A program made the translations under genes and the position numbers. Positions 1 to 64,000 of a stretch of DNA of 64,000 nt are shown here, piece after piece. The number at the start of each line of letters is the position of its first letter. The first letter of the stretch is position 1. Below the pieces are notes generated by a model, which was not told the DNA's origin, did no database searches, and saw only the letters and a program-made list of their open reading frames with translations. This DNA comes from Chrysophaeum taylorii (Eukaryota > Sar > Pelagophyceae > Pelagomonadales > Pelagomonadaceae): the NCBI GenBank assembly GCA_029834535.1, contig JAQMWT010000075.1:1-64000 (forward strand). Direction: 5' to 3'.

Positions 1-1384
1 CGGAATCAAATTCTCGATCGCGTTTTTCCTGGAATGGAAGACCGATAGGGCTGCTGATCTCCGTTTAGCTGTTGACAAGTGCCCCCTGAGTATCAGGAAT
101 GGCATTTCACCAACGAAGTTTCCCCACTTACCTGATGCAGAAGTAGCTCAGCTAGCTACTGTCTGTTACGACTATGAAGTCAAGGCATTACGTCCTGAAA
201 TCAATGCCCGTTTCTTAGAAGAGGAACGAATCTTAAATCGCGCGCACCCGAAGGCATTAGCTTTCGACACCCGTGTTCGTGCCCCTGTTACCATGTTTTC
301 GTTAACTGCTGCTGACTGGCACACTTATCAGAACACGTATGCTACATTCTTGCATACTTACTTCAATCTTGAAAGTGTTGGAAAACCAGGCACTTGCGGC
401 CTGCCCGCCATCAATGAGGTATATAACAAAAGTTATTTACCCAACAAGGCTCGAGCCATTATGCTCATCGCCTTTAGTCACTACGAGTCTGTTACGACTA
501 CTGTTGTTTATACTCAGCTAACTCTGTTATGTCCATGTAATTTATCGAAGCTGTCCTAGCATTTAGGCAAACCTCTTACCAACTTAACCAGGAAGAGACT
601 GACCTTCAATTCGACTTTGGCACTCTTTGTAGAAAATCTATGAAGAGATAATACATCGCATTATGCCGATAATACCAGCAACAATCGTTACGATCGTGGT
701 TGGGTAGATTGGTGTTATATGTATGAAACCCGATCTTCATCTCGGCCTGTGCCAGAAGCTGAACGATTGTGTCACCCTACCAACCCTAGCTACATTTTAG
801 AATACGCATTAGACCTATTACAATGTAGTATCAAATGGGTCGAACAAAGACGCTTAGAACGCCCTGTTTCTTGGCAACCCTATGTCGAAGGTTTATCATC
901 TCAACCAAAGCCAAAGTTACTACTTACAAACACTTTGGATTTCAGCAGACAAAAGTCTGACTCAAACTGCTAACACACTCGCCTTCATCACTTCGTCCCA
1001 ACCTGGTACATCTTCCACGTTTAATGCTAGACGCTTGCGTAACTCTAATGATGCTCGCCAGCCTTTCTCTCGCAGCGATTTATCGTATTATCGTTCTGGT
1101 GATTCTTACGTCACCAAGAAAACTGCCGGACAGTCCCATGACCGTCCAATTTACCCCGCACTTTTGACAGGTCCTCTCGGTCTAACATGAAATTATTAGA
1201 TCGAACAAACCACACCTTAAACACCCTGCGAGAACAGTGTAGTGAACTTACGAAGCATGTGACAGATAATGATACCACGGCTCAGCTACAACAGAATATC
1301 AACAAGTTATTTGAGACTCTTTACAATCAGCTGACATTCTGTCAACGACATCTACTGAGGACAACAGTAGTTTACTTCGTCTAA
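1..1384 (+). pseudogene. Gag-like region of the copia element
   Basis: Short open stretches in several frames (for example 293-559, 719-973, 882-1190, 1187-1384) give protein-like, hydrophilic, non-repetitive sequence upstream of the protease, the position of Gag in copia elements. No zinc knuckle or other diagnostic Gag motif is visible. The frame is broken by several shifts. The Gag assignment rests on position only; it could equally be another 5' module. Confidence 0.4.
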
Positions 1385-1395
1385 ACGAACAGCTC

Positions 1396-2991
1396 ATGTT
1401 TGCAGAAGACATCATTTGTGATGTAGACGTTCATCTATCCTCGACCGAAAAGTCGTTAAACTACGTGGAGCCACAACACCATACTGTTGTTACTGCTCCC
1501 ACCCCAAAGGCAACTCCTCCTACTACAAACACACAGGGTAATCCTTCCAATACTGTGCCTAACCTCTTTACCGCTTCCGCCATCTCGGCTTTACCACCAG
1601 CATTATTGTCCTCGCTATCTTCACAGGTCCAATCTGCCCTCAACCTACCATCACAAGCCGAAACCAAAAGGGATGCCGATCATACTTCGCTATCGTCATT
1701 TGATGAAAAGCACGGCATGGCTGATGAGGCTGACGAACCATCACCACCTGTTCAACCGATCATTATTCCAACGAATCTGTTATTGCTGAAGAACTTCTTC
1801 ACAGCCAGCCTCTCCACTACTTGCCCACATTCGGAAAACGCCTTCCTCACCAACTACATGAAGGTAAACAGTGTCCCTCCACATTGCTCTTTCCTATATT
1901 TTGACTCTTGTGCTACCATCTCATTGATGTCCACTTATGATTTCGCAATACCCAATCATATAATTCCATTGGACTCCACATACGCCCCGATTGTTATTCA
2001 GACGGCAACAGGACAACAACGTGCCTCACACATGATGTTAACACGCAACATTGTTGTTCCCCTACCAGATCATCCACAAGTTGGCTATGTTAAGATCGAC
2101 TTCGCTTTATGTCTTCAGCCAGTGCATGACCGACATCTCGCTATCCTGAGCATGCTCGAGTGGAACCAGACGAACCTGACCACTGTGTTCAATGATCGAG
2201 CTGAGCCAAAGCTCAGCGCTGTCACGAGCCGCATAGACAAAGATGTACGTATACCCATACACTATGTAGCAGCTAATTTACCTGCTCTCCCTTGTCTCAC
2301 TTACAACATCGCTCGCGACAAGCAACTCGAACTTCGTTCCCTCGCATTTCCCCTCAAGCGATACCATGAAAACAGGGATCTACTGGCATACTACAACTAC
2401 CTACTCCAAAGAGTTTTACCAGATCGCCCGTGGATTCGCCCTTTGGTTCTCAATCTTCGGAAACAGAACAAGTTTGTTCAGCAAAATACGCAGCCTGACT
2501 ACTCACGCCCAGTGTTTCTCTCACAAGAGTCCAATCTCCGCAAACCCTCTGTCATGTTACTTTGTTCTGGTTTGTCAACTCCGGCGTTCCTGTCTCAAGC
2601 CACTAATGACTTAGGCTTAAATATCAATGTAAAAGTTGTTGTTGAGTCTGATGATACGCTTGTTCGTATGTTACGCCACCGTTTTCCTACTGTATTATTA
2701 TTTGAATCTCTCCCCGCCTTTATTAACCATCTTCACCTAATCTCACCAGAGGAAAGGCGCACATTCTATTGTGATATAATTGAGATCACTCCTCCCTGCA
2801 CAAACAGGAATTTACTAAAACAGCATAAGACAGAAGACTTACACAGCCTGCTGGACGATTCTCTTTTCGACAGCATGCTGTCTGTCATCAAGCTACTCCA
2901 GCCCTTGGTACTACTGGCTGAGATGACGCCTCCGCATAAGTACTGTCATCAAGACCACATCACAGTGGCCAACTTATCATACTACCCTTGA
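1396..2991 (+). pseudogene. Copia polyprotein: protease plus N-terminal half of a C5 DNA methyltransferase-like domain
   Basis: The 531-codon frame begins with a linker rich in Pro, Ser and Thr that contains SLNY (codons about 20-23). A retroviral-type aspartic protease active site (FDSCAT, about residues 169-174, in place of the usual D-S/T-G-A) follows, with an ATGQQ flap-like stretch downstream. From about residue 384 the sequence switches to cytosine-5 DNA methyltransferase features: a motif I-like LLCSGLSTP in place of LFSGxGG, an acidic VVESD motif II, a motif IV with the catalytic-type Pro-Pro-Cys (codons at 2791-2799), and a motif VI position with Glu in AEMTPP (2919-2933). Motif VIII follows in another frame at 3044. 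Cytosine methyltransferases carried by retrotransposons are known from dinoflagellates and charophyte algae; here the assignment rests on motif order and spacing. Confidence 0.6.
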
Positions 2992-3151
2992 TTACTGTGT
3001 CGATGTTGTTGATAGGTTCCCGACCTACCTCTGTGGCGACTACCAATCTAGAGAAAGATGGATATGCATCGCACGCAGATATTCTACTGGACCAATTAAA
3101 CTATTGTCGTGGCCTCCTCCATCCACGCCCCTTCCTAAAGATCGTGGATGA
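2963..3151 (+). pseudogene. C-terminal part of the methyltransferase-like domain (motif VIII)
   Basis: After a +1 frame change near 2960-2985 the open frame contains the segment CGDYQSRERWICIARR, with QSRERW at 3044-3061. This is the Q-x-R-x-R motif VIII of cytosine-5 methyltransferases, preceded as usual by an aromatic-rich segment of about 30 residues after motif VI and followed by a beta-strand-like WICIARR. The frame closes at TGA 3149-3151. I do not see a clear motif IX or the C-terminal G-N-x-V motif X downstream, so the domain is either truncated or degraded. Confidence 0.55.
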
Positions 3152-4560
3152 TCTACAACTATTCCCAAGCGCCTTTGGCTACCTAAACACGTATCCAAAG
3201 ACTGGATCCGGGTGTTCCCGATCCTCCATATATCCCCGTTCCTAAAACGTTTGCACCTTACTCTCGCACAGGTTCTGCTCAGCTTACTATGGCTGACCTT
3301 GAATCCCTCAATATGTTACTGCTTCGCCTTCACTCACAACAGGCTCACGAGCAACGTACTCACTCTGTTCAATCCGAGTGTACTTATCATCAGTTGTGCT
3401 TTAAACGCTCCTCTATGGAGCCGCTACCCAATGCAACCTACCCTATACACGTCAAGGTTTTTACAATCCTCTATAACTTGTTTGCCAGCTTACACACTAA
3501 CTCACCCACTCCTGTGTCCTATTACATAACCGTTTTCGAAACTAACCAACCGTCACACAGGTTACTTACACACCTCATCAACATCACACAACTCCTACTT
3601 CTTAACTGGTGGCCACCATTCCGACGGCAACCTCACCATAGAGAACGCCACCACCAAATCACTTCCATCACGCTTTTGGAAGCACGTATACGTTCACTGC
3701 TTCCGACATCCCCGCGACCGGGACAGGTCCATATATTTGGAGCCGTTTATGGGTTACTTGTGGATAGTCCAAGCCCTCCCCCAAGTTGGCTCCGCTGCCA
3801 CCTATGGCACCGCCATACAAAAGCTCTTGTCCAGATGCTCTCTTGTGATGCCTGGCTGCCTTACCTACAAGGCCACCGACAACTCTTTCGACTACAAGGA
3901 TTCTCATTTTGCTCTGGAAGATCACCACTTATCTCATAGTCGCTATATAGGGTACCTTCGTGGAAGTGACCGCAAACTCGGCTCTAAAATCCACTCCATG
4001 CTTGCTCCATTGCCACCGTCCGAGGGTACGCCAATATTGTTTTACTCGACCCTCGCAACGGGAAATTACGCTACCCCACTCGACCGGAGTTGATTCGTGC
4101 TAACAACCACACCAAACAACAGGAATCTTCCCTCTTGTCTCTACGCCATGACCTTTGCTGTGACATGCTCAGCAATGCTCTGCCTGCCGGTACGTACAGC
4201 ACTCTGTACAAGCACCTTTCGCTCCTCGTGCCGATATTAAATCCCTTATGTTGGACCCTACCTTCCAACATACTGCTGCCGTGACGAAGAAATCCTATGT
4301 ATCCAATTTCATGACCGTTGATCAAGCTTCCACCACGTGCAGCACAGATACCTTGTCTTTGGCACATCTTTTATGATGTCTATTTCCAGCAACTGCTTGA
4401 CCGAAATGTCGTTAAACTATATATCTTCGTCCTACGAAGATACTCTCGCTACTCGTGATGATGAGGATGCACCTCCAAGTGACCCTGCTGCGCACCAGGA
4501 TGACGACGCACCGCCTCCCCTGCCTTAGACACCGAACTCAAGTTCGATGTTCGGCGCAAA
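3152..4560 (+). pseudogene. Degraded copia coding linker between methyltransferase and integrase
   Basis: Protein-like segments continue in alternating frames: about 3213-3939, 3737-4093, 4090-4360 and 4337-4528. At least four frameshifts separate them. The last piece contains the second copy of the 21-nt repeat (4399-4419, read as LTEMSLNY) followed by an acidic, proline-rich stretch. No domain is recognisable; part of it could be the missing target-recognition and C-terminal part of the methyltransferase module. Confidence 0.4.
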
Positions 4561-6422
4561 CGGCATATTCCCGCTCATCCCATTCCTCGTAAGTCCTCGC
4601 ACACGGATCCACCGAATATCTCAATGCCAAAGAACGTGCCAATCGCTTTCACCGGGTGCATCACTGCCCCGACAACGTCGCTGCCAAGGCCCCCAACGTA
4701 CTTGCTCGCCCTGGATTCTCTGCTTCTGACATACCATATCGCGACTTATGCACCGACTGCATCGCACACAACAAGCGCCACCCGCACAAGCATTTCAATG
4801 CGACCAAGCCTTCTTTTGAGCAAACTCACAAAGCCGGCGAAGTCTGGGCGTGCGACGGCGGCTATGTGACCATCCCATCCGAATGGGGAGGCTTCACACA
4901 TATCATCGTCTTCAAGGAGCTCATTTCGAAATTTCTCTTGGTGTACTTTACACGCACCACCAACGCCACGGAGTTCACTCAAGCTCTGGATTTTGTGTAT
5001 GACTTCTGTCGTACACAACTCAACGTGCACATGCGCACCCTCTACTCCGATGCCTTCAAGCCCTACTTTAGCCAGCACATTACTTCCCCGTACCGCGTCG
5101 ATAAGGGCATTCAACTCATCGCCTTCCCGCCGTACATGCACCACTTTAACTTTGAAGTTGAGTCTGCCATCGGTTTCATCGCCTCCGCCTCCTCAACTCG
5201 CCTTCGTTCTCTCCTTAATGCTCACTATCGTGGCGCCAAGATCGTGGAACCAGCTATCATGTTCCCATGGGCGGTGATACACACCGTTCAAAGCTACAAC
5301 CTTCTCCCGAACGCCACGCTCGAGCGCATTCATCATGCTATCCTGAGTCCGCAACAGCTACTCTACAACCAACTCAACACTCCCCAACATGATATGCTCA
5401 AGATTTTTGGCGCTGAATGTTACCTTCTATTGGAGCCCCATGAACACCACAAGTGGGAACCGTGCCGCCGCAAATATTTATATCTCTGTTGCGCCAACGC
5501 GCAAAACCCGCTCGTCTCCCCACGCGTCGACCATCTCGCTGACGTCGTCCTCAACCCTGAAAACGGACAAATTCGTATTTCGTCCAAGCTGCAATTCCTC
5601 TACATGCTGCAGCATCCTACTCCTGATCCTGAACTTGCTCCTCCGCCTCACGCTCCTCCCGCGCCTTTCTCGCTCACACCCCACACCGCTATCCAAGACC
5701 ATGTCATTCAGAGGGGGACAAGGACTCCTCATCCTCAGAGAGGGCACTCCCCACCTCCTTCAGCTCCTTCTTCGTCCCCTACTCCTGCCTCTTCTCCCTC
5801 TTCTAACACTCTCGCCGACAATTCTGGCTCTATGTCACCGCCGCCCTTGCTTCCTTCTTACAAAGACCTTTTTGCACAAGATGACCTCATTCTTGTCCCA
5901 GGTTCCAAACAGCCCAACACCCGCAAGGCCACTTCTATGAAAACTATCCGAGCCCGGTTACAAGCGTCTACTATTGGTGCTTACAAAGCCGCTGGTGGCA
6001 AACTCGCCGATTTCCGCTGGGATCTTCGCCACCACTTTCTTACGTTCAAGTCTCCCGCCCTCTCCGCCCTTCATCTCAGTGGTGGTATCCTCTGGTCTGC
6101 TATCTGCTCAGAGGGGGAACATGCGTTGTTAGCTCGTCTTCTTCTCCCGTTGCGCACTGACTTACTTGCCCGCTACCCGCACGTCGATGGTTACTTCGCC
6201 CACGCCAAGTGCGCATCCAGCATCCCAGCTGCAACCTTTTTAACTGCTGATGGTTCACCTGCGTGCCCATTCCTCAGCCCCTTTTATCTGCGTTCACTGA
6301 ACACGCTGCTGCCTTCGGCACTTCTTCCTTACAATATGCACTTACGTACCTGGCGCCGACCAGCTTTATTGATCACAACTCCTCCGAGTTTGGCGCTACT
6401 TCTGCATCTCTGGCTGACCTGA
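4560..6422 (+). pseudogene. Copia integrase region
   Basis: The frame encodes a pre-integrase HHCC-type zinc finger (FHRVHHCP ... CTDC, about 4644-4760) and a DDE integrase core. The three acidic residues are visible in WACDGG, LYSDAFK and the FEVESA segment, with about 34-36 residues between the second Asp and the Glu candidates, matching D,D-35-E spacing. A long Pro/Ser-rich linker follows (about 5640-5900), as in copia integrases. The frame closes with TGA at 6420-6422; protein-like sequence in a second frame (6263-6440) indicates a nearby frameshift pair. The catalytic residues seem present but the open frame is interrupted, so no intact polyprotein can be made. Confidence 0.8.
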
Positions 6423-7865
6423 CTTGGAGGAATACCTTCTGGTCTCTACAGAGTTTATCACCAGGTCTTACACACCGACCCTACTATCCATATTCAACTG
6501 GAATCTGCCCCTACTACTCCTACTGACGCTGTTTCCGCTTATCCCGAAGTTGCGCACACTGCCTCGACCGCAACGTCGCTAAACTATAATTCACCAGCCA
6601 TTGTTGGTCCTGACGAATATAAGGTCCAAGAAGCGGACGTTTCCATTGACGAATATAAACTTAAGTGCCTCCACGGTTTGTCGCCTGAAAACAGGCACGC
6701 CTACCTCAAGGCCATCGCCAAGGAACTCCACGACATTATCCGCTTTGGCTGCTTCAAACTTTCCTTACCCGACGGTGTCTCTCGTCCTATTGACAGCAAG
6801 ATGGTGCTGAAGATTAAAACAGACTCTGCAGGCAAATACGTTAAGCACAAGGCTCGCCTCGTACTACGTGGCTTCCTAGCATCTCTTGGCGCCGATTTCT
6901 TTGGCACCTTCAGCCCCATGGCCACCATGACCGCAATCCGGGTACTACTAGCTATTGCAGCATACAAGCAATTGCCTGTCTACCATGCAGACGTCCCGAA
7001 CGCCTTCGTTCAGTCTGACATTGATGCCAACGTCTATGTTCAGTTACCAGACGGCATCAAGCTTATCGACCCCGATGACGCTAAGTACAAGGGCCGACGT
7101 CTACCGAAACTGCTGAAGTCACTTTATGGACTTCGGCAATCACCATCTCTTTGGAACAAAGAGATAGACGGCTTCTTCCGTAGCCTTGGCTACAAACGCC
7201 TGCATTCGGACTCTTGCCTATATGCTCGAGTATCCGCACATGCTAAGTTCGTCGTATGCAGTCTGTCTGTAGACGACATTGTTATTGTGTCCAATGACGA
7301 CCCTCTTCGTACTGAGTTACAGGATGCCCTCCACAAACGGTATGCTGTAGAGCAGTTTGAACCTGTCCATACCCTCCTAGGCATGCGTGTGTGTCGCACA
7401 TCTGACGGTTCCATTTCTCTGGATGTGCAAGCCAAGCTGGATGAACTCTTCGCTGATCACCCAGTCTTGCAGCAACTGACCCCGCTTAAATATCCTATGT
7501 CATCGTCCTTCAAGTATAAAGATGGCACTCCCAGCTCTGAAACAGAGTTGTACATCAATTCGCACTTTGCCACCCTCCTTGGCAAGCTGGTGTTCATGCA
7601 AGTTGCCTGCAGACCTGACTTCTCGCAAGCCTTGGGCAGATGTTCGCGTGGTATGCATGCACCCACGTATGTTCACGTCCAAATGCTAGAGCATTTGCTT
7701 CGCTACCTCAAGAAGCCGGAAAACCGCTCACTTCGCCTCTGGTTCCATCCTAAAGGTAATGCCATTGAAGCTCACCTTCGCACTGTCTCCGCTAATCGAA
7801 TTGATCTATCCACTGTGGTCGACTACCAACCGCAGGATGTATCTACTGGACAGTTTGACCCTTAG
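6423..7865 (+). pseudogene. Copia reverse transcriptase (RVT_2 type)
   Basis: Downstream of the TGA at 6420 the same frame stays open to 7865. It carries the third 21-nt repeat (6566-6586, STATSLNY) and then a copia-type RT: KARLVLRGF, FSPMATMTAIRVLLAIAA, the YHADVPNAF motif with its Asp, LKSLYGLRQSP, and the catalytic double Asp in LSVDDIVIVS. The usual aromatic residue before V-D-D is Ser here. The frame ends just before the RNase H start (TAG 7863-7865) and RNase H continues in another frame, so one more frameshift lies between them. Confidence 0.85.
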
Positions 7866-7870
7866 TTGCC

Positions 7871-8455
7871 ATGGTTGACGCTGACAACGCCCCTTCCTTA
7901 GCACAGGAAGATAGGAAATCTACCACCGGGTTTGTCTTCTATCTTTTCAACTGCCTTATTGGTTGGAAAAGCAAACTTCAACCGATTGTCTCCTGCTCAA
8001 CTCACGAAGCTGAGTTGATTGCCCTCAGTATTTGTGCTGATGAAGCTGTTTGGCTACGCAAGCTGCTGTTGGAACTCTCCTTTGTCGTCAACCCCACCTT
8101 CTACGTCAACAATGCTAATGGTGAGAACACCGCTGACCCTGTTGACTTCGATGACAATGACAACCCAATTGCTGAAGATATGCGCTTCATCAGAAGCCTA
8201 CCTCTCTTGTCTGACAATGCTGCCGCTGTTCACACCTCTAATAACCCAGATGGGTCCTCTCGATCCAAGGCACTGTCGACCAGATGGTTTAAAATCCGTG
8301 AGTACATCTCGCTACAGAAAATACGAGTCCATCATGTTCCCGGCAAGCTGAACGTGGCGGATGGTTTTACAAAGCCACTTGCTGCTGAGTTCTCCACCTT
8401 TCGTTCTCTACTCGGTATGCATCATGCCTCTGACGACAAGCCTTTACAGGATTGA
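7871..8455 (+). pseudogene. Copia RNase H domain
   Basis: The frame reads VDADNAPSLAQEDRKSTTGF, the Asp-containing start of copia RNase H (consensus D-A-D-W-A, then D-R-K-S-T-S-G). The Glu of STHEAELIAL and the Asp of LLSDNAAAV follow, then the C-terminal RSKALSTRWFKIREYI and HHVPGKLNVADGFTKPL, which is the canonical copia end. An acidic insert of about 20 residues (ENTADPVDFDDNDN) lies between the Glu and second Asp motifs. The frame is offset from the RT frame. Confidence 0.85.
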
Positions 8456-9004
8456 AGATGCCTAACCCTAGTGACCGCAACGTCGTTAAACTAGCCCTGG
8501 CCCTACCTTCTTTTGCCACATTTTTTTGTACGCGCGTGTGAGTGTCGCTCATGTCTCTTTCTTGGCACTCCCGTGGCCGTGGCCGTGGCATCTCTCCAGT
8601 CGTTCGAAGGACAATTCCACGCTCGCTTTCCACGGCCGAGCATTCTCCCAAGTTGTCTCAAAAGCGACAACCCATAACCACTGTCACTCCTGCTACCTCC
8701 CAGGCTGCTACTGTCTCACCGACACCAGTTGAACATATTTTACAACAATCCCTAACACTCCAGGATGGCCTCAACATGGATTTTGCCCTGATTGAACGAG
8801 GAATCTCTCTCTCTGAGAACTTCCGTACCCCTGCCACTCCCTTTCTCTCTTCTTTTATGCGAGCGGAAATCTCTACGGCACTCAACTCGATCTATCAGTC
8901 TGCTGACTTTTCACTGTTTGTGGAACTAACAACATTCATATCCATGCGCCTACCCATTACTACATTTTGGGAAGCTGCTCCTGCTGTTGCTTCTATTGGC
9001 TGCT
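8456..9004 (+). pseudogene. Extra 3' ORF of the copia element, part 1
   Basis: Past RNase H, where copia elements normally go into the 3' LTR, coding-like sequence continues. The fourth 21-nt repeat lies at 8473-8493, where the codon for its Tyr is TAG. A frame from about 8542 encodes a GRGRG-containing basic start and then a soluble protein with no recognised domain, up to about 9004, where the inserted LINE fragment begins. Envelope-like ORFs occur at this position in some LTR elements, but no signal peptide or transmembrane segment is visible here. Confidence 0.45.
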
Positions 9005-9275
9005 ACAGAGGCCCCAAACGTGAACGTTCGCAGATGACGTACGGGAGGTCGCTCGCCAAGGCACTCCGGAAATGCGACATCCCCTTCAACTCGTGGCACG
9101 ACCTCGCACAAGACCGCGCGCAGTGGCGGTCCGCCATCAACGGCTTTTCATCCCTCGCCTCTACCCCAGCTGTGTGATTTTTTGCTCTGTGATCCTGGAC
9201 CGGCGACTGCCGGCCCAGCCTGGCTCCCATGTCCGGGAGAGGTCCGAAGTTAGTTAGTTAGTTAGTTAGTTAGTT
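9005..9275 (+). mobile_element. LINE 3' end with (AGTT)n tail, inserted in the copia element
   Basis: The last 170 bases of coding sequence end in SWHDLAQDRAQWRSAI, the W-x-x-L-A-x-D-R-x-x-W-R signature found at the C-terminus of many non-LTR retrotransposon ORF2 proteins; the stop is TGA at 9175. A short 3' UTR follows with two hairpins (CCGGCGACTGCCGG and CTCCC...GGGAG) and a tail of about seven AGTT units (9247-9275). The same hairpin and tail occur inverted at about 55119-55165 and 57038-57130. The copy is heavily 5'-truncated. Confidence 0.75.
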
Positions 9276-10769
9276 ATTCTGTCATCCTACTGTAGGCAAT
9301 GCCTCAACGATTTGGGACAACCTACATTTCTTGCCTCCACCACATATAATTCGAAGTCACAAGCACCTCGTGAACTCCCCACTGAAGTGCTGAGTCACAG
9401 ATGACCATAAGAAGAATGGTCACATCCCCATCTCAACTATCACCATAAACATTTGTTGCGCTTGTCACAACACCGATCAGGTGCCCATACAACCTATCGT
9501 ATGTGCACGTAATGCTACTTCCTTCCAACCCTCCTGTGATGGGTGCTCAGCTGGTCATATACGCGCAACCATCATACGCACCTATAATTTGCCAAAGGAG
9601 CTACATACTCTCTTGACTAGCAGTCTAACGCAAAATCCGTCACTTGCTCATTTAGTCTTATCAGTAACCGATGCAGCCACAGACTCCACCACTCAACTGC
9701 CATTCGCACTGGATCTTCGGCTTATTACTCAGATGCACCTGGAGCATCTTAACTTTCTTGTAACTCTCGTGCGAACACAGGCTCGTAAAACTCAGGCTAT
9801 GTTCAAACCCACCAAATACCACCATGTGATTAATACTGTTGTCCAATCGTGGGCACAACATCTTGACGACTACGTATCATCCTCAGATGATACAAAGCCG
9901 CCATCACTCCTGGATGTAATGTTCGCCCCCACCTATACTCCGGCAGAACATCAAGACTTTCTGCACTTTCTAAACGCGAAATACCCCCGACTTGCACAGC
10001 ATGTGTTGACCGAAACGTCATTAAACTACTCACTCTCCACATCAGAACCTACTCTGGAAATGTCTTCACCATCGACACACGCTGCTCCTTCTGCCTCGCC
10101 TGATGATGTCGATGCCTTACATCTAAAAATCGAGCTACTCCAGGAAACTCTTCGCCCACATATTCGCAAGGTCAACACCCTCAGTGCTGAGAATCTATCT
10201 CTGCGCACAGATCTGCAGGCTGCCATTGCTTCAATTACCTCCCTGGAGAACCGGCTCTTCCTCCTACAGGCAATGCACACGTGTTGCTCGTAAAACTGTT
10301 CAAGATCACAGAGCTGCTGACTCGCTTAACTCTTACAGCTCATGACCAATATGCCGCCAACCATTCCTCCCCGGACGATCACCTCCATCATCTGCGTGAT
10401 AATTTGCTCTCGTGTATTCAAAACATTCCTTTCGCGTGTGAATCGGAAGACTCTTCTATCTTCTCGGATCCGTTCGCTGAGTCCAACTTCTTGGAAAACC
10501 TACTGGACACCCTAAAACTTGACTCACTAGTGCCATCCATACTGAATGCTTTACTTGCACTCACGTTTCGTATGGTACCTCACCATTCTGCTATTGGTGT
10601 TCACAACCTGACAGCAGAAGCTGACGAAGAAGATACCGATACTCTCGAACCAGTAACGATGTCCACCACATCAGATAGCCTCAACACACTGTCTGTTGTG
10701 CCTGTGTTTCGTAATGCTCTGTTTAAAAGCGTCAAGTCGACTCTCAACTCCACCAAGTCGAAGTCCTAA
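9276..10769 (+). pseudogene. Extra 3' ORF of the copia element, part 2
   Basis: Coding-like sequence resumes after the LINE tail. About 9450-9560 encodes a Cys-rich segment (CCACHN ... VCARN ... CDGCSAGH) that could bind zinc. The frame 9481-10293 continues with a helical domain, the fifth 21-nt repeat at 10008-10028 (LTETSLNY), and a predicted coiled coil (about 10105-10265, heptads of Leu and charged residues). After a frame change, 10281-10769 encodes a further acidic segment. No homologue is recognised. If the polyprotein model is right, this region supplies one or two further mature proteins. Confidence 0.45.
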
Positions 10770-11096
10770 GCCCTAAGACACCCTGCTATGCTCTTGATGC
10801 TTCTTATGTGGCCTCTGCGACCATCAAGACTGCATGCTCCTTTCCTTCTTTTTTTTTTCTGTCTTCATCATCATCTTTCTCAAGAGATACTCTTCAGTCG
10901 CACCTTGCGCTTAAGACATCTCGAGGGGGTGCAGAGAAATCTGCTGCCTCTTACCCTTATCCGTCCGTTGAGAACGTGATCTCTTCCTTACCCTTCTTCC
11001 GCCTTTCTACACAATCAAATAGTCCTCACATTTGTGCTTACGCTCATCATCATGGTCTAGCGCGTCCCGAGGTATTTAGCACTATACAAGTGCAGA
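10770..11096. other. Non-coding, pyrimidine-rich stretch
   Basis: No gene is seen. The stretch is rich in TTCTT and TTTTTT runs and could include the 3' LTR or 3' UTR of the copia element, but I could not pair it with any repeat at the left edge of the window. Confidence 0.4.
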
Positions 11097-11432
11097 CCAG
11101 TAAGTTCACCTAGTCCCAATCTCTAACCCTAGTAAGTTCACCTGGTCCCAGTAAGTTCACCTGGTCAGTTAGTTCACTTAGTCCCAATCTCTAACCCGGC
11201 GTAAACCCACTCGTGCTCACACCCACTCACCCCATTCTCCTTTGAGCTCGTCGCTCTCACCCCCGCCAATCCAAGCTGCTCTGATCCGCACGCGCCGCCA
11301 GCCTTTGAGTTTGAGTTGTCAAAAAACCCCGGTAAGCTCACCTGGTCCCAGTAAGTTCACCTGGTCACTCAGTTCACCTAGTCCCAATGTCTAGACCCAG
11401 TAAGTTCACCTGGTCCCAGTAAGTTCACCTAC
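11097..11432. repeat. Two clusters of a 17-19 bp repeat, AGTAAGTTCACCTGGTCCC
   Basis: About nine copies of AGTAAGTTCACCTGGTCCC and close variants occur in two clusters (11099-11185 and 11329-11432) separated by about 140 bp. The phrase CCCAATCTCTAACCC lies between units. The TTCAC core resembles the TTCACTTC motifs that fill the TIR elements at 49959 and 56455, but no terminal inverted repeat is visible here. Confidence 0.7.
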
Positions 11433-12060
11433 AGTGCGCGTGTAGACGCCGGGAGGGGGCTTATCGGTATTGCGCAGCACGTGTGGGGTAGGGTGGAGTC
11501 GTCGACCCAGAAGAGCAAATCCTCGGGGTTGCCGATCGACAGAGAGCCACGTAGAGCTGGACGTGACAGAAGACGGGCTTGGGCAAGAGGACGCCGATCT
11601 CGCGGGGCGTCTGGCCCTGGCTCTTGTTGATCGTTTGGCGTCGGTGGGGCTTAAGGGATACAGGTTGGAGGAGCCTCGGTGACACGACACGATCGATCAT
11701 GTATCTGGTACCGTTGCAGTGGCCGTACGACGGGTCGAGGTTGCGAAGACTTTAAGCTCGCGATCAAAGTCAGCATGCCGTTGGTTGTCAGGGAGTCGAA
11801 AACTCGACTGTAAAGAGCGAGGCGTCGTCTTCCGACCCAACCTAGTCGGCCGAAAAGAACTCCGACGCCTCGTCCCGGGAAAAAAAGGCCGCGGTCATGC
11901 GCGCGTTGTCAGCATCGACAACATCGTTTCGACGGGGCGTGAGAATGGCGCGCCGAAAGAGCCGCCGCGGGTCGTGGAAATAGTCTGCGAGGTCGCCGTA
12001 GACGGATTGGAGGATCACTGTCTGGCTCGTGGGGCAACCTGATCCTTACCCTAAATCGAG
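11420..12060 (-). pseudogene. Helitron Pif1-like helicase C-terminal remnant
   Basis: Read on the minus strand, the region encodes RAILTPR followed by VDADNARM (near 11880-11950), then the helicase C-terminal segment TINKSQGQTPREIGVLL and PVFCHVQLYVALCRS (11540-11640). These are the diagnostic motifs of Helitron Rep/helicase proteins (R-A-I-L-T-P-R-N; T-I-N-K-S-Q-G-Q-T; P-V-F-S-H-G-Q-L-Y-V-A-L-S-R). At least two frame changes (around 11700 and 11830) break the frame. No Rep domain or Helitron terminus is seen in the window. Confidence 0.75.
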
Positions 12061-12069
12061 GCGGCCCAA

Positions 12070-12410
12070 ACTCGCCGCATCTACCGTGAGTGGGGGATCG
12101 CCAACGCATTAGGCCGGGCTCGTTGCGCCCTCACCGCCCTCACCCATGTCGCCGCCTCGGGGAACCCCACCCAGGCCGCCCGATCCCAGCAGGACGTCAC
12201 CCTTCGTCGCACATACGTCCGGCGGCAGCATGCGTACGACTTACGGGCAGGGCCCGTCCTCTCTTCGCCTGCCCCACGCCTCGGCGATGACCCCGACTAG
12301 GTCCCGCGTACTTATCTCCGCCCGTCAGGCACATCTCTCATACCCCACAAACCCACCCACATCCTTCATGCTCCCCACACACACCCCCCTCTTAGCAGTC
12401 GACATTTAAA
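12070..12410 (+). mobile_element. LINE-like 3' end, TTTAAA family, copy 1
   Basis: An open frame encodes a C-terminal tail (TLRRTYVRRQHAYDLRAG, then PRLGDDPD and a TAG at 12298). A 3' region of about 115 bp then ends TTAGCAGTCGACATTTAAA. The same tail and 3' region recur at 27475-27640 and 59150-59300, and the tail alone inverted at 27250-27420. The 3' terminus TTTAAA is followed by GAC in nearly all copies. Copies are 5'-truncated and several are flanked by 11-15 bp direct repeats, which points to target-primed reverse transcription. The parent ORF family is not recognised. Confidence 0.65.
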
Positions 12411-12481
12411 GACAAACAAACAGACTCCCCACACACACCCCCCTCTTAGCAGTCGACATTTAAAGACAAACAAACTGACAA
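12411..12481 (+). mobile_element. 5'-truncated TTTAAA-family insert with target duplication
   Basis: A second 3' end (core 12443-12467) immediately follows the first. It is about 39 bp long and flanked by GACAAACAAACAGAC on the left and GACAAACAAACTGAC on the right, a 15-bp duplication with one mismatch. The insertion point is directly after the TTTAAA of the previous copy. Confidence 0.65.
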
Positions 12482-13360
12482 ACAGAAAAACATCTGTCGA
12501 TTAGTAGTAAGGAAACTTTACCTTTCTCGTGTAGTTCTAGATGCCGCCTGTCGTGTTCTGAGGATATAGGGAACATACCTCTTCATTCCCCGAATTAAAT
12601 ACTTCCAGACGTTCATGATGAGACGGGATGGTTTCCCAGGTGACTTACCATTTCTTGCTAATGCTTTGCAACGATGAGATTTCATCTACTGTGCCAAGAC
12701 GCCCCAGAACAACGACGGCGGCCGCGTCTACCATATGCACATGTGCAAGGCTTATGTTCGACAGTGAACGCACGCACGACTTCGAGAGCCTCGAAAACCC
12801 TAACCATGATGATAGTGCGCGAGCAATCATCCGCCACGAAGATAGTGCTCGGCCGTTTGGAACTCCCTCCATGAGGACTTTCAGGGTGTAAAGACTCACG
12901 GCTATTGGTTTTGGATCAATAAGATGTCCATCTCTCGGCAGTTCTTCTTCGATACAAAGGAATCGAGTCTGGCACTCTACTCCGAGCTAACCGCGCAAAT
13001 CTCGTGGACACCGGCAACATGCGCCGGCAGTGTCTTTGGGACACCAGACGACCCTCGATCCAGCCTCTCGAAAACAGGAGCCCCGTGTCGCCAAATAGGA
13101 ATTCCGAATTAAAACATCAAACATGGCGCTCGCTCCTTTTGCTTTTACTCTCCTTTTCACTTCGACTGGGATTCTCTCAGTCCGTTCGGCAATTATCCCT
13201 TGGGCTGACCCCCCCCCCCCGAGAAAACACGCGCCTCTTCGCAGCGCGCTACATACTATTACTGCGCGGGGTCTTGAAGTGCGATATGGTGGGCACAACA
13301 AGTTGTGTGGACCTCGACACTCTCCGTTAGATATACCATGGCGATAGCGAAGAAGGGGAC
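12482..13360. other. Gene-free stretch
   Basis: Only short overlapping open frames occur on both strands. One plus-strand frame from 13123 begins with a hydrophobic, signal-peptide-like start but runs into a poly-C tract (13209-13218) and has no recognisable homologue. No RNA gene seen. Confidence 0.5.
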
Positions 13361-14341
13361 TTAGCGAAAGGAGGTGATGAGCGTGCGAGAGCCGAGGGCG
13401 AACATGAGGACGCCAAAGCCGAGTTTCATCGGCTCGTCTGGAATGTAAGCTGAGCCAAGACGACCGCCGAAATAGGCACCGGTGCAGGTGCCAACGAGGA
13501 GAGGAGTTGCCGTGAGGAGCTGGACGTTGCCCAATCTTGCGTGCGCCGCGACGCCGGCGACAGCCGTGGGTACCATGGCCGCGAGCGAGGTGCCAAGTGC
13601 GAGCTTGTGATCCATGTCGGTGGCCAGCGCGAGCAAAGGTACCACGATGGCGCCGCCTGTGCGCTGACGATTAATCGATCGAGGTAAAAAGAATGCACCG
13701 CCAACGCCGAAGAGGCCGGCGAGAAAGCCCGACATGACACCGATGCCGAGGAGAGGGACGAAGTCGGCAGGCCTGAGCTCCTGGACGCGAGCGACGAGCG
13801 CCGCCGGCGACGTGAGATCGTCGCGGATCTCGCTCGAAGGCCGCCGTTGCTCGGCCGCGAGCAAGTCCATGATGCGTTGCTTGAAGGGCACAACCGGCGC
13901 GATAACGAGCATAAAGACGCCGAGGGCCCGCTTGAGTATTTGCGCCTCGAGACGCGAGGCGGCGAGTGCGCCAAAGCGCGCTGTGAGCGCGCCGGTGGAC
14001 GCGACGAGCAGCGCCGCCAGGGGGTCGACCTCGCCATCGAGGCCGTAGGCCACCGCCCCAGCGCACCCGGTCGCGAGCACGCCGACGAGCGAGGTTCCGT
14101 GCGCGACGTGTTGTCCCACGCCAAAGTGCGTCATCATCGGGATCGCCACAAAGCCGCCACCCATGCCCGCGAGAGACCCGAGCGCGCCAGCGACCACGCC
14201 GGTCGCGCCGAGCCCGCTTAAGGACATCTTCTTCGACACGTCGGATGATGCACGCCGAGGCTGCGACAACACAGCGCGCGAAAGCGTCACGCGATGCGTC
14301 CAAAACCGACGCATACTCGGCTGCGCGCAAAACTTCATCAT
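13361..14341 (-). CDS. TauE/SafE (TSUP) family membrane permease, spliced
   Basis: A 312-residue protein after splicing, of the TauE/SafE sulfite/organosulfonate exporter family. Both family repeats are clear: GSLAGMGGGFVAIPMM with HGTSLVGV in the first half, and FGVGGGAIVVPLLAL with LGTSLAAM in the second, each followed by hydrophobic helices. The second glycine motif is only complete if a 42-nt GT-AG intron (13657-13698) is removed. That intron has a multiple-of-three length and no stop, so an unspliced reading adds 14 foreign residues. The Arg/Ser-rich start (about 45 residues, few acidic residues) looks like an organelle, probably mitochondrial, presequence. The substrate is not predictable; sulfur anions are usual. 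Confidence 0.85.
   Translation of the reverse strand: MMKFCAQPSMRRFWTHRVTLSRAVLSQPRRASSDVSKKMSLSGLGATGVVAGALGSLAGMGGGFVAIPMMTHFGVGQHVAHGTSLVGVLATGCAGAVAYGLDGEVDPLAALLVASTGALTARFGALAASRLEAQILKRALGVFMLVIAPVVPFKQRIMDLLAAEQRRPSSEIRDDLTSPAALVARVQELRPADFVPLLGIGVMSGFLAGLFGVGGAFFLPRSINRQRTGGAIVVPLLALATDMDHKLALGTSLAAMVPTAVAGVAAHARLGNVQLLTATPLLVGTCTGAYFGGRLGSAYIPDEPMKLGFGVLMFALGSRTLITSFR
13657..13698 (-). other. 42-nt in-frame GT-AG intron in the TSUP gene
   Basis: On the minus strand it begins GTGCATTCTT and ends GCGCACAG, with a branch-point-like ATTAATC about 15 nt before the acceptor. Removal restores the conserved FGVGGGAIVVP motif exactly. Confidence 0.85.
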
Positions 14342-14518
14342 CTTCTGGTGACGTGGCTTATTAAAAGGGTAAATGTCATGCGCTTCGCGACGTTAAATTT
14401 GTTAGGTGACCCACTCGGTGATGGTGTTTTCGGTGGTGGCGGCGGCGCCTCGATGCTCGGCGGCTTTGCCAAGGCGACGTCCGTTGATATTAAAAAAAAA
14501 ACGAAAAGAAGAGAGAAA

Positions 14519-14668
14519 CTAGGAGGGGCGCGGGAAGCCAGTGGTATTCTTGCGCGCTGCCCGATCTTTACGGTGGTGGTTGGCGACGGCGGCCTTGTTC
14601 TTTTCGGCACGCTTGCGCTGTATTGCGGTTTTCTTCTTGTCGGCGTTGCCAGAAGCCGGCGGTCTTCG

Positions 14669-14713
<45 letters not shown>

Positions 14714-16069
14714 GGGTGGTGGTGGTGCGGAAGCCCCAGATGCGGCCGAAGAACTCGGGGCGTCGTCGTTGGGGGGAAGGTCACGATTCGTGTTTCGGGT
14801 TTGTGCCCAGAAATTCTCCTCCTCCTCGTCGGCTTTTCTGAGCGCGTTGTACTTGCGCGTGAGGTCCTGGTCGGCCCACGCGTCGAGGGGCGTCGCTTTG
14901 ACCTCGGGTTCGGGGGCGTCGTCGTAACGGTCGTCGTAGTCGTCGTCGTAGAGGTCGTAGAGATGGCGGATGCGGTCGGCCTCGTCGTCTTGGTGTTGGA
15001 GCGCGCGGACGCGCGCCTTTTGATTCTTGAAAAAGTCTGCGTCGCGAGAGAGGTCGTCTCTGCGCGTCTTGAGTCCGGCGAGCGAGGGATCCAGGTGCGC
15101 GACCTCGGGGGGGGGATTGCCGTCGAGAAGCCGGGAGGCGACCGCGTCGACATCGTAGTCCATGACCGCGAGGCACACGGCGACGTAGCCGTCGCCGAAT
15201 CGGTCGTTTCCGACGACGGCCTTGACGGCCTCGACGCGCCGACCTACCTCGTCCGTGGACGCCGCCTCGGGCGGATCTATCGTTTTTTTCTCTTCCTCTT
15301 CGGGAGGAGAAAATGATGGATTGTCGCCGCGGAGCACGAGGAGCGCAAAATTCAAGAGGGCTCTCGCCTCGGCGGTCGCCGGGCGGTACGAAGCGAGGGC
15401 CGACTCTATCGCCGCGGGATTGCCATACTTCGGTCGGTCGCGCGAAATCGCGTCGACCAACAGCTCCGGCGCCTCGGCCGCGAGGGCCGTGGCAAGCTCG
15501 TCGCGGTCGAGGTTAGTCTTGGTCGCGAGCGCGTCCCAAGCACTCATCAGGTCGTCGGTGAAGAACGCGGTCGCGCCAGCCTTTGCCAGACCGACGAGCG
15601 ACCGCGCGCTGTCGGTCGCAAACGAAATCGCGTCGGGCTCGGGAAGACGGTCGGCCGCGGCGCGGAACGCCCCCGCCGCCTCGCCCCCGGCGCGCTCGAG
15701 GTCGCGCGTCTTGGCCGCGATCCGTCGCACGATCGTCGCGTTCGCGTCGCCGTGCATCGCCGCGACAGCGATGAGCTGCGACGCGTCGACCCCCGAGAGC
15801 AACGCCAGTCGAGAGAGCACGAACAGGACCCGCCGATCCACCGACCGCACGACCTCGTCGCCGGCCTCGTAGCCCTCGTCGTACCACCGACTCCGATACG
15901 CGAGGTACGAATGCAAAAACACCCTCAAGTCTTCGGCGCGCCGCGAAAACTCGCCGTCGCGCGTGCGCAGCAACCGACCGAGCTCATCGTTCGCTCGCGC
16001 GATCCACGGAACCCCCGTTGGTCCGCGGCCCCCGCCCTCGTTGTCGGACGGCACGAACGCTTCGAGCAT
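14519..16069 (-). CDS. ASCC2: ASCC2-like protein with CUE domain
   Basis: A 516-residue protein resembling activating signal cointegrator 1 complex subunit 2, a ubiquitin-binding subunit of the ASCC complex that works in alkylation repair and in splitting collided ribosomes. A helical N-terminal region (about 15-250) is followed by a CUE domain (DEVGRRVEAVKAVVG through ASRLLDGNPPPE, about residues 275-325) with the Leu-Leu pair. The Asp/Tyr-rich YDDDYDDRYDD tract and an RKYNALRKADEEEENFW segment are typical of the ASCC2 C-terminal half. The tail has a polyglutamine run encoded by CAA units, then a basic KKK/RKR end. The ATG at 16069 is chosen because the frame extends upstream only through non-ATG codons. 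The next gene on the same strand (TSUP) starts 177 bp downstream of its stop. Confidence 0.8.
14674..14711. repeat. (GTT)n trinucleotide repeat encoding polyQ
   Basis: An uninterrupted run of about 12-14 GTT units on the plus strand, read as CAA (Gln) codons in the ASCC2-like gene on the minus strand. Confidence 0.9.
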
Positions 16070-16520
16070 TTTGTGACTTACCAACGGACCGTATCCTCCA
16101 GTTTTACCGGAACAAACAATCCTCCACCCCGGGGGTCCTGGTCGGGTCTTTCGTTCGTTCGTTTGTTCGTTCGAAAAAAAAACCGTTTGTCATCCGGCAT
16201 AAGGAGTAGGTGGCGGGTCGTGCGGCGGCGGAGTCGGGGAGCGCGGAAATGTGTCGTTCTGCCTGGGCCCGGGCGAGGAGCAGGATCTTGAAAGACCGCC
16301 GATGATGCGCCGGCGGCGAGGCACACGACGGAGGAAGAAGGGCGGCGGCGGCGGCGGCGGTGCAGGAGGCCGGAAAAAAGAGGCGTTGCGGTTTGGAACA
16401 CCACCACAGGGGTCACACAACAGGAGGGGAGTGAGGGACTAGGGCGAGGATGCCAGCCCTGCCCCTAGGGGGATGGGCTGTCAGCATTTTCGATTTAAAA
16501 GAAGGTGGAGAGCGCGAGAT
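16070..16520. other. Intergenic, low complexity
   Basis: No gene seen. It contains a short TTCG array (16148-16175) followed by an A-run, and GGC-rich low-complexity sequence at 16305-16370. Confidence 0.5.
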
Positions 16521-17756
16521 TCAATCGTTATCATGGTTGGCGTTGTTGGTGGGCTGTTGGGTCCGTTGTCGCTTGGCGGGGGGCGAGCAGAGCGGAACGA
16601 CGAGGGCCTTGACGAGGCCGGGGTGCGTGCAGAGCTCGTTGAAGGAGGGCGAAGCGGAGATGACCTTGACGTTGTCGCGAATGACCTCGACGCAACGCTT
16701 TTTGAGCTGCTCCGTCAAAGGGAGGTGGGTTTCGCAGAGCGAGAAAAGGGAGAGGGCGTTGTCGACGGTAACGCTCTCCGTCATGTACTCGAGGCAGCGG
16801 AGGGCGAGGGGTCGGAGCGCGTACTCCGAGGCGAGCTTGAAGACGTCGACGATGGAGTCCGAAGGAATCTCGTCGGCGTCGCCGCCCGAGTAGATGAAGC
16901 GCAGGACGGTCGTGAACGTCTTGTAGTCGGCACCCCGAATGGCGATCTCCGTGCTCGAACCGGGATCGTTCTGGTTCGTCCGGCTCTTGTGCTGTCGTTG
17001 ATGATTGTTGATCATCGTTTTGAAGTACTGGGACCTCGCCGTCAGCACGAACTTGTGGGCCCGGATTTTTTTTCCGTCGACGACGAACGTGACGCGGTCG
17101 GCGCCGAGGTCGTCGCCCTGGTCCGAGTCGAGGTATTCCAGAAAGCTCGGGTTCTCGATGGGGTCCATCACGCGGTGGCATTTGAACTCGACGGTATCCC
17201 CCTGGCCCGAGATGTAGATGGCGGGGTACAAGGTCAACCCACGCAGCCTCACGTACGCGTCCTTTACGACCGCCTCGTCGGGTTCGAGCGAGCCGGCGTC
17301 GTCGGCATCCGCGTTCTCGTTCAAGGAGAACCCCAACACGCCGAGGTCCATGTCGAGGTGGGCTCGGATGACGTCGTTCGTCTTGTACTGCGATCCAAAC
17401 GACGACCACGCCGAGTTTGTCTCCTGCGCGGCGTCGCCGTCCTCGTCGCCCGTCTCCAGGTCGCGCGTGTGGTCGTTCGCCTTTATCGACCCCGTCGACG
17501 CGTACACGAAGATGTTCGTGCGGTTGATCGGCCGATTCAGCTTGAGGTTGTCGAGGGCGTAGCCCACCGCCATCCATCGCTTCCGACGCTTCACCTTGAA
17601 CTCGCACACCCACCGCCCGCGGCTCAGCCCGCCGCTTCCCAGAACCCACGCGCCCTCGAAGTTTTGCGTGTGCCCCGTTTGTGTCGCCGTGCTCCCGTCC
17701 TGGCTGATCACCAGGTTATCGCCGGCGCGATCCGAATTCAACACGATCCGGTCCAT
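16521..17756 (-). CDS. SPRY domain plus BTB/POZ domain protein
   Basis: A protein of about 411 residues. The N-terminal two-fifths is a SPRY domain (GRWVCEFKVKRRKRWMAVGYA; LDMDLGVLGFSLNENADAD; LYPAIYISGQGDTVEF). It is followed by a BTB/POZ domain (DRVTFVVDGKKIRAHKFVLTARSQYFKTMI; FTTVLRFIYSGGDA; DVFKLASEYALRPLALRCLEYM) and a BACK-like helical segment (VTVDNALSLFSLCETHLPL). BTB proteins of this kind are commonly substrate adaptors of CUL3 ubiquitin ligases, with the SPRY domain recruiting the substrate; that role is inferred. The tail is Gln/Asn-rich. The first ATG in frame is at 17756; open frame reaches 17795, so an upstream exon is possible. Confidence 0.85.
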   Translation of the reverse strand: MDRIVLNSDRAGDNLVISQDGSTATQTGHTQNFEGAWVLGSGGLSRGRWVCEFKVKRRKRWMAVGYALDNLKLNRPINRTNIFVYASTGSIKANDHTRDLETGDEDGDAAQETNSAWSSFGSQYKTNDVIRAHLDMDLGVLGFSLNENADADDAGSLEPDEAVVKDAYVRLRGLTLYPAIYISGQGDTVEFKCHRVMDPIENPSFLEYLDSDQGDDLGADRVTFVVDGKKIRAHKFVLTARSQYFKTMINNHQRQHKSRTNQNDPGSSTEIAIRGADYKTFTTVLRFIYSGGDADEIPSDSIVDVFKLASEYALRPLALRCLEYMTESVTVDNALSLFSLCETHLPLTEQLKKRCVEVIRDNVKVISASPSFNELCTHPGLVKALVVPLCSPPAKRQRTQQPTNNANHDND

Positions 17757-18373
17757 CACGCTCCGGCCCTCGAACAAGGCCAGCTTCCACCGCAAAAAAC
17801 GGATCGATCACAAAAGAATCGTACCTACACCGAAGGTGGTTTCTTTTGCTCGGAGTCGCAAGGGCGCGTCGCGCCACTCTCAGGGTCTGTCTGCTATCGC
17901 GCCTGACAGGCAGACACCCCTTCCTTTCAGAGTTCTATCCTCGCTCCCAGAGTGATTCGCCGCGGCCGGCTCACGAACTGTAGACGACCGACGGGGAGCG
18001 TGACGTGCGAAGAGCGGATCCAGTACCAGTTCCAGTACCTCGACAAACCGTCATGTGTCCCATGGCCCACACTTTACCCCAGGTTAACCTTTATTTGTTC
18101 CGTTGTTACCCGCCGGGCCCCAAAAAAAAAAAAATCTCTTCTTTCTTCTCCTGTCGTGAGAACGACGAAAAAGAACGAACGAACGAACGAACCGAACGCG
18201 AACGATGGGGGGGGATCCGCGGCGCCGCCCGCCCCGACACATCATAGGTGGAAATGGGTGGGGGGGTCTGGTCGCCCGCCGGAGAAGAAGGAGAAAGCTC
18301 GAGCTCACCGCCGAGAAGAGAAGAGAAGAGCAGGGAAGAGCAGGGAAGAGAAAATCACATCACATCACATCAT
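17757..18373. other. Intergenic with A-runs and simple repeats
   Basis: No gene seen. Contains a 13-A run (18122-18134), a GAAC array (18175-18192) and GAAGAG/ACATC simple repeats at 18313-18370 just past the syntaxin stop codon. Confidence 0.5.
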
Positions 18374-19425
18374 TTATTTCTTCTTCTTGTCCTTGTTTTG
18401 GTATTTGAGGACGAGGAAGATGACGAGGATGCCGTTGAGAAGCATGAGGACGAGAATGCATATGCGAGGGCGCGCCGCCTTCTGGTACTGTTCGGCGCGC
18501 TCGATCTCGACGACACCCTTGCGCGTGTGCTCGGCGACCTGCTCCATGTTGAAGTCGATGCGGTCAAGTATGGTGCCCTGGTCGATAACGAGGACGGCGA
18601 GCTCCTTGAATATGGTCGAGAGCTCCTGGATCGACTCGGCGATCTTGCGGATTTCGTCGTCCCGCTCGGCGACGAGGTTCTCGACGTCCACGACCGCAGC
18701 GAGCTGCTGGTCGTTGAAGCCGTCGTCGTCGGGGGGCAGGCGCTGGTCGCTCGCGCCGCCGCCGCTCAAAAAGTCGAAAGTAGCGTCTGCCGTGCCTTCT
18801 TTCTGTCGCTTGAGGCGCTGGAGGTACTCCTTTTGCGTCTTGCGAAAGTCGGCGTTGAGGTTCTGTATGCGCATCGCGACAGATCGCTGGATGTTCGCGC
18901 GAATCGTGCGCTCAGAGTCAGACAAGTCGTCGTCCTCGCGGCTCGCGACGCGCTTTAGCGTCGACTCGCACACCCGGAAAAGCCGCGTCGCCTCGCGCAT
19001 TTTCGAATCGATCTCCGCATCGAGGGCCTCCTCGTTCGCGTCGTCGAACGACACCATCAGCCGCTTCGTGTGGAGCGCCTGTAGCTCGCGCGTCGCCTTT
19101 TCGATTTTCGCCACGTCGCTCTCCACGGCGTCCACCTACGCCGTACCGTCGATCGACGCTCGAGGGCCCCAACACGCACGAGGTCCACCCACACTGGCGG
19201 GAGCGCCGGCGCCTGCGAGGACGTCCCGGCCTCGACGTCCGACGCGTCGCTGTGGTAGCCCCCCGACCTGCGACGCACGGTGAGCGACGAGGCGGTCGTC
19301 AGAACTCCTGCGCTGAAACGGGACAGTGGTTGTTGCTCGCGAATGGTTGTTTTCGGAGGTCTCGGCGCGCGCGGCCGTACCGACCGTCGTTCGACGAACT
19401 TGCGAGTCAAGTCCCTCGATGCCAT
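18374..19425 (-). CDS. STX16: Syntaxin-16/Tlg2-type Qa-SNARE, spliced
   Basis: A 335-residue Qa-SNARE. Exon 1 is 19180-19425 and exon 2 is 18374-19135. Splicing a 44-nt GT-AG intron joins LPPVWVD to LVDAVESDV, matching the LPPxWVD signature that precedes the Habc region in syntaxin-16/Tlg2 proteins of the trans-Golgi/endosome recycling route. The SNARE motif (ERDDEIRKIAESIQELSTIFKEL through GTILDRIDFNMEQVAEH) contains the zero-layer Gln and is followed by a single C-terminal transmembrane segment (ICILVLMLLNGILVIFLVL) and a short Lys-rich tail. The start ATG at 19425 gives MASRDLTRKF, like the M-A-T-R-x-L-T-x-x-F start of the family. Confidence 0.9.
19136..19179 (-). other. 44-nt GT-AG intron in the syntaxin gene
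   Basis: Begins GTGCGTGTTG and ends GGCGTAG on the minus strand; removal joins two exons in phase 0 and rebuilds the family signature. Confidence 0.85.
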
Positions 19426-19633
19426 CGCTTTGTGCCGGCCTTCCCGCTTTGGCGCTCGAGTTCCCCTGTTTCAGGAGGGGGTAAGCGAGAGCAGGTGGTG
19501 GTGGGAATGCGTATCACTTTTTTTTTTTTTTTTTTTCTTGTACTTCTTTTTTGGAAACCGTTTTTGGAATTACCCCCCCAACACCCCCCCTCTTCTAAAA
19601 AGACCATCTGAAAACCGTTGTCAGCAGAGGACG

Positions 19634-20482
19634 ATGAGCGCGGTCCAGCAGGTGCCGGCGGCACGAGACAACTTAATATGGGGTGCGTCGTCGAGTTGCC
19701 ATCCTCCGTGATCTTTCCTCTACGTAGAGGAAGAGGCCGAGACGTTGCGGACGACAACCAAGAAGAAGCCCGCGCCACCGCAGAAGAACGGTCCGTTGTC
19801 CTCGCGCAAGCTCTTCGGCGACATCGACACCAACGCGACGACGCGCGGTGCCGCGACGACCCCCTTCGCTGGCCTCAAAGCCAAGTCCGCGCAGTGCGTC
19901 GTCGTGTTTTGATGCGCGTCATATTATTTATTCCATTTGATATTTAGGTCGATTCCGAAAGCGCCGCAGGACGCCACCAAGAGCGGCACGGCGGCGGCGC
20001 CGAGGCGGATATTCGGCGAGTTGGAGAACGGGACGGTCCGGAAGACGACGGGCAAGGCGGCGGCGACGCCGGCGACACAGCGCAAGGAAGCGGCAAAGGT
20101 GCGGTTCGACGTGGTGCCCTCCGAGGGAGGCACCGAGACGACGGTGCCCGCCAAGGCCAAGGAAGAGGACTGGCGTCTCAACGACGACGAGCCCATCGAA
20201 AAGCCCGCGGGGCGTCTGTATGAGGAGCAGAAGGCGTATATGCGGCGGCTCCAGGAGCTCGCGGAAGAGCGCGAGGCTCAGGCCGCTGCCCAGGACCCGG
20301 TCTATGAATTTTCGACCGAGGACCACCTCAAGGGCGTCATCACCTTCGACATGGCGGAGGAGTGGCTAAAAAACCCTCCTGTCGACGTGCCGACGGAGGA
20401 AGACGAGATCGCCGAGCGTATGCGGGACCTCGGCCCGCCCATCTGCGAGGACCCCTTACTTTTCACCCTCGATGACGACTAG
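19634..20482 (+). CDS. Unrecognised 249-aa protein, three exons
   Basis: Exons 19634-19682, 19728-19893 and 19948-20482 are joined by GT-AG introns of 45 and 54 nt, both with GTGCGTCGTC donors; phases agree across all three. The protein is hydrophilic with basic and acidic patches. Two related short boxes are visible, SSRKLFGDIDTN and PRRIFGELENG, each a basic residue followed by (L/I)FG(D/E)(I/L), in an otherwise Lys/Ala/Thr-rich N-terminal half. The C-terminal half has a charged helix (YEEQKAYMRRLQELAEEREAQ) and an acidic end. Cell-cycle proteins with destruction-box-like boxes have this kind of composition, but I see no diagnostic motif and assign no function. It lies 202 bp upstream of the aminotransferase start and ends before it on the same strand. 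Confidence 0.7.
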
Positions 20483-20684
20483 ACTTGAGAGGCCGCCGAT
20501 TCATTTATTTAATGATTTAAAATTCATCATCGTTCGTGAACCGCGGCGGAGCAGGGGTGTGTGCTCCCTCCGCGTATCTAGTACTATTCTTAGGCTTCAA
20601 GCATATTCCATCATAACCCTCTTTGTTGTCTCATCGTCGTCGTCGTCTCCAGAGAACGAAGAGAGACGAACGGGTTTTCGTGCG

Positions 20685-22076
20685 ATGCAGGGGTCGCGAA
20701 GCTTGAGGTTGCGGCTGCGGGTGCCCATCAGCGCGTTAAGCGAGACCTCTGCGCGGCCGCGGCAGCGCGCGCAGCTGTTTGATGCGGACCCGACGTTGGC
20801 TGATCGGCCGCAGATATCGTCCCCCCTGGCGTCGTTGCGCATGGCCAAGACCGAACCGTCGGTGTTCGCCGAATTCAGCGAGCTGTCGGAGAAGTACCAC
20901 GCCGTGAACCTGGGGCAGGGGTATCCCGACTTTCCGATGCCCGACTTTGTCAAGCAGGCGGCGATCGAGGCTATCCAGGGGGACTACAACCAGTACTCTC
21001 GGCCGGCGGGACACACGCGGCTCGTGCGAACACTAGCAGCTAGGTACGGGCCCAAGTTCGGCCGCGCCCTCAACGGGGCCGAGGAGATCGCGGTGGTTGG
21101 GGGTGCGACAAATGCCATCTTTAGCGCGGTCGTCGCGCTCGTCGACCCGGAGGACGAGGTCGTGTGCGTCGAGCCGTTCTTCGATGCTCCCAAGATTGCT
21201 GCCGACCTGATGGGCGCCAAGACGATCGGCGTGCCCCTCCGGGCCGACTGGGCCGCGACCTCGGCCGACTGGAAGCTCGACCTCGACGAGCTCGAGGCGG
21301 CGCTCTCGCCCCGAACAAAGCTCCTCGTCCTTAACACGCCCCACAACCCGACAGGCAAGGTCTTCACGCCGACCGAGCTCGAAGGCATAGCCGAGATCGT
21401 CCAGCGGTACCCAGGCCTCGTGGTGTTGAGCGACGAAGTCTACGAGGCGATGGTCTACGACGGCCTCGAGCATAGGCACATCGCCTCGGTCCCGGGCATG
21501 TTCGAGCGATGCCTCACCGTCTTCTCGGCCGGCAAGACCTTCAGCGCGACGGGCTGGCGCGTTGGCTACGTGATTGGACCAAAGTCCCTCATCTCGCCCC
21601 TCGTCCGCGTCCACCAGGCTTCGAACTTCTCCACCCCCACTCCGCTTCAGGTCGCGACCGCGATGGCGTTTGAAAGAGCCGACCAGCGCAACTACTTTGA
21701 CGAATTCAAGAGCAACCTCCAGGCTAAACGGGACAAGCTCTGCCGCCTCCTTCGTGTTGCCGGCCTCGCCCCTATCGTCCCCGAGGGAGGCTACTTCCTT
21801 CTCGCCGACACCACTAAGGTTGGCGCCGCCACCCCCTTCCCCCTCTGGGAGGCCCCCGAGGACATTCCTCTCAGAGACCGGCGGGATTTCGCCGTCTGCC
21901 GCCTTCTCTGTGAGCGCGCCGGCGTCACCGCCATCCCCGCCTCGGCCTTCTTCTCTCAGGGCCACAGACACATCACCGATTCCCTTGCCCGCTTCTGCTT
22001 CTGCAAGGAGGACGACACCCTCGACGAGGCCTTCCGTAGAATCGTCCACTCGGGTCTCGGCGCCGCCTGGATCTAG
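20685..22076 (+). CDS. Kynurenine aminotransferase / glutamine transaminase K-like, class I aminotransferase
   Basis: A 463-residue PLP-dependent aminotransferase, fold type I. VNLGQGYPDFPMPDFV near residue 68 and YNQYSRPAGHTRLVRTLA are characteristic of the KAT/cysteine-S-conjugate beta-lyase branch. Further motifs: LNTPHNPTGKVF, LSDEVYEAMVYDG and the PLP lysine in SAGKTFSATGWRVGY (about residue 284). It transaminates kynurenine, glutamine or other amino acids with 2-oxo acids. The first 45 residues are Arg/Ser-rich with few acidic residues, which suggests organelle import. The ATG at 20685 is chosen; open frame continues upstream but without another convincing start. Confidence 0.88.
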   Translation: MQGSRSLRLRLRVPISALSETSARPRQRAQLFDADPTLADRPQISSPLASLRMAKTEPSVFAEFSELSEKYHAVNLGQGYPDFPMPDFVKQAAIEAIQGDYNQYSRPAGHTRLVRTLAARYGPKFGRALNGAEEIAVVGGATNAIFSAVVALVDPEDEVVCVEPFFDAPKIAADLMGAKTIGVPLRADWAATSADWKLDLDELEAALSPRTKLLVLNTPHNPTGKVFTPTELEGIAEIVQRYPGLVVLSDEVYEAMVYDGLEHRHIASVPGMFERCLTVFSAGKTFSATGWRVGYVIGPKSLISPLVRVHQASNFSTPTPLQVATAMAFERADQRNYFDEFKSNLQAKRDKLCRLLRVAGLAPIVPEGGYFLLADTTKVGAATPFPLWEAPEDIPLRDRRDFAVCRLLCERAGVTAIPASAFFSQGHRHITDSLARFCFCKEDDTLDEAFRRIVHSGLGAAWI

Positions 22077-22167
22077 CTAGGCCCCTTGTTTTTCTTCTCC
22101 TCGAAGTTCCTTTCTCCTCAAGCACTACGCCCTACCTCCCCTCGCACACTCCGTCTTCTCGTCCTTC

Positions 22168-22373
<206 letters not shown>

Positions 22374-22605
22374 TGCGGCAGCCACTCTCGGCCGCCGTAT
22401 GTATGAGCCCTCGCCCTCCTCCTCCTCCTCCTCCTCCTCTTCCCAGGCGCATGACGTGCCTGGCCTCTGCGGCCCGATCCCCTTCCTAGCTATACTCCTG
22501 CTACTCTTTTGTGGTGGTCCCTAGCCTGGGTAGAATCTCGTCACCAACGGGCCGAAAGTGCAGACTTCGACGCTTGGCTGTGCGTCATCGTCGCCACGCA
22601 AGGAC

Positions 22606-23999
22606 ATGATGCGCGTTCGAGTGTCCCAGCGCGTGAGCGCCCAGCTGTTTCTCTCGGGCGTTGCGACGTCGCTCGTTTCGCACAGCCAGCAACAATGTAC
22701 GGAGACGCCGGTCGCAGACGGCGAGTGGGAGCTGCGGCATGTGTCCGCGTACTTTAGGCACGGCGCGCGGGCACCGATCTACGGGGTGTCGCACGAGGGG
22801 GTGACGGACTGCGTGTGGTCGGCGTGCGCGTCCTGCGCGGCAGCGAGCAGAGCGGTCGAAGCGGACGCCGACCGCGTCGTGCGGCTGCAGTCGCGCGACG
22901 GCGGCCGCGCGCCGGAGTCGGTCGTGGACGCCAAGCAACGTCGCCTCTTGCTGCCGGGAGGGTGCCGGTCGGGCGAGCTCACGGAGCTCGGCGAGCGCCA
23001 AGCGCGCGAGCTGGGATCGCAACTGCGCGGTCTCTACGGCGACGCGCTCGCGCCGCGGCCCGAGAGGCTGTCGGCGCGCACGACGAACGTCGCGCGGTGT
23101 GTGCTTTCGCTCCGCGGCGTCCTCCAAGGCCTGCTGCGTGCCGACGCTCCCGTCGTTCCCGTCGACACAGTCCACGCCTCTCGCGAGTGGCTAACGGTTG
23201 CGTCGGGCCGGTGCGCGCGGCTTCGTCAGCTCTGGGGTGAGCTCGGCGATCCGTTCGATTCGCCGCGCAGCGCGACGAAAACGGCAGTCTACGCGAGCCT
23301 CCAGGCGAAGATCGCGAGGGCCGGCGTTGCCGGGGCCTTTAAGTTCCCGGATCGCGCGGCGCGTCGCCAGCGTTGCGCACGTCTGCGTTTTTACGATGCC
23401 GACAGGTCCCGCTCAAGGACGCGATGATCGCCAGAGCGAGCCTCGGCGCGCCGCTCCCGTGGGACCTCTCAGACGAAGAACTCCGAGCGCTCGACCTCGC
23501 CGCCGCCGAGGAGGTTGCCATGTTAATTGGGGTTGGCGTCATCGACCGCGCGACACAGATCGAGCTCCTGCGCCTGTGCGCCGGGAGACTCGTCCACGAA
23601 CTCCGCTCCGAGCTCGTCGACGCGGGGCCGCGGACCCTGCGCCTCGTCTCGGGACACGACACGACCGTCAAGCCCCTCCTCGTCGCGCTCGACGCCTACG
23701 ATCATCGATGGCCGCCCTTCTGCGCTTGCGTCTCGATCGAACTCTACCAACACAAAGACGACGCGACCAAGCGCGCCGTCCGCGTCCTCTACAACGGTCT
23801 CACTGCACCCAGCGTCGCGGGCTCGGCTGGCGACTTCTACGTCGTTCGCGACCTCGGACCCCTCGACGACTTCCTCGAGCTCCTCGAGCCCATCGCTCTC
23901 TCCCCCGCCGACTTCGAGTGCGCGTGCACGCCGCGTGACACCATGGACAACCCCCCCGAACAAACCGCCGCCGCGACGACCGGTGGCTCCTCGTTCTGA
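22606..23999 (+). CDS. Histidine acid phosphatase (branch 2), with one unresolved intron
   Basis: The N-terminal part has a probable signal peptide and the catalytic R-H-G-x-R-x-P motif in YFRHGARAP (about residue 50). The C-terminal part has the proton-donor motif SGHDTTV at about 23655-23675. Both belong to one gene: the frame ends at 23427 and resumes in another phase with VPLKDAMIARASLG at 23406. A short intron ending ACAG at 23405 is likely, but no donor gives both a canonical GT and the right phase; candidates at 23343, 23363 and 23372 all leave a phase conflict with that acceptor. The family includes lysophosphatidic acid phosphatase type 6 and phytase-like enzymes, and this looks closest to the former. 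It could also be a recent frameshift. Confidence 0.75.
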
Positions 24000-24123
24000 A
24001 TCGTGTGAAGACTTAGTGTTTTCGTCTCGCTAACCCGCCAATCTAAGCAACCTTTGAGTTTACTCCGAAACCCTAACGATTGATTGTATTCTCGTTTTAT
24101 CATTGAAGTTGTGACATCAGGCC

Positions 24124-25215
24124 ATGCGGCGGTCGAGCTTGCGTTTCTTCGCGGCGTCGAGCGGCCCCAAGGTCGTCGGCGTGACGGGAGCAAACGGATA
24201 TCTGGGGAGTTTCATCACTGCCGAGCTGCTTGGTCGCGGGTACGAGGTCCGCGCGCCCGTGCGCGGCAGCTCCGAGACGCCCGCGAAGGTCGCGCACCTC
24301 GTCGCCCTCGATGGCGCAGAGCGGCTGCGAGTGTTTGAGGGCGGGGACTTGCGCGTTTCGGGGTCGTTCGACGAGGCGTTCGACGGTTGCGACGCCGTCA
24401 TCAACACTGCCGCGCGCGTGCTATTGGACTCGTCAAAGGAAACCGTCGACGTGTCGGTCGCGGGTGTCCAGAACGTGCTGCGGAGCCTACCGTCGACGGT
24501 GACGCGGTTCGTCCAGACGTCCTCGATCGCGGCCATCCAGCGCTACGACAAGCCGCGGGGGTACAAGTTCTCCGAGCGCGACTGGAACGACTGGAGCCGC
24601 GCCGACGACGACGCCTACGGATTCGCCAAGACGCGCGCCGAGCTGGCCGTCGTCGATTTCTGCGAGTCCAACGGCGTGTCGTACGCGGCCTTGAACCCGT
24701 CGATCGTCATAGGACCCGTCATGACCAAGCAACACACTAAGGCATCCCCAATTTTCTTGAGAAATATCATTTTTGGCAACAAGATCCTAAACGCTCCGTC
24801 AAATTTCGTCGACGTCCGCGATGTCGCGACGGCCCACGTCGAGGCCCTCGAAAGACTCGACACCATCCAAGGACCGCGCCGATTCGTGCTGACCTCGGAC
24901 GCTCCGTGTGCCGATGCGACCGAGCTCGCGAACGTCGCCAACCGCGTCCTGCCGCAATTCCGCTTCGTCGCAAAACCCATGTACGATCACGCGCGGATGA
25001 CCTACCTCTACATGCCGCTTTCGAGGCTCCCTTTTATCGGTCGTTTCGTTATGTCCGAATTCCAGCGTCTTGCCTTCTCAACGCCGATCAATTTCGACAA
25101 CTCCCACGCAAAGACCCAGCTCGGTATCGCCTTCCGGCCCCTCGAAGACACAGTGCGGGAGGGTCTTCAGTCCATCATCGACGCCGGCATTGCCAAACCC
25201 GCCCCCAGAAGCTAG
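24124..25215 (+). CDS. Extended SDR: dihydroflavonol/cinnamoyl-CoA reductase-like epimerase-dehydratase
   Basis: A 363-residue NAD(P)-dependent extended short-chain dehydrogenase. The Rossmann glycine motif TGANGYLG is at residues 20-27, with an upstream organelle-type start (MRRSSLRFFAASSG). INTAARV, the QTSSIAAI segment and the catalytic AYGFAKTRAE (Y-x-x-x-K, about residue 160) follow, then NPSIVIGPV and FVDVRDVATAHVEAL, which are typical of the DFR/CCR/anthocyanidin reductase branch. The substrate cannot be told from sequence alone. The gene is convergent with the BolA gene (78 bp apart). The upstream region contains CCTTTGAGTTTACTCC followed by GAAACCCTAA. Confidence 0.85.
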   Translation: MRRSSLRFFAASSGPKVVGVTGANGYLGSFITAELLGRGYEVRAPVRGSSETPAKVAHLVALDGAERLRVFEGGDLRVSGSFDEAFDGCDAVINTAARVLLDSSKETVDVSVAGVQNVLRSLPSTVTRFVQTSSIAAIQRYDKPRGYKFSERDWNDWSRADDDAYGFAKTRAELAVVDFCESNGVSYAALNPSIVIGPVMTKQHTKASPIFLRNIIFGNKILNAPSNFVDVRDVATAHVEALERLDTIQGPRRFVLTSDAPCADATELANVANRVLPQFRFVAKPMYDHARMTYLYMPLSRLPFIGRFVMSEFQRLAFSTPINFDNSHAKTQLGIAFRPLEDTVREGLQSIIDAGIAKPAPRS

Positions 25216-25293
25216 GGAACTGTGGCGTGGCCGCTCTGGCGATGGCTCTACTTTCCTATGCCGACGTCTCGGAGGGACGGGACCTTCGCTCTT

Positions 25294-25662
25294 CTACGCC
25301 TCGCCGGGCGCTATCGTGCGCAGCTCGTCGACCGCGTGAATAAGTCCCGTGTCCATGTACTCCTTGATGCACTTGTACACGGCTTGCTGGCGTTTGACTC
25401 GAGAGAGTCCCTCAAACACAGGACTCACAACTCTTATGGAGACGTGGGCGCCGTTCGGGTCGCCGTCGGCCGAAGTCACGTCCAGGTCCACGGCCGACAA
25501 CGTCTCCTTGATTTTCGCCGTGATTGCCTCGACAGTCGATTCGCCGAGCGGGGCCGCGCGAGCCACTGTCTCAAGGCGAGGAGCAGACCCCAGAGGAACG
25601 AAGGCCGAGATCGAAGAACTTAGCAAAGCAGCCGCGATGAGACCCACGACTCGACAAGCCAT
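25294..25662 (-). CDS. Plastid-targeted BolA-like protein
   Basis: A 122-residue protein. The start MACRVVGLIAAALLSSSISAFVP is a signal peptide with a cleavage site in SISA-FVP, the ASAFAP-type motif (Phe at +1) that sends proteins through complex plastid membranes in ochrophyte algae; a Ser/Ala/Arg-rich transit-like stretch follows. The mature part is BolA: ESTVEAITAKIKETL, then a beta-strand region ending HVSIRVVSPVFEGLSRVKRQQAVYKCI and the GLIHAVDELRTIAPGE end with the conserved His-Ala. BolA proteins partner monothiol glutaredoxins in Fe-S and redox homeostasis. The ATG at 25662 is used because the frame upstream starts only at TTG. Confidence 0.88.
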   Translation of the reverse strand: MACRVVGLIAAALLSSSISAFVPLGSAPRLETVARAAPLGESTVEAITAKIKETLSAVDLDVTSADGDPNGAHVSIRVVSPVFEGLSRVKRQQAVYKCIKEYMDTGLIHAVDELRTIAPGEA

Positions 25663-26110
25663 CAGTCCAACAACCAACCGGTTTCTGCGCGAGCTATTGG
25701 TTATCGTAGTGTTTGCTGGGCGCGACGACCTCTGGTGCTGATGAATGAATCTGGTGGTTTTTAGTTGTGAAGGGGGGGGGGGAGTAAACTCAAAGCCTCC
25801 TGCCAGGGACTCGGCGACCGGGAGACGTAGGGGCCGTCGGCGTTTCTGTAACGCCTTGGCGCTCCCTGGAGTGTGCCTGCGCGTAATGCCGGAGGTGGGC
25901 GAGTGGGCGGTGGCTGTACAGCCTTCGATATACTGGAGGCCCGCTACGAGGAGACGGGCGCGCTCGCGGTGCGCCGTGATGGAGAGACGCCGGGAGAAGC
26001 GCGTTGTGTGAGCCGCCGTGGCTGCCGCGGGGGAAGGAAAATCCTCCTTGAGGCCAGTGTTGATGCCAATTTAAAGGGCAACACGGTGGAAAAGGCCATG
26101 TAGGTTGTCA
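25663..26110. other. Gene-free stretch
   Basis: No supported gene. A minus-strand frame (about 25944-26080) gives Arg/Ser-rich sequence that might belong to the transposon-like debris at 26111-27250. Confidence 0.4.
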
Positions 26111-27250
26111 CTACCCTCTGTGAAATTGACAATAAACAAACCCCAACACGGACCCAAACTCCGCGAGGCGGTCTCGGAACGGGCCCCGCGGGGCTGCCGG
26201 GTCGACCCCGCAAAATTTCTTGTCGGCGTACGTAGCGTGCGCAACGTATTCGCGTTGCATGTCGTTGGCCCGCTTGTCGACCGGGCTCAGGGTGCCACCG
26301 CAGCGGCGATCGACGTTAGTGGTCGGATACCGCGTCGGGCAGAAGGCGATAGTTTTGACCTCGCCGAGGCGGAGACTGCCCGGAGTAGGCGTTTCCGGTG
26401 GCTCCGCGATAGAAAAGTCAGGAAGGAGCCTCGACGTGGACTCGAAGGAACGGAAAGCACGACGGGCTACGGGTGGGACACAATTCCAAAACAAGCCCGA
26501 AGGCTCGACCGTGTGCCGGACGCCCCGCTCGTGAATGAGGCCACTCAACACGTAAAGCACCAAGTCGAGCACGCAGGACCGAGCTCCGTTGCCGTTGACT
26601 AAGCGGTTGTCCGTGAGCGAGACGTTGCCATACGGGTCGAAAACCCGCTGGGTGTCGCCAAGAACGCCACGCCCGGACAGCAGTACTCAGGCCGGCGACG
26701 GCAGCCTGAGGAAGTTGGCAACGACTTCCGAGAAGTCGTTGTTCGAGAATGCCAGATATCGCGAAGGCCATGAAGCCACCCACGCGTCGAGAGATTGTCG
26801 GCGCACAGAAAGGACGCCTCGCGGACGTCACGCGCTGGGAGAGCACGAAGCTCCGCCTCGAGGCGCTCGACGCAAAGAGTCTCGCGTTGTCTCGTCACGA
26901 CCCGCTGCACCTTCCCGTACGGCGCTCCTGCCGATGCGTCAATGCCCGCGCATTGTACCGGCGCGGTCAATGGGCTATCGTCAGGCTTCCCGGCGTCCGC
27001 CTGCAAACGGCTCCAAACGCCACAAAAAGCGCGGGCCAGCAAGGACGTTGGTTGGGACGCAGCAAGAGTCGCGAAACGCGAGTCCATGTCGCTGCATCGA
27101 AGGAGTTGCGCCGCAGCAAGGCGCTTGCGGACTTGAAGAAGAAAAGGGGGGGGGGGGTGCGAAAGCGTGGACGCAGATGCGTGGAGGGTTTTGGGGGTTG
27201 TGTGGACACACGTGGGATGGCAACAGAATCCACGAAGCCCAGCCGGGGTC
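26111..27250 (-). pseudogene. Degraded unidentified ORF, probably of transposon origin
   Basis: The minus strand contains protein-like sequence in at least two frames: about 26990-26750 (SAGAPYGKVQRVV; LRALPARDVREASFLCADN) and 26690-26111 (LTDNRLVNGNGARSC; LDLVLYVLSGLIHERGVRH; CGVDPAAPRGPFRDRLAEF). They line up head to tail with a frame break near 26700 and a stop in the upstream segment. I recognise no domain; a DDE transposase is possible from the setting among LINE fragments but no acidic triad can be pointed to. Confidence 0.45.
27140..27156. repeat. Poly-G tract
   Basis: A short G-run flanked by AAAGAAGAAAAG at the edge of the transposon debris. Runs like this shift apparent frames in this part of the window. 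Confidence 0.6.
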
Positions 27251-27420
27251 ATCACCGAGCCGCTGGGCAGGTGAAGAGAGGAGCCCCCCCCCCTTCGCAG
27301 GTCGTACGCATGCTTCCGTCGGACGTATGTGCGACAGAGTGTGACGTCCTGCTGGGGGCGGCCTGGGTGGGGCTGCCCGACGCGGCGACGTGGCTGAGGG
27401 CAGTGAGGGCACAGCACGCA
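27250..27420 (-). mobile_element. TTTAAA-family LINE fragment, inverted copy
   Basis: On the minus strand this encodes TLCRTYVRRKHAYDLRRG and a GSVMTPAG segment aligned with the tail seen at 12180-12298, so it is a diverged copy in inverted orientation. The stop codon of the other copies (TAG) is TGG here, and the 3' region is not recognisable after it. Confidence 0.6.
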
Positions 27421-27469
27421 AAGGGTAAAAACAAGCTGACACGAACGAGGGTATTAATTGACACCAAAC

Positions 27470-27640
27470 ACCAAGGTCCCGCATACTTATCTCCGCCCGT
27501 CAGGCATATCCCTCGATCCCAGCAGGACGTCACCCTTCGTCGCACATACGTCCGGCGGCAGCATGCGCACGACCTACGGGCGGGGCCCGTCCTCTCTTCG
27601 CCTGCCCCACGACTCGGCGATGAACCCGACTAGGTCCCGC
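27470..27640 (+). mobile_element. TTTAAA-family LINE fragments, chimeric copy
   Basis: The 3'-region start GTCCCGCATACTTATCTCC (27477) runs for about 40 bp and then jumps to the coding tail (QQDVTLRRTYVRRQHAHDLR ... LGDEPD, TAG at 27631). The order is that of a head-to-tail junction of two truncated copies, or a template jump during insertion. Confidence 0.6.
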
Positions 27641-27855
27641 GTACTTACCTCCGCCCGTCAGGCACATCCCTCCTACCCCACAAAACCACCCACATCCTTC
27701 ATGCCCACCCCCCCTCTTAGCAGTCGACCTTTAAAGACCCACCCACATCCTTCATGCTCCCCACACACACCCACCCCCCTCTTAGCAGTCGACATTTAAA
27801 GACAGACACCAAACACTCTTAGCAGTCGACATTTAAAGACAGACACCAAACATGT
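27641..27855 (+). repeat. Array of three TTTAAA-family 3' ends
   Basis: Cores TTAGCAGTCGACMTTTAAA end at 27735, 27800 and 27837. The last is an insert of only 22 bp (CTCTTAGC...TTTAAA) flanked on both sides by the 15-bp direct repeat GACAGACACCAAACA. Confidence 0.75.
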
Positions 27856-28016
27856 CCTTTGAAAGATTTGTCTAACACTTACATGTTGCAGCTGACGTAA
27901 GTTATATAAGGACAGCGCCCCAGCTGTTGGCGCGCGCCGCAATCGTCGCGTTGTGACAACATCATCAGCGGTCGTGGCTGGCTGCGTATTCGAAGAGTTT
28001 GGACAGCGCTCCACAC

Positions 28017-30245
28017 ATGGTGCAGTCCTCCCATGATTCGCAGGCGACCACTTGGTGGCCCCACGCGGAGGAGGACGGCGCGCCAATGGATATCGACAGA
28101 CGAGAGCAGACGACTTCTCGCCACAGCACCACTGACAGTCGCTGTCAAGGTGCCTGTCGTCAAATGAATTGCGTGGCCTGGAAGATGGGCGCGCTTCTTG
28201 CGTTCGTGTCATTGGCGGCAGTGATTCGCGCAGCACAACGAACGTCGTTGGAGTCGCCACAACAGACGTCGTTGTTGGAGTTCGAGAGGAGGAGACTCGA
28301 CAAGAAGTCGGTCTGTAAGAGCGTATACGGTCGGCTGGATGGCGACAACGCGCGGACACGGGGCAAGGGATTTTCTAAATCTAAGAAGGAGAAAATAAAG
28401 AGCGGCGCCACATGCCCGTCGAGCTACGGAAAAAGCGGCCTGTTCATATTCGTCGGGGCGATTTTCATTACGTTGTACCTGTTCATAGGAATTGCGATCG
28501 TCTGCGACGAGCTTTTCGTCTCGGCGTTGGAGATCATTTCGGAGAGATGGGATCTCAGCGACGACGTTTCTGGTGCAACGTTGATGGCGGCTGGCGGGTC
28601 GGCGCCCGAGCTCGCGACGTCTTTTCTCGGCACGTTCCAGGGCTCCACCGTCGGGCTCGGGACGATCGTGGGCTCGGCTGTCTTCAACGTGCTGTTTGTC
28701 ATCGGAATGTGCGCTCTCAAGACTCCCAAAGAGTTAACGCCGCTCGCGCTGACGTGGTGGCCGCTGGCCCGCGATTGCACCTACTACGTTATGACGCTCA
28801 CCGCGCTGCTGTTTTGGTTCGTCGCGCCCAACTCGCGCGGCGCAATCGAAGGCTGGGAAGCCGCGGCGCAATTCTCGTTTTACTGCGGTTACGTGTACCT
28901 CATGAAGCATAACAGCCAGCTCGAGGCCCGCGTCAAGGCGCGGGTCGCGTCTCAGAAGGTCGAGCCCGAGAGGCTCGAGGTGTTGCGGAACGACCCGCCA
29001 ACGGCGACCGACAAAAACGTCAACGCGACTTTTGTAAAACCCTCGACGTTTCGAAACTCGATCGTCAACATGCTCATGAAGCGTAACAACAAGGACATCC
29101 AGAGCACGGCGGGCGTCTGTATCGTGTCGAGGATCAAGGGCGACGTGACGGAGACGTTCAACGAGCTCGACGTCGACAAGAACGGCAAGCTCGACTTCGG
29201 CGAGCTGAGCCAGCTATTGTCGCGGTTGGGTGACCCCGACGCCGTCACCGAAGCCATGGTCATCGAGCTCCGGAGAATACTCGACGTAAACAACAACAAC
29301 ATGATCGACATGCACGAGTTCACTACGTGGTACATAGGAAGCGAGAGCCGGCTGAAGGCCGAGTCCAAGTCCGTCTTCGACGCTTTCGATTTGGACAAGT
29401 CGGGAACTATCGAGGTCCACGAGGTCCGCGAGGTCGTCTCACAGCTCTCCGATGGGAACCCGCAATTGCAGAAGGAGGTCGACGCGTCCGTCGACGACTT
29501 TAGGAAGACGGTCGTTGCGAGCGGCAAAGAAAACTGCAATTTCGAGGAGTTCCAGAAGTGGTATCAGTCGACCGTCTTCTGGGAACAAGCGAAGCACGAG
29601 GCCCAAGAGGCGCAGAGCGCCGTCCAGGGCATGTGGACCATCGTCACCGAGTCGATCGTTGAGCTACCGACGATGTCAAGCAGAGACGCTGCCATGGTCA
29701 TTTTCCTCTTTCCCCTCAACTTCACGCTCGCCCTCACTATCCCGGATTGCCGCGTCCCGGGTAGAGAGTGCTGGTGCTACGCCACCTTTTTCGGCTCGAT
29801 CATTTGGATCGGATTCTATTCGTACTTCATGGTCGCGTGTATCGAGATCATCGGGTGCTTTATCGGCGTGAGCCCGTTCATCATGGGATTGATCCCACTT
29901 GCTGCGGGCACGAGTGTACCGGACATGTTGTCCTCGGTTGTCGTCGCGAAACAAGGCAAGGGCGACATGGCCGTCTCGTCGTCTATCGGGTCAAACATCT
30001 TTGACGTCACCGTCGGGCTCCCGCTCCCATGGCTCTGTTTCACCGCCTACCACTGGTGCCCCGTCCAGGTCGGCGGCACGTGGCAAAACAATGCTCTTTC
30101 CGTCGGCATTCTCCTTCTCATGGTCGTCCTTGTCATCACGTCGATTGCGAGCGCCGGCTGGAAGATGAGCCACCGCCTCGGCCAGGGCATGTTCCTCCTC
30201 TACTTTTTGTTCTGCGGCCAGGAACTCGCGAGAAATTATCTTTGA
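28017..30245 (+). CDS. K+-dependent Na+/Ca2+ exchanger (NCKX-like) with EF-hand loop
   Basis: A protein of about 742 residues in the Ca2+/cation antiporter superfamily. After an N-terminal hydrophobic segment come two clusters of transmembrane helices. The alpha-1 repeat has GGSAPELATSFLGTF and GTIVGSAVFNVLFVIG (about residues 190-225). The alpha-2 repeat has GTSVPDMLSSVVVAKQGKGD and SSSIGSNIFDVTVGLP (about 630-665). The large cytosolic loop holds three EF-hand Ca2+ loops: DVDKNGKLDFGE (about 384), DVNNNNMIDMHE (about 423) and DLDKSGTIEVHE (about 458). Fusion of EF-hands to the exchanger suggests direct Ca2+ feedback. The first in-frame ATG is at 28017; the ATG at MNCVAWKMGALL is an alternative start. 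Confidence 0.9.
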   Translation: MVQSSHDSQATTWWPHAEEDGAPMDIDRREQTTSRHSTTDSRCQGACRQMNCVAWKMGALLAFVSLAAVIRAAQRTSLESPQQTSLLEFERRRLDKKSVCKSVYGRLDGDNARTRGKGFSKSKKEKIKSGATCPSSYGKSGLFIFVGAIFITLYLFIGIAIVCDELFVSALEIISERWDLSDDVSGATLMAAGGSAPELATSFLGTFQGSTVGLGTIVGSAVFNVLFVIGMCALKTPKELTPLALTWWPLARDCTYYVMTLTALLFWFVAPNSRGAIEGWEAAAQFSFYCGYVYLMKHNSQLEARVKARVASQKVEPERLEVLRNDPPTATDKNVNATFVKPSTFRNSIVNMLMKRNNKDIQSTAGVCIVSRIKGDVTETFNELDVDKNGKLDFGELSQLLSRLGDPDAVTEAMVIELRRILDVNNNNMIDMHEFTTWYIGSESRLKAESKSVFDAFDLDKSGTIEVHEVREVVSQLSDGNPQLQKEVDASVDDFRKTVVASGKENCNFEEFQKWYQSTVFWEQAKHEAQEAQSAVQGMWTIVTESIVELPTMSSRDAAMVIFLFPLNFTLALTIPDCRVPGRECWCYATFFGSIIWIGFYSYFMVACIEIIGCFIGVSPFIMGLIPLAAGTSVPDMLSSVVVAKQGKGDMAVSSSIGSNIFDVTVGLPLPWLCFTAYHWCPVQVGGTWQNNALSVGILLLMVVLVITSIASAGWKMSHRLGQGMFLLYFLFCGQELARNYL

Positions 30246-30981
30246 CGACGATCCCGATTCTCCCCGGGTCGGCCAGCGCCGCCTCGACCGACTATTTTAT
30301 CATGTTATTTGGCTCCTTAAGAACGTTGCGCACCCATCGCCTCTCGCAAACACTGCTCATATAATCTACGAGTCCTCCTCCTCCTGCCGCGTGGAAGGAA
30401 CTCTCGACGAAGGCTCCTGTCGCTCCGAGGTTATGTCTCCTCCTCGCAGCCTACCTCGCTTCGTCCGGCCACGAGGCCACGCTCGCCCGACAGCTGTAGA
30501 TTGGGCCGCACGTTGTTGTGGGGCGACCACTCTGACCGCGACGTATCCGAATGCAATGAGCGTCTTTGCGTGGAGACAACAGACCCGTTTGTTTCAGTCA
30601 GTGAGGCGGTGGTTCGTGCGCCACCCCTATGAAATTGACTACCGAAGACAAGAGCGTAGTATTAATACCGTATATACCGGCGCCCATAACAAACAACTAT
30701 AATAATAATAACATGCTTGCGGCAAAAAAAAAAAAAATGTTGAAAGATGAAGAAAGAACCGAGCGTCTCAACTTGAGGAGAGGAGACGGAGGCAGCAGAT
30801 AGATGAGTGTCTCGAGCCGGCCGGCCACGGGCATACGACACGTGGTCAGGTACCATCGAACGCTTCCCATCATCCCATGGAAGGGAACGAAAGGGACACT
30901 CAAGATGCTGGTAGTTGACCCAAGGCCAGTTGATCATCTCGAGAGGCATCAGGCGCGTGATGATTCGGCAGGGGCTTGGTA
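30246..30981. other. Gene-free stretch
   Basis: No gene seen between the exchanger and the helicase, which are convergent. Contains an A13 run (30725-30737) and AATAATAATAATAAC at 30702-30712, possible 3'-end processing signals. Confidence 0.5.
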
Positions 30982-32361
30982 TTAAATACTGGTCGTCTTC
31001 TCCTCCTTTTTGGCCTGCTTTTTAATCTTCTGGCGGAAGCCGCGTCGTCTGGAGAAGCCCTGTTCGACGGAGCCATCCTCGGAGATGGCGGCGACGAGGT
31101 CGAGGTTGGCCGCATCGTAGATGTTGGTCGCGCGGCCTTGGGCCCCGGCTCGGGCGGCGCGGCCGACGCGATGGAGGTGCGAGACGACGTCGAGGGCGAA
31201 CTCGAGCTGGACGATGTGGTCGACGTCCGGGAGGTCGAGGCCGCGGGCGGCGAGGTCGGTGCAGCAGAGGACGTCGATGTGTCCCAGAGCGAATTGGTCG
31301 AGGGACTTGAGTCTCGCGTCGGGGGGAACGTTCTTGTGGTAGGGGGCGGCGCGGACGCCGCGCTCCTCGAGGAAGTCGGAAGCGCGCTGAGCCGCAGAAG
31401 CGGTGTTAGCGAAGAGCATCGTCCGTTCGTCGGAGACGACGAGGCCGAGGATTGCTTCCAACTTCTCGTCGAGGGTGCCGTCGACGCGCAGGAAGGTCTG
31501 CCTCAAGGTCGGGACGGGAGCGTGCATGGGGAGGGGGGCGCCGTCGTTTCCGGAAACGCGGGTCGCGGAGTCGAAGTGCGAATCGACGAGGTTCGCGACC
31601 GATTTGAGGCCGTAGGTCGGGAGGGTCGCGGCGACGACGCACCGCTGGCACCGCGGAGTCTCGGTTTCTAAAAGTCTCTCTCGCGCGCGGTCGACGCGCT
31701 TGAGCGCGACCAGGATTCGGTCGAGCATTTTTTTTGAGCCGCCGTCGAGAAGCGCGTCGGCTTCGTCGAGGACGACCAGGCGCAGCGAATCCCATATTTG
31801 GAGATCCTTGTCGAAGTTGACCATGAACGAGGGCGTCGTGACCAGGACGTCGGGGCACTCGCCGCGCCGGAACGGCCAGAGGCTCACGCCGCCGCCGTGA
31901 CGCGCGCCCAGGCTGAACTTGGCGCCGCGACCGTAGGGCGGCGTCGTGTCGGCCCCGAGCTGTCGCGCGACGCGCTGCAGCTGGACGCCGAGTTCGCGGT
32001 TCGGCACCAGAACGAGCACGCTCGGGTATCTGCGATTTTCGGTCGGTTCGATTCGCTCGATCGCCGGTAGCAAGTACGAGAGCGTCTTTCCGGACCCCGT
32101 CTCGGCGCCGATCACCACGTCTTCGCCGCGCAGTACGGCGCCGATCGACGCCCGCTGCACCAAATTTGGTTTCGCCCATACGCGCTCGGCAGCGCGGCAT
32201 ATGTCCTCGCGGAGACCGAGATCCGCCCAGGTCACGCCGTCCTCCGACGCCATCCGCATCGACAACCGACGCGTCTGGACCCTCGGCGCCACCCACGCCC
32301 GTCGTCGACCACTTGCAACCACGAGCGGCCCCAGGAGCGCCATCACTCGCCGGCCGCGCAT
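30982..32361 (-). CDS. DEAD-box RNA helicase, probably plastid-targeted
   Basis: A 459-residue DEAD-box helicase with all core motifs: the Q-motif region (TWADLGLREDICRAAE ... LVQRASI), Walker A AETGSGKT (about residue 88), PNRELG (motif Ia), TTPSF (Ib), DEADALLDGG (motif II), a VAATLP motif III (in place of S-A-T), TDLAARGLDLP (motif V) and HRVGRAARAG (motif VI). The C-terminal tail is basic. The start MALLGPLVVASGRRRAWVAP resembles a signal peptide followed by an ASAFAP-like site with Trp at +1, so plastid import is likely; this is weaker than for the BolA gene. The role is RNA remodelling, perhaps organellar ribosome assembly. Confidence 0.85.
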   Translation of the reverse strand: MRGRRVMALLGPLVVASGRRRAWVAPRVQTRRLSMRMASEDGVTWADLGLREDICRAAERVWAKPNLVQRASIGAVLRGEDVVIGAETGSGKTLSYLLPAIERIEPTENRRYPSVLVLVPNRELGVQLQRVARQLGADTTPPYGRGAKFSLGARHGGGVSLWPFRRGECPDVLVTTPSFMVNFDKDLQIWDSLRLVVLDEADALLDGGSKKMLDRILVALKRVDRARERLLETETPRCQRCVVAATLPTYGLKSVANLVDSHFDSATRVSGNDGAPLPMHAPVPTLRQTFLRVDGTLDEKLEAILGLVVSDERTMLFANTASAAQRASDFLEERGVRAAPYHKNVPPDARLKSLDQFALGHIDVLCCTDLAARGLDLPDVDHIVQLEFALDVVSHLHRVGRAARAGAQGRATNIYDAANLDLVAAISEDGSVEQGFSRRRGFRQKIKKQAKKEEKTTSI

Positions 32362-32640
32362 TCTTCGTCTTCTCCTTCACGAGTTCTAGTTGAGGGTGTT
32401 CCAAAGTCGGGGGGGGGGGGGTGTTAATTATTTACAATCGGTGGAAGGGTTTCGTTCTAAAGGTTCGAAAAAGTTCGACTCCTAAATAAGGGGGGTTGCG
32501 AGCGAGCGATCGAAGGGTCTTTAAACTTGCCCGCCTTCCTTCCACAGCACTCGCCGTTGATTGACCCTGTTTTCAAAAACCACCAGCCGAGTTATCATCA
32601 AAAGCAAACGGGTGAAGATCCCCCGGGGTTATAGAGGAGG

Positions 32641-33300
32641 ATGCCACGCAACTCGCCCGCGAGGCGGGCGCGCATGCCAAAGCTGAAAAGGCCGCCCAAG
32701 GCGGCGGCGGAGAACTGCAGCATGGGGGGGTGCGCGGGATTCCCTCCGTTCATGATGAGGACGACCTCTGGCACCAACTCGGAGTCGGGCATGTCGACGC
32801 CAGTCTCTGCGCCGGCGTCACCGGTCCGGCCGCTGACCAGCCAGCCGACGATGCTCTCGTCGGCGATCGAGGGGCTCTTCTGCGGATTCGGCGGGGAGCA
32901 GGGGCTCACCTACGACGAGGTAATGAAGAATTCTAGCGGACCGCGGATGGAGGAGTGGTACGACGCCGTTGCATCGGGCGACTCGGGCGACTCCGGCATG
33001 CAGGAGCTCTTGCTCCCCCCGGAGATGGTCACCTACGAAACCGACATCGATGACTTTGACGATGACGAGGGCGTCCAGCACTGCCAGGTCGCCGCCGACG
33101 TCTCGACCGCCATCATCGAGGACGCCGTGCTTCAGCTCAAGGCCGAGGTCGAGAAGCTCGAATCGAGGAAAATGAAGCGCCGGGGGAAGGCCGGGGACAA
33201 GAAGCAAAACGCCTCTCGTAAGCCCAAGCGCCGCGCGCTAGCCGAAAACTCGGGGGCCGTCAACTCGCCCGTCGCGCACCACCACAAGCACATCGTCTAG
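32641..33300 (+). CDS. Unrecognised 219-aa protein
   Basis: A complete frame with ATG at 32641 and TAG at 33298. The N-terminus is basic (SPARRARMPKLKRPPKAAA), followed by a Ser/Thr/Pro segment. The middle has ALTYDEVMKNSSG-like acidic and aromatic residues, TYETDIDDFDDDEG is strongly acidic, and a C-terminal helix (IIEDAVLQLKAEVEKLESRKMKRRGK) looks like a short coiled coil followed by a nuclear-localisation-like basic run and HHHKHIV. No family is recognised. Codon use matches the neighbouring genes, so it is probably real. Confidence 0.65.
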   Translation: MPRNSPARRARMPKLKRPPKAAAENCSMGGCAGFPPFMMRTTSGTNSESGMSTPVSAPASPVRPLTSQPTMLSSAIEGLFCGFGGEQGLTYDEVMKNSSGPRMEEWYDAVASGDSGDSGMQELLLPPEMVTYETDIDDFDDDEGVQHCQVAADVSTAIIEDAVLQLKAEVEKLESRKMKRRGKAGDKKQNASRKPKRRALAENSGAVNSPVAHHHKHIV

Positions 33301-33769
33301 TTCTAGCATCATCATCAAAGTGCCGCATCGAAAGGAAAAAGGAAAGGAAGTCGCCCCACTCGGCTTGTATCTCGTCAAGCCCCTGCTTGTTCCTCACCCT
33401 TCTTCAAAGCCCGCCCGCCACCGCCGAAACCTCGTCGATGTCGTCGTCATCCATTCTCCACGCTTGTCTTATTGCATCACCATAAGTTCGTTCGCCTGTT
33501 CTCCTGCACATTATAATTGTCATTATTGGGTCGTCTGGTCCGCCAAGCAGAGAGTGGCGGGGGCGCGGCGATGCCATCTACGCCCGTCAGGCACATCCCT
33601 CATAACCCCACACACAATGCGCCAAAACCTTCCTTCAAGCACCCACACGCACTCCCCTCTTCTTTGCAGTCCTGAGTCGACCTTCTTCGCTCCATATTAT
33701 TACAACAACTTGTTACGTATGTACACAACACAGCACACACAAAACGTCTGTCTCCGCCAGCTGGTGCTG
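33301..33769. repeat. Intergenic region with a diverged TTTAAA-family LINE 3' end
   Basis: About 33570-33690 contains the family phrases CGCCCGTCAGGCACATCCC, AAAACCTTCCTTCAAGCACC and CTTTGCAGTCCTGAGTCGACC, that is, a diverged copy of the 3' region lacking the TTTAAA end. The rest shows no gene. Confidence 0.5.
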
Positions 33770-36700
33770 CTACGGGTCCCAGATCAAGGCGCCGTCCTCC
33801 TCGAAGTCAAGGTCGTCGTCGTTAATTTCTCCTCCTCCTCCAATTCCCCCTCCAGGAGGAGGAATTGGAGGAGGAGAAAGTGTCGCCGGCGCCAGGCCGT
33901 TGGAGGAGGAGGAGGAGGACCTACCCGTGGCAGAAGAGACCATGCGGTGGTGGGGGCCGACTCGCGGGAGCGCGGTGCCGCTCGGGAGCGTGAAGGTACG
34001 GCGGCTGGTGTCGGGGGGAGCCCCCGCTCGGGTGGTGGCGGTCGTCTGGCGAACCCGACGCAACTCGGCGTCGAGGTCTGAGACGACGCGCGAAAAGGAG
34101 GGACGGGCGGCCGGGTCAAGGGAGCAGCAGGACGCGAAGAGGCGAGCGAAGGGCGGCGGGGGCGGAGGGTCGAGGAGCTGAAGGTGGCCGGCGAGGACGG
34201 CATCGACGATGTCGAATCGCGAGCGGAGGTCGGGCCACGGCGGCGTTCTGTTGTAGAGCTCGAGGAGGCACATGCCAAAGCTGTAGACGTCGGCCTTGGT
34301 CGAGTAGCTGACGAGGCGGCGGCCGCGGCCAAAGGTCTCGGCGGCCCGCCACCGGAGGGTCCCGAGGTCGGCCGTCATAAAGAGCTCGGCGCCGTCCTTG
34401 GCGGAGTTGTTGGAGCCAGAAGAGGACGGGCCGACGAAGCGCGAGAGGCCGTAGTCGCCAACCTTGACGACCCAGTGGTCGTCGACCATGAGGTTGGCGG
34501 TCTTGAGGTCGCGGTGGCAGATCGGGGGACTGCGGGAATGCAGGTAGAGCATCCCCCGGGCGGCCTGGAGCGCGCACACGAGGACGAGCTCGTAGGACCA
34601 CGCGTCCTCGGGGAGCGGGGCCTCGCGCGGCTGGCCTCGGCGGCGCGAAACCGCCGCCGCCGGGTTGTAGCGCGCCTCGTCGTAGAGGAGGTCGGCGAGC
34701 GACCGCAGAGCGAGGAATTCGGTGACGATCGACATCGCGAGGAGGGGCGGCGGCGCGACCGAGGGCGCGTCCGGAGGCCTCTCGGTGCTCTTGGCGCGCG
34801 AGCTCTCGTTCGTGCGGAAGGAGGTCGATCGCGACAGGCTCGCGAAGTAGGCTCGATCGTCGTCGTCGTCGTCGACCACGACGCCCATGATCATGAGAAC
34901 GTTTGGATGTCGTAACCGGGCCATCAAAACCGCTTCCGCGCGAAAGCGGTCGACCTCTTCGATCAGCGTCGTCTCGTCGTGCGCGAAATTCGCGATCCTG
35001 AGCTTCTTGACGGCGACGTCGCACCCGCGGTGCCTTCCTCGATACACGTCGCCGAACGCGCCCGAACCGATGCACTCGTGGATGTCGAGTTCGGCGCGCC
35101 GAACGAGCACGTCCCGGAGAACTAGGCGCTGCCGCACGTCGCGAAGGTACTCGGGGTCGAAGAGCTTGGAGGTCTCGTGCGTGCTCGTCGCGCGCGCCGG
35201 CTTGGGCGGCGCCTCGGGTAAGAGCAACGACGACGACGTGCCGAGCATCGCGCGCAAGAATCCTCCCGCGCGGGGCGGTCGCGGGGGGGGCGGCAAACTC
35301 GGCCGGCCGTCGTTCGGCGACGACGGTCGTCGTTCAACGTTCTTGTTGTCGACCTCGCGCGTCGCCGCCACCGCCACCTTGGCGTCTAGCAGCGCGCTCG
35401 TCGACCGGCTTCGCCGCCGCATCGGGGGCGGGCCTTCTCTCCTTCCGTCTGAAGAAGAAGAAGAAGCAGCAGCAGCAGCAGCAGCAGAGAAGGACGCGCG
35501 CGTCGCGACAGCATTATTAGCCTCGGGCGGTGGATTGGCCGGCGACCACGATTGCCGCGTCCACGCGGCGTCGTCATCGCCCAAAAGACGAGTAGTCGCC
35601 TCGCCGTCGAGACGGCACGCTTCTTCGTCGTTCGTGTCGCGAACTTCCCCAGCCGCCGCCGCCGCCGCCTCCTCCTCCTCGAGAGGTGCTCGGTCGCTGT
35701 AGGCGTCGACGTCGAGGAGATTCTGGCGGAGTTCGTCGAGGACCTCGCCGATAGCTCGCGACTTGCGGCGGCGCCACAGCACGACGTACGCGGCGACGGC
35801 AAAAGCGCACATGATGGCCACGACGCCGAGGATGATGGTCATCCGGGCCTTCCACGAGAGCGCGACGCACCGGCGGCCGGACCACCACCACGTGCACTTA
35901 CAGTGTCCGTTGTCGCAGGTGCCGCCCACGCCGCACCCTACTCATTTTTTCACATATTTTATCATCGAAAAAGAGCGCACCGCGTTCGCAGCAGTCCTTG
36001 GATCGGTAGTCGTACCCCGAGGGAACGTTCGCGGCGGCCGCGCAGACGACGATGCCGTCGACGCGCGCGAGGCCCGTATCTTCCCGCACCGTGTTGGCGT
36101 CGCGGGCCGCGTCGTACGAAAAGCTGCAGGACGAGTTGCCGAGGCAGAGCAAGCATTGCTGTTTCGTTCCGGCCAAGTCTTCGAGCACGACGGTCGAGTT
36201 CGGGGGACCTCCTCCTCCTGCGGAGGAAAATCGCGAGGAGGTATCGTCGTCGAAAAAGTAACGGCCGACGACCCGGGCTTCGCAGTCGACGTAGTCGACT
36301 GCTGCCGCGAGGACTGCCTTGTTGTCTCTGTCGACCACGTCTTCGAGGCGGAGGCCGATGCCGTCGGACGCGCCGGCGATCGCCGTCTTTGCCGCCGTCG
36401 CGCTCGACGCGTTGTCCTGCCTGTAGATGGTCCAGCGCGAGGCGTCCGACACGACGACGTCCTTCGCGAGGGTCGCGTTCACCAAGGCCGCCGGCCCGGG
36501 CTTGACGCGACACGCTTCGAGGACCGGCGGGTTGCTCTCGGCAGTCAAGTAGGCGTAGTAGTCGATAACGCCGTCGTGCCAGAAGGTCGAGTTGCCGAGG
36601 TCCATCGTGCCGTCGCCGACGCGCTGGAGCGTGCCGTTCGACGCGATTCTCGCGCCCGGTTCCGAATCGACAATCGAGGTTCCCAACAAGGTGACGGTCG

Positions 36701-39245
36701 CGCCGGATTGAATGATGAAGCGGGCGCCTTGCAGGAGCTCGAGCTGCGCGTTGGCGACCACGATTCTTCCCGCGTTGAGGTTCAACGTGGCGCCGCACAG
36801 TCCCACGTAGCCGCGACGCGGCTCGGAGAAGTGCTGCTCCTGCTGCTGCTGCTGCTGCTGCGAGGAGGAGGAGGAGGAGGAGGAGGAGTAGTAGTCGCGG
36901 GGGTTGTCGCCGATGACAGGACCGATCAGCGAGGTGTCCTGGCTCGTGCGCTGCTCGAGCTCGAGCGCGGCGACGCGCCGGCCGAAGGCGACGAGGCCCG
37001 AGTTGTCGAGGATGATCGCGCCGTGGACGGTCGTCAAGACCGACTCCAGGAAGCAGAAACCGCCCACGACGTACAATTGCTCGAGTTTAATGGTGGCCGT
37101 CTCGTTCATCTGGCCGAGAAAGACGTCGGCGCGAAGCGCCAATATCGAGAGGTACGAGGCGTTGTGGCGCTCGGCGGCCGCGACTCGAACGCCGGCGACG
37201 TTTTTGACCCACGCCTCGCTCGACCCGGCGGCGTTTCGGAAATCGTCCAGCTCGCTTTCGTCGTCGAAGACCGCGCTGTTGGCGGTGCGGTCGCGGTCCC
37301 TGCAGACCGCATCCAGGTCGAAGGTTCCCCAGTACGAGGATTGCGAGCCCAAGACGACGATCTGCAGCAGCCCCGACACGAGCCGAGCCTCGCCGCTATC
37401 TTCGTCGAGCGAGGAAGAAGAGGCCGTCGGCGGTCGAATCGGGCCGTTTATGTCGACGCGCGCGCCAAGCGCGACGACGCGCGCTTGGACGATCGCCTCG
37501 GTGGCAACGCTCAAAAAGTGCGGATCTTCCACGAGCCACTCGTGGATTTTTGTCTTGGGCCCGGCGAAAGCGTCGTCACCGACAAAACTAATCGCGTCTT
37601 CGACAAAATCGTCCGCGTCGACGACGACCGGTATCATTCCCGAAAACGTACAGTTGACGAGATGCACAAAGGTGGTGGAGTTGCCTCCGTCGTAGGCCGC
37701 GTACTCGCCGCCGGTCGCCGAAATGTCGTGGCCGCTCGCGCCCGCGTGGTTGTCCCGGAACTCGCAGAGTTCGACGTAGGGCGAACTCGAGGCCGTCAAG
37801 TGGATAGCCCCGCCAAGAGCGCTCAACTCCGAGTAGAGGCGGTTGTGTCGGTACGGGGAAGTACCAGCAGGAGTATCGCCCAGGAGGGCCTCGACGAGGG
37901 GTCTGACCAGGCCACCCCGTTGGCCGCGGCGGCCCGCGTTGGCGACGTTGCCGTCGAAGAGCGCGCGCGAAAATCTCGGGTTGGAAGACTCGACCGAGAC
38001 GGCGCCGCCGTGTGCGCCGCCAGCGAAAAAGGAACCGCTCTCGAGATACCCAATGACCTGATTCGTCACAAATTTGCAGTCCCAAACGAGGGTCTCGTCT
38101 GTGGCAAAGACGAGGCGCAAAGCGCCGCCTCGAGCCGGATCGTTCGGGCCTCCGGTCGCGAGGTTCGAAGCGAACGTGCAACCAAAGAACTTTGGCGAGG
38201 CGTAGGACACCGAGACGGCGCCGCCCGAGGCGCCTCCCCCAAACTCGACCGAGGACTGCGGGGTCCTCCCGTAGGCCTCGTTGTAGTAAAAATCGCAGTC
38301 GACAAACGTCGACGAGTTGGGGGCGTCTTCGTGCTGATAGGCTAAGTAAACGGCGCCGCCTTCCGCGCCGAGCTTGGTCGCGCCGCTGGCCGCGACGTTA
38401 TCGTAAAACCTCGACGAGACGCACTCGAGCATCGTCGCCTCGACGGCCGCGATGGCGCCCCCGCGACCCGAGAGGCACCCCGCGCTCGCTTCTCCGTTTT
38501 CTGGGGTAGCGCGGTTCGCGCGGAACGTCGACCCCGCGATCTCCGCCGCGCAGTTGGTGCCAACGAAGATGGCGCCGCCCTCGGCCGCGAGGCCCGACCG
38601 CGCGGGCGCGAGCGCGTAGTTCTGTACGAAGCTCGAGTTCACGACGCGGATCCGCGAAGCCTGAGCCCCGCCGCACCTCAAGGCGCCGCCCTGGCGCGCG
38701 CGGTTTTCTTCGAACGTCGCGTTCTCGATCGTCGCGTCGCCTTTTTCGACCAGGAGCGCCGTCGCGCGGCGCCCGCGGAACAGGCAGTCGACAACCAGAA
38801 TGTTCCCGGCATCTACGACGACGAGGCCCGAGGTCGATCCGGCGGCAAACGTCGTCCCCTCGACAGTAGCGACGGCCGCTCCCGAAATACTTAACCGCGC
38901 GCCCGAAGAAAACCGACACGATGCGACCGCGAGGGACCGTGCGTTGGCCGACGACACGCCGCCGTTGTTTTCAAAGGTCAACGCGGCGAGGACCACGCGA
39001 CCCCCCTCGAAAACCCACCGCGCGAGGACCGCGTTTCCTTCCTCCGCCACGATGTTCCAGTCTATGTCGGGGCTCCAGGCCACCTCGGTCCCGCCGCCGG
39101 CGTCGGGCCCGCTCACCACGACGACGCGAGGGGAAGGCGGCTGCTGCTGCGCGGCGCGCAAAAGCTCCGCGGGGGTGCGCACGAACACGCCCGCCGCGAA
39201 AAAAAACGACCCCCCCCCCAGCAGCAGCAGCAGCAACAACCTCAT
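33770..39245 (-). CDS. Receptor-like protein kinase: beta-helix ectodomain, EGF-like domain, TM, TKL kinase
   Basis: Two exons (35981-39245 and 33770-35937) joined across a 43-nt intron give about 1810 residues. A signal peptide (MRLLLLLLLGGGSFFFAAG) is followed by about 1000 residues of parallel beta-helix built from repeats of the polymorphic outer-membrane-protein type: many copies of GGA(I/V/L) and F-x-x-N-x-A, with many N-x-S/T sites. The exon junction creates a Cys-rich EGF-like domain (CGVGGTCDNGHCKCTW ... GRRC), then one transmembrane helix (MTIILGVVAIMCAFAVAAYVV) and an RRRK stop-transfer. The cytosolic half contains a TKL-type kinase: IGSGAFGDVYRG (about 1379), VAVKKL, CHRDLKTANLM (about 1561), DYG instead of DFG, and an intact APE-like region (RWRAAE). 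The ligand is unknown; cell-surface sensing is inferred. Confidence 0.85.
35938..35980 (-). other. 43-nt GT-AG intron joining ectodomain and kinase exons
   Basis: On the minus strand it starts GTGCGCTCTT and ends ATGAGTAG. Exon 1 ends in phase 1 and exon 2 supplies the other two bases; the joined codons read CCERGCGVGGTCDNG, forming an EGF-like cysteine pattern that neither exon has alone. Confidence 0.85.
36841..36890. repeat. CTG/GAG simple repeats in the receptor kinase
   Basis: GCTGCTGCTGCTGCTGCTG followed by GAGGAG units, read on the minus strand as a Ser run followed by a Gln run (about 9 and 7 residues). Likely length-polymorphic. Confidence 0.85.
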
Positions 39246-39288
39246 CTCTGGAGACAGAGAGAGAGCTCAGGGCTAGCAACACGAATGA
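39246..39288. promoter_or_regulatory. 43-bp divergent intergenic region
   Basis: Only 43 bp separate the ATG of the receptor kinase (minus strand, 39245) from the ATG of the PhyH-like gene (plus strand, 39289). It includes CTGGAGACAGAGAGAGAG. Both genes must share a very compact promoter or have promoter elements inside each other's coding sequence. An in-frame upstream start for either gene is not seen. Confidence 0.6.
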
Positions 39289-40581
39289 ATGGGTCGACGA
39301 CGATTACGCAATGAGTTGGCGGTCGCCGTGCTGCTTGCGTCGTGCCGCGGGGAAAGGTCGGTGTTCGACGTGGAGATGGAGGACGTGAAGAAGCTCGTGG
39401 AGGAGCGCGAGGAAATCAAGGTCGGCGTAAAGATGGAGGGCGAGGTCCTCGGGCCGCCGTTGGTGCGAACGCAAGATCTCAGCCTGTCGCAGGCCCTGCA
39501 GTTCGTGGCCAACGGATGGGTTATCCTGCGGAACATGATCCCGGGGCTCCGGACGGAGGAGGTGACGGCCGAGGCGCGGCGAGCTTACGCGTGGCGAATC
39601 TTGGCCTACGCCGACTACGCCGAGGACTGGATGGCGCGCGAGTTCGACGCCGATTGCTCGACCTACGCGGAGGTATGTCGGGCGAGGAAAAATACCCCCG
39701 GTATCGGCGACGACGACGACGACGATGTCATCGCTGTCGCGCTGTCGCGCCTCTCCGAGGTCGATTGCTGCGCGTCGCGCGCTCGCGACGCCAAGACCTC
39801 CTCCTCCGACAATAAAAAGCCCCAACTGCCCTACTTCCAGGCCCTCCACGTCCACCGCGAGTCTGAACTCCTGTGGCGTATCGCGACCTCCCACGACCTC
39901 GGTCGCACGGCGGCCGTCCTCCTCCAGGCCCCCGCCGTGAGGCTCTACCAGACGAACATCGTCGCCAAGGAACCCGGCGTGCTCAATCAGGAGACGGGCA
40001 TCCACCGCGACCTTCACCAGGTCCCCCTCGATGCGGGCCCCGCGGCCTACGTCACATTCTGGTGCCCTCTCGAGCGAAAACTCGAGGGAAGCCGCGACTC
40101 GATCCTCCACTTCTACCAGGGCTCACACCGAGACGTTTCGCTCCACATGTGGCACGACCCGAGGAACGTCGAGTCGAAGATCGCCGACATCGCCAAGACG
40201 CGCTACATCCAGCTTCATCCCGAATTCCTCGACGTTGGCGACTGCACGGCGCACAACGGCTGGCTCCTCCATCGCGCCCCCGCGCAGATGCGCCGCCGCG
40301 TCGCCTCCAAAAACTCGCGCCGAGCGATTACGTTCTCCTACGTCGACGCCGACGCCCGCGTCCTCTTCGACATCCACGGCAACACTACGCGCAACTACCG
40401 CCCCGTCCACATGGAAGACGAGCTTTCCTTTCGCGACTGGTTCGACGATGTCTACGACCCGGACTCCGACGACCTCCTCCCCAAGCTCGACCACCCGCTC
40501 CTTCCCGTCGTCTACGACGAAAGACCCGAGCACAACAAAAAACTCCACAGACTGACCTCCGCAGCCATCGACCGCGATTGA
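39289..40581 (+). CDS. Phytanoyl-CoA dioxygenase (PhyH)-like Fe(II)/2-oxoglutarate oxygenase
   Basis: A 430-residue protein. The core shows the Fe-binding H-x-D in TGIHRDLHQVP (His about residue 239) and a distal His with flanking residues in HNGWLLHRAP, followed by an Arg in RRAITFSYVDAD that would bind 2-oxoglutarate. TFWCPLE and FYQGSHRDV are typical PhyH-family segments. ALQFVANGWVILRNMIPG near the N-terminus is the usual family start. An acidic insertion (DDDDDDV) lies in the middle. The substrate is not predictable. The first 25 residues are basic then hydrophobic (RRRLRNELAVAVLLAS), perhaps an ER signal or anchor. Confidence 0.85.
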   Translation: MGRRRLRNELAVAVLLASCRGERSVFDVEMEDVKKLVEEREEIKVGVKMEGEVLGPPLVRTQDLSLSQALQFVANGWVILRNMIPGLRTEEVTAEARRAYAWRILAYADYAEDWMAREFDADCSTYAEVCRARKNTPGIGDDDDDDVIAVALSRLSEVDCCASRARDAKTSSSDNKKPQLPYFQALHVHRESELLWRIATSHDLGRTAAVLLQAPAVRLYQTNIVAKEPGVLNQETGIHRDLHQVPLDAGPAAYVTFWCPLERKLEGSRDSILHFYQGSHRDVSLHMWHDPRNVESKIADIAKTRYIQLHPEFLDVGDCTAHNGWLLHRAPAQMRRRVASKNSRRAITFSYVDADARVLFDIHGNTTRNYRPVHMEDELSFRDWFDDVYDPDSDDLLPKLDHPLLPVVYDERPEHNKKLHRLTSAAIDRD

Positions 40582-41018
40582 TAATCATGAGGAGGGTGCA
40601 TATCCAGCCAGCCTACGCCACCAAAAAACATGCACGTTGTTGTTTGATTGGGTGTTGCTAAAGTAATGTAACATAAAGCGCGGCAGATGAGTCAGCGGCA
40701 GCAAAGAGGATAACCACCGGGGCTTGGAGGGACAGGGAGCAGCAACAAACAAACTAACTAACAAAGGCACGTAACATGACGACGCGGTGACAAACCACCA
40801 CCCACCCCGAGCATGATATCACAGGCGTCACGCGGGATGGGTGGAGGGAGAAGGGCGACGTCAATTGACAGGAGGGAGATTAACATGCAGAGAAAGTGCG
40901 GCGGCGCGGTGATCACGGTTGTTGGGGGTTTGTCCTGGATCACGCGCGCGACGACGTCGACAGATCGGTCGCTACGGCGCTTCCCACGTACGTTTTTGAG
41001 AAGGTCACAGTCACACAG
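40582..41018. other. Gene-free stretch between convergent genes
   Basis: No gene or strong repeat seen. Lies between the stops of the PhyH-like and Dispatched-like genes. Confidence 0.5.
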
Positions 41019-44000
41019 TTACGCTTCGACCTCGCGGGTTTCCGTCTTGGCGCAGCAGGAGCTCTTGCGGCTGCAAAAGTTGAGGACGGCGTGCTTGATG
41101 GACGAGAGGTTGCCCGCATCTCCCTCGGGCCCGGCGACGTAGAGCAAGGGCATGTAGAAGAACAAGGAGAAGACGAGCGAGTATCCGATGGTCGAGATGA
41201 TCAGAATCCCCATTTGCGTGAAGAAGGTGAGCTGGCACGCGAGCAAGAAGATAGCTGCGCCCGCGGTGGTAACCGCTCCGGCAAAAATCGTCGGACCCAT
41301 CGAGACCATCGCGAAGATAAACTTGTCCTCGCGGCACGTGATGTCTTGTTCGAAGCGCGCGTGGTCGTACATGTGCCCCAAGTGGATCGTGTAATCGACG
41401 GCCAAACCGATGACGATGACACCCGCGACAGACTCCTTGATCCCCAACGCCCACCCGAGCATCCACGCCAAGCCGAGCACGGACGACACGATCGAGCCGA
41501 TGGTGATAATCGCGTAGAGGGCGAGAATGACGTTTTGGGTGGCCCCGACTAAGGTGAGAAAGGCGATGGGAAAGGCAATCGACATGCCTATCAACAAGCC
41601 GCGGATGAGGGCTCGCTGCGTCTTGTACCAAGCCCAAGTGTAGCTGAACTGCCAGACGTCGGGAAGGCCCGTGCCGTCGATCTGGCGACAAAAGCGGCTG
41701 AGGAACTTGTTCGTGCGCCTGAGCACCATCTTCTTGTCGGTAATTGGGTCCTCCAAGCCCATCGAGAGGCGCGTGTCGATGCGCACGAACCGAAGCTCCC
41801 CGTCCACAAATCCGATGAGATCTTCCCACGACGAATAGTCGTCGGACTCGGGCGTCGTCTCGGTACGGAACGTGGAAAGGCGATCGGTGAACACCGGCTC
41901 GTCGAGGCCATACGTCGAAGTCCCGTACGTCGTTTGGTGCCAACTCTGAAACTCGCGCAGAAAACACACCGTCGAGTTGGGTCGGGCGAGTGTCTCGCCG
42001 ACGCAGCCCGACTCGCAGTTGTACGTTTCCACGTTGTCGCACGCGCTCAAGATTTGCACCTGCGCCGCGTCGCCCGAGAGATCGATGGGGTTGTTCGAAT
42101 ATCGTACTTCGCCGCGAGCGCGGTGCGGGACCCACGGGTCGAACGCGCGGCCGCGCTTGATCCTGTCCATACCCCACACGAAACTCATTAGGGTATAGTA
42201 ACTCGCGTCGTTGGCGCCGTAGCCCGAGTCGGAAAGTCGATCTACCTTGGTCGCCATGTGCCTTCCGGCAAACCACTTCTCCTGTTCGCTGGGCGGCTCG
42301 AGCCGAGACGCCAAGTAGGCACTCGTGGCACCGTACGCCCCAAAGGTCAGGACCAATATCAAGGCGACGGGCTTTTTCAGCAGTCGGGTCGAGTTGCGCA
42401 CGGTCGGGACCTCGTCGTCGTCAACCTTCTCGGGTGCCAGCCGCGCTTCGGGGTGAAGCGCCGCGTCGATCACCTCGAGCCGGTTCTCCCTCCCGCACAT
42501 TATCAAGGAGAGGTACACGCGAACCCACGAGTGTTCGTTGCACGCGGACCCTCTGCAGCACCACCGGCCACCACGCTTAGCCGCCCCCGCCGCCGCCGTC
42601 GTCGTCGTCCCCGCGGGTTCTTCCGCCGCCGCCGCCTCCTTAGCGGAGGTCGCGGTCGGACCCGGCCCGTCGTTGTCCTTGTTCTCCTCCTCGAGGTCGC
42701 CCTTCTTGCCTCGGTTGCTGCTGTCGATCGCAAGATGATCGCCCTTTCCGCAGCGATCGACGCACCACTTGTGGTGGATGAGGACGATGCAGGGCGTGAC
42801 GGTCAGGACGAGCGCAAAGTTCATGATAACGCAAATGGCCGAGAAGATGCCAAACGCGGCGATCGGCACCAGTTCGGCAATCGAGGTCGCGAAGAAGGCC
42901 ACAGCAGTCGTAAACGAGGTGTTGAAGATCGACTGGAAGGCGCGCGTGTAGGCGTACTTGACCCGCCGTTGGAGGTACGCGTTGCGATCCTCGCCGGGCT
43001 TTTGCGCCTCGACCGCGTCGACCGACTGACGCCACGCGTCGTTGTACACGAAAACGTCGTCGGCGCCTATCCCGAGGATGACGAAAATCGCGAGCTGGAT
43101 CATGATCGCGATGTACCGAATCTGCAAGACGACGCGGTACCAAAACAAGGAGATCGGGAGAGAGAGGAGAATCTGAAGCATGGACATGGAGCCGATGAAG
43201 AGCGAACCCGTGTGCACGCAGATCCAGACCCACACGAAGACGACCGACGCGATCGCGAACATAAAGTCCGAGTTGACTGCCTCCACGAATTGCGCATCTT
43301 CCAAAAACGGGTTCCACCACAGCACTTCAACTTTCTTGCCGCTCTCGCCCGCCCTCGCCTCTTCCAGGTAGACCGACCGCAACGGCTTGGCCTTCATGTT
43401 GTATCGACTCACGAGATCGCTCTGGACCCTGTTGACAAACCGCTTCTCGATCTTGCGAAACTGCGCGTCGTTCCAATCAGATGTCTTGCTGTACCCATCC
43501 AACGGCGTCCCGATGAACATCAGACTCCGCCCGCGGCACGGGTACCCTCGATCGTACGCTTCGTCGTCAAAGTAGAACTCGTACGAATCAAAGTTCGAGT
43601 ACATATCATCCCAGATCGCGTCGATCCGCGACTGCTCCAACAGATCGCAGTTCCAAAAGCTTGACGACGCGTTTTGCAGGGGAGTCCCCGAGGGAACCTC
43701 GTACATAATGCGCGCGAGCGAATCCTCGGGCACGAGGCAAACGCCGTCCGTCAGAACGCAATACTGCTCTTCGTACTTGCGCCGGCCCCAAAACTCCCTC
43801 TCGGCCTCGCACATCGCTTGGACCGTCCTCGTGGCGAGCACCCCAGACGGTCCGTCACACGTATTCTTTCCAAACTTGGGCTTGGCGTCGTAAAAAAAGT
43901 ACCAATCAAAAGTCTCGTCCGACCGCGTCGGCAGCAACCCGGCGTCCACGTTGTCGCTCGCGTCGTCCAGCATGTCGCGCCGTTCGCTGAACTTGTCGTA

Positions 44001-44255
44001 CGGGAGCTCCCACTCGTACTCGCTTGGCTGGGTTTGTTTCGTGCCGACGGCGACGACCAACGCCATGGCCACCACGAAAAACGCCGCCGCGCCCGCAAGC
44101 ATACAGCACGGTCGCCCGACGATGACGCCCGTGATGTAGTCGATCCACCGCTCGCGTCGATCCGCGACGTACTTGCGCATCGAGAACCCGCCGCCATCTC
44201 GAGCTGGGGGGTCATTCTCCACACCAACAAACGTGACGTCCATCTGGCTGCTCAT
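41019..44255 (-). CDS. Dispatched/Patched-like RND membrane protein with sterol-sensing-type domain
   Basis: A 1078-residue polytopic protein. One N-terminal transmembrane helix (CCMLAGAAAFFVVAMALVVAVG) is followed by a large extracytosolic Cys-containing domain, then a five-helix sterol-sensing-type block containing FVILGIGADDVFVYNDAWRQS. The G-x-G-A-D-D motif in the fourth helix is typical of Dispatched and related RND proteins, whose Asp residues carry a cation flux. A loop rich in Glu, Ala and Gly follows, then a second helix and extracellular domain, and a C-terminal helix block with GLAVDYTIHLGHMYDHARFE. Dispatched exports lipid-modified ligands in animals; in protists such proteins are probably lipid or sterol transporters. 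Single exon. Confidence 0.85.
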   Translation of the reverse strand: MSSQMDVTFVGVENDPPARDGGGFSMRKYVADRRERWIDYITGVIVGRPCCMLAGAAAFFVVAMALVVAVGTKQTQPSEYEWELPYDKFSERRDMLDDASDNVDAGLLPTRSDETFDWYFFYDAKPKFGKNTCDGPSGVLATRTVQAMCEAEREFWGRRKYEEQYCVLTDGVCLVPEDSLARIMYEVPSGTPLQNASSSFWNCDLLEQSRIDAIWDDMYSNFDSYEFYFDDEAYDRGYPCRGRSLMFIGTPLDGYSKTSDWNDAQFRKIEKRFVNRVQSDLVSRYNMKAKPLRSVYLEEARAGESGKKVEVLWWNPFLEDAQFVEAVNSDFMFAIASVVFVWVWICVHTGSLFIGSMSMLQILLSLPISLFWYRVVLQIRYIAIMIQLAIFVILGIGADDVFVYNDAWRQSVDAVEAQKPGEDRNAYLQRRVKYAYTRAFQSIFNTSFTTAVAFFATSIAELVPIAAFGIFSAICVIMNFALVLTVTPCIVLIHHKWCVDRCGKGDHLAIDSSNRGKKGDLEEENKDNDGPGPTATSAKEAAAAEEPAGTTTTAAAGAAKRGGRWCCRGSACNEHSWVRVYLSLIMCGRENRLEVIDAALHPEARLAPEKVDDDEVPTVRNSTRLLKKPVALILVLTFGAYGATSAYLASRLEPPSEQEKWFAGRHMATKVDRLSDSGYGANDASYYTLMSFVWGMDRIKRGRAFDPWVPHRARGEVRYSNNPIDLSGDAAQVQILSACDNVETYNCESGCVGETLARPNSTVCFLREFQSWHQTTYGTSTYGLDEPVFTDRLSTFRTETTPESDDYSSWEDLIGFVDGELRFVRIDTRLSMGLEDPITDKKMVLRRTNKFLSRFCRQIDGTGLPDVWQFSYTWAWYKTQRALIRGLLIGMSIAFPIAFLTLVGATQNVILALYAIITIGSIVSSVLGLAWMLGWALGIKESVAGVIVIGLAVDYTIHLGHMYDHARFEQDITCREDKFIFAMVSMGPTIFAGAVTTAGAAIFLLACQLTFFTQMGILIISTIGYSLVFSLFFYMPLLYVAGPEGDAGNLSSIKHAVLNFCSRKSSCCAKTETREVEA

Positions 44256-45791
44256 GTCGCCGTTGCACTACTCCAAGCGTGTGTGATGGGAACGTAGATT
44301 CGGGAGTGTGGGAATGAGGAATAAGTATTCGCGGAACGTTCCGAGCTCGTCTAGAAATGACACCAATGGGATATTAAAATAAATATCCGCTTGTTTTCGA
44401 ATTGTTTGAACTTTTATCACCGCGACGTGCTTGTGGAAACGTCTTTACTGTTATCACACCAGGTTTGTTAGTCACATCGCGGTCTCCATGTCGCAAGGCG
44501 ACAAGCCTGATGATGATCTCTCTCCGGTGACTCTGATCCCACGCGCCACAGCGCAGGGATTATTATTAGCCTACGCCCCATGCACTGGGCTGGCGGCCTA
44601 AACTAAGGTAGCTTGTTGTCACACCAGGCTGACAGTCAGTAATGAGAGCACACTGATCCCTTCCACACACACGGAGCCAGCCGCAGGGACGGTAGTCGCG
44701 GCGGTCTGGGAGACAGGTCTCGGGCCAAGAGGCCAACAATGCTCACCGCAACTTTCTCCGAAAAAGGTACGGCCCCGCGCGAGTGGAGAATCAGGGGGGG
44801 TTGTTCGGCGGCTACGACTAGAGACGGATTTTTTTTGAGACTAAAAAACAGTAGGCGACGAATCAACGAGCACCACGCGCGCGATATTTCCACCTTCACG
44901 ACCTGACTGGCCACTCGAACTTTCCCGCAATGTTCGTCCCAAATTGCTCAAGGGCAAATGAAGAAAAATCGTTGACAGCCATGACAACCAGTCGCACCAC
45001 GTACGTAGCCGCAAGCCGTATCCATCACCGCGCTGTACAAAATTATCCACAACGGTTGTTCTGAGAGGATGACAACGTCCACACGCGCGAGTAGTCTTCA
45101 ACAGAATGTTCGGCGATACCATGGGAAACATCCGACTTTAAAAAAATGGTTGAAGATATAAGTCTATTATTCCTCAAATGTACCACAAGGGTACAGAGGA
45201 CGATTATCCCACAGCAGTCGACCAATAATTGCCATTGAAAAAACCCTGACTGACCCCCACTTTTATGAAAAACCCTCACCGACGCCCGTTAGTAGATTAT
45301 TAGTCGACCATCAAAAACCCTGACTGACACTCCAAACCCCTCAACGCTCTGCGCGCTCCCGTTTTCTCGCACACCCCACTCTTGGCAGTCCTGACTGGCG
45401 ACACAGTCATAGCACTTGATGCGTAGTACCCCGTCGTCTCAGATTACATATAAGAATATCTAAAATTGAGCAACGCGCATACCGGTGGCACCAGCGTGCT
45501 CCGTTCAATAGCGGGCGGGGAGGTTTATGATAATAGACTTGTAAGTAAGAGGGGGGGTTGCACGAAAGTGAGGACAGCAGGTGCGTGCAATCGTACTCGG
45601 CTAGTCGAGGTTCGGGGGAGGAAGGGTTCCTTCCTGAATCTAGCCCCTGCGGCGCGAAATGAGACTCCACTGTCAATTAATCATTTTAGAGGTGGGCGGA
45701 CGCGCTGCTCCACGCGCCCCACTTGCTCGGAGGAGGATAGAAGCGAAGATGCGGAAAAGAAGAATGAGAAGGGAACGTCGCGGCAGAGTGG
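44256..45791. other. Gene-free, AT-richer stretch with dispersed repeats
   Basis: No gene is supported. About 44455-44540 matches (with gaps) the 3' UTR of the (AGTT)n LINE as seen inverted at 57150-57230 (AGTCACATCGCGGTCTCC; GGCGACAAGC). The phrase CACACCAGG recurs at 44457 and 44622. CCCTGACTGACMC occurs at 45244 and 45318. No tRNA or other RNA gene was recognised. Confidence 0.45.
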
Positions 45792-48700
45792 TCAACCCAC
45801 GTTGGCGGCCGCCGCCGCCGCGAGGGCCTTCTCCGTCGCACTCCGAAAGAAGTCGGTGCCGTAGCGGAGCTCGAAGGGCTGGCCGTCGAGCGTGCCCGCA
45901 ACGACGTCCTGGCCGTTGGGAAGGGCAGCAACGATGCCCTCGAGGGCCTCGGCGGCCTTATCGCCACGTTCGGCAACAGCGCGTCGCTTTGCTTCATCGG
46001 CGAGCGCTGGCGTCGGTCTGCACAACACGACTCGCAGGCTTTGAGCGCCGAAGGCAGTAGGGGCCACGTCGCTCGCGATGTCCGGCGAGTGGAGCGGCCG
46101 GCGCTCGGCGTGAGGCAGTGGCACGATGTTCGCTTTCTTGAGAAGTGCCGAGTTCGACGCCAGAGCGCCGGCAGTGGGGAGGGGGCACTCTGCATCGAGG
46201 TCGACGAAAAAGACGTCGACGGGCGCGCCAATCGTAAGTCTTGCCTTCTTGCGCAGCTTGTTGACACCTGCGCGGGTGAGTAAGATCGCGACGACCTCTC
46301 GAGAGGGGGGGGGGGAACCGCGAGCGCGCGGGGGCGCCAGGCACATCAGACAAAAGACGAGATCTTCAAGACAACAAAGTCAGACGTCTAAAATACGAGA
46401 AACGACGTTCGATCGTCACGCGCGCGCGCTTGCTTTCGTAGCAGCGTCGAAGACAAACTTACGGTTGATGAGTTCGCGGGTGATGCCCTGGGCGCGGAGC
46501 GCGTCGTCTTGCGTCGTCTCGATCGCGACGGTGAGGGATCCGTCGGCGGAGTTTTGTCCCGCGTAGAGTCCGCCGTCGTCGGCAAAGGACGACTTGATGA
46601 TGAGCTCAACGAGGGTCACGGCGACCGGGTCGCCGCCGTCCTGGAGGTCGAGCGTCAAGGTCGGGGAGATACCAAGGGTATCTTTGCCATTCGAGGCCGC
46701 CGCCGCCGCCGCGAGAAAGCTCCGAAGTGCGCGGGAGTCGAGGGCTTTGACGACTTCGGCGGCCTTCTTCGCGCGCTTGCCGAGGCGCTTGCCGAGGACG
46801 GGGAGGTTTGGGAGTGCCGAGAGCGCACACCAGCGATCGACATCGGTCGTCAGGTCGACCGCCCACGCGTTGAGCTCGCTGAGGAGGTACGGCTCGAGCT
46901 CTCGGAGCGCGCGGAGGCTCGAGTCGTCTGTCGAGACCACGATCACCGACTTGACGGGGGTCTTCATGCTGATTTTTGCCTCTTCTCGTGCGCGTCGGCC
47001 GAGCTCGACGGCGCGCTGGAGCATTCGCATGCCGACGAGGACGGTTTCGTCGGCCGACGACACCGCGGCCTCGAAGCGAGGCGGCAGCATCACGTAGTGG
47101 ATCGAGTCCGCCGCGCCGATTTCGTCGGCGGCCCGGTTCGCTTTGTCGCGGAAGCCGGGAAGACGCGGTCGGAGGCGCTGGTAGAGGTATTCGGCAAAAA
47201 ACGGCGTGAAGGGCGCCATGACCGAGGCCATCTTGAGCAGCACCTCGAAGAGCACGGCGAGGGACGTCTGCGCGTCGCCCTCGCCGCCCTTGAGCCGCGA
47301 TCTGTTCAGCCGGACGTACCAATTCGTGAGATCCGACAGGAATCCGACGAGCCTGCGGGCGATATTTCATTCAACGCGAGGGCAGCCGAACATAAACAAA
47401 AATAAAACATCGCGCGATCGATCGATCGATCGATCGATCTCTCGGTTCAAAGTGAAGAAAGAATTGCGCCACGAAACGACGTCGCGCCTTTTTTTTTTTT
47501 CGAAATAAGCAAGAATTGTCTGTCGTCAGAGAGACGCGAAACAAAAAACGAGACCACAAATAAATAAATAATCGTGAAAATCATCAACAAAGACGTACCG
47601 GGGAACGACGGTGTAGAGGCGGTAGGCTCGCATCTCGTCGTGGACGAAGTTGATGAGGTCGTGGAGGTTGGCCACAATCCACTTGTCCATGAGGTTTGTC
47701 GAGGTCGCGGCCAGCGTTTCGTCGCGCTCGAAGGCGGCCGAGGAGGAGGAGGCCGTAGCACGCTCCCACCGCGTCGCTTGCTGGTTGAAGAAGCGGTAGG
47801 CGTTGTACCAGGGAAGCATGACTTCGCGGAGGACTCCCCTGACGCCGTCCTGCGTGAAGCGGAGGGTCTCGGCTTTGACGACGGGCGAGTTGATGAGGTA
47901 GAGCCTGAGCGCGTCGGCGCCGTGATCTTTAAGGATCACCATGGGGTCGGGGTAGTTTTTTAAGCGCTTGGACATCTTCTTGCCGTCGGCGGCGAGGACG
48001 AGGCCGTTCACGACGAGATTTTTGAAGGCGGGCTTGTCGAAGAGCGCGGTCGAGAGGACCATAAGCGTGTAAAACCAACCGCGCGTTTGGTCGAGGCCCT
48101 CGGCGATGAAGTCCGCCGGAAAGGTCGCCTCGAGGAAGTTTTGGCTGTTTTCGAAGGGATAGTGGAGCTGGGCGTAGGGCATCGACCCGGACTCGAACCA
48201 ACAATCAAAAACCGCGTCGACGCGGCGGAGGTAGGTCCCCGGCTTGTTCTCGGACGGGATCACGAGCGCGTCGACGAACTCGCGATGGAGGTCCGGGAGT
48301 TCGTCTACATGCTTTTTGGTGGTACCGTCGACGCAGCGCTCGAGGAGCTCCTCGACGGAGCCAACAACCACGATCTCCTCGCAGTCGTCGGACATCCAGA
48401 GCGGAATCGGAGTCCCCCAGAACCGGTCTCTCGAGATGTTCCAGTCGCGGGCGTCCGCGAGCCAATTGTGAAACCGCTTTTCCTTGACGGCCGCGGGAAC
48501 CCAGTAGGTCATCGAATTGTTTCGGAGCAGCCGTTCTTTGAGGGACTCGACGGCGACGAACCAGGATGGCACGGCGCGGTAGATGAGAGGGGTGTCGGAT
48601 CTCCAGCAAAACGGATAGCTGTGGACGTGATTCTCCCTCGCCGCGAGTCTTCCCTTGTCCTTGAGTTTGGCGATTATCGTCGGGTCCGCAGCCTTGACGT

Positions 48701-49847
48701 GGACGCCGCGCAACTCGTCGTCCGTGATCTCGTCGGTGAAGCGACCGTCGGCGTCGACGGGGCACGGGACGTCCGACGGGTCGATGATCTTGTTTCCCAC
48801 GCACACCCGGTAATCATCTTCGCCGAACGCGGGCGCCTGGTGGACGATGCCCGTCCCCGCCGCGGCCGTGACGTACGAGTCGGCGACAACGCGAAAGCAC
48901 GTCTTGCGTCGCTCGTCCGTGTCGAAGAAATCAAACAGCGGCTCGTAGGTCTTCCCCACCAACGCGGCGCCCTTGAACTTGGGTCCGACCCTTTCGTAGA
49001 CGTCCGCCTCCCTGCCCTTCTTGAACTTCTTGGACGCGAGAATCGGAAACAGCTGGACCAGCCGCTCCTCGAGAACAACGTAGACCTTCCCGTCCGCCAC
49101 GGATCGCACCTTGACGTACTCGAGGTCGGCGTTGACGCACAGCGCCAAGTTCGACGGCAGCGTCCAGGGCGTCGTCGTCCACGCGACCAAGTTGACCTCG
49201 TCGTCCTCGGTCAACGGGAAAGACGCGACCACCGCCGGATCCGTTACTTCCTTGTAATTCAGACCAGCCTCGAAATTCGAGAGAGGTGTCGAACATGCCG
49301 TCGAATACGGCATCACCCGAAAACCCCGGTACACGAGGTTCTTCTCGTACAACGACTTGAACACCCACCACACCGACTCCATGAACGACGCGTCCATCGT
49401 GCGATAGTCGTTCCTAAAGTCGATCCACCGCCCGAGCCGCGTCACGACCGTCTCCCACTCGGCCGTATACCGCTGCACGATCCCCCGACAGTGCCCGTTG
49501 TACGTCCCGATCCCCATCGCCAAAACCTCGTCCCTCGAGTTTATCGATAGGGTCTTGTCGATCTCGTACTCCACCGGGAGCCCGTGGCAGTCCCAACCGA
49601 ACCGTCGGCTCACGTGGTGGCCCGTTTGGTGCGCGTACCGCGTCACCGTGTCCTTGATTGTCCCTGCAAGGATGTGCCCGTAGTGCGGCAGCCCCGTCGC
49701 GAACGGCGGTCCGTCGTAAAACGTGTACTCGGGCCGGCCCTCGCTCAGCTTCAACGACGTTTTGAACGCGTCCAGCGAAGCCCAGTAATCGAGTGTTTTC
49801 TCCTCGGACACGGGAAAGTTCATCGTTGCCTCGTCCTCCTCCTCCAT
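45792..49847 (-). CDS. IARS1: Cytosolic isoleucyl-tRNA synthetase, three exons
   Basis: Exons 47599-49847, 46463-47352 and 45792-46267 give 1204 residues, the usual length of eukaryotic cytosolic IleRS. The HIGH motif is PHYGHIL (about residue 54), the editing-domain region has WTTTPWTLPSNLALCV, and the second signature is KMSKR (about 635) in LAADGKKMSKRLKNYPDP. Across intron 1 the protein reads YTVVPRLVGFLSDLTNWYV, and across intron 2 ITRELINRVNKLRKKA, both strongly conserved joints that fix the splice sites. It charges tRNA-Ile. The C-terminal extension is Ala-rich and little conserved. The ATG at 49847 is used; open frame extends only to a TTG at 49862. Confidence 0.92.
46268..46462 (-). 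other. IleRS intron 2, 195 nt
   Basis: Donor GTAAGTTTGTC and acceptor CCCGCGCAG on the minus strand; it joins codons of Asn-Arg in the conserved REL-INR-VNKLRKK segment. Confidence 0.85.
47353..47598 (-). other. IleRS intron 1, 246 nt
   Basis: Donor GTACGTCTTTG and acceptor ATCGCCCGCAG on the minus strand. It is AT-rich and contains a GATC microsatellite (47411-47438). The two IleRS introns are several times longer than the others in the window. Confidence 0.85.
47411..47438. repeat. (ATCG)n microsatellite
   Basis: About seven ATCG units inside IleRS intron 1; self-complementary, so it could form a hairpin in the pre-mRNA. Confidence 0.9.
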
Positions 49848-49958
49848 GCTGCTCCTGGACAAACAATCGGCGGATCCTTCGACGACGAACGCACCTCGCT
49901 GAATAAAACACTTTACTTTTGAAGCGAAAAAGGGCTGATAACATTGCTTCTTATCAGT

Positions 49959-50298
49959 GTGTTGGGAATTAATTCACTGGGCTCACTTCACTAGGTTCAC
50001 TGAATTTAGTTCACTCCATTTCACTTCACTTCACTTCACTTCACTTCACCGAAATTTTGTGTCCGAAGTCCAGTGTTCACTTCATATTCATTCACTTTGG
50101 CTGACGGCCTGACCCCGTGGGGGGCACGGAACTGACGGGGCGCGGCCAGGCTTAAAAAAAAAAAAAAAAGTGACGTTCACTTCACCAAGGTTCACTTTAG
50201 CCACGTGGGGTGACGTGTTCACTTCAAATCACCTCACCAGAATTGCGACCGTGGTGAAGTGGTTCACGTTCAATTGCTGAAGTGAATTCCCAATGCTA
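49959..50298 (+). mobile_element. MITE-like TIR element, copy A
   Basis: A 340-bp element with terminal inverted repeats (left TTGGGAATT...TCACT, right its complement AATTCCCAA) packed with TTCACTTC/GAAGTGAA motifs near both ends. It contains a 16-A tract and a GC-rich centre. The same element lies inverted at 56455-57612, where an extra 840 bp is present in the centre. No clear target duplication could be identified. Confidence 0.7.
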
Positions 50299-50310
50299 CT
50301 TCTTATTAAC

Positions 50311-50368
50311 TTTGGTGACAAAATGAACCCTCCAATTAGCAGTCGACCTTTAAAGACAAAATGAACTG
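50311..50368 (+). mobile_element. 26-bp TTTAAA-family insert with 12-bp target duplication
   Basis: The sequence CCTCCAATTAGCAG...TTTAAA is flanked on both sides by GACAAAATGAAC. It is a 5'-truncated 3' end of the family described at 12070, inserted 13 bp to the right of the MITE-like element. Confidence 0.7.
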
Positions 50369-50532
50369 CGATAAGGGGGGGACCGCGCCACGCGTTCCAC
50401 GTCCGTCCGTGCGCGCGCGCGCGCTCACCGACGAGGGTCGGGGCGCACGTCGTCCATGGACGGAAGGGCCCCGCGCGAAGCGACGCACGCACCACCCTAG
50501 CCTTCTTCGCCCTTTGAAGTTAGTTCCCTTCT

Positions 50533-51630
50533 TCAAAAGGCAAGCTGCTGCGCCTTTTTGTACCCGAGCTTGTCGAGGTTGGCCTTGCAGGCATATCTGC
50601 GGGGCAGCGGTAAGCATCACGGTTGGCCGCCGCATCGAGAAGACGACGACGTACTGGATCATGGGCGGCGGCCCGCACATGAGGATGAGGGTCTCCGGGT
50701 CCGGGGGTGGGAGGTGGTTCGCGATCATGTCGGCGTCAATAAAGCCGCTCGAGTAAGCCCAGCCTGACGGCGGGCGATCGAGCGTGTACCAGAGCTTGAA
50801 GCGCGCGGGGTGTTCCGCGGCGAGCTTCTCGAGCACGTCGCGCACGAGAATGTCGCCCTCGGTCTGGTTTGCAAAAATAAGGCTCAGCTCCGTCTTGTCT
50901 TTCGGGTCCTTGAGAACAGCGGCGACGATTTGGAGCATGGGAGTCTGCGTCAAAACATATTACGCGTGCGTCCTCGAGCGCACGCACGATGCCCGTGCCG
51001 CCGGCCATCATTCCAACGCGTTTTGCTTGGATCTCGCGCTTGCCGTAGACCCACGAGCCGCGGCCGACGTACTCGATCATACCCCAGGGTCCCGAGAGGA
51101 AGACCGAGTCGCCGATCTTGAGCGCGCCCATAAACTGCGACATCTTGCCGCCGTCGGGGAACCGATCGACGACGCCCCTCTTGTACACCTTGATGACGAG
51201 GTCGACGATGCCGACGTCGTCGTCGCTCGTCGTCGGCGTATACTTGCGCTCGATCTCAGAGCCTGCGCCGCGATTACGTCACCACGGGACGGGGCGACGC
51301 GACTTACTGTCAGCTTCGGCATCCGGTCGGCCGTTCCACTCGCCCGCTTTGATGCCGAGAGCATTCGGGCAGAACACCTTGAAGTGTTTGCCGACCGGCA
51401 ACCCGAGCACCATGTCGGCTTCGGGTAACGCGAACCGGAGCCGAATCGTGTCGTGCGACAGCTAAACACACATGATGACGCCAAGTAGTTTTACACACCT
51501 GATCGACCTGTACGAGCTTAACGCTTTGTCGACTTTTGTCGAGAAACTTCTTCTTGGGCTTTTTCGTGGCTAACAAGAATACCAGCGTGCTTAGGACGAC
51601 GACTACGACGGCCACGACGATCGCGAGCAT
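50533..51630 (-). CDS. NADH-cytochrome b5 reductase, five exons
   Basis: Exons 51499-51630, 51308-51461, 50988-51262, 50655-50944 and 50533-50596 give 304 residues, typical for the family. The protein has an N-terminal membrane anchor ([20 protein letters not shown]) and the FAD-binding R-x-Y-T-P motif in [11 protein letters not shown]. It also has GGKMSQFM, the NADH-binding MAGGTGITPMLQI (created by joining exons 3 and 4), MCGPPPMIQ and the C-terminal [19 protein letters not shown]. It transfers electrons from NADH to cytochrome b5 for desaturation and sterol synthesis, at the ER or mitochondrial outer membrane. Introns are 37, 45, 43 and 58 nt and all phases agree. Confidence 0.92.
51462..51498 (-). 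other. 37-nt intron (cytochrome b5 reductase intron 1)
   Basis: Runs from GTGTGTAAAAC to TGTTTAG on the minus strand. Removal joins VQVDQ to [10 protein letters not shown] in phase 0 as expected for the family. Confidence 0.85.
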
Positions 51631-52276
51631 CTTTCTTCACCCGCTGACGAAACGTGCACGTGGCTGCCCAGCACCTTTCGTAGCTTAACTAACCCTTTGA
51701 CCTTTGAGTTTACTCCTAAACCCTCAGACGCAGCATAACGCGCAGGCGCGCCCTTTAACCTTTGAGTCTTATACTCCTAAACCCTTGTTGCCTACCATCA
51801 GTGCACGCTCCGGCCTTTAACCTTTGAGTTTACTCATTGTAATAATAAATAAACCCCCTTTACCAAGAACCTTCAAAACCAGTGTGTTCAAAAACGCGCT
51901 GCGTTCGACTGCGTGCTACGACGTTCTCTCACTTCCCGCGGACCCTCTCTTCGCATTCAACTTTTTTTTTAACCTCCAGTGAAAGCCGTCGTCGCCGTCG
52001 TCGCACTTAGCCCGCCTCTTCCGCGGCTAATCCCCATCTCCAGCCGTGCGTGCTGTCTCGCTCCCTCTATTCATAAGCAACCGCCCTTCTTTCTGAACAA
52101 AAATACATTCTTGGTTATTATTAAAGAAGCTGAATTAACAAAGTAGATTGGCACGCGGGGGCGTAAACTGTGTGAGACGGGATGGCTTCCAGGGCCACAC
52201 TCAACCTGGACGACGAGAAGGACGACGACAACCCGCGAAGTCCAGTCTTCCTATATCATTTCCTCCATGGATCCTG
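51631..52276. repeat. Intergenic stretch with three CCTTTGAGTTTACTCC repeats
   Basis: Three spaced copies of CCTTTGAGT(TT/CTTA)ACTCCTAAACCCT or its truncated form lie at about 51692-51726, 51757-51787 and 51812-51838. A related copy lies at 24051-24080. The AAACCCT part resembles the telo-box promoter element. No gene found; it lies upstream of the cytochrome b5 reductase ATG. Confidence 0.6.
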
Positions 52277-52627
52277 CTATCGAGGAGGTCCCTCGAGCGC
52301 CGCACTGGCGCTGTTGAGGGGCGTGCGCTTCTTCACGACGCAGAGGTAGTCATCGATGAGCGTCATCGCGTATTGGCACGAGTCCAGACCGACCGTGATC
52401 CTCTGCATTGGTCTGTCCTTGACCGCGCTGCTTGCGTCCAAGGCAATGTAGTAGCATTGGGACAGGAGAGCCGAAGCGTCGTCGGCGGCGAGGTCGCCGC
52501 TGGCCTGTACCACCTCGCCGGACGCGAGCCTCAACACCGCCGTTCCCGTTTGGTCTGGGACGAGAGCCAACTCCTCTGCGACCTTGGGCGGGTCCATATC
52601 TTCTGGCGCGCAGCGGGGCGACAACAT
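52277..52627 (-). CDS. LAMTOR4: LAMTOR4-like Ragulator subunit
   Basis: A 116-residue roadblock-type protein. LVPDQTGTAVLRLASGEVVQ and ASGDLAADDASALLS correspond to the I-P-D-Q-x-G and S-S-G-D-L-E-N-D-E segments of LAMTOR4. RITVGLDSCQYAMTLIDDYL followed by CVVKK matches its C-terminal strand pair. LAMTOR4 is part of the Ragulator complex that anchors Rag GTPases and mTORC1 at lysosomes. The start at 52627 is the first ATG; an internal ATG (MDPPKVAEEL) is possible. It is divergent from the PDZ gene, with 130 bp between the two ATGs. Small protein, but the alignment covers nearly its whole length. Confidence 0.8.
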   Translation of the reverse strand: MLSPRCAPEDMDPPKVAEELALVPDQTGTAVLRLASGEVVQASGDLAADDASALLSQCYYIALDASSAVKDRPMQRITVGLDSCQYAMTLIDDYLCVVKKRTPLNSASAALEGPPR

Positions 52628-52757
52628 CCGGTGTCGCCGAGCGCTCTGTACGAGATTCCCGGTTCACTGTTCCGGATGATCCAGGAAGAGGCAACGACTT
52701 TTCCGGTTCAAAGAAAGCTTTGGCGGTTGGCTTTGGCGTTGTTGTTGGTAGTAACAC

Positions 52758-53782
52758 ATGGAGGACACGGACGTCACGCCGCCCAAGGCGGTCCAGACAG
52801 TAGGTCTTGCTGTGATGACGTGACTCGCGCGCAGACCTTCTATGACTGGAAGTCCCCCGGCGTGCGGCTCGCCAAGCAGCCCAAGCAGACGGTTGCCATC
52901 TCGCACCCAGCGCTGCGGTCCGTCGTCAACACGTCCCCGCCCAAGGCGAGCCGCTCCGATTTCACGCCGCTCTCGAAGCGCGTCGCGGCCGAGAACGTCT
53001 TACGGGACGCCAAGATCGGCGAGGCGTACGCCGCGCGCCGCGACGCGCTCGACAAGGCCGGCAAGCTCTTTGACGTCGTGTTCGAGGCCCCTGGCCAGCT
53101 CGGCTTCAAGATCCTCCTTGCTCGCAGTAAGCGCTCGACCCGCCGCCGCGTCCTTGTCGACGAGACTTTCGACTCGTGCGTCGCCTACGACATACTGAGG
53201 CCTCGCGACGAGATCGTCGCCATCGACGGCGACCTTCTCATCGAGATGGACCCCGAGGCCTTTAGCGAGCTCGTCACACGCCTCCGCACCAAGCGTCCTC
53301 TTGAGCTCACCTTTGCCAAGGGCGCCGGCCGCGACGAAGCCTTCAAAGACCAATGCGACCAACGTGTGTCTCGAAGACGATAAAAATGATAACGTGCCGA
53401 GCAGGCCGCCGCGCCTCCCGTCTCCTCGCGACCTCGAGCGATGTCACCCCCATCGCGGAGCAAACCTATGTCAATGCGCCCGAGCCCGACGACCAAGCCA
53501 GAGTCCCATTCTGCGGCGCCATATGCGCGGGCGTCACCATTTACGCCTGCGATTACAACATCGAGGTCTGCCACTTTACTTCAACCATCGCCCGACCGTT
53601 CTGGCCCACAGGTCAACGACGCAGACTACAATGAGCCTCTACCCGTCACCAACACCCAACAGACCGTCTTGAATATCCCAAAGGACGCGGACTACAATGA
53701 ACCTTTACCCACCACCAACACAAAACAAACCGTCAAGAATATCCCCGAGGATATGACTTTCGACGGAGAAAACGACGACTAG
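52758..53782 (+). CDS. PDZ-domain protein with ultrashort introns and C-terminal 22-aa repeats
   Basis: Exon 1 (52758-52799, MEDTDVTPPKAVQT) is joined through a 35-nt intron (52800-52834) to exon 2, which encodes a PDZ-like domain: LFDVVFEAPGQLGFKILLA, then RPRDEIVAIDGDLLIEMDPEAF and RPLELTFAKG. A second short intron of 39 nt (53366-53404) is proposed because it keeps the frame. It leads into a Ser/Pro/Thr-rich tail ending with two perfect-register 22-residue repeats (DADYNEPLP...TVxNIP at 53618-53683 and 53684-53749). If that intron is not used the protein stops at 53383. Scaffold function is inferred. Predicted 316 residues. Confidence 0.65.
52800..52834 (+). other. 35-nt intron
   Basis: Starts GTAGGTCTTG and ends GCGCGCAG. 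It contains an in-frame-breaking TGA, which supports its removal. Shortest intron in the window. Confidence 0.65.
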
Positions 53783-54089
53783 GCGGACAAACACCAACCA
53801 TCGCGCCCTATGCTGGTGTCTTCTCTCCGGGGTTAACCATATACGACTGCTGCAATGCGGGTCCTCTTCTTATTTGCCGGCTCGGATGGCCATATACGAC
53901 GTCTGCATTTATCCTCTTTTTTGCTTAGCGGCTCGACCTCCCGCCAAACTTTCAACAAGGTCGGTCCCCCTGTTGAGAACCGAGCGCTTTACGCCACCTA
54001 CGTCTACTCGTTCGTTACCCCTCGACACCATCGTTAAGCCGTGGGTATTGCGATTGATTGGCCCGCCGCTTCCGGGGTAAATCATTCTC
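53783..54089. other. Gene-free stretch
   Basis: No gene or repeat recognised. Confidence 0.5.
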
Positions 54090-54900
54090 CCAAATTACAG
54101 TGGCCGGCGCGGCAGGGCCTTTGGTTGAAAGAGGGTTCGACCGAAGCACTTCGAGGTCAAGGTTCGTCTACGCGAAGGCGATGGAATTGCGCGGAGGCTG
54201 GGAGCACCAGGGAATGTTGATGCACCTCCGAAATCAGGTGCTTCTTTTGGGATGCTCCTTTCGACCCCTCTTCGCGACGATCGGTCGAACTGCTCGCCCT
54301 TCACGATCATCCGGGTGGTCCCGTATTTCATTCGCTCGTTCCCCCGAGCGCGCGCATCGAGTCCTCGACACCGGTGTGCGCTTCTTCTAAACGATCATTA
54401 CGCCGCTGCTGTTGACTTCGACGGTTGGTCTCGCGTTCCCGCTCGCAACATCGCAGCCTCGTCTCCAGCTCGTATAGCTTCCCTGCGGCTCTCGCGCTTT
54501 GCGACATCACGCAGACGAGCAGCCTCGCGTTCGTGCTCGAGCTCGCGCATCGAGTCCTCGTTGCCAGCTTGCGCTTCTTCTAAACGATCATCGCGCCGCT
54601 GCGCATAAGCAATACGATTGGCCTCGCGTCGACGCTCCAGTAGAGTCGATGCATCCTCATCGCGGCAGCAGCTTCACGACGGGCGGCCCGCAAACATTCC
54701 ACCTTGTCGCGATTGACCACACGTTCGCGCTCGAGAAGGCGATCGTCTCGAACGCGCCACGAGCGGTTCCAGGCATCGATGGCGCCCTGGTACACTTTCT
54801 CGTCGCCATTCCAATCCTGGGCGAGGACACTCGAATACCAGTTCCTTTTTCAAAGAAATTGCGCCTCTTTCTTTTTCCCGCTTAATTCCGGCGGCGGGCA
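54090..54900 (-). pseudogene. Frameshifted coiled-coil ORF with internal repeats
   Basis: The minus strand encodes highly charged helical sequence: AWNRSWRVRDDRLLERERV, then RREANRIAYAQRRDDRLEEAQAGNEDSM, then, in another frame about 190 nt later, QRRNDRLEEAHTGVEDSM. The near-identical DNA around TGATCGTTTAGAAGAAGCGC at about 54383 and 54580 (plus-strand coordinates) shows a duplicated unit. Stops and a frame change between the units mean it is broken. No family assigned. Confidence 0.5.
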
Positions 54901-55082
54901 TCGCTCCGCGGAATGCACGAAATCCGGCGTTCCACGCAGCATGATCAGCAAGATGATCGACGTTTCATAGAAATAGATGCGAAAAAAATTCTCATATTCT
55001 TCTTCTTCTAGCAAGTAAAAATAAAATGCGGAAGAACACCGTTACCGAGGCAGGACGCTGGGGACGCAGGGGGCAGACAGAC

Positions 55083-55170
55083 GGGTCTACGCCCTCAGGC
55101 ACATCCTTCATACCCCACAAACTAACTAACTAACTTCAGACCTCTCCCGAGCATGGGAGCCAGGCCGGAC
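55083..55170. mobile_element. Junction of two LINE 3' ends
   Basis: A TTTAAA-family phrase (CTCAGGCACATCCTTCATACCCCACAAA, about 55088-55115) abuts an inverted (AGTT)n LINE end (CTAACTAACTAACTTCAGACC, with the CTCCCGAGCATGGGAG hairpin, 55119-55165). The second copy is reduced to about 50 bp. Confidence 0.7.
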
Positions 55171-55290
55171 ATGCAGGAGCCGACCCTCTTTGTATCTTGA
55201 CAGACAGATCTTCTCTTCGAGAGGGCTAGTTTTTCAACCAAAGGATTATCTGTGTTAGACATACCTCCCCCCTCCCCCCCCTGTGGCACG

Positions 55291-56349
55291 ATGCTGACGT
55301 GCCCGTGCATGTCAGCTGTTCGCTGTGGACGATGTCGCGGCGAGTGGTCTTCGAACGTGAAGGTGCTGGTGGTGGCCATCGTGCTTTTCACGCTCATGAC
55401 GATGGTGCAGTTCGTGGCCGCCATCGTTGCACACAGCGGTGCGCTCCTCGTGGATTGCGCTTCGATGCTCGCCGACGCGATGAGCTATATGGGTAACTTG
55501 TACACCGAGTGCAAGGGCGGGAAAGAAGACGAGGCTGTGCTCGCACATCGGGCGCTCGTCAGCACGGGACTCTCGATCGTCGTTCTCTACGGGATCACGA
55601 TCTGGGGTTTATCGAGTGCGACGGCAGTGCTGCTACAGCGTCCCGTCAAAGACGACCTCGAGGCGACGACAGTTCTGATTTTTGGGCTTATCGGCGTAGT
55701 CGTCGACGCTTTCACGTTGCTTGCGTTTCGGGTTTGGGGAAGCGACATCAAAGAACCTGGTTTCACCTCCCAGGGCAACTCTAGGGTCATTTTCAGGATG
55801 GGCTCGATGGGCTCTGGCTACTCGCACACCCATACAGTCTCCAGCCTCACGCGCGGCGAGTCGGTGTACATGAACATGTGCTCCGCGCTCACTCACGTCT
55901 TGGCCGACGCAGTGCGCTCGATGACCGCCATTACCCTCGGCGTTGTCGTTCTCACCAACCGCTCGCTCAACGGCTCAGTCTGCGATGCATATGCGACCCT
56001 CATTGTCGCGCTTACTATCATCCTAGGCAACATCCCGCTACTGCGGAGATGGAGCCGCGCGGTTAACCTCTTCTTTTCTTTTGGCGACAAGCCCGTCCGC
56101 ACCGATACTGGATGCAATCCGATGCACGAACACCACACGCGCCGGGTGCGTCAGGACAGCATATGCGACGAAATGGAGAACCCAAGGAGCCCAGGCCAGG
56201 GCACGCGCCCGGGGCGTCAGGACTGCATATGCGACGAGATGGAGAAGCCAAGGAGCCCAGGCCAAGGCGGCGATGCCGCTTTGCCTAGACCCGTGGATTT
56301 ATCACCCGAATTATCCGGAAGATTGCGGGTACCACCTGGGTCACCCTAG
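55291..56349 (+). CDS. Cation diffusion facilitator (CDF)-like transporter with C-terminal repeats
   Basis: A protein of about 352 residues. Six transmembrane helices are apparent: VKVLVVAIVLFTLMTMVQFVAAIVA; then GALLVDCASMLADAMSYMGNL, with the Asp residues of the CDF TM2 metal site. A third is ALVSTGLSIVVLYGITIWGL and a fourth TVLIFGLIGVVVDAFTLLAF. After a loop, the TM5 H-x-x-x-D pair is in ALTHVLADAVRSM and TM6 is YATLIVALTIILGNIPLL. CDF proteins export Zn, Mn or related ions. The His-rich loop is short (SHTHT). The cytosolic tail is not the usual ferredoxin-like domain but two 22-residue repeats (TRRVRQDSICDEMEN..., 56137-56202 and 56203-56268), each with a Cys. The ATG at 55291 was chosen; open frame begins upstream only at TTG. 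Confidence 0.75.
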   Translation: MLTCPCMSAVRCGRCRGEWSSNVKVLVVAIVLFTLMTMVQFVAAIVAHSGALLVDCASMLADAMSYMGNLYTECKGGKEDEAVLAHRALVSTGLSIVVLYGITIWGLSSATAVLLQRPVKDDLEATTVLIFGLIGVVVDAFTLLAFRVWGSDIKEPGFTSQGNSRVIFRMGSMGSGYSHTHTVSSLTRGESVYMNMCSALTHVLADAVRSMTAITLGVVVLTNRSLNGSVCDAYATLIVALTIILGNIPLLRRWSRAVNLFFSFGDKPVRTDTGCNPMHEHHTRRVRQDSICDEMENPRSPGQGTRPGRQDCICDEMEKPRSPGQGGDAALPRPVDLSPELSGRLRVPPGSP

Positions 56350-56723
56350 GTTCCTGATGTGCCTTCTGTAGCCTGCGGTTGACACCCGCCCTTCCCACGC
56401 CTTCATTGACCTGGTTTTGAACCTGACCTCTCCGATTTTAGCATTATTAGTACAGCGTTGGGAATTCACTTTAGCAAGTGAACGTGAACCACTTCAATAC
56501 GGTCGCAATTCTGGTGAGGTGATTTGAAGTGAACACGTCACCCCACGTGGCTAAAGTGAACCTTGGTGAAGTGAACGTCACTTTTTTTTTTTTTTTAGCC
56601 AGGAACGCGCCCCGTCAGTTCCGTGCCCCCCGCCCGCTATTGGTTAGGTCGGGTGCTCTTAGTCTCATTCGCGTTTCCGGGCGAAGGAGGAGTGACAGTG
56701 GATGGTGTTCGGTATTTCTCGTC

Positions 56724-57020
56724 TTAGGCGACGCGAACGACCTCGGTATCTTCGTCTTGTTCTTCCTCATCAGACCCCATCTCCGCAGAGTCTTCGGGGA
56801 TGGTGCTTCCGGCGTTTTTGAACTTGGTCTCGGCGAGATCGCTATGCTTGATCCGGGCCGCCGCAACGAAATTCTTCTTAATGTGCAGTACGGCAACTTT
56901 GTCCGTTTTGTACGCGCCGAGCAACACGTTTCTCTGGTTTTTATCATCCAGATTCGCCGGGCGTGTTCGACGTCAGCATCGACATCGGCTTTTTCTTGAG
57001 CTTCTCCTTCTCCTTCTGTT
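56724..57020 (-). pseudogene. Coding remnant in TIR element B
   Basis: Minus-strand sequence reads KEKEKLKKKPMSMLTSNTPG in one frame and, after a shift near 56930, NVLLGAYKTDKVAVLHIKKN through an acidic end and TAA. It looks like the C-terminal part of a protein but no family is recognised. Confidence 0.4.
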
Positions 57021-57037
57021 CCGCGTTTTCCTCCTCA

Positions 57038-57345
57038 ACTAACTAACTAACTAACTTCAGACCTCTCCCGAGCATGGGAGCCAGGCCGGACCGACAGGAG
57101 CCAGTCCGGAATCACGGGCCTGTAGACGAGGAGCGCCGAAAGGTCGGTCGGCGGAGAGTGACCATCAAGCTTGTCGCCATGCGACGAGGAGACCGCGATG
57201 TGACTGACAACCAACTCGTCGATAACCTTCCGTCTTCGCCCCCCGGCCATACCCCGTCCCACTGTGAACGTTCCGGCTGCCAACCGGCCCGCCCGGGAGG
57301 CGACTAGGTGCCAACCTACGCCGGGAGGGCGGATGCCCTCGCAAG
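57038..57345 (-). mobile_element. (AGTT)n LINE 3' end inside TIR element B
   Basis: On the minus strand the 3' UTR runs from about 57345 to the CTCCC...GGGAG hairpin and a tail of about five AGTT units ending at 57038. It shares the terminal 50 bp with the copy at 9225-9275. Confidence 0.65.
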
Positions 57346-57612
57346 GCTCAGGATTCATGAGGCACCGTCCTCCATCGCAACCGTAGTCGGGCGATCAGGG
57401 TAAGGTTTTCCTCCTCATCATCAACATTATCCTCCACAACCGGTAGCACGGCTCGACTTCGCTCATCAAGACGGGCCAGGGTCAGGCCATCAGCCAAAGT
57501 GAATGAACATGAAGTGAACACTGGGCTTCGGACACAAAATTTCAGTGAAGTGAAATGAAGTGATCTTAATCCAGTGAACCTAGTGAAGTGAGCCCAGTGA
57601 ATTCCCAACACT

Positions 57613-58026
57613 GATTATTACAAAAAAATAATGAATTTATTTTATTTTTTTTTTTTGAAGTTCTGAGAGGTGGGTGCGGTCTAATTAGTACGATGGTATG
57701 AGACCATTCCGCCTCACCACATGCTACGAGCGTGAGCAAGAAGAGCTCCTAACTTCTCAGGCGCTTTAAAATACATGCTAGCTTTCACGCGAGCAGAGTG
57801 ACAAAGCTACCGCCGTCTACATAGTAGGAATCTGCATCTTATGCGGTGGATTAAACTGATAGCGGGAATGAAGGTAGGGGTGGGATGACAGGTCGGCTGC
57901 GCATGTACTGGAAGTGGTGCTGGACACTCCTGCAATTGCTATGGCCTCCACGAACGAAACGCGTGGCTCCACGAGTTATACAACTCGGGTGACAAACATG
58001 ACAATCTTCGCCAAGTAGCGACCAAC
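57613..58026. other. Gene-free stretch
   Basis: AT-rich start with a T10 run (57645-57654); a short imperfect palindrome near 57680-57705 (GGTCTAATTAG...GAGACC). No gene. Confidence 0.45.
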
Positions 58027-59100
58027 GTGCCAGATCCCGACGTTTACGACGAAGACGACGACGACGGCGACCTCACGATCGATCCGACACTCAAGCACTC
58101 CTTTGAAAAGGTCTTCCTCTTTGAGAACGGCGACGGCGTCAAGTGGTTCCAGTCTCCTGCTCCCCAGACGCTCAAGATTGGCAAGCAGCACCTAGGCTTC
58201 GGGGACTCGGACAATTTTCTTATTCAGGTCGAGGACCTCCGCGATGTCATGGGGATTTGGCTCCCTCCTCAACAGTTCCTAATTGAGGTTGACCACTCGC
58301 CGGGACACGACAAGTTCTAACCTGACGGCCTCAATGTCAACGACATTTCCGCCGGCGTCGGCGGCAAGACGTAGCGCCTCCTCCGAACCTCGACTAAACT
58401 CGATGCGGCCTACATCGGGCCCCATCCAGCCATCTTCGAACTAAAGGTCGGCAGCGGCAAGGGCAAGCTGCAAAAGGTGGTCCGTTTATGGAACGTCAAG
58501 CTCGACCCCGGCCAAGACTAGCACATGATATTCCAGCCGGGTGATCCGCCGCCATTGCAGCAACCCGACTGGAAGCCCGAGGCCTACGTCGGCAAAGCGA
58601 GGGGCATCGACCAGGCTATTTTCGAGCGCAGTTGGTTTGATCCCGAGAAGCCGCTCTCGTATTTCTCGCGCCGTGGCCTGATCGACAAGTTCGGCGACGT
58701 CGTTCCAAGGACCTCAACCAAGGACATCCTCGGGAATTGCCCGGGCTTCAAACCACGAGCTCAACGTCCTCCAGCAGCTCGTCCTTGACCGTGGCCACAT
58801 CCTACTCTCGTCGCCGAAATGCAATGCTGACATAACACTGGAACAGAAAGTGAGATGGCGCGCTGAGAACGCGAGCGCGTCTTCGACAGTATTGGCCCTC
58901 AAAACCTTCCGCCTCTCCGGTTCATGCGGTTCTCTCGCGTCGCTCGGGCGTACAAACTCGTCCACCGCTCCAAAGACGGGGGACCGTCGAGTTCGAACAT
59001 GCAAAAACCGAGCGACAATGAGAGGCTGCGCGTCTCAAGCGCAATTACGCCTCCCATGGCGCGATCGACGCGTCAATTCTATCCACGGTGACTCTGGAAG
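58027..59100 (+). pseudogene. Decayed DDE-type transposase
   Basis: Protein-like sequence runs through several in-frame stops: KVFLFENGDGVKWF; LDAAYIGPHPAIFELKVG after 58390; then FERSWFDPEKPLSYF and DILGNCPGFK at 58620-58750. After a frame change come HELNVLQQLVLDRGHILLSSPKCNADIT (58755-58840) and FMRFSRVARAYKLVHR (58922-58970). The order (G-N-C-P-D-F, E-x-x-x-L, S-P-K-x-H/N, then R-x-x-R-x-x-R-A-Y) resembles the C-terminal half of the DDE endonuclease family common in fungal and algal transposons. At least four stops and two frameshifts make it a relic. Confidence 0.55.
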
Positions 59101-59127
59101 ATAACGTCGCTGACTAGCCATGTTAAT

Positions 59128-59366
59128 GACCCTGGTGATGACAAACCTTCGCCTGTCCCACGGCTCGGCGATGATCCCGACTAGGCCTCGCATACCCATC
59201 TACGCCGCTCAGGCATATCCTTCACACCCCCACACAACGCACCAATGCTTCAAGCACCCACAAGCACCCCCCCCTCTTAGCAGCAGACCTTTAAAAACCT
59301 TCCGAGCACCCGCACGCACCCCCCCCCCCCCTATCAGCAGTCGACATTTAAAGACCCTGGTGATGA
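59128..59366 (+). mobile_element. Nested TTTAAA-family inserts with 15-bp target duplication
   Basis: GACCCTGGTGATGAC occurs at 59128-59142 and again at 59352-59366, flanking a block that ends TTTAAA. Inside, AAACCTTC is itself duplicated around a second copy (about 59151-59294) that starts in the coding tail (GCCTGTCCCACGGCTCGGCG) and ends CTTTAAA. The simplest history is a first insertion at the GAC site followed by a second insertion into its 5' part. Confidence 0.7.
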
Positions 59367-60072
59367 CCTCGGCACACGAAAAAGCGTGGGGAGAGGGCAA
59401 AAGGAATAGTCCCCTCGCGTATCGGGGCCGCTCTGCCGCCCGACTTGAATCGCTTCCGACCGCTGGCGGCAGGTAGGGCGACGAAATTGGACTCGCTATA
59501 CGGTCGCCAACTTCAGGCATAGTGTATATATGTCATACAGGCTCGCCCCGGGGTTACTTGTACCTTCAGCCCAAGAGCACCCCCTCAGAGGCCCGAACGA
59601 AACTCCGGTCCAAATCGACCGATTCCCCCCTCAAAAAAAAACGCAGACCCAGGTTGGTTTTATTGTCGAATGAGCTTGTATTATCTTGGTAAATACAAGG
59701 CATTCTGCCAGTTCCACATACCCGCAGCGGCCTGGTACTCCCTCGCTAAAAACCGTGCAACTGGCGGCAACAAATCAACTCGTCCTCAATCCCCCTTTCT
59801 ACCCCCCTCGTCTCATCGCCCGGTGACCCTACTCCCACGCGCCATGGCGGGCATAGCCTACGTGCCTAGATAGGTAGCTAGTTAGTAAATACATGCTACT
59901 CGCAGCTAAATCGACGCTGAGCCTACAATGATAGCAAAAGTATGGGAGAAGAAAATCAATAAACGAAAGCCCTCGCGCTTGGTTCACGTCGTGAGCCAAA
60001 CCTCTTGAACAAGTTGCGCACGATAAACCATGCTTAACATACGGCGAAGTGCTAGTATGTACCGCATGAGTG
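59367..60072. other. Gene-free stretch
   Basis: No gene seen. A short palindromic run CCTAGATAGGTAGCTAGTTAG lies at about 59868-59888, and TTTTATTGTCGAATG near 59659. Confidence 0.45.
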
Positions 60073-60846
60073 TCAACGCGTGGCAACGGGGCCAGGTTCG
60101 ATTTCGAAGCTAATGCCAGCCTCTTCGTCCTCACCCCGGAGCGTGCACTCCTTGGTGGCGAAGAGGGCACGTCGACCCCCGGGGCGGTAGTAGCACGAGT
60201 AGAGGATGAGCTGGAAGAAGGCAAGAAGAACGCCGAGGATGGACGGCAGGAAAATGAAGAGGTCGCCGAGCGCGTAGGAGTAGGCCGTCCAGCAGGCCGA
60301 GCAGGTCAAGGTGCCGACAGTGAGACTCAGAGGCATGAACTCGACGGATTTAGTGCGGATCACCATACACGCCACGTTGAGGGGACTCGCGTACATAATG
60401 ATGTTGAGGGCGCACGCGGCGATGCCGACGAACGACGCTTCGGGCGTCGCGCCCCCGAGCCGCGGAAACGGCACGACGTGCGCCACAACGAGCACCATGC
60501 CGAAGGCCGCGCAGGCACTCGCGATGTGCTGCGCGCACTTGTGCGTCGAGGAAAATCTCACGAAAATTGCGCAGTACGTTGCTTCGAGCGCGGCGCCGAG
60601 GGCGTTGGTGACGAGGGGCTCGACGAGCCCCGGCAACATCGAAGTGTAGGCGACCCAGAAAGAGCACTGGATCAGCGAAATGACGTAGGGTGAGTGGTCG
60701 AAATTCAGGACCGACCCCTCGGCGACGATTCGCCGAAACGTCGTCGACGCGGGCGACATGAAAAGAACGAGCGCGCCGGCGGCGCCGAACCAGCCGAAAC
60801 TGATAACTATAGGCGACGTCGCATCTTGCGAGCCCCACCAGCTCAT
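60073..60846 (-). CDS. SWEET-family sugar transporter
   Basis: A 257-residue protein with seven predicted helices and two MtN3/saliva repeats, the SWEET architecture. Repeat 1 has SPASTTFRRIVAEGSVLNFD, SPYVISLIQCSFWVAYTSML and a following helix. Repeat 2 has YASPLNVACMVIRTKSVEFM, PLSLTVGTLTCSACWTAYSY and a DLFIFLPSILGVLLAFFQLILY helix; the SP and PL prolines that begin each repeat are present. SWEETs are uniporters for mono- and disaccharides at plasma or endomembranes. The C-terminal tail is short and acidic. Single exon, ATG at 60846. Confidence 0.9.
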   Translation of the reverse strand: MSWWGSQDATSPIVISFGWFGAAGALVLFMSPASTTFRRIVAEGSVLNFDHSPYVISLIQCSFWVAYTSMLPGLVEPLVTNALGAALEATYCAIFVRFSSTHKCAQHIASACAAFGMVLVVAHVVPFPRLGGATPEASFVGIAACALNIIMYASPLNVACMVIRTKSVEFMPLSLTVGTLTCSACWTAYSYALGDLFIFLPSILGVLLAFFQLILYSCYYRPGGRRALFATKECTLRGEDEEAGISFEIEPGPVATR

Positions 60847-61087
60847 AATCTAGACCTCGCCTCGGGGAGCGAGCGCCGGCAGCGGCGGTCGGGAAACCGC
60901 GACGGCGCAGAGTCGGCTCGGAGCGCGTCGGTGGTGTGGCAAACAGCGTCGGTCTTCTTGGAAAAGCGTCGCGACGTCGCAGGTCGTGGCTAACGGTTGT
61001 CAAAGGGGCGTCCTCTCTTTTGTGACCGACCGTTGATGAGCCGTTAAGTAGGTTGTTCAAGTTCGGCATACGACACCCACATAGAAG

Positions 61088-61831
61088 CTAGGCGGGTCCC
61101 TCGCTCCTAATCTGTGATGCGACGACGGCATAGCGATAGTATGTCCACTCGAAAAAAGAGGGCCGTGAGGACTCGGCGCCATCTCCGTCCGCTTCTTTGA
61201 CCCAGGATACGTGCCAGCCTTCCGAATGAGGGAAGGCCGCTTTGAGGAGGTCGGTCTTCATTTCGGGTGGATCGTCGGACCAGTGGAGATAGAGGCCGCC
61301 CGCGGGCGACAGGGCGTCTCGGAGCGCTTGGCAATAGCTCACGACAAGCCGGGCGCCACCAAACTGGAGAGCGTCAAGCATGCCTTTGTCAAGAACGAGG
61401 TCGAAAGGGCCGCCATCGAGCGTCCCGCCCGAGGCCGCGTCCCAGCACGCATAGTGCTGGACGCTCGCGGCGGAGCGATGCTCCTTAAGCGTGCGCTGCG
61501 CCAAGCGCCGGAGCGCGGCCTCTGAGCAGTCTGCGTTGACAACGAGGTCAACCTCCTGGCCGCGTGACCGAAGCTCGTCGACCACCGCCGCGCCGAGCAG
61601 CGAAACGCCGCAGCCAACATGGAGCACGCGGCTCGTTTCCCGACCGGCGACGGCCGCGGCGGCGCTGCGCGCCGCAACCGACGCGCTTAGGAACCAGTCC
61701 TCGGGCCCGCGCCCATCGTCGTACTTGGTTTGCCAATAGCTCTGCTCGCCGAAACGGCCAGGGCCGCGATGCTCGGCGACCACTTGCAACCAACGTCGGC
61801 TCCACCGCTCGACTGCGTGCTGCCATATCAT
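61088..61831 (-). CDS. METTL13/CSKMT-type SAM-dependent methyltransferase
   Basis: A protein of about 247 residues. YWQTKYDDGRGPEDWFLS is the family-specific N-terminal segment (E/Q-x-W-x-x-x-Y). The SAM-binding motif I is VLHVGCGVSLLGAAV, the acidic loop is VVNADCSEAAL, and the post-II motif LVLDKGMLDALQFG is the D-K-G-x-L-D-A signature of the METTL12/METTL13 group that methylates protein lysines or N-termini (citrate synthase, eEF1A). The target here is unknown. ATG at 61831 follows a GTG-only upstream extension. Confidence 0.85.
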   Translation of the reverse strand: MIWQHAVERWSRRWLQVVAEHRGPGRFGEQSYWQTKYDDGRGPEDWFLSASVAARSAAAAVAGRETSRVLHVGCGVSLLGAAVVDELRSRGQEVDLVVNADCSEAALRRLAQRTLKEHRSAASVQHYACWDAASGGTLDGGPFDLVLDKGMLDALQFGGARLVVSYCQALRDALSPAGGLYLHWSDDPPEMKTDLLKAAFPHSEGWHVSWVKEADGDGAESSRPSFFEWTYYRYAVVASQIRSEGPA

Positions 61832-62746
61832 AATATCCCTTTGAAATATCCTTATCCTTACCACTCTCTCGTTTACGGAATCCTTTCAGGCCGAGCTACA
61901 GCTTGCCTCGGAAAAGCCCCGAGCGAAGCACGTGCTTGCTGAGCTCGTCGGGGGGGGGGTGTCATAACGGCAATAAACTTGCGCGTTAAAATCTCGTCGT
62001 TGACGCGCTCCAACTACGTGCCGCTTCCGGCTTCCGCACTGAAGGATGCGAGAGACAGCGCACGCCACGAGCCGCGCGCATTCAGCTTTCTGGACGTGGC
62101 TCGTACGTCAGAGGAGAAGTGACGCCGAGGGAAGTCAACGCAGCTGTTGCGGCCCATCTGAAGGAAAAGGATGACTGGATGGCAAGAGAAAAGGCGTTTT
62201 TTTACCGCGAGGTCACCTAACCAACGATGAGAGCGCGGATCACTTTGGCCCCGAGCGTGGAATTCCTAGATCCTGGCAAGCCTGGCGACAGCCAAGCCCT
62301 CCCTGCGACCCTGGGCCGCAGCCGCTTCTGTCGTGTCGCTTCGACCGAATTCGCGATGGGTTTGACGAAGCTCCACGCGGGATGGGCGTCCGGCTGCTGA
62401 GCCCTCCCGCTATCGAGATCAAGAGGTCAAACGACCGCGACGAGATGGCCCGTCCGCTGCGCCTTCTGCGCGCGAGGCTGAAACCGCTTCTGCGCGTGAC
62501 CCGGCTCCGTGGTCGCCGTTGTCGTTGCTGGCACTGCCTGCGCGGTGCCGGCTCGGGAGCCTCTGCTGCTTGCGCTGCCGTTTGGACAAACCACGGTGGT
62601 CGACGCTCCCCACCCGCGGGACTTTCGCGCTCTTTCTCTTCAGCGAGCGCAGCCGCGCGATGTGCGCTTTGCGCCGCGGTCAATCCCATTGCTCTCGACG
62701 GACCGCTCGGGGTATCGACGCACCACTTTCGGGATGTCGGGTTGGC
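61832..62746. other. Mostly non-coding; short relic frames
   Basis: Short plus-strand frames (for example LPASALKDARDSARHEPRAF near 62030 and VNAAVAAHLKEKDDWMAREKAF at 62140-62210) look like exon or transposon relics but have no ATG-to-stop structure. Otherwise nothing recognised. Confidence 0.4.
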
Positions 62747-63220
62747 TTAACTGCGGCTTGCGCCCTGTACCAAGGCGTTCGCCAGGTACTCCACGATCTT
62801 GTCGTAATTCGACCCGCGCAATCGATCTATGCACTCCTTCTGAGAGCTCTTGCTTAAGCACGGCGCCAGCTTACCCTCGTCCACGAACGGTAGCAGCCGC
62901 CTCGGTTTCAGCTCCTTGACGACCTTCAAGTCGGTCCTCGCCGCCACCAAATCCGCCAAGTCCACGATCATCTCTTCGTCGAGTCCGGGCGTGGGAATGA
63001 CGAAAGCTTCTTCAATCGACGACAGTTTCGGCACCAGAAGCAATCGAATCGCGTTGTCGCTCTCCTCGTCGTCCCGAAAGAGCGACGCCAAGCCACAAAA
63101 ACTCACCTCGAAAAAAAGCTTCGTCGTTAGCCAACTGGCACTCTCGACATCTCTGCCGCGCGTCGACGTCCCAGCGCAGGAGCCCCACCGCCTCTGAGGA
63201 CCGACAGGCCCCGGCCACCA
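62747..63220 (-). CDS. Unrecognised protein, 3' exon
   Basis: A minus-strand open frame from about 63220 to a stop at 62747 reads SASWLTTKLFFEVSFCGLASLF, then RLLLVPKLSSIEEAFVIPTPGL, DEEMIVDLADLVAARTDLKVVKEL and a Cys-containing C-terminal helix region. It is protein-like with host-type codon use, but has no internal ATG before GTG at 63106, so at least one 5' exon is missing or the gene is a fragment. A donor-like GTGAGT lies inside (63101-63106). Confidence 0.5.
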   Translation of the reverse strand, partial: WWPGPVGPQRRWGSCAGTSTRGRDVESASWLTTKLFFEVSFCGLASLFRDDEESDNAIRLLLVPKLSSIEEAFVIPTPGLDEEMIVDLADLVAARTDLKVVKELKPRRLLPFVDEGKLAPCLSKSSQKECIDRLRGSNYDKIVEYLANALVQGASRS

Positions 63221-63716
63221 ATGAGGCTTCGGACCAGGACGTTAAGATGGTTGGGGTCTCGTGACTTGGCCTTCTTCTCATGAGCCTGTACGACAGGGTG
63301 CTGCCTCCTTCTCTACCTATCACGAATAGAAGGTACCAGGCCCTCGTGTATAGCCCCATCTCAGTGTCCCCACTCTCCGCAATCTCGTTCTCTTCGTCTT
63401 CGCTGTCGCGATCTCGCCTGCCGGCAGCTTAGGTCCTCCTTTGCCTCTTGTAGACCCGCTCTCTTCTCTCCTGCTCGATTCGCCATGTTTTGAGACCCCC
63501 TCACAACGAGCAAGAAAAGGGAGATTCTCGCCTCGCGATCAACGCACAAAACCACAAAAAAAACGTATATATATTCAAGGCGGGGGAGGGCACTGGTCCC
63601 CAACTCCCCGAGCCGCGCGACGACGGAAAGGTTGAGATTCGCCGCCCAAGACCTATCAATTGGGGGACGCGTTGTTATCTTCTCACAACGTCTAGCGGTC
63701 GGAATCTCCGCGCGCG
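63221..63716. other. Gene-free stretch
   Basis: No gene recognised; short frames only. Confidence 0.4.
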
Positions 63717-64000
63717 TCAGAAGGGTGCTGCGTCCGAGGCTGCCTCGTCTGCGAGGAAGGGGACACTAACGGAAGACTTGGCAACGATACGCCAGGTCCT
63801 CGCGCCCGAAGTCCCAGTCGGGAGAAGCGCAAAAAAAAGCAGGTCCGTGTAGAGGACGGGCGGGAAGGCCACGGCGAGCTTGACGACGGCGGTCGCGGGG
63901 CCAACAAACTGGATCGAGTTGATGGAATCGTGGGCGGGGAGGCGAGGATCATCCTTGAGATGGGCATATGGGGCGTGAATCGGATTATTCCAGCGTCCGG
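63717..64000 (-). CDS. NTF2-like / putative lumazine-binding domain protein, 3' part
   Basis: The minus-strand frame is open from the window edge to TGA at 63717-63719. It reads HDSINSIQFVGPATAVVKLAVAF, then YTDLLFFALLPTGTSGARTWRIVAKSSVSVPF. The V-G-x-A-A-V-V-K-x-x-V, T-D-x-L-x-L and W-R-I-V-x-K elements match the last three strands of SnoaL/NTF2-like putative lumazine-binding proteins. The 5' part lies outside the window. Confidence 0.65.
   Translation of the reverse strand, partial: GRWNNPIHAPYAHLKDDPRLPAHDSINSIQFVGPATAVVKLAVAFPPVLYTDLLFFALLPTGTSGARTWRIVAKSSVSVPFLADEAASDAAPF

Follow-up and report, generated by a model that had tools for sequence, protein, structure and literature searches.

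Nucleotides 2542-3148 of the DNA analyzed here probably encode the core of a very divergent cytosine-5 (C5) methyltransferase that has been captured by a Copia-type LTR retrotransposon and kept under selection as the first pol module downstream of a UGA retained after gag-protease; methylation of the element's cDNA would be its task. The window, to which coordinates refer unless a locus is named, is a stretch of 64,000 nucleotides from Chrysophaeum taylorii (contig JAQMWT010000075.1, positions 1 to 64,000). The element family represented in it is called A; two other methyltransferase-bearing families of the same genome are called B and C.

The element in the window

A copy of a Copia-type element fills the first 9 kb of the window. 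Its 5' end is absent (the window begins within gag) and its reading frame is disrupted in several places. Membership of family A in the Ty1/Copia group is indicated by an RVT_2-type reverse transcriptase (RT) with integrase matches, these below the Pfam cut-off, upstream of it. The features of this copy, all on the + strand, are:

1315-2988, +: end of ORF1 (end of gag, protease) running on into the predicted methyltransferase core; a TGA separates the two parts in most other copies
1897-1932, +: protease-like active site, YFDSCATISLMS
2497-2520, +: protease/methyltransferase junction; an in-frame TGA in other copies, absent here
2542-2988, +: predicted C5-methyltransferase core, first segment, motifs I-VI (profile-profile comparison, conservation, selection)
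2557-2583, +: motif I (SAM binding), LLCSGLSTP (profile-profile alignment)
2635-2655, +: motif II, VVVESDD (profile-profile alignment)
2773-2799, +: motif IV, DIIEITPPC; Pro-Pro-Cys at 2791-2799, catalytic Cys codon at 2797-2799
2911-2934, +: motif VI, LLAEMTPP; AEMTPP at 2917-2934, Glu codon at the E-N-V position at 2920-2922
2978-3148, +: predicted core, second segment, in a different frame in this copy; stop codon at 3149-3151
3035-3079, +: motif VIII, GDYQSRERWICIARR; QSRERW at 3044-3061, in the second frame
4827-5075, +: integrase core, rve (Pfam E 0.0032, below cut-off)
5379-5498, +: integrase SH3-like domain (Pfam E 9.8e-5, below cut-off)
6765-7430, +: Copia reverse transcriptase, RVT_2 (Pfam E 1.6e-42)
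7859-8452, +: last part of pol, called RNase H-like from its position (no Pfam match)

A Pfam scan finds no family in the protease-bearing ORF (1315-2991; 558 aa); YFDSCATISLMS is assigned as a protease-like active site by its motif. The sequence-only reading that this analysis followed up had noticed LLCSGLSTP, VVESD (within VVVESDD), Pro-Pro-Cys and AEMTPP, and these motifs (I, II, IV and VI) do lie together in the frame of that ORF, with QSRERW in another.

Five upstream and five downstream pieces were compared in search of LTRs, and none of one set matched any of the other; the window itself begins within gag. At another locus (L012), two stretches of the window, 10930-11088 and 12515-12670, recur next to each other upstream of the element, and the second of them precedes ORF1 in L013 and L018 as well; they may be pieces of an LTR, split by tandem repeats in the window. 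Two open frames lie 3' of pol, at 8542-9177 (211 aa) and 9394-10293 (299 aa). Neither has a convincing Pfam match, and both are probably part of the element, because a 21-base motif immediately precedes the first and recurs within the second, and because copies align to about 9028. This motif, GACCGNAANGTCGNTAAACTA, occurs at 1443-1463, 4399-4419, 6566-6586, 8473-8493 and 10008-10028 (four exact occurrences and one with 1 mismatch, against 0.06 expected by chance), and it sits at module boundaries of the element: before the protease, before the integrase, before the RT and after pol. Each time it is read in the frame T-x-x-S-L-N-(Y/stop). Genome-wide there are 638 + 651 exact copies and 0 of the reversed pattern; pairs 87 bases apart occur near some family C copies, and the motif is absent from the family B loci examined and from one family C copy (L038). 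It may be a protease cleavage site or a nucleic-acid signal.

A probable C5 methyltransferase beyond the reach of Pfam

Sequence searches of Pfam, NCBIfam and the PDB do not recognize the family A domain, whether presented as the frames of the window, as other copies or as a family profile: the cut-off of Pfam DNA_methylase (PF00145) is not reached, and the search with the window frames that the sequence-only reading had recommended gives no match. A search of 5.8 billion proteins yields no relative of family A (4972 candidates, none at or below the limit of 0.01), of family B (808 candidates, same limit) or of family C (470 candidates, none at or below 0.1). Scans of IMG/VR produce no relatives of the element methyltransferases and none of a Dnmt2-like gene of the host. 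Pfam being too insensitive for family A, the case rests on profile-profile comparison and on the two sister families.

The reference profile for that comparison was built from 14 phage and plasmid enzymes (annotated DNA methyltransferases or methylases, found by similarity, about half of them named cytosine-specific) together with the Dnmt2-like and Dnmt5-like genes of the host, identified with PF00145. Against it, a 10-copy family A profile scores 42.3 over 210 columns (E 2.1e-5, probability 77%; here and below, profile-profile E-values are those of a single comparison rather than of a database search), with motifs I, II, IV, VI and VIII co-linear and superposed. Column-shuffled family A profiles never reach this score (0 of 450; maximum 23.9), and five other segments of the A and B polyproteins, compared with the same reference as controls, give E-values of 0.26-0.58. 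The 149-aa piece from the window gives E 3.3e-4 (probability 38%) by itself. Enlarging the reference by 10 bacterial and archaeal sequences weakens the family A match to E 9.3e-5 (probability 59%); enlarging it by families B and C instead gives E 8.5e-7 (probability 92%). The earlier proposal of a C5-methyltransferase-derived domain between protease and integrase of a Copia polyprotein is thereby upheld. It had been staked on profile matches in other members of the family: with Pfam there are, literally, none, but profile-profile comparison does provide one.

How much of an enzyme is left? Fourteen residues are invariant in eight reference enzymes. By eye, on the profile-profile alignment, family A keeps seven of these (a motif I Gly, the motif IV Pro-Cys, a Pro preceding motif VI, the Glu of motif VI and two motif VIII Arg) and changes five, including the second Gly of motif I, the Gln that follows Pro-Cys and the Asn-Val of E-N-V; the remaining two, in motif X, were not located. 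The catalytic Cys and the Q-x-R-x-R of motif VIII are each present in all 20 distinct family A places that were read, and the motif VI Glu in all 19 that have letters there, which bears out the contention that the catalytic Cys and Glu positions are kept. Motifs IX-X are not detected in families A and B by a profile test; candidates spotted there by eye failed that test and were rejected. In family C these motifs fall in the expected register, with a best score of 22.9 against a maximum of 26.2 among 60 shuffles. Structure prediction, also recommended earlier, was carried out with AlphaFold on the window piece as a single sequence, and the resulting model (pLDDT 37) is uninformative; MAFFT does not align this piece in register with bacterial enzymes. 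From its sequence, the family A domain is most plausibly a genuine C5 methyltransferase that is under selection and probably active.

Family A in the genome and its retained TGA

In the 70.8-Mb assembly (697 contigs), the 558-aa ORF has at least 81 matches (78 scored among 1282 candidates), 78 of the 81 at 90% identity or more. With its 392-aa methyltransferase part as query there are at least 107 matches at no fewer than 105 places, 81-100% identical (105 scored of 1252 candidates; the broken copy of the window is not among them), and 73 of the 107, counted by hand, are free of stops. Sixteen distinct long copies (L001-L018 minus two duplicates) include 14 with motifs I-VIII in a single frame, the exceptions being the window copy and L017. 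QSRERW is, consequently, no accident of an out-of-frame read: it corresponds to motif VIII, as had been supposed, split off in the window by a frameshift. Twelve of the 14 (12 of the 16 long copies) lack stops over these motifs.

The domain order of family A is protease, retained TGA, methyltransferase and then the integrase of the Copia element. In a typical copy, ORF1 (gag, protease) closes with TGA, and ORF2, which shares the frame of ORF1, opens immediately downstream with the methyltransferase. Among junction-spanning matches of the 558-aa ORF, 74 of 77 (counted by hand) hold at least one TGA; the TGA is at the protease/methyltransferase junction in 12 of 14 distinct places, again with the exception of the window copy and L017, and in 10 of these 12 the next codon is CTA. 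UGA-CUA is a leaky stop context. The 100 bases from the TGA onward show nothing unusual in RNA folding (z -0.8 to +1.0, 4 copies), and the argument for readthrough is accordingly one from context and conservation.

Two sister families and the host's own enzymes

Searching the genome with PF00145 gives at least 124 matches (123 scored of 474 candidates); most of those outside host genes were assigned to two groups by profile range rather than one by one. The Pfam DNA_methylase match of family B is above the cut-off in all three proteins scanned, from three places (2.9e-8 to 4.1e-7). Family B has a protease-like site, the methyltransferase and a weak integrase match, to which the one place traced further adds RVT_2 (9.7e-40), giving a Copia order. 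At least 88 family B matches lie at 79 or more places (79 scored of 722); loci L034, L035, L037 and L152 belong here. All 31 rows read have PCQ and 29 of them have ENV, with five places counted twice. A PDB search up to E 1 gives nine matches for family B, every one to a C5 methyltransferase (the best at E 0.005), and profile-profile comparison with the C5-methyltransferase reference gives E 4.2e-10.

Family C, of which two copies (L038 and L153) were read in sequence, falls just short with Pfam DNA_methylase (1.3e-4, 21.9 bits against a cut-off of 22, one copy scanned), and its profile-profile match to the C5-methyltransferase reference has E 2.5e-8. Its layout is gag, a protease-like region, methyltransferase, RVT_1 (1.2e-13) and RNase H (7.8e-28); RT of this type followed by RNase H makes the family Gypsy-like. 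There are at least 125 matches (125 scored of 1036), roughly in two groups near 97% and 81% identity, and frames are open for up to 3067 codons.

Together the three families account for at least 320 matches at 309 or more places, and in all of them the methyltransferase occupies the same position, between the protease and the next pol module. The scores of family A against B and C do not exceed those against the best phage enzymes, nor are the three mutually any closer than they are to these; separate captures are therefore likely, judging by these comparisons, with several captures or one old one both fitting the scores. What had been suggested as an alternative to a lone capture, a wider occurrence, is thus borne out within a single genome.

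The host has methyltransferase genes of its own. One (L036, 2968-6999) combines PF00145 (3.4e-17) with SNF2 (8e-9) and is, in the author's reading, Dnmt5-like; the other (L019, 1498-2577; 360 aa, PF00145 4.1e-19) is read in the same way as Dnmt2-like. The host is called an alga on the strength of 84 chlorophyll a/b-binding protein matches in its genome.

Selection, and the search for a methylation footprint

The methyltransferase core of family A has a pooled pN/pS of 0.17 (19 copies, window copy left out), compared with 0.25 for the RT (4 copies), 0.36 for the integrase (6 copies) and 0.31 for the part downstream of the core (14 copies). On these numbers, the copies differing in number between regions, the core is constrained at least as much as RT and integrase. 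All 169 usable pairs have dN/dS below 1 in the core, which is under purifying selection, and the columns of its catalytic parts rank with those that vary least. The core of family B has a pN/pS of 0.22 (26 copies).

Differences between copies show no clear methylation footprint in families A and B, C-to-T differences not being clearly highest at CG: on the given strand they are 0.074 at CG, 0.069 at CT, 0.059 at CC and 0.049 at CA in family A, and 0.166 at CT and 0.133 at CG in family B. The CG observed/expected ratio comes to 0.89 for the window element and 1.34 for a host stretch, but one family B locus has 1.03 and one family C locus 1.21.

A proposed function and its alternatives

The following sequence of events is proposed. 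A small fraction of ribosomes would read through the UGA after gag-protease, making the methyltransferase a minor, pol-linked product, synthesized with integrase and RT and presumably packaged with them in the particle. There, with S-adenosylmethionine as cofactor and the motif IV Cys as catalytic residue, it would methylate cytosines, the likeliest substrate being freshly synthesized cDNA of the element that has yet to integrate or is integrating; the mark might make the element copy look host-like or set its chromatin state. Methylation by the enzyme of its own element's cDNA is plausible by analogy with known systems.

Might the domain descend from C5 methyltransferases and yet no longer be an enzyme, serving the pol precursor as a SAM- or nucleic acid-binding or structural module? 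The loss of the second motif I Gly, of the Gln of PCQ and of the Asn-Val of E-N-V would fit, as would the undetectable motifs IX-X. The Cys, the Glu and both motif VIII Arg are, however, invariant in the distinct copies with letters there (20, 19 and 20 places), and the catalytic parts belong to the best conserved columns; this interpretation is considered unlikely. An active enzyme directed at RNA (the tRNA primer or the genomic RNA) instead of DNA is somewhat less probable still. LTR elements are primed by tRNA and package RNA; the best PDB sequence matches of family C, weak as they are, are to DNMT2 chains, one of them named tRNA methyltransferase (E 0.03); for the two family C copies the host's Dnmt2-like gene comes 9th and 5th among 19, leaving the respective other C copy out of the count; and methylation of RNA is raised for Symbiodinium LINE elements in the discussion of PMC5890265. 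Set against this, phage and plasmid enzymes outscore the Dnmt2-like gene in 12 of 14 cases with family A and 13 of 14 with family B, in single-sequence scores.

That an unrelated accessory domain should merely happen to display PPC, AEM and QSRER is very improbable. Family A does lack any sequence-profile match in Pfam, NCBIfam and the PDB, but the score that no shuffle attains, the controls, the co-linearity across the whole 210 columns and the recognizable methyltransferases at the same position in two other element families of the same genome all speak against coincidence. The preferred reading remains a captured and selected C5 methyltransferase. A bolder version is advanced tentatively, as possible rather than probable: that two Copia families and a Gypsy-like one in a single alga acquired C5 methyltransferases separately, all at one spot between protease and next pol module, so that the methyltransferase would be a standard pol subunit and hundreds of copies could write 5mC, the dose being set in one family by UGA readthrough.

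Cytosine methylation is usually something that retrotransposons undergo; finding a methyltransferase at the same place in three families suggests that these elements may mark DNA themselves. If one algal genome does contain over 300 places, a lower bound for the three families together, at which a C5 methyltransferase forms part of a retroelement's pol polyprotein, then element-written methylation is more than an oddity confined to dinoflagellates and charophytes. In that case the recurrence of a single position would point to a definite role in reverse transcription or integration, one that can be probed in a genome of 70.8 Mb. Since element methyltransferases can be too divergent for Pfam, surveys that count PF00145 matches will miss such domains.

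Comparison with known systems

No report of stramenopile elements of this kind is found in the accessible text of PMC9998398 and PMC6338049, and none of other DNMT-bearing LTR elements was recognized among the best matches of a literature search whose coverage mostly excludes subscription papers. The closest precedents come from the portions of PMC5890265 that are accessible. The SymbioDIRS-Dnmt3 and SymbioLINE-Dnmt elements of Symbiodinium are described there as retrotransposons with C5 methyltransferases, high copy number, key residues kept and purifying selection; two SymbioDIRS copies are active on CG sites when tested in yeast, and cDNA is suggested as a target. The families described here resemble them in joining a C5 methyltransferase to a retrotransposon, in their many copies, in key residues that are kept and, for families A and B, in purifying selection, and differ, as far as those portions go, in being LTR elements (Copia and Gypsy-like) with the domain between protease and next pol module, rather than DIRS or LINE elements with a Dnmt3 or an orphan lineage. 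KnitGypsy-Dnmt3 of Klebsormidium nitens, in the same source, is an LTR element with a methyltransferase in its Pol polyprotein under purifying selection, and in all these respects a counterpart; it is a single, Dnmt3-related family for which those portions describe no recoding stop, unlike family A with its retained TGA. Family C shares with it the Gypsy-like type of element. Accessible parts of PMC12344493 place some DNMT3 members in LTR Copia and DIRS retrotransposons, tied to streptophytes and dinoflagellates: a Copia host is common ground between these and families A and B, of which A is too divergent for Pfam.

DIRS elements with a Dam-like adenine methyltransferase, named in PMC5890265, are a parallel in that methyltransferase modules reside in retroelements in both cases; the Dam-like enzymes are of the adenine class and structurally unrelated, and it is the motif IV Cys and the QxRxR of motif VIII that place the domains described here in the C5 class. 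In order and spacing of motifs I-VIII these domains are like the C5 methyltransferases of bacteria and phages (for example that of phage KP15, whose annotation likens it to ScrFIA and NlaX), which stand alone and have recognizable motifs IX-X, whereas the family A domain is fused into a retroviral-type polyprotein. DNMT-bearing retrotransposons are already known, and the elements of this alga are a further variant of them.
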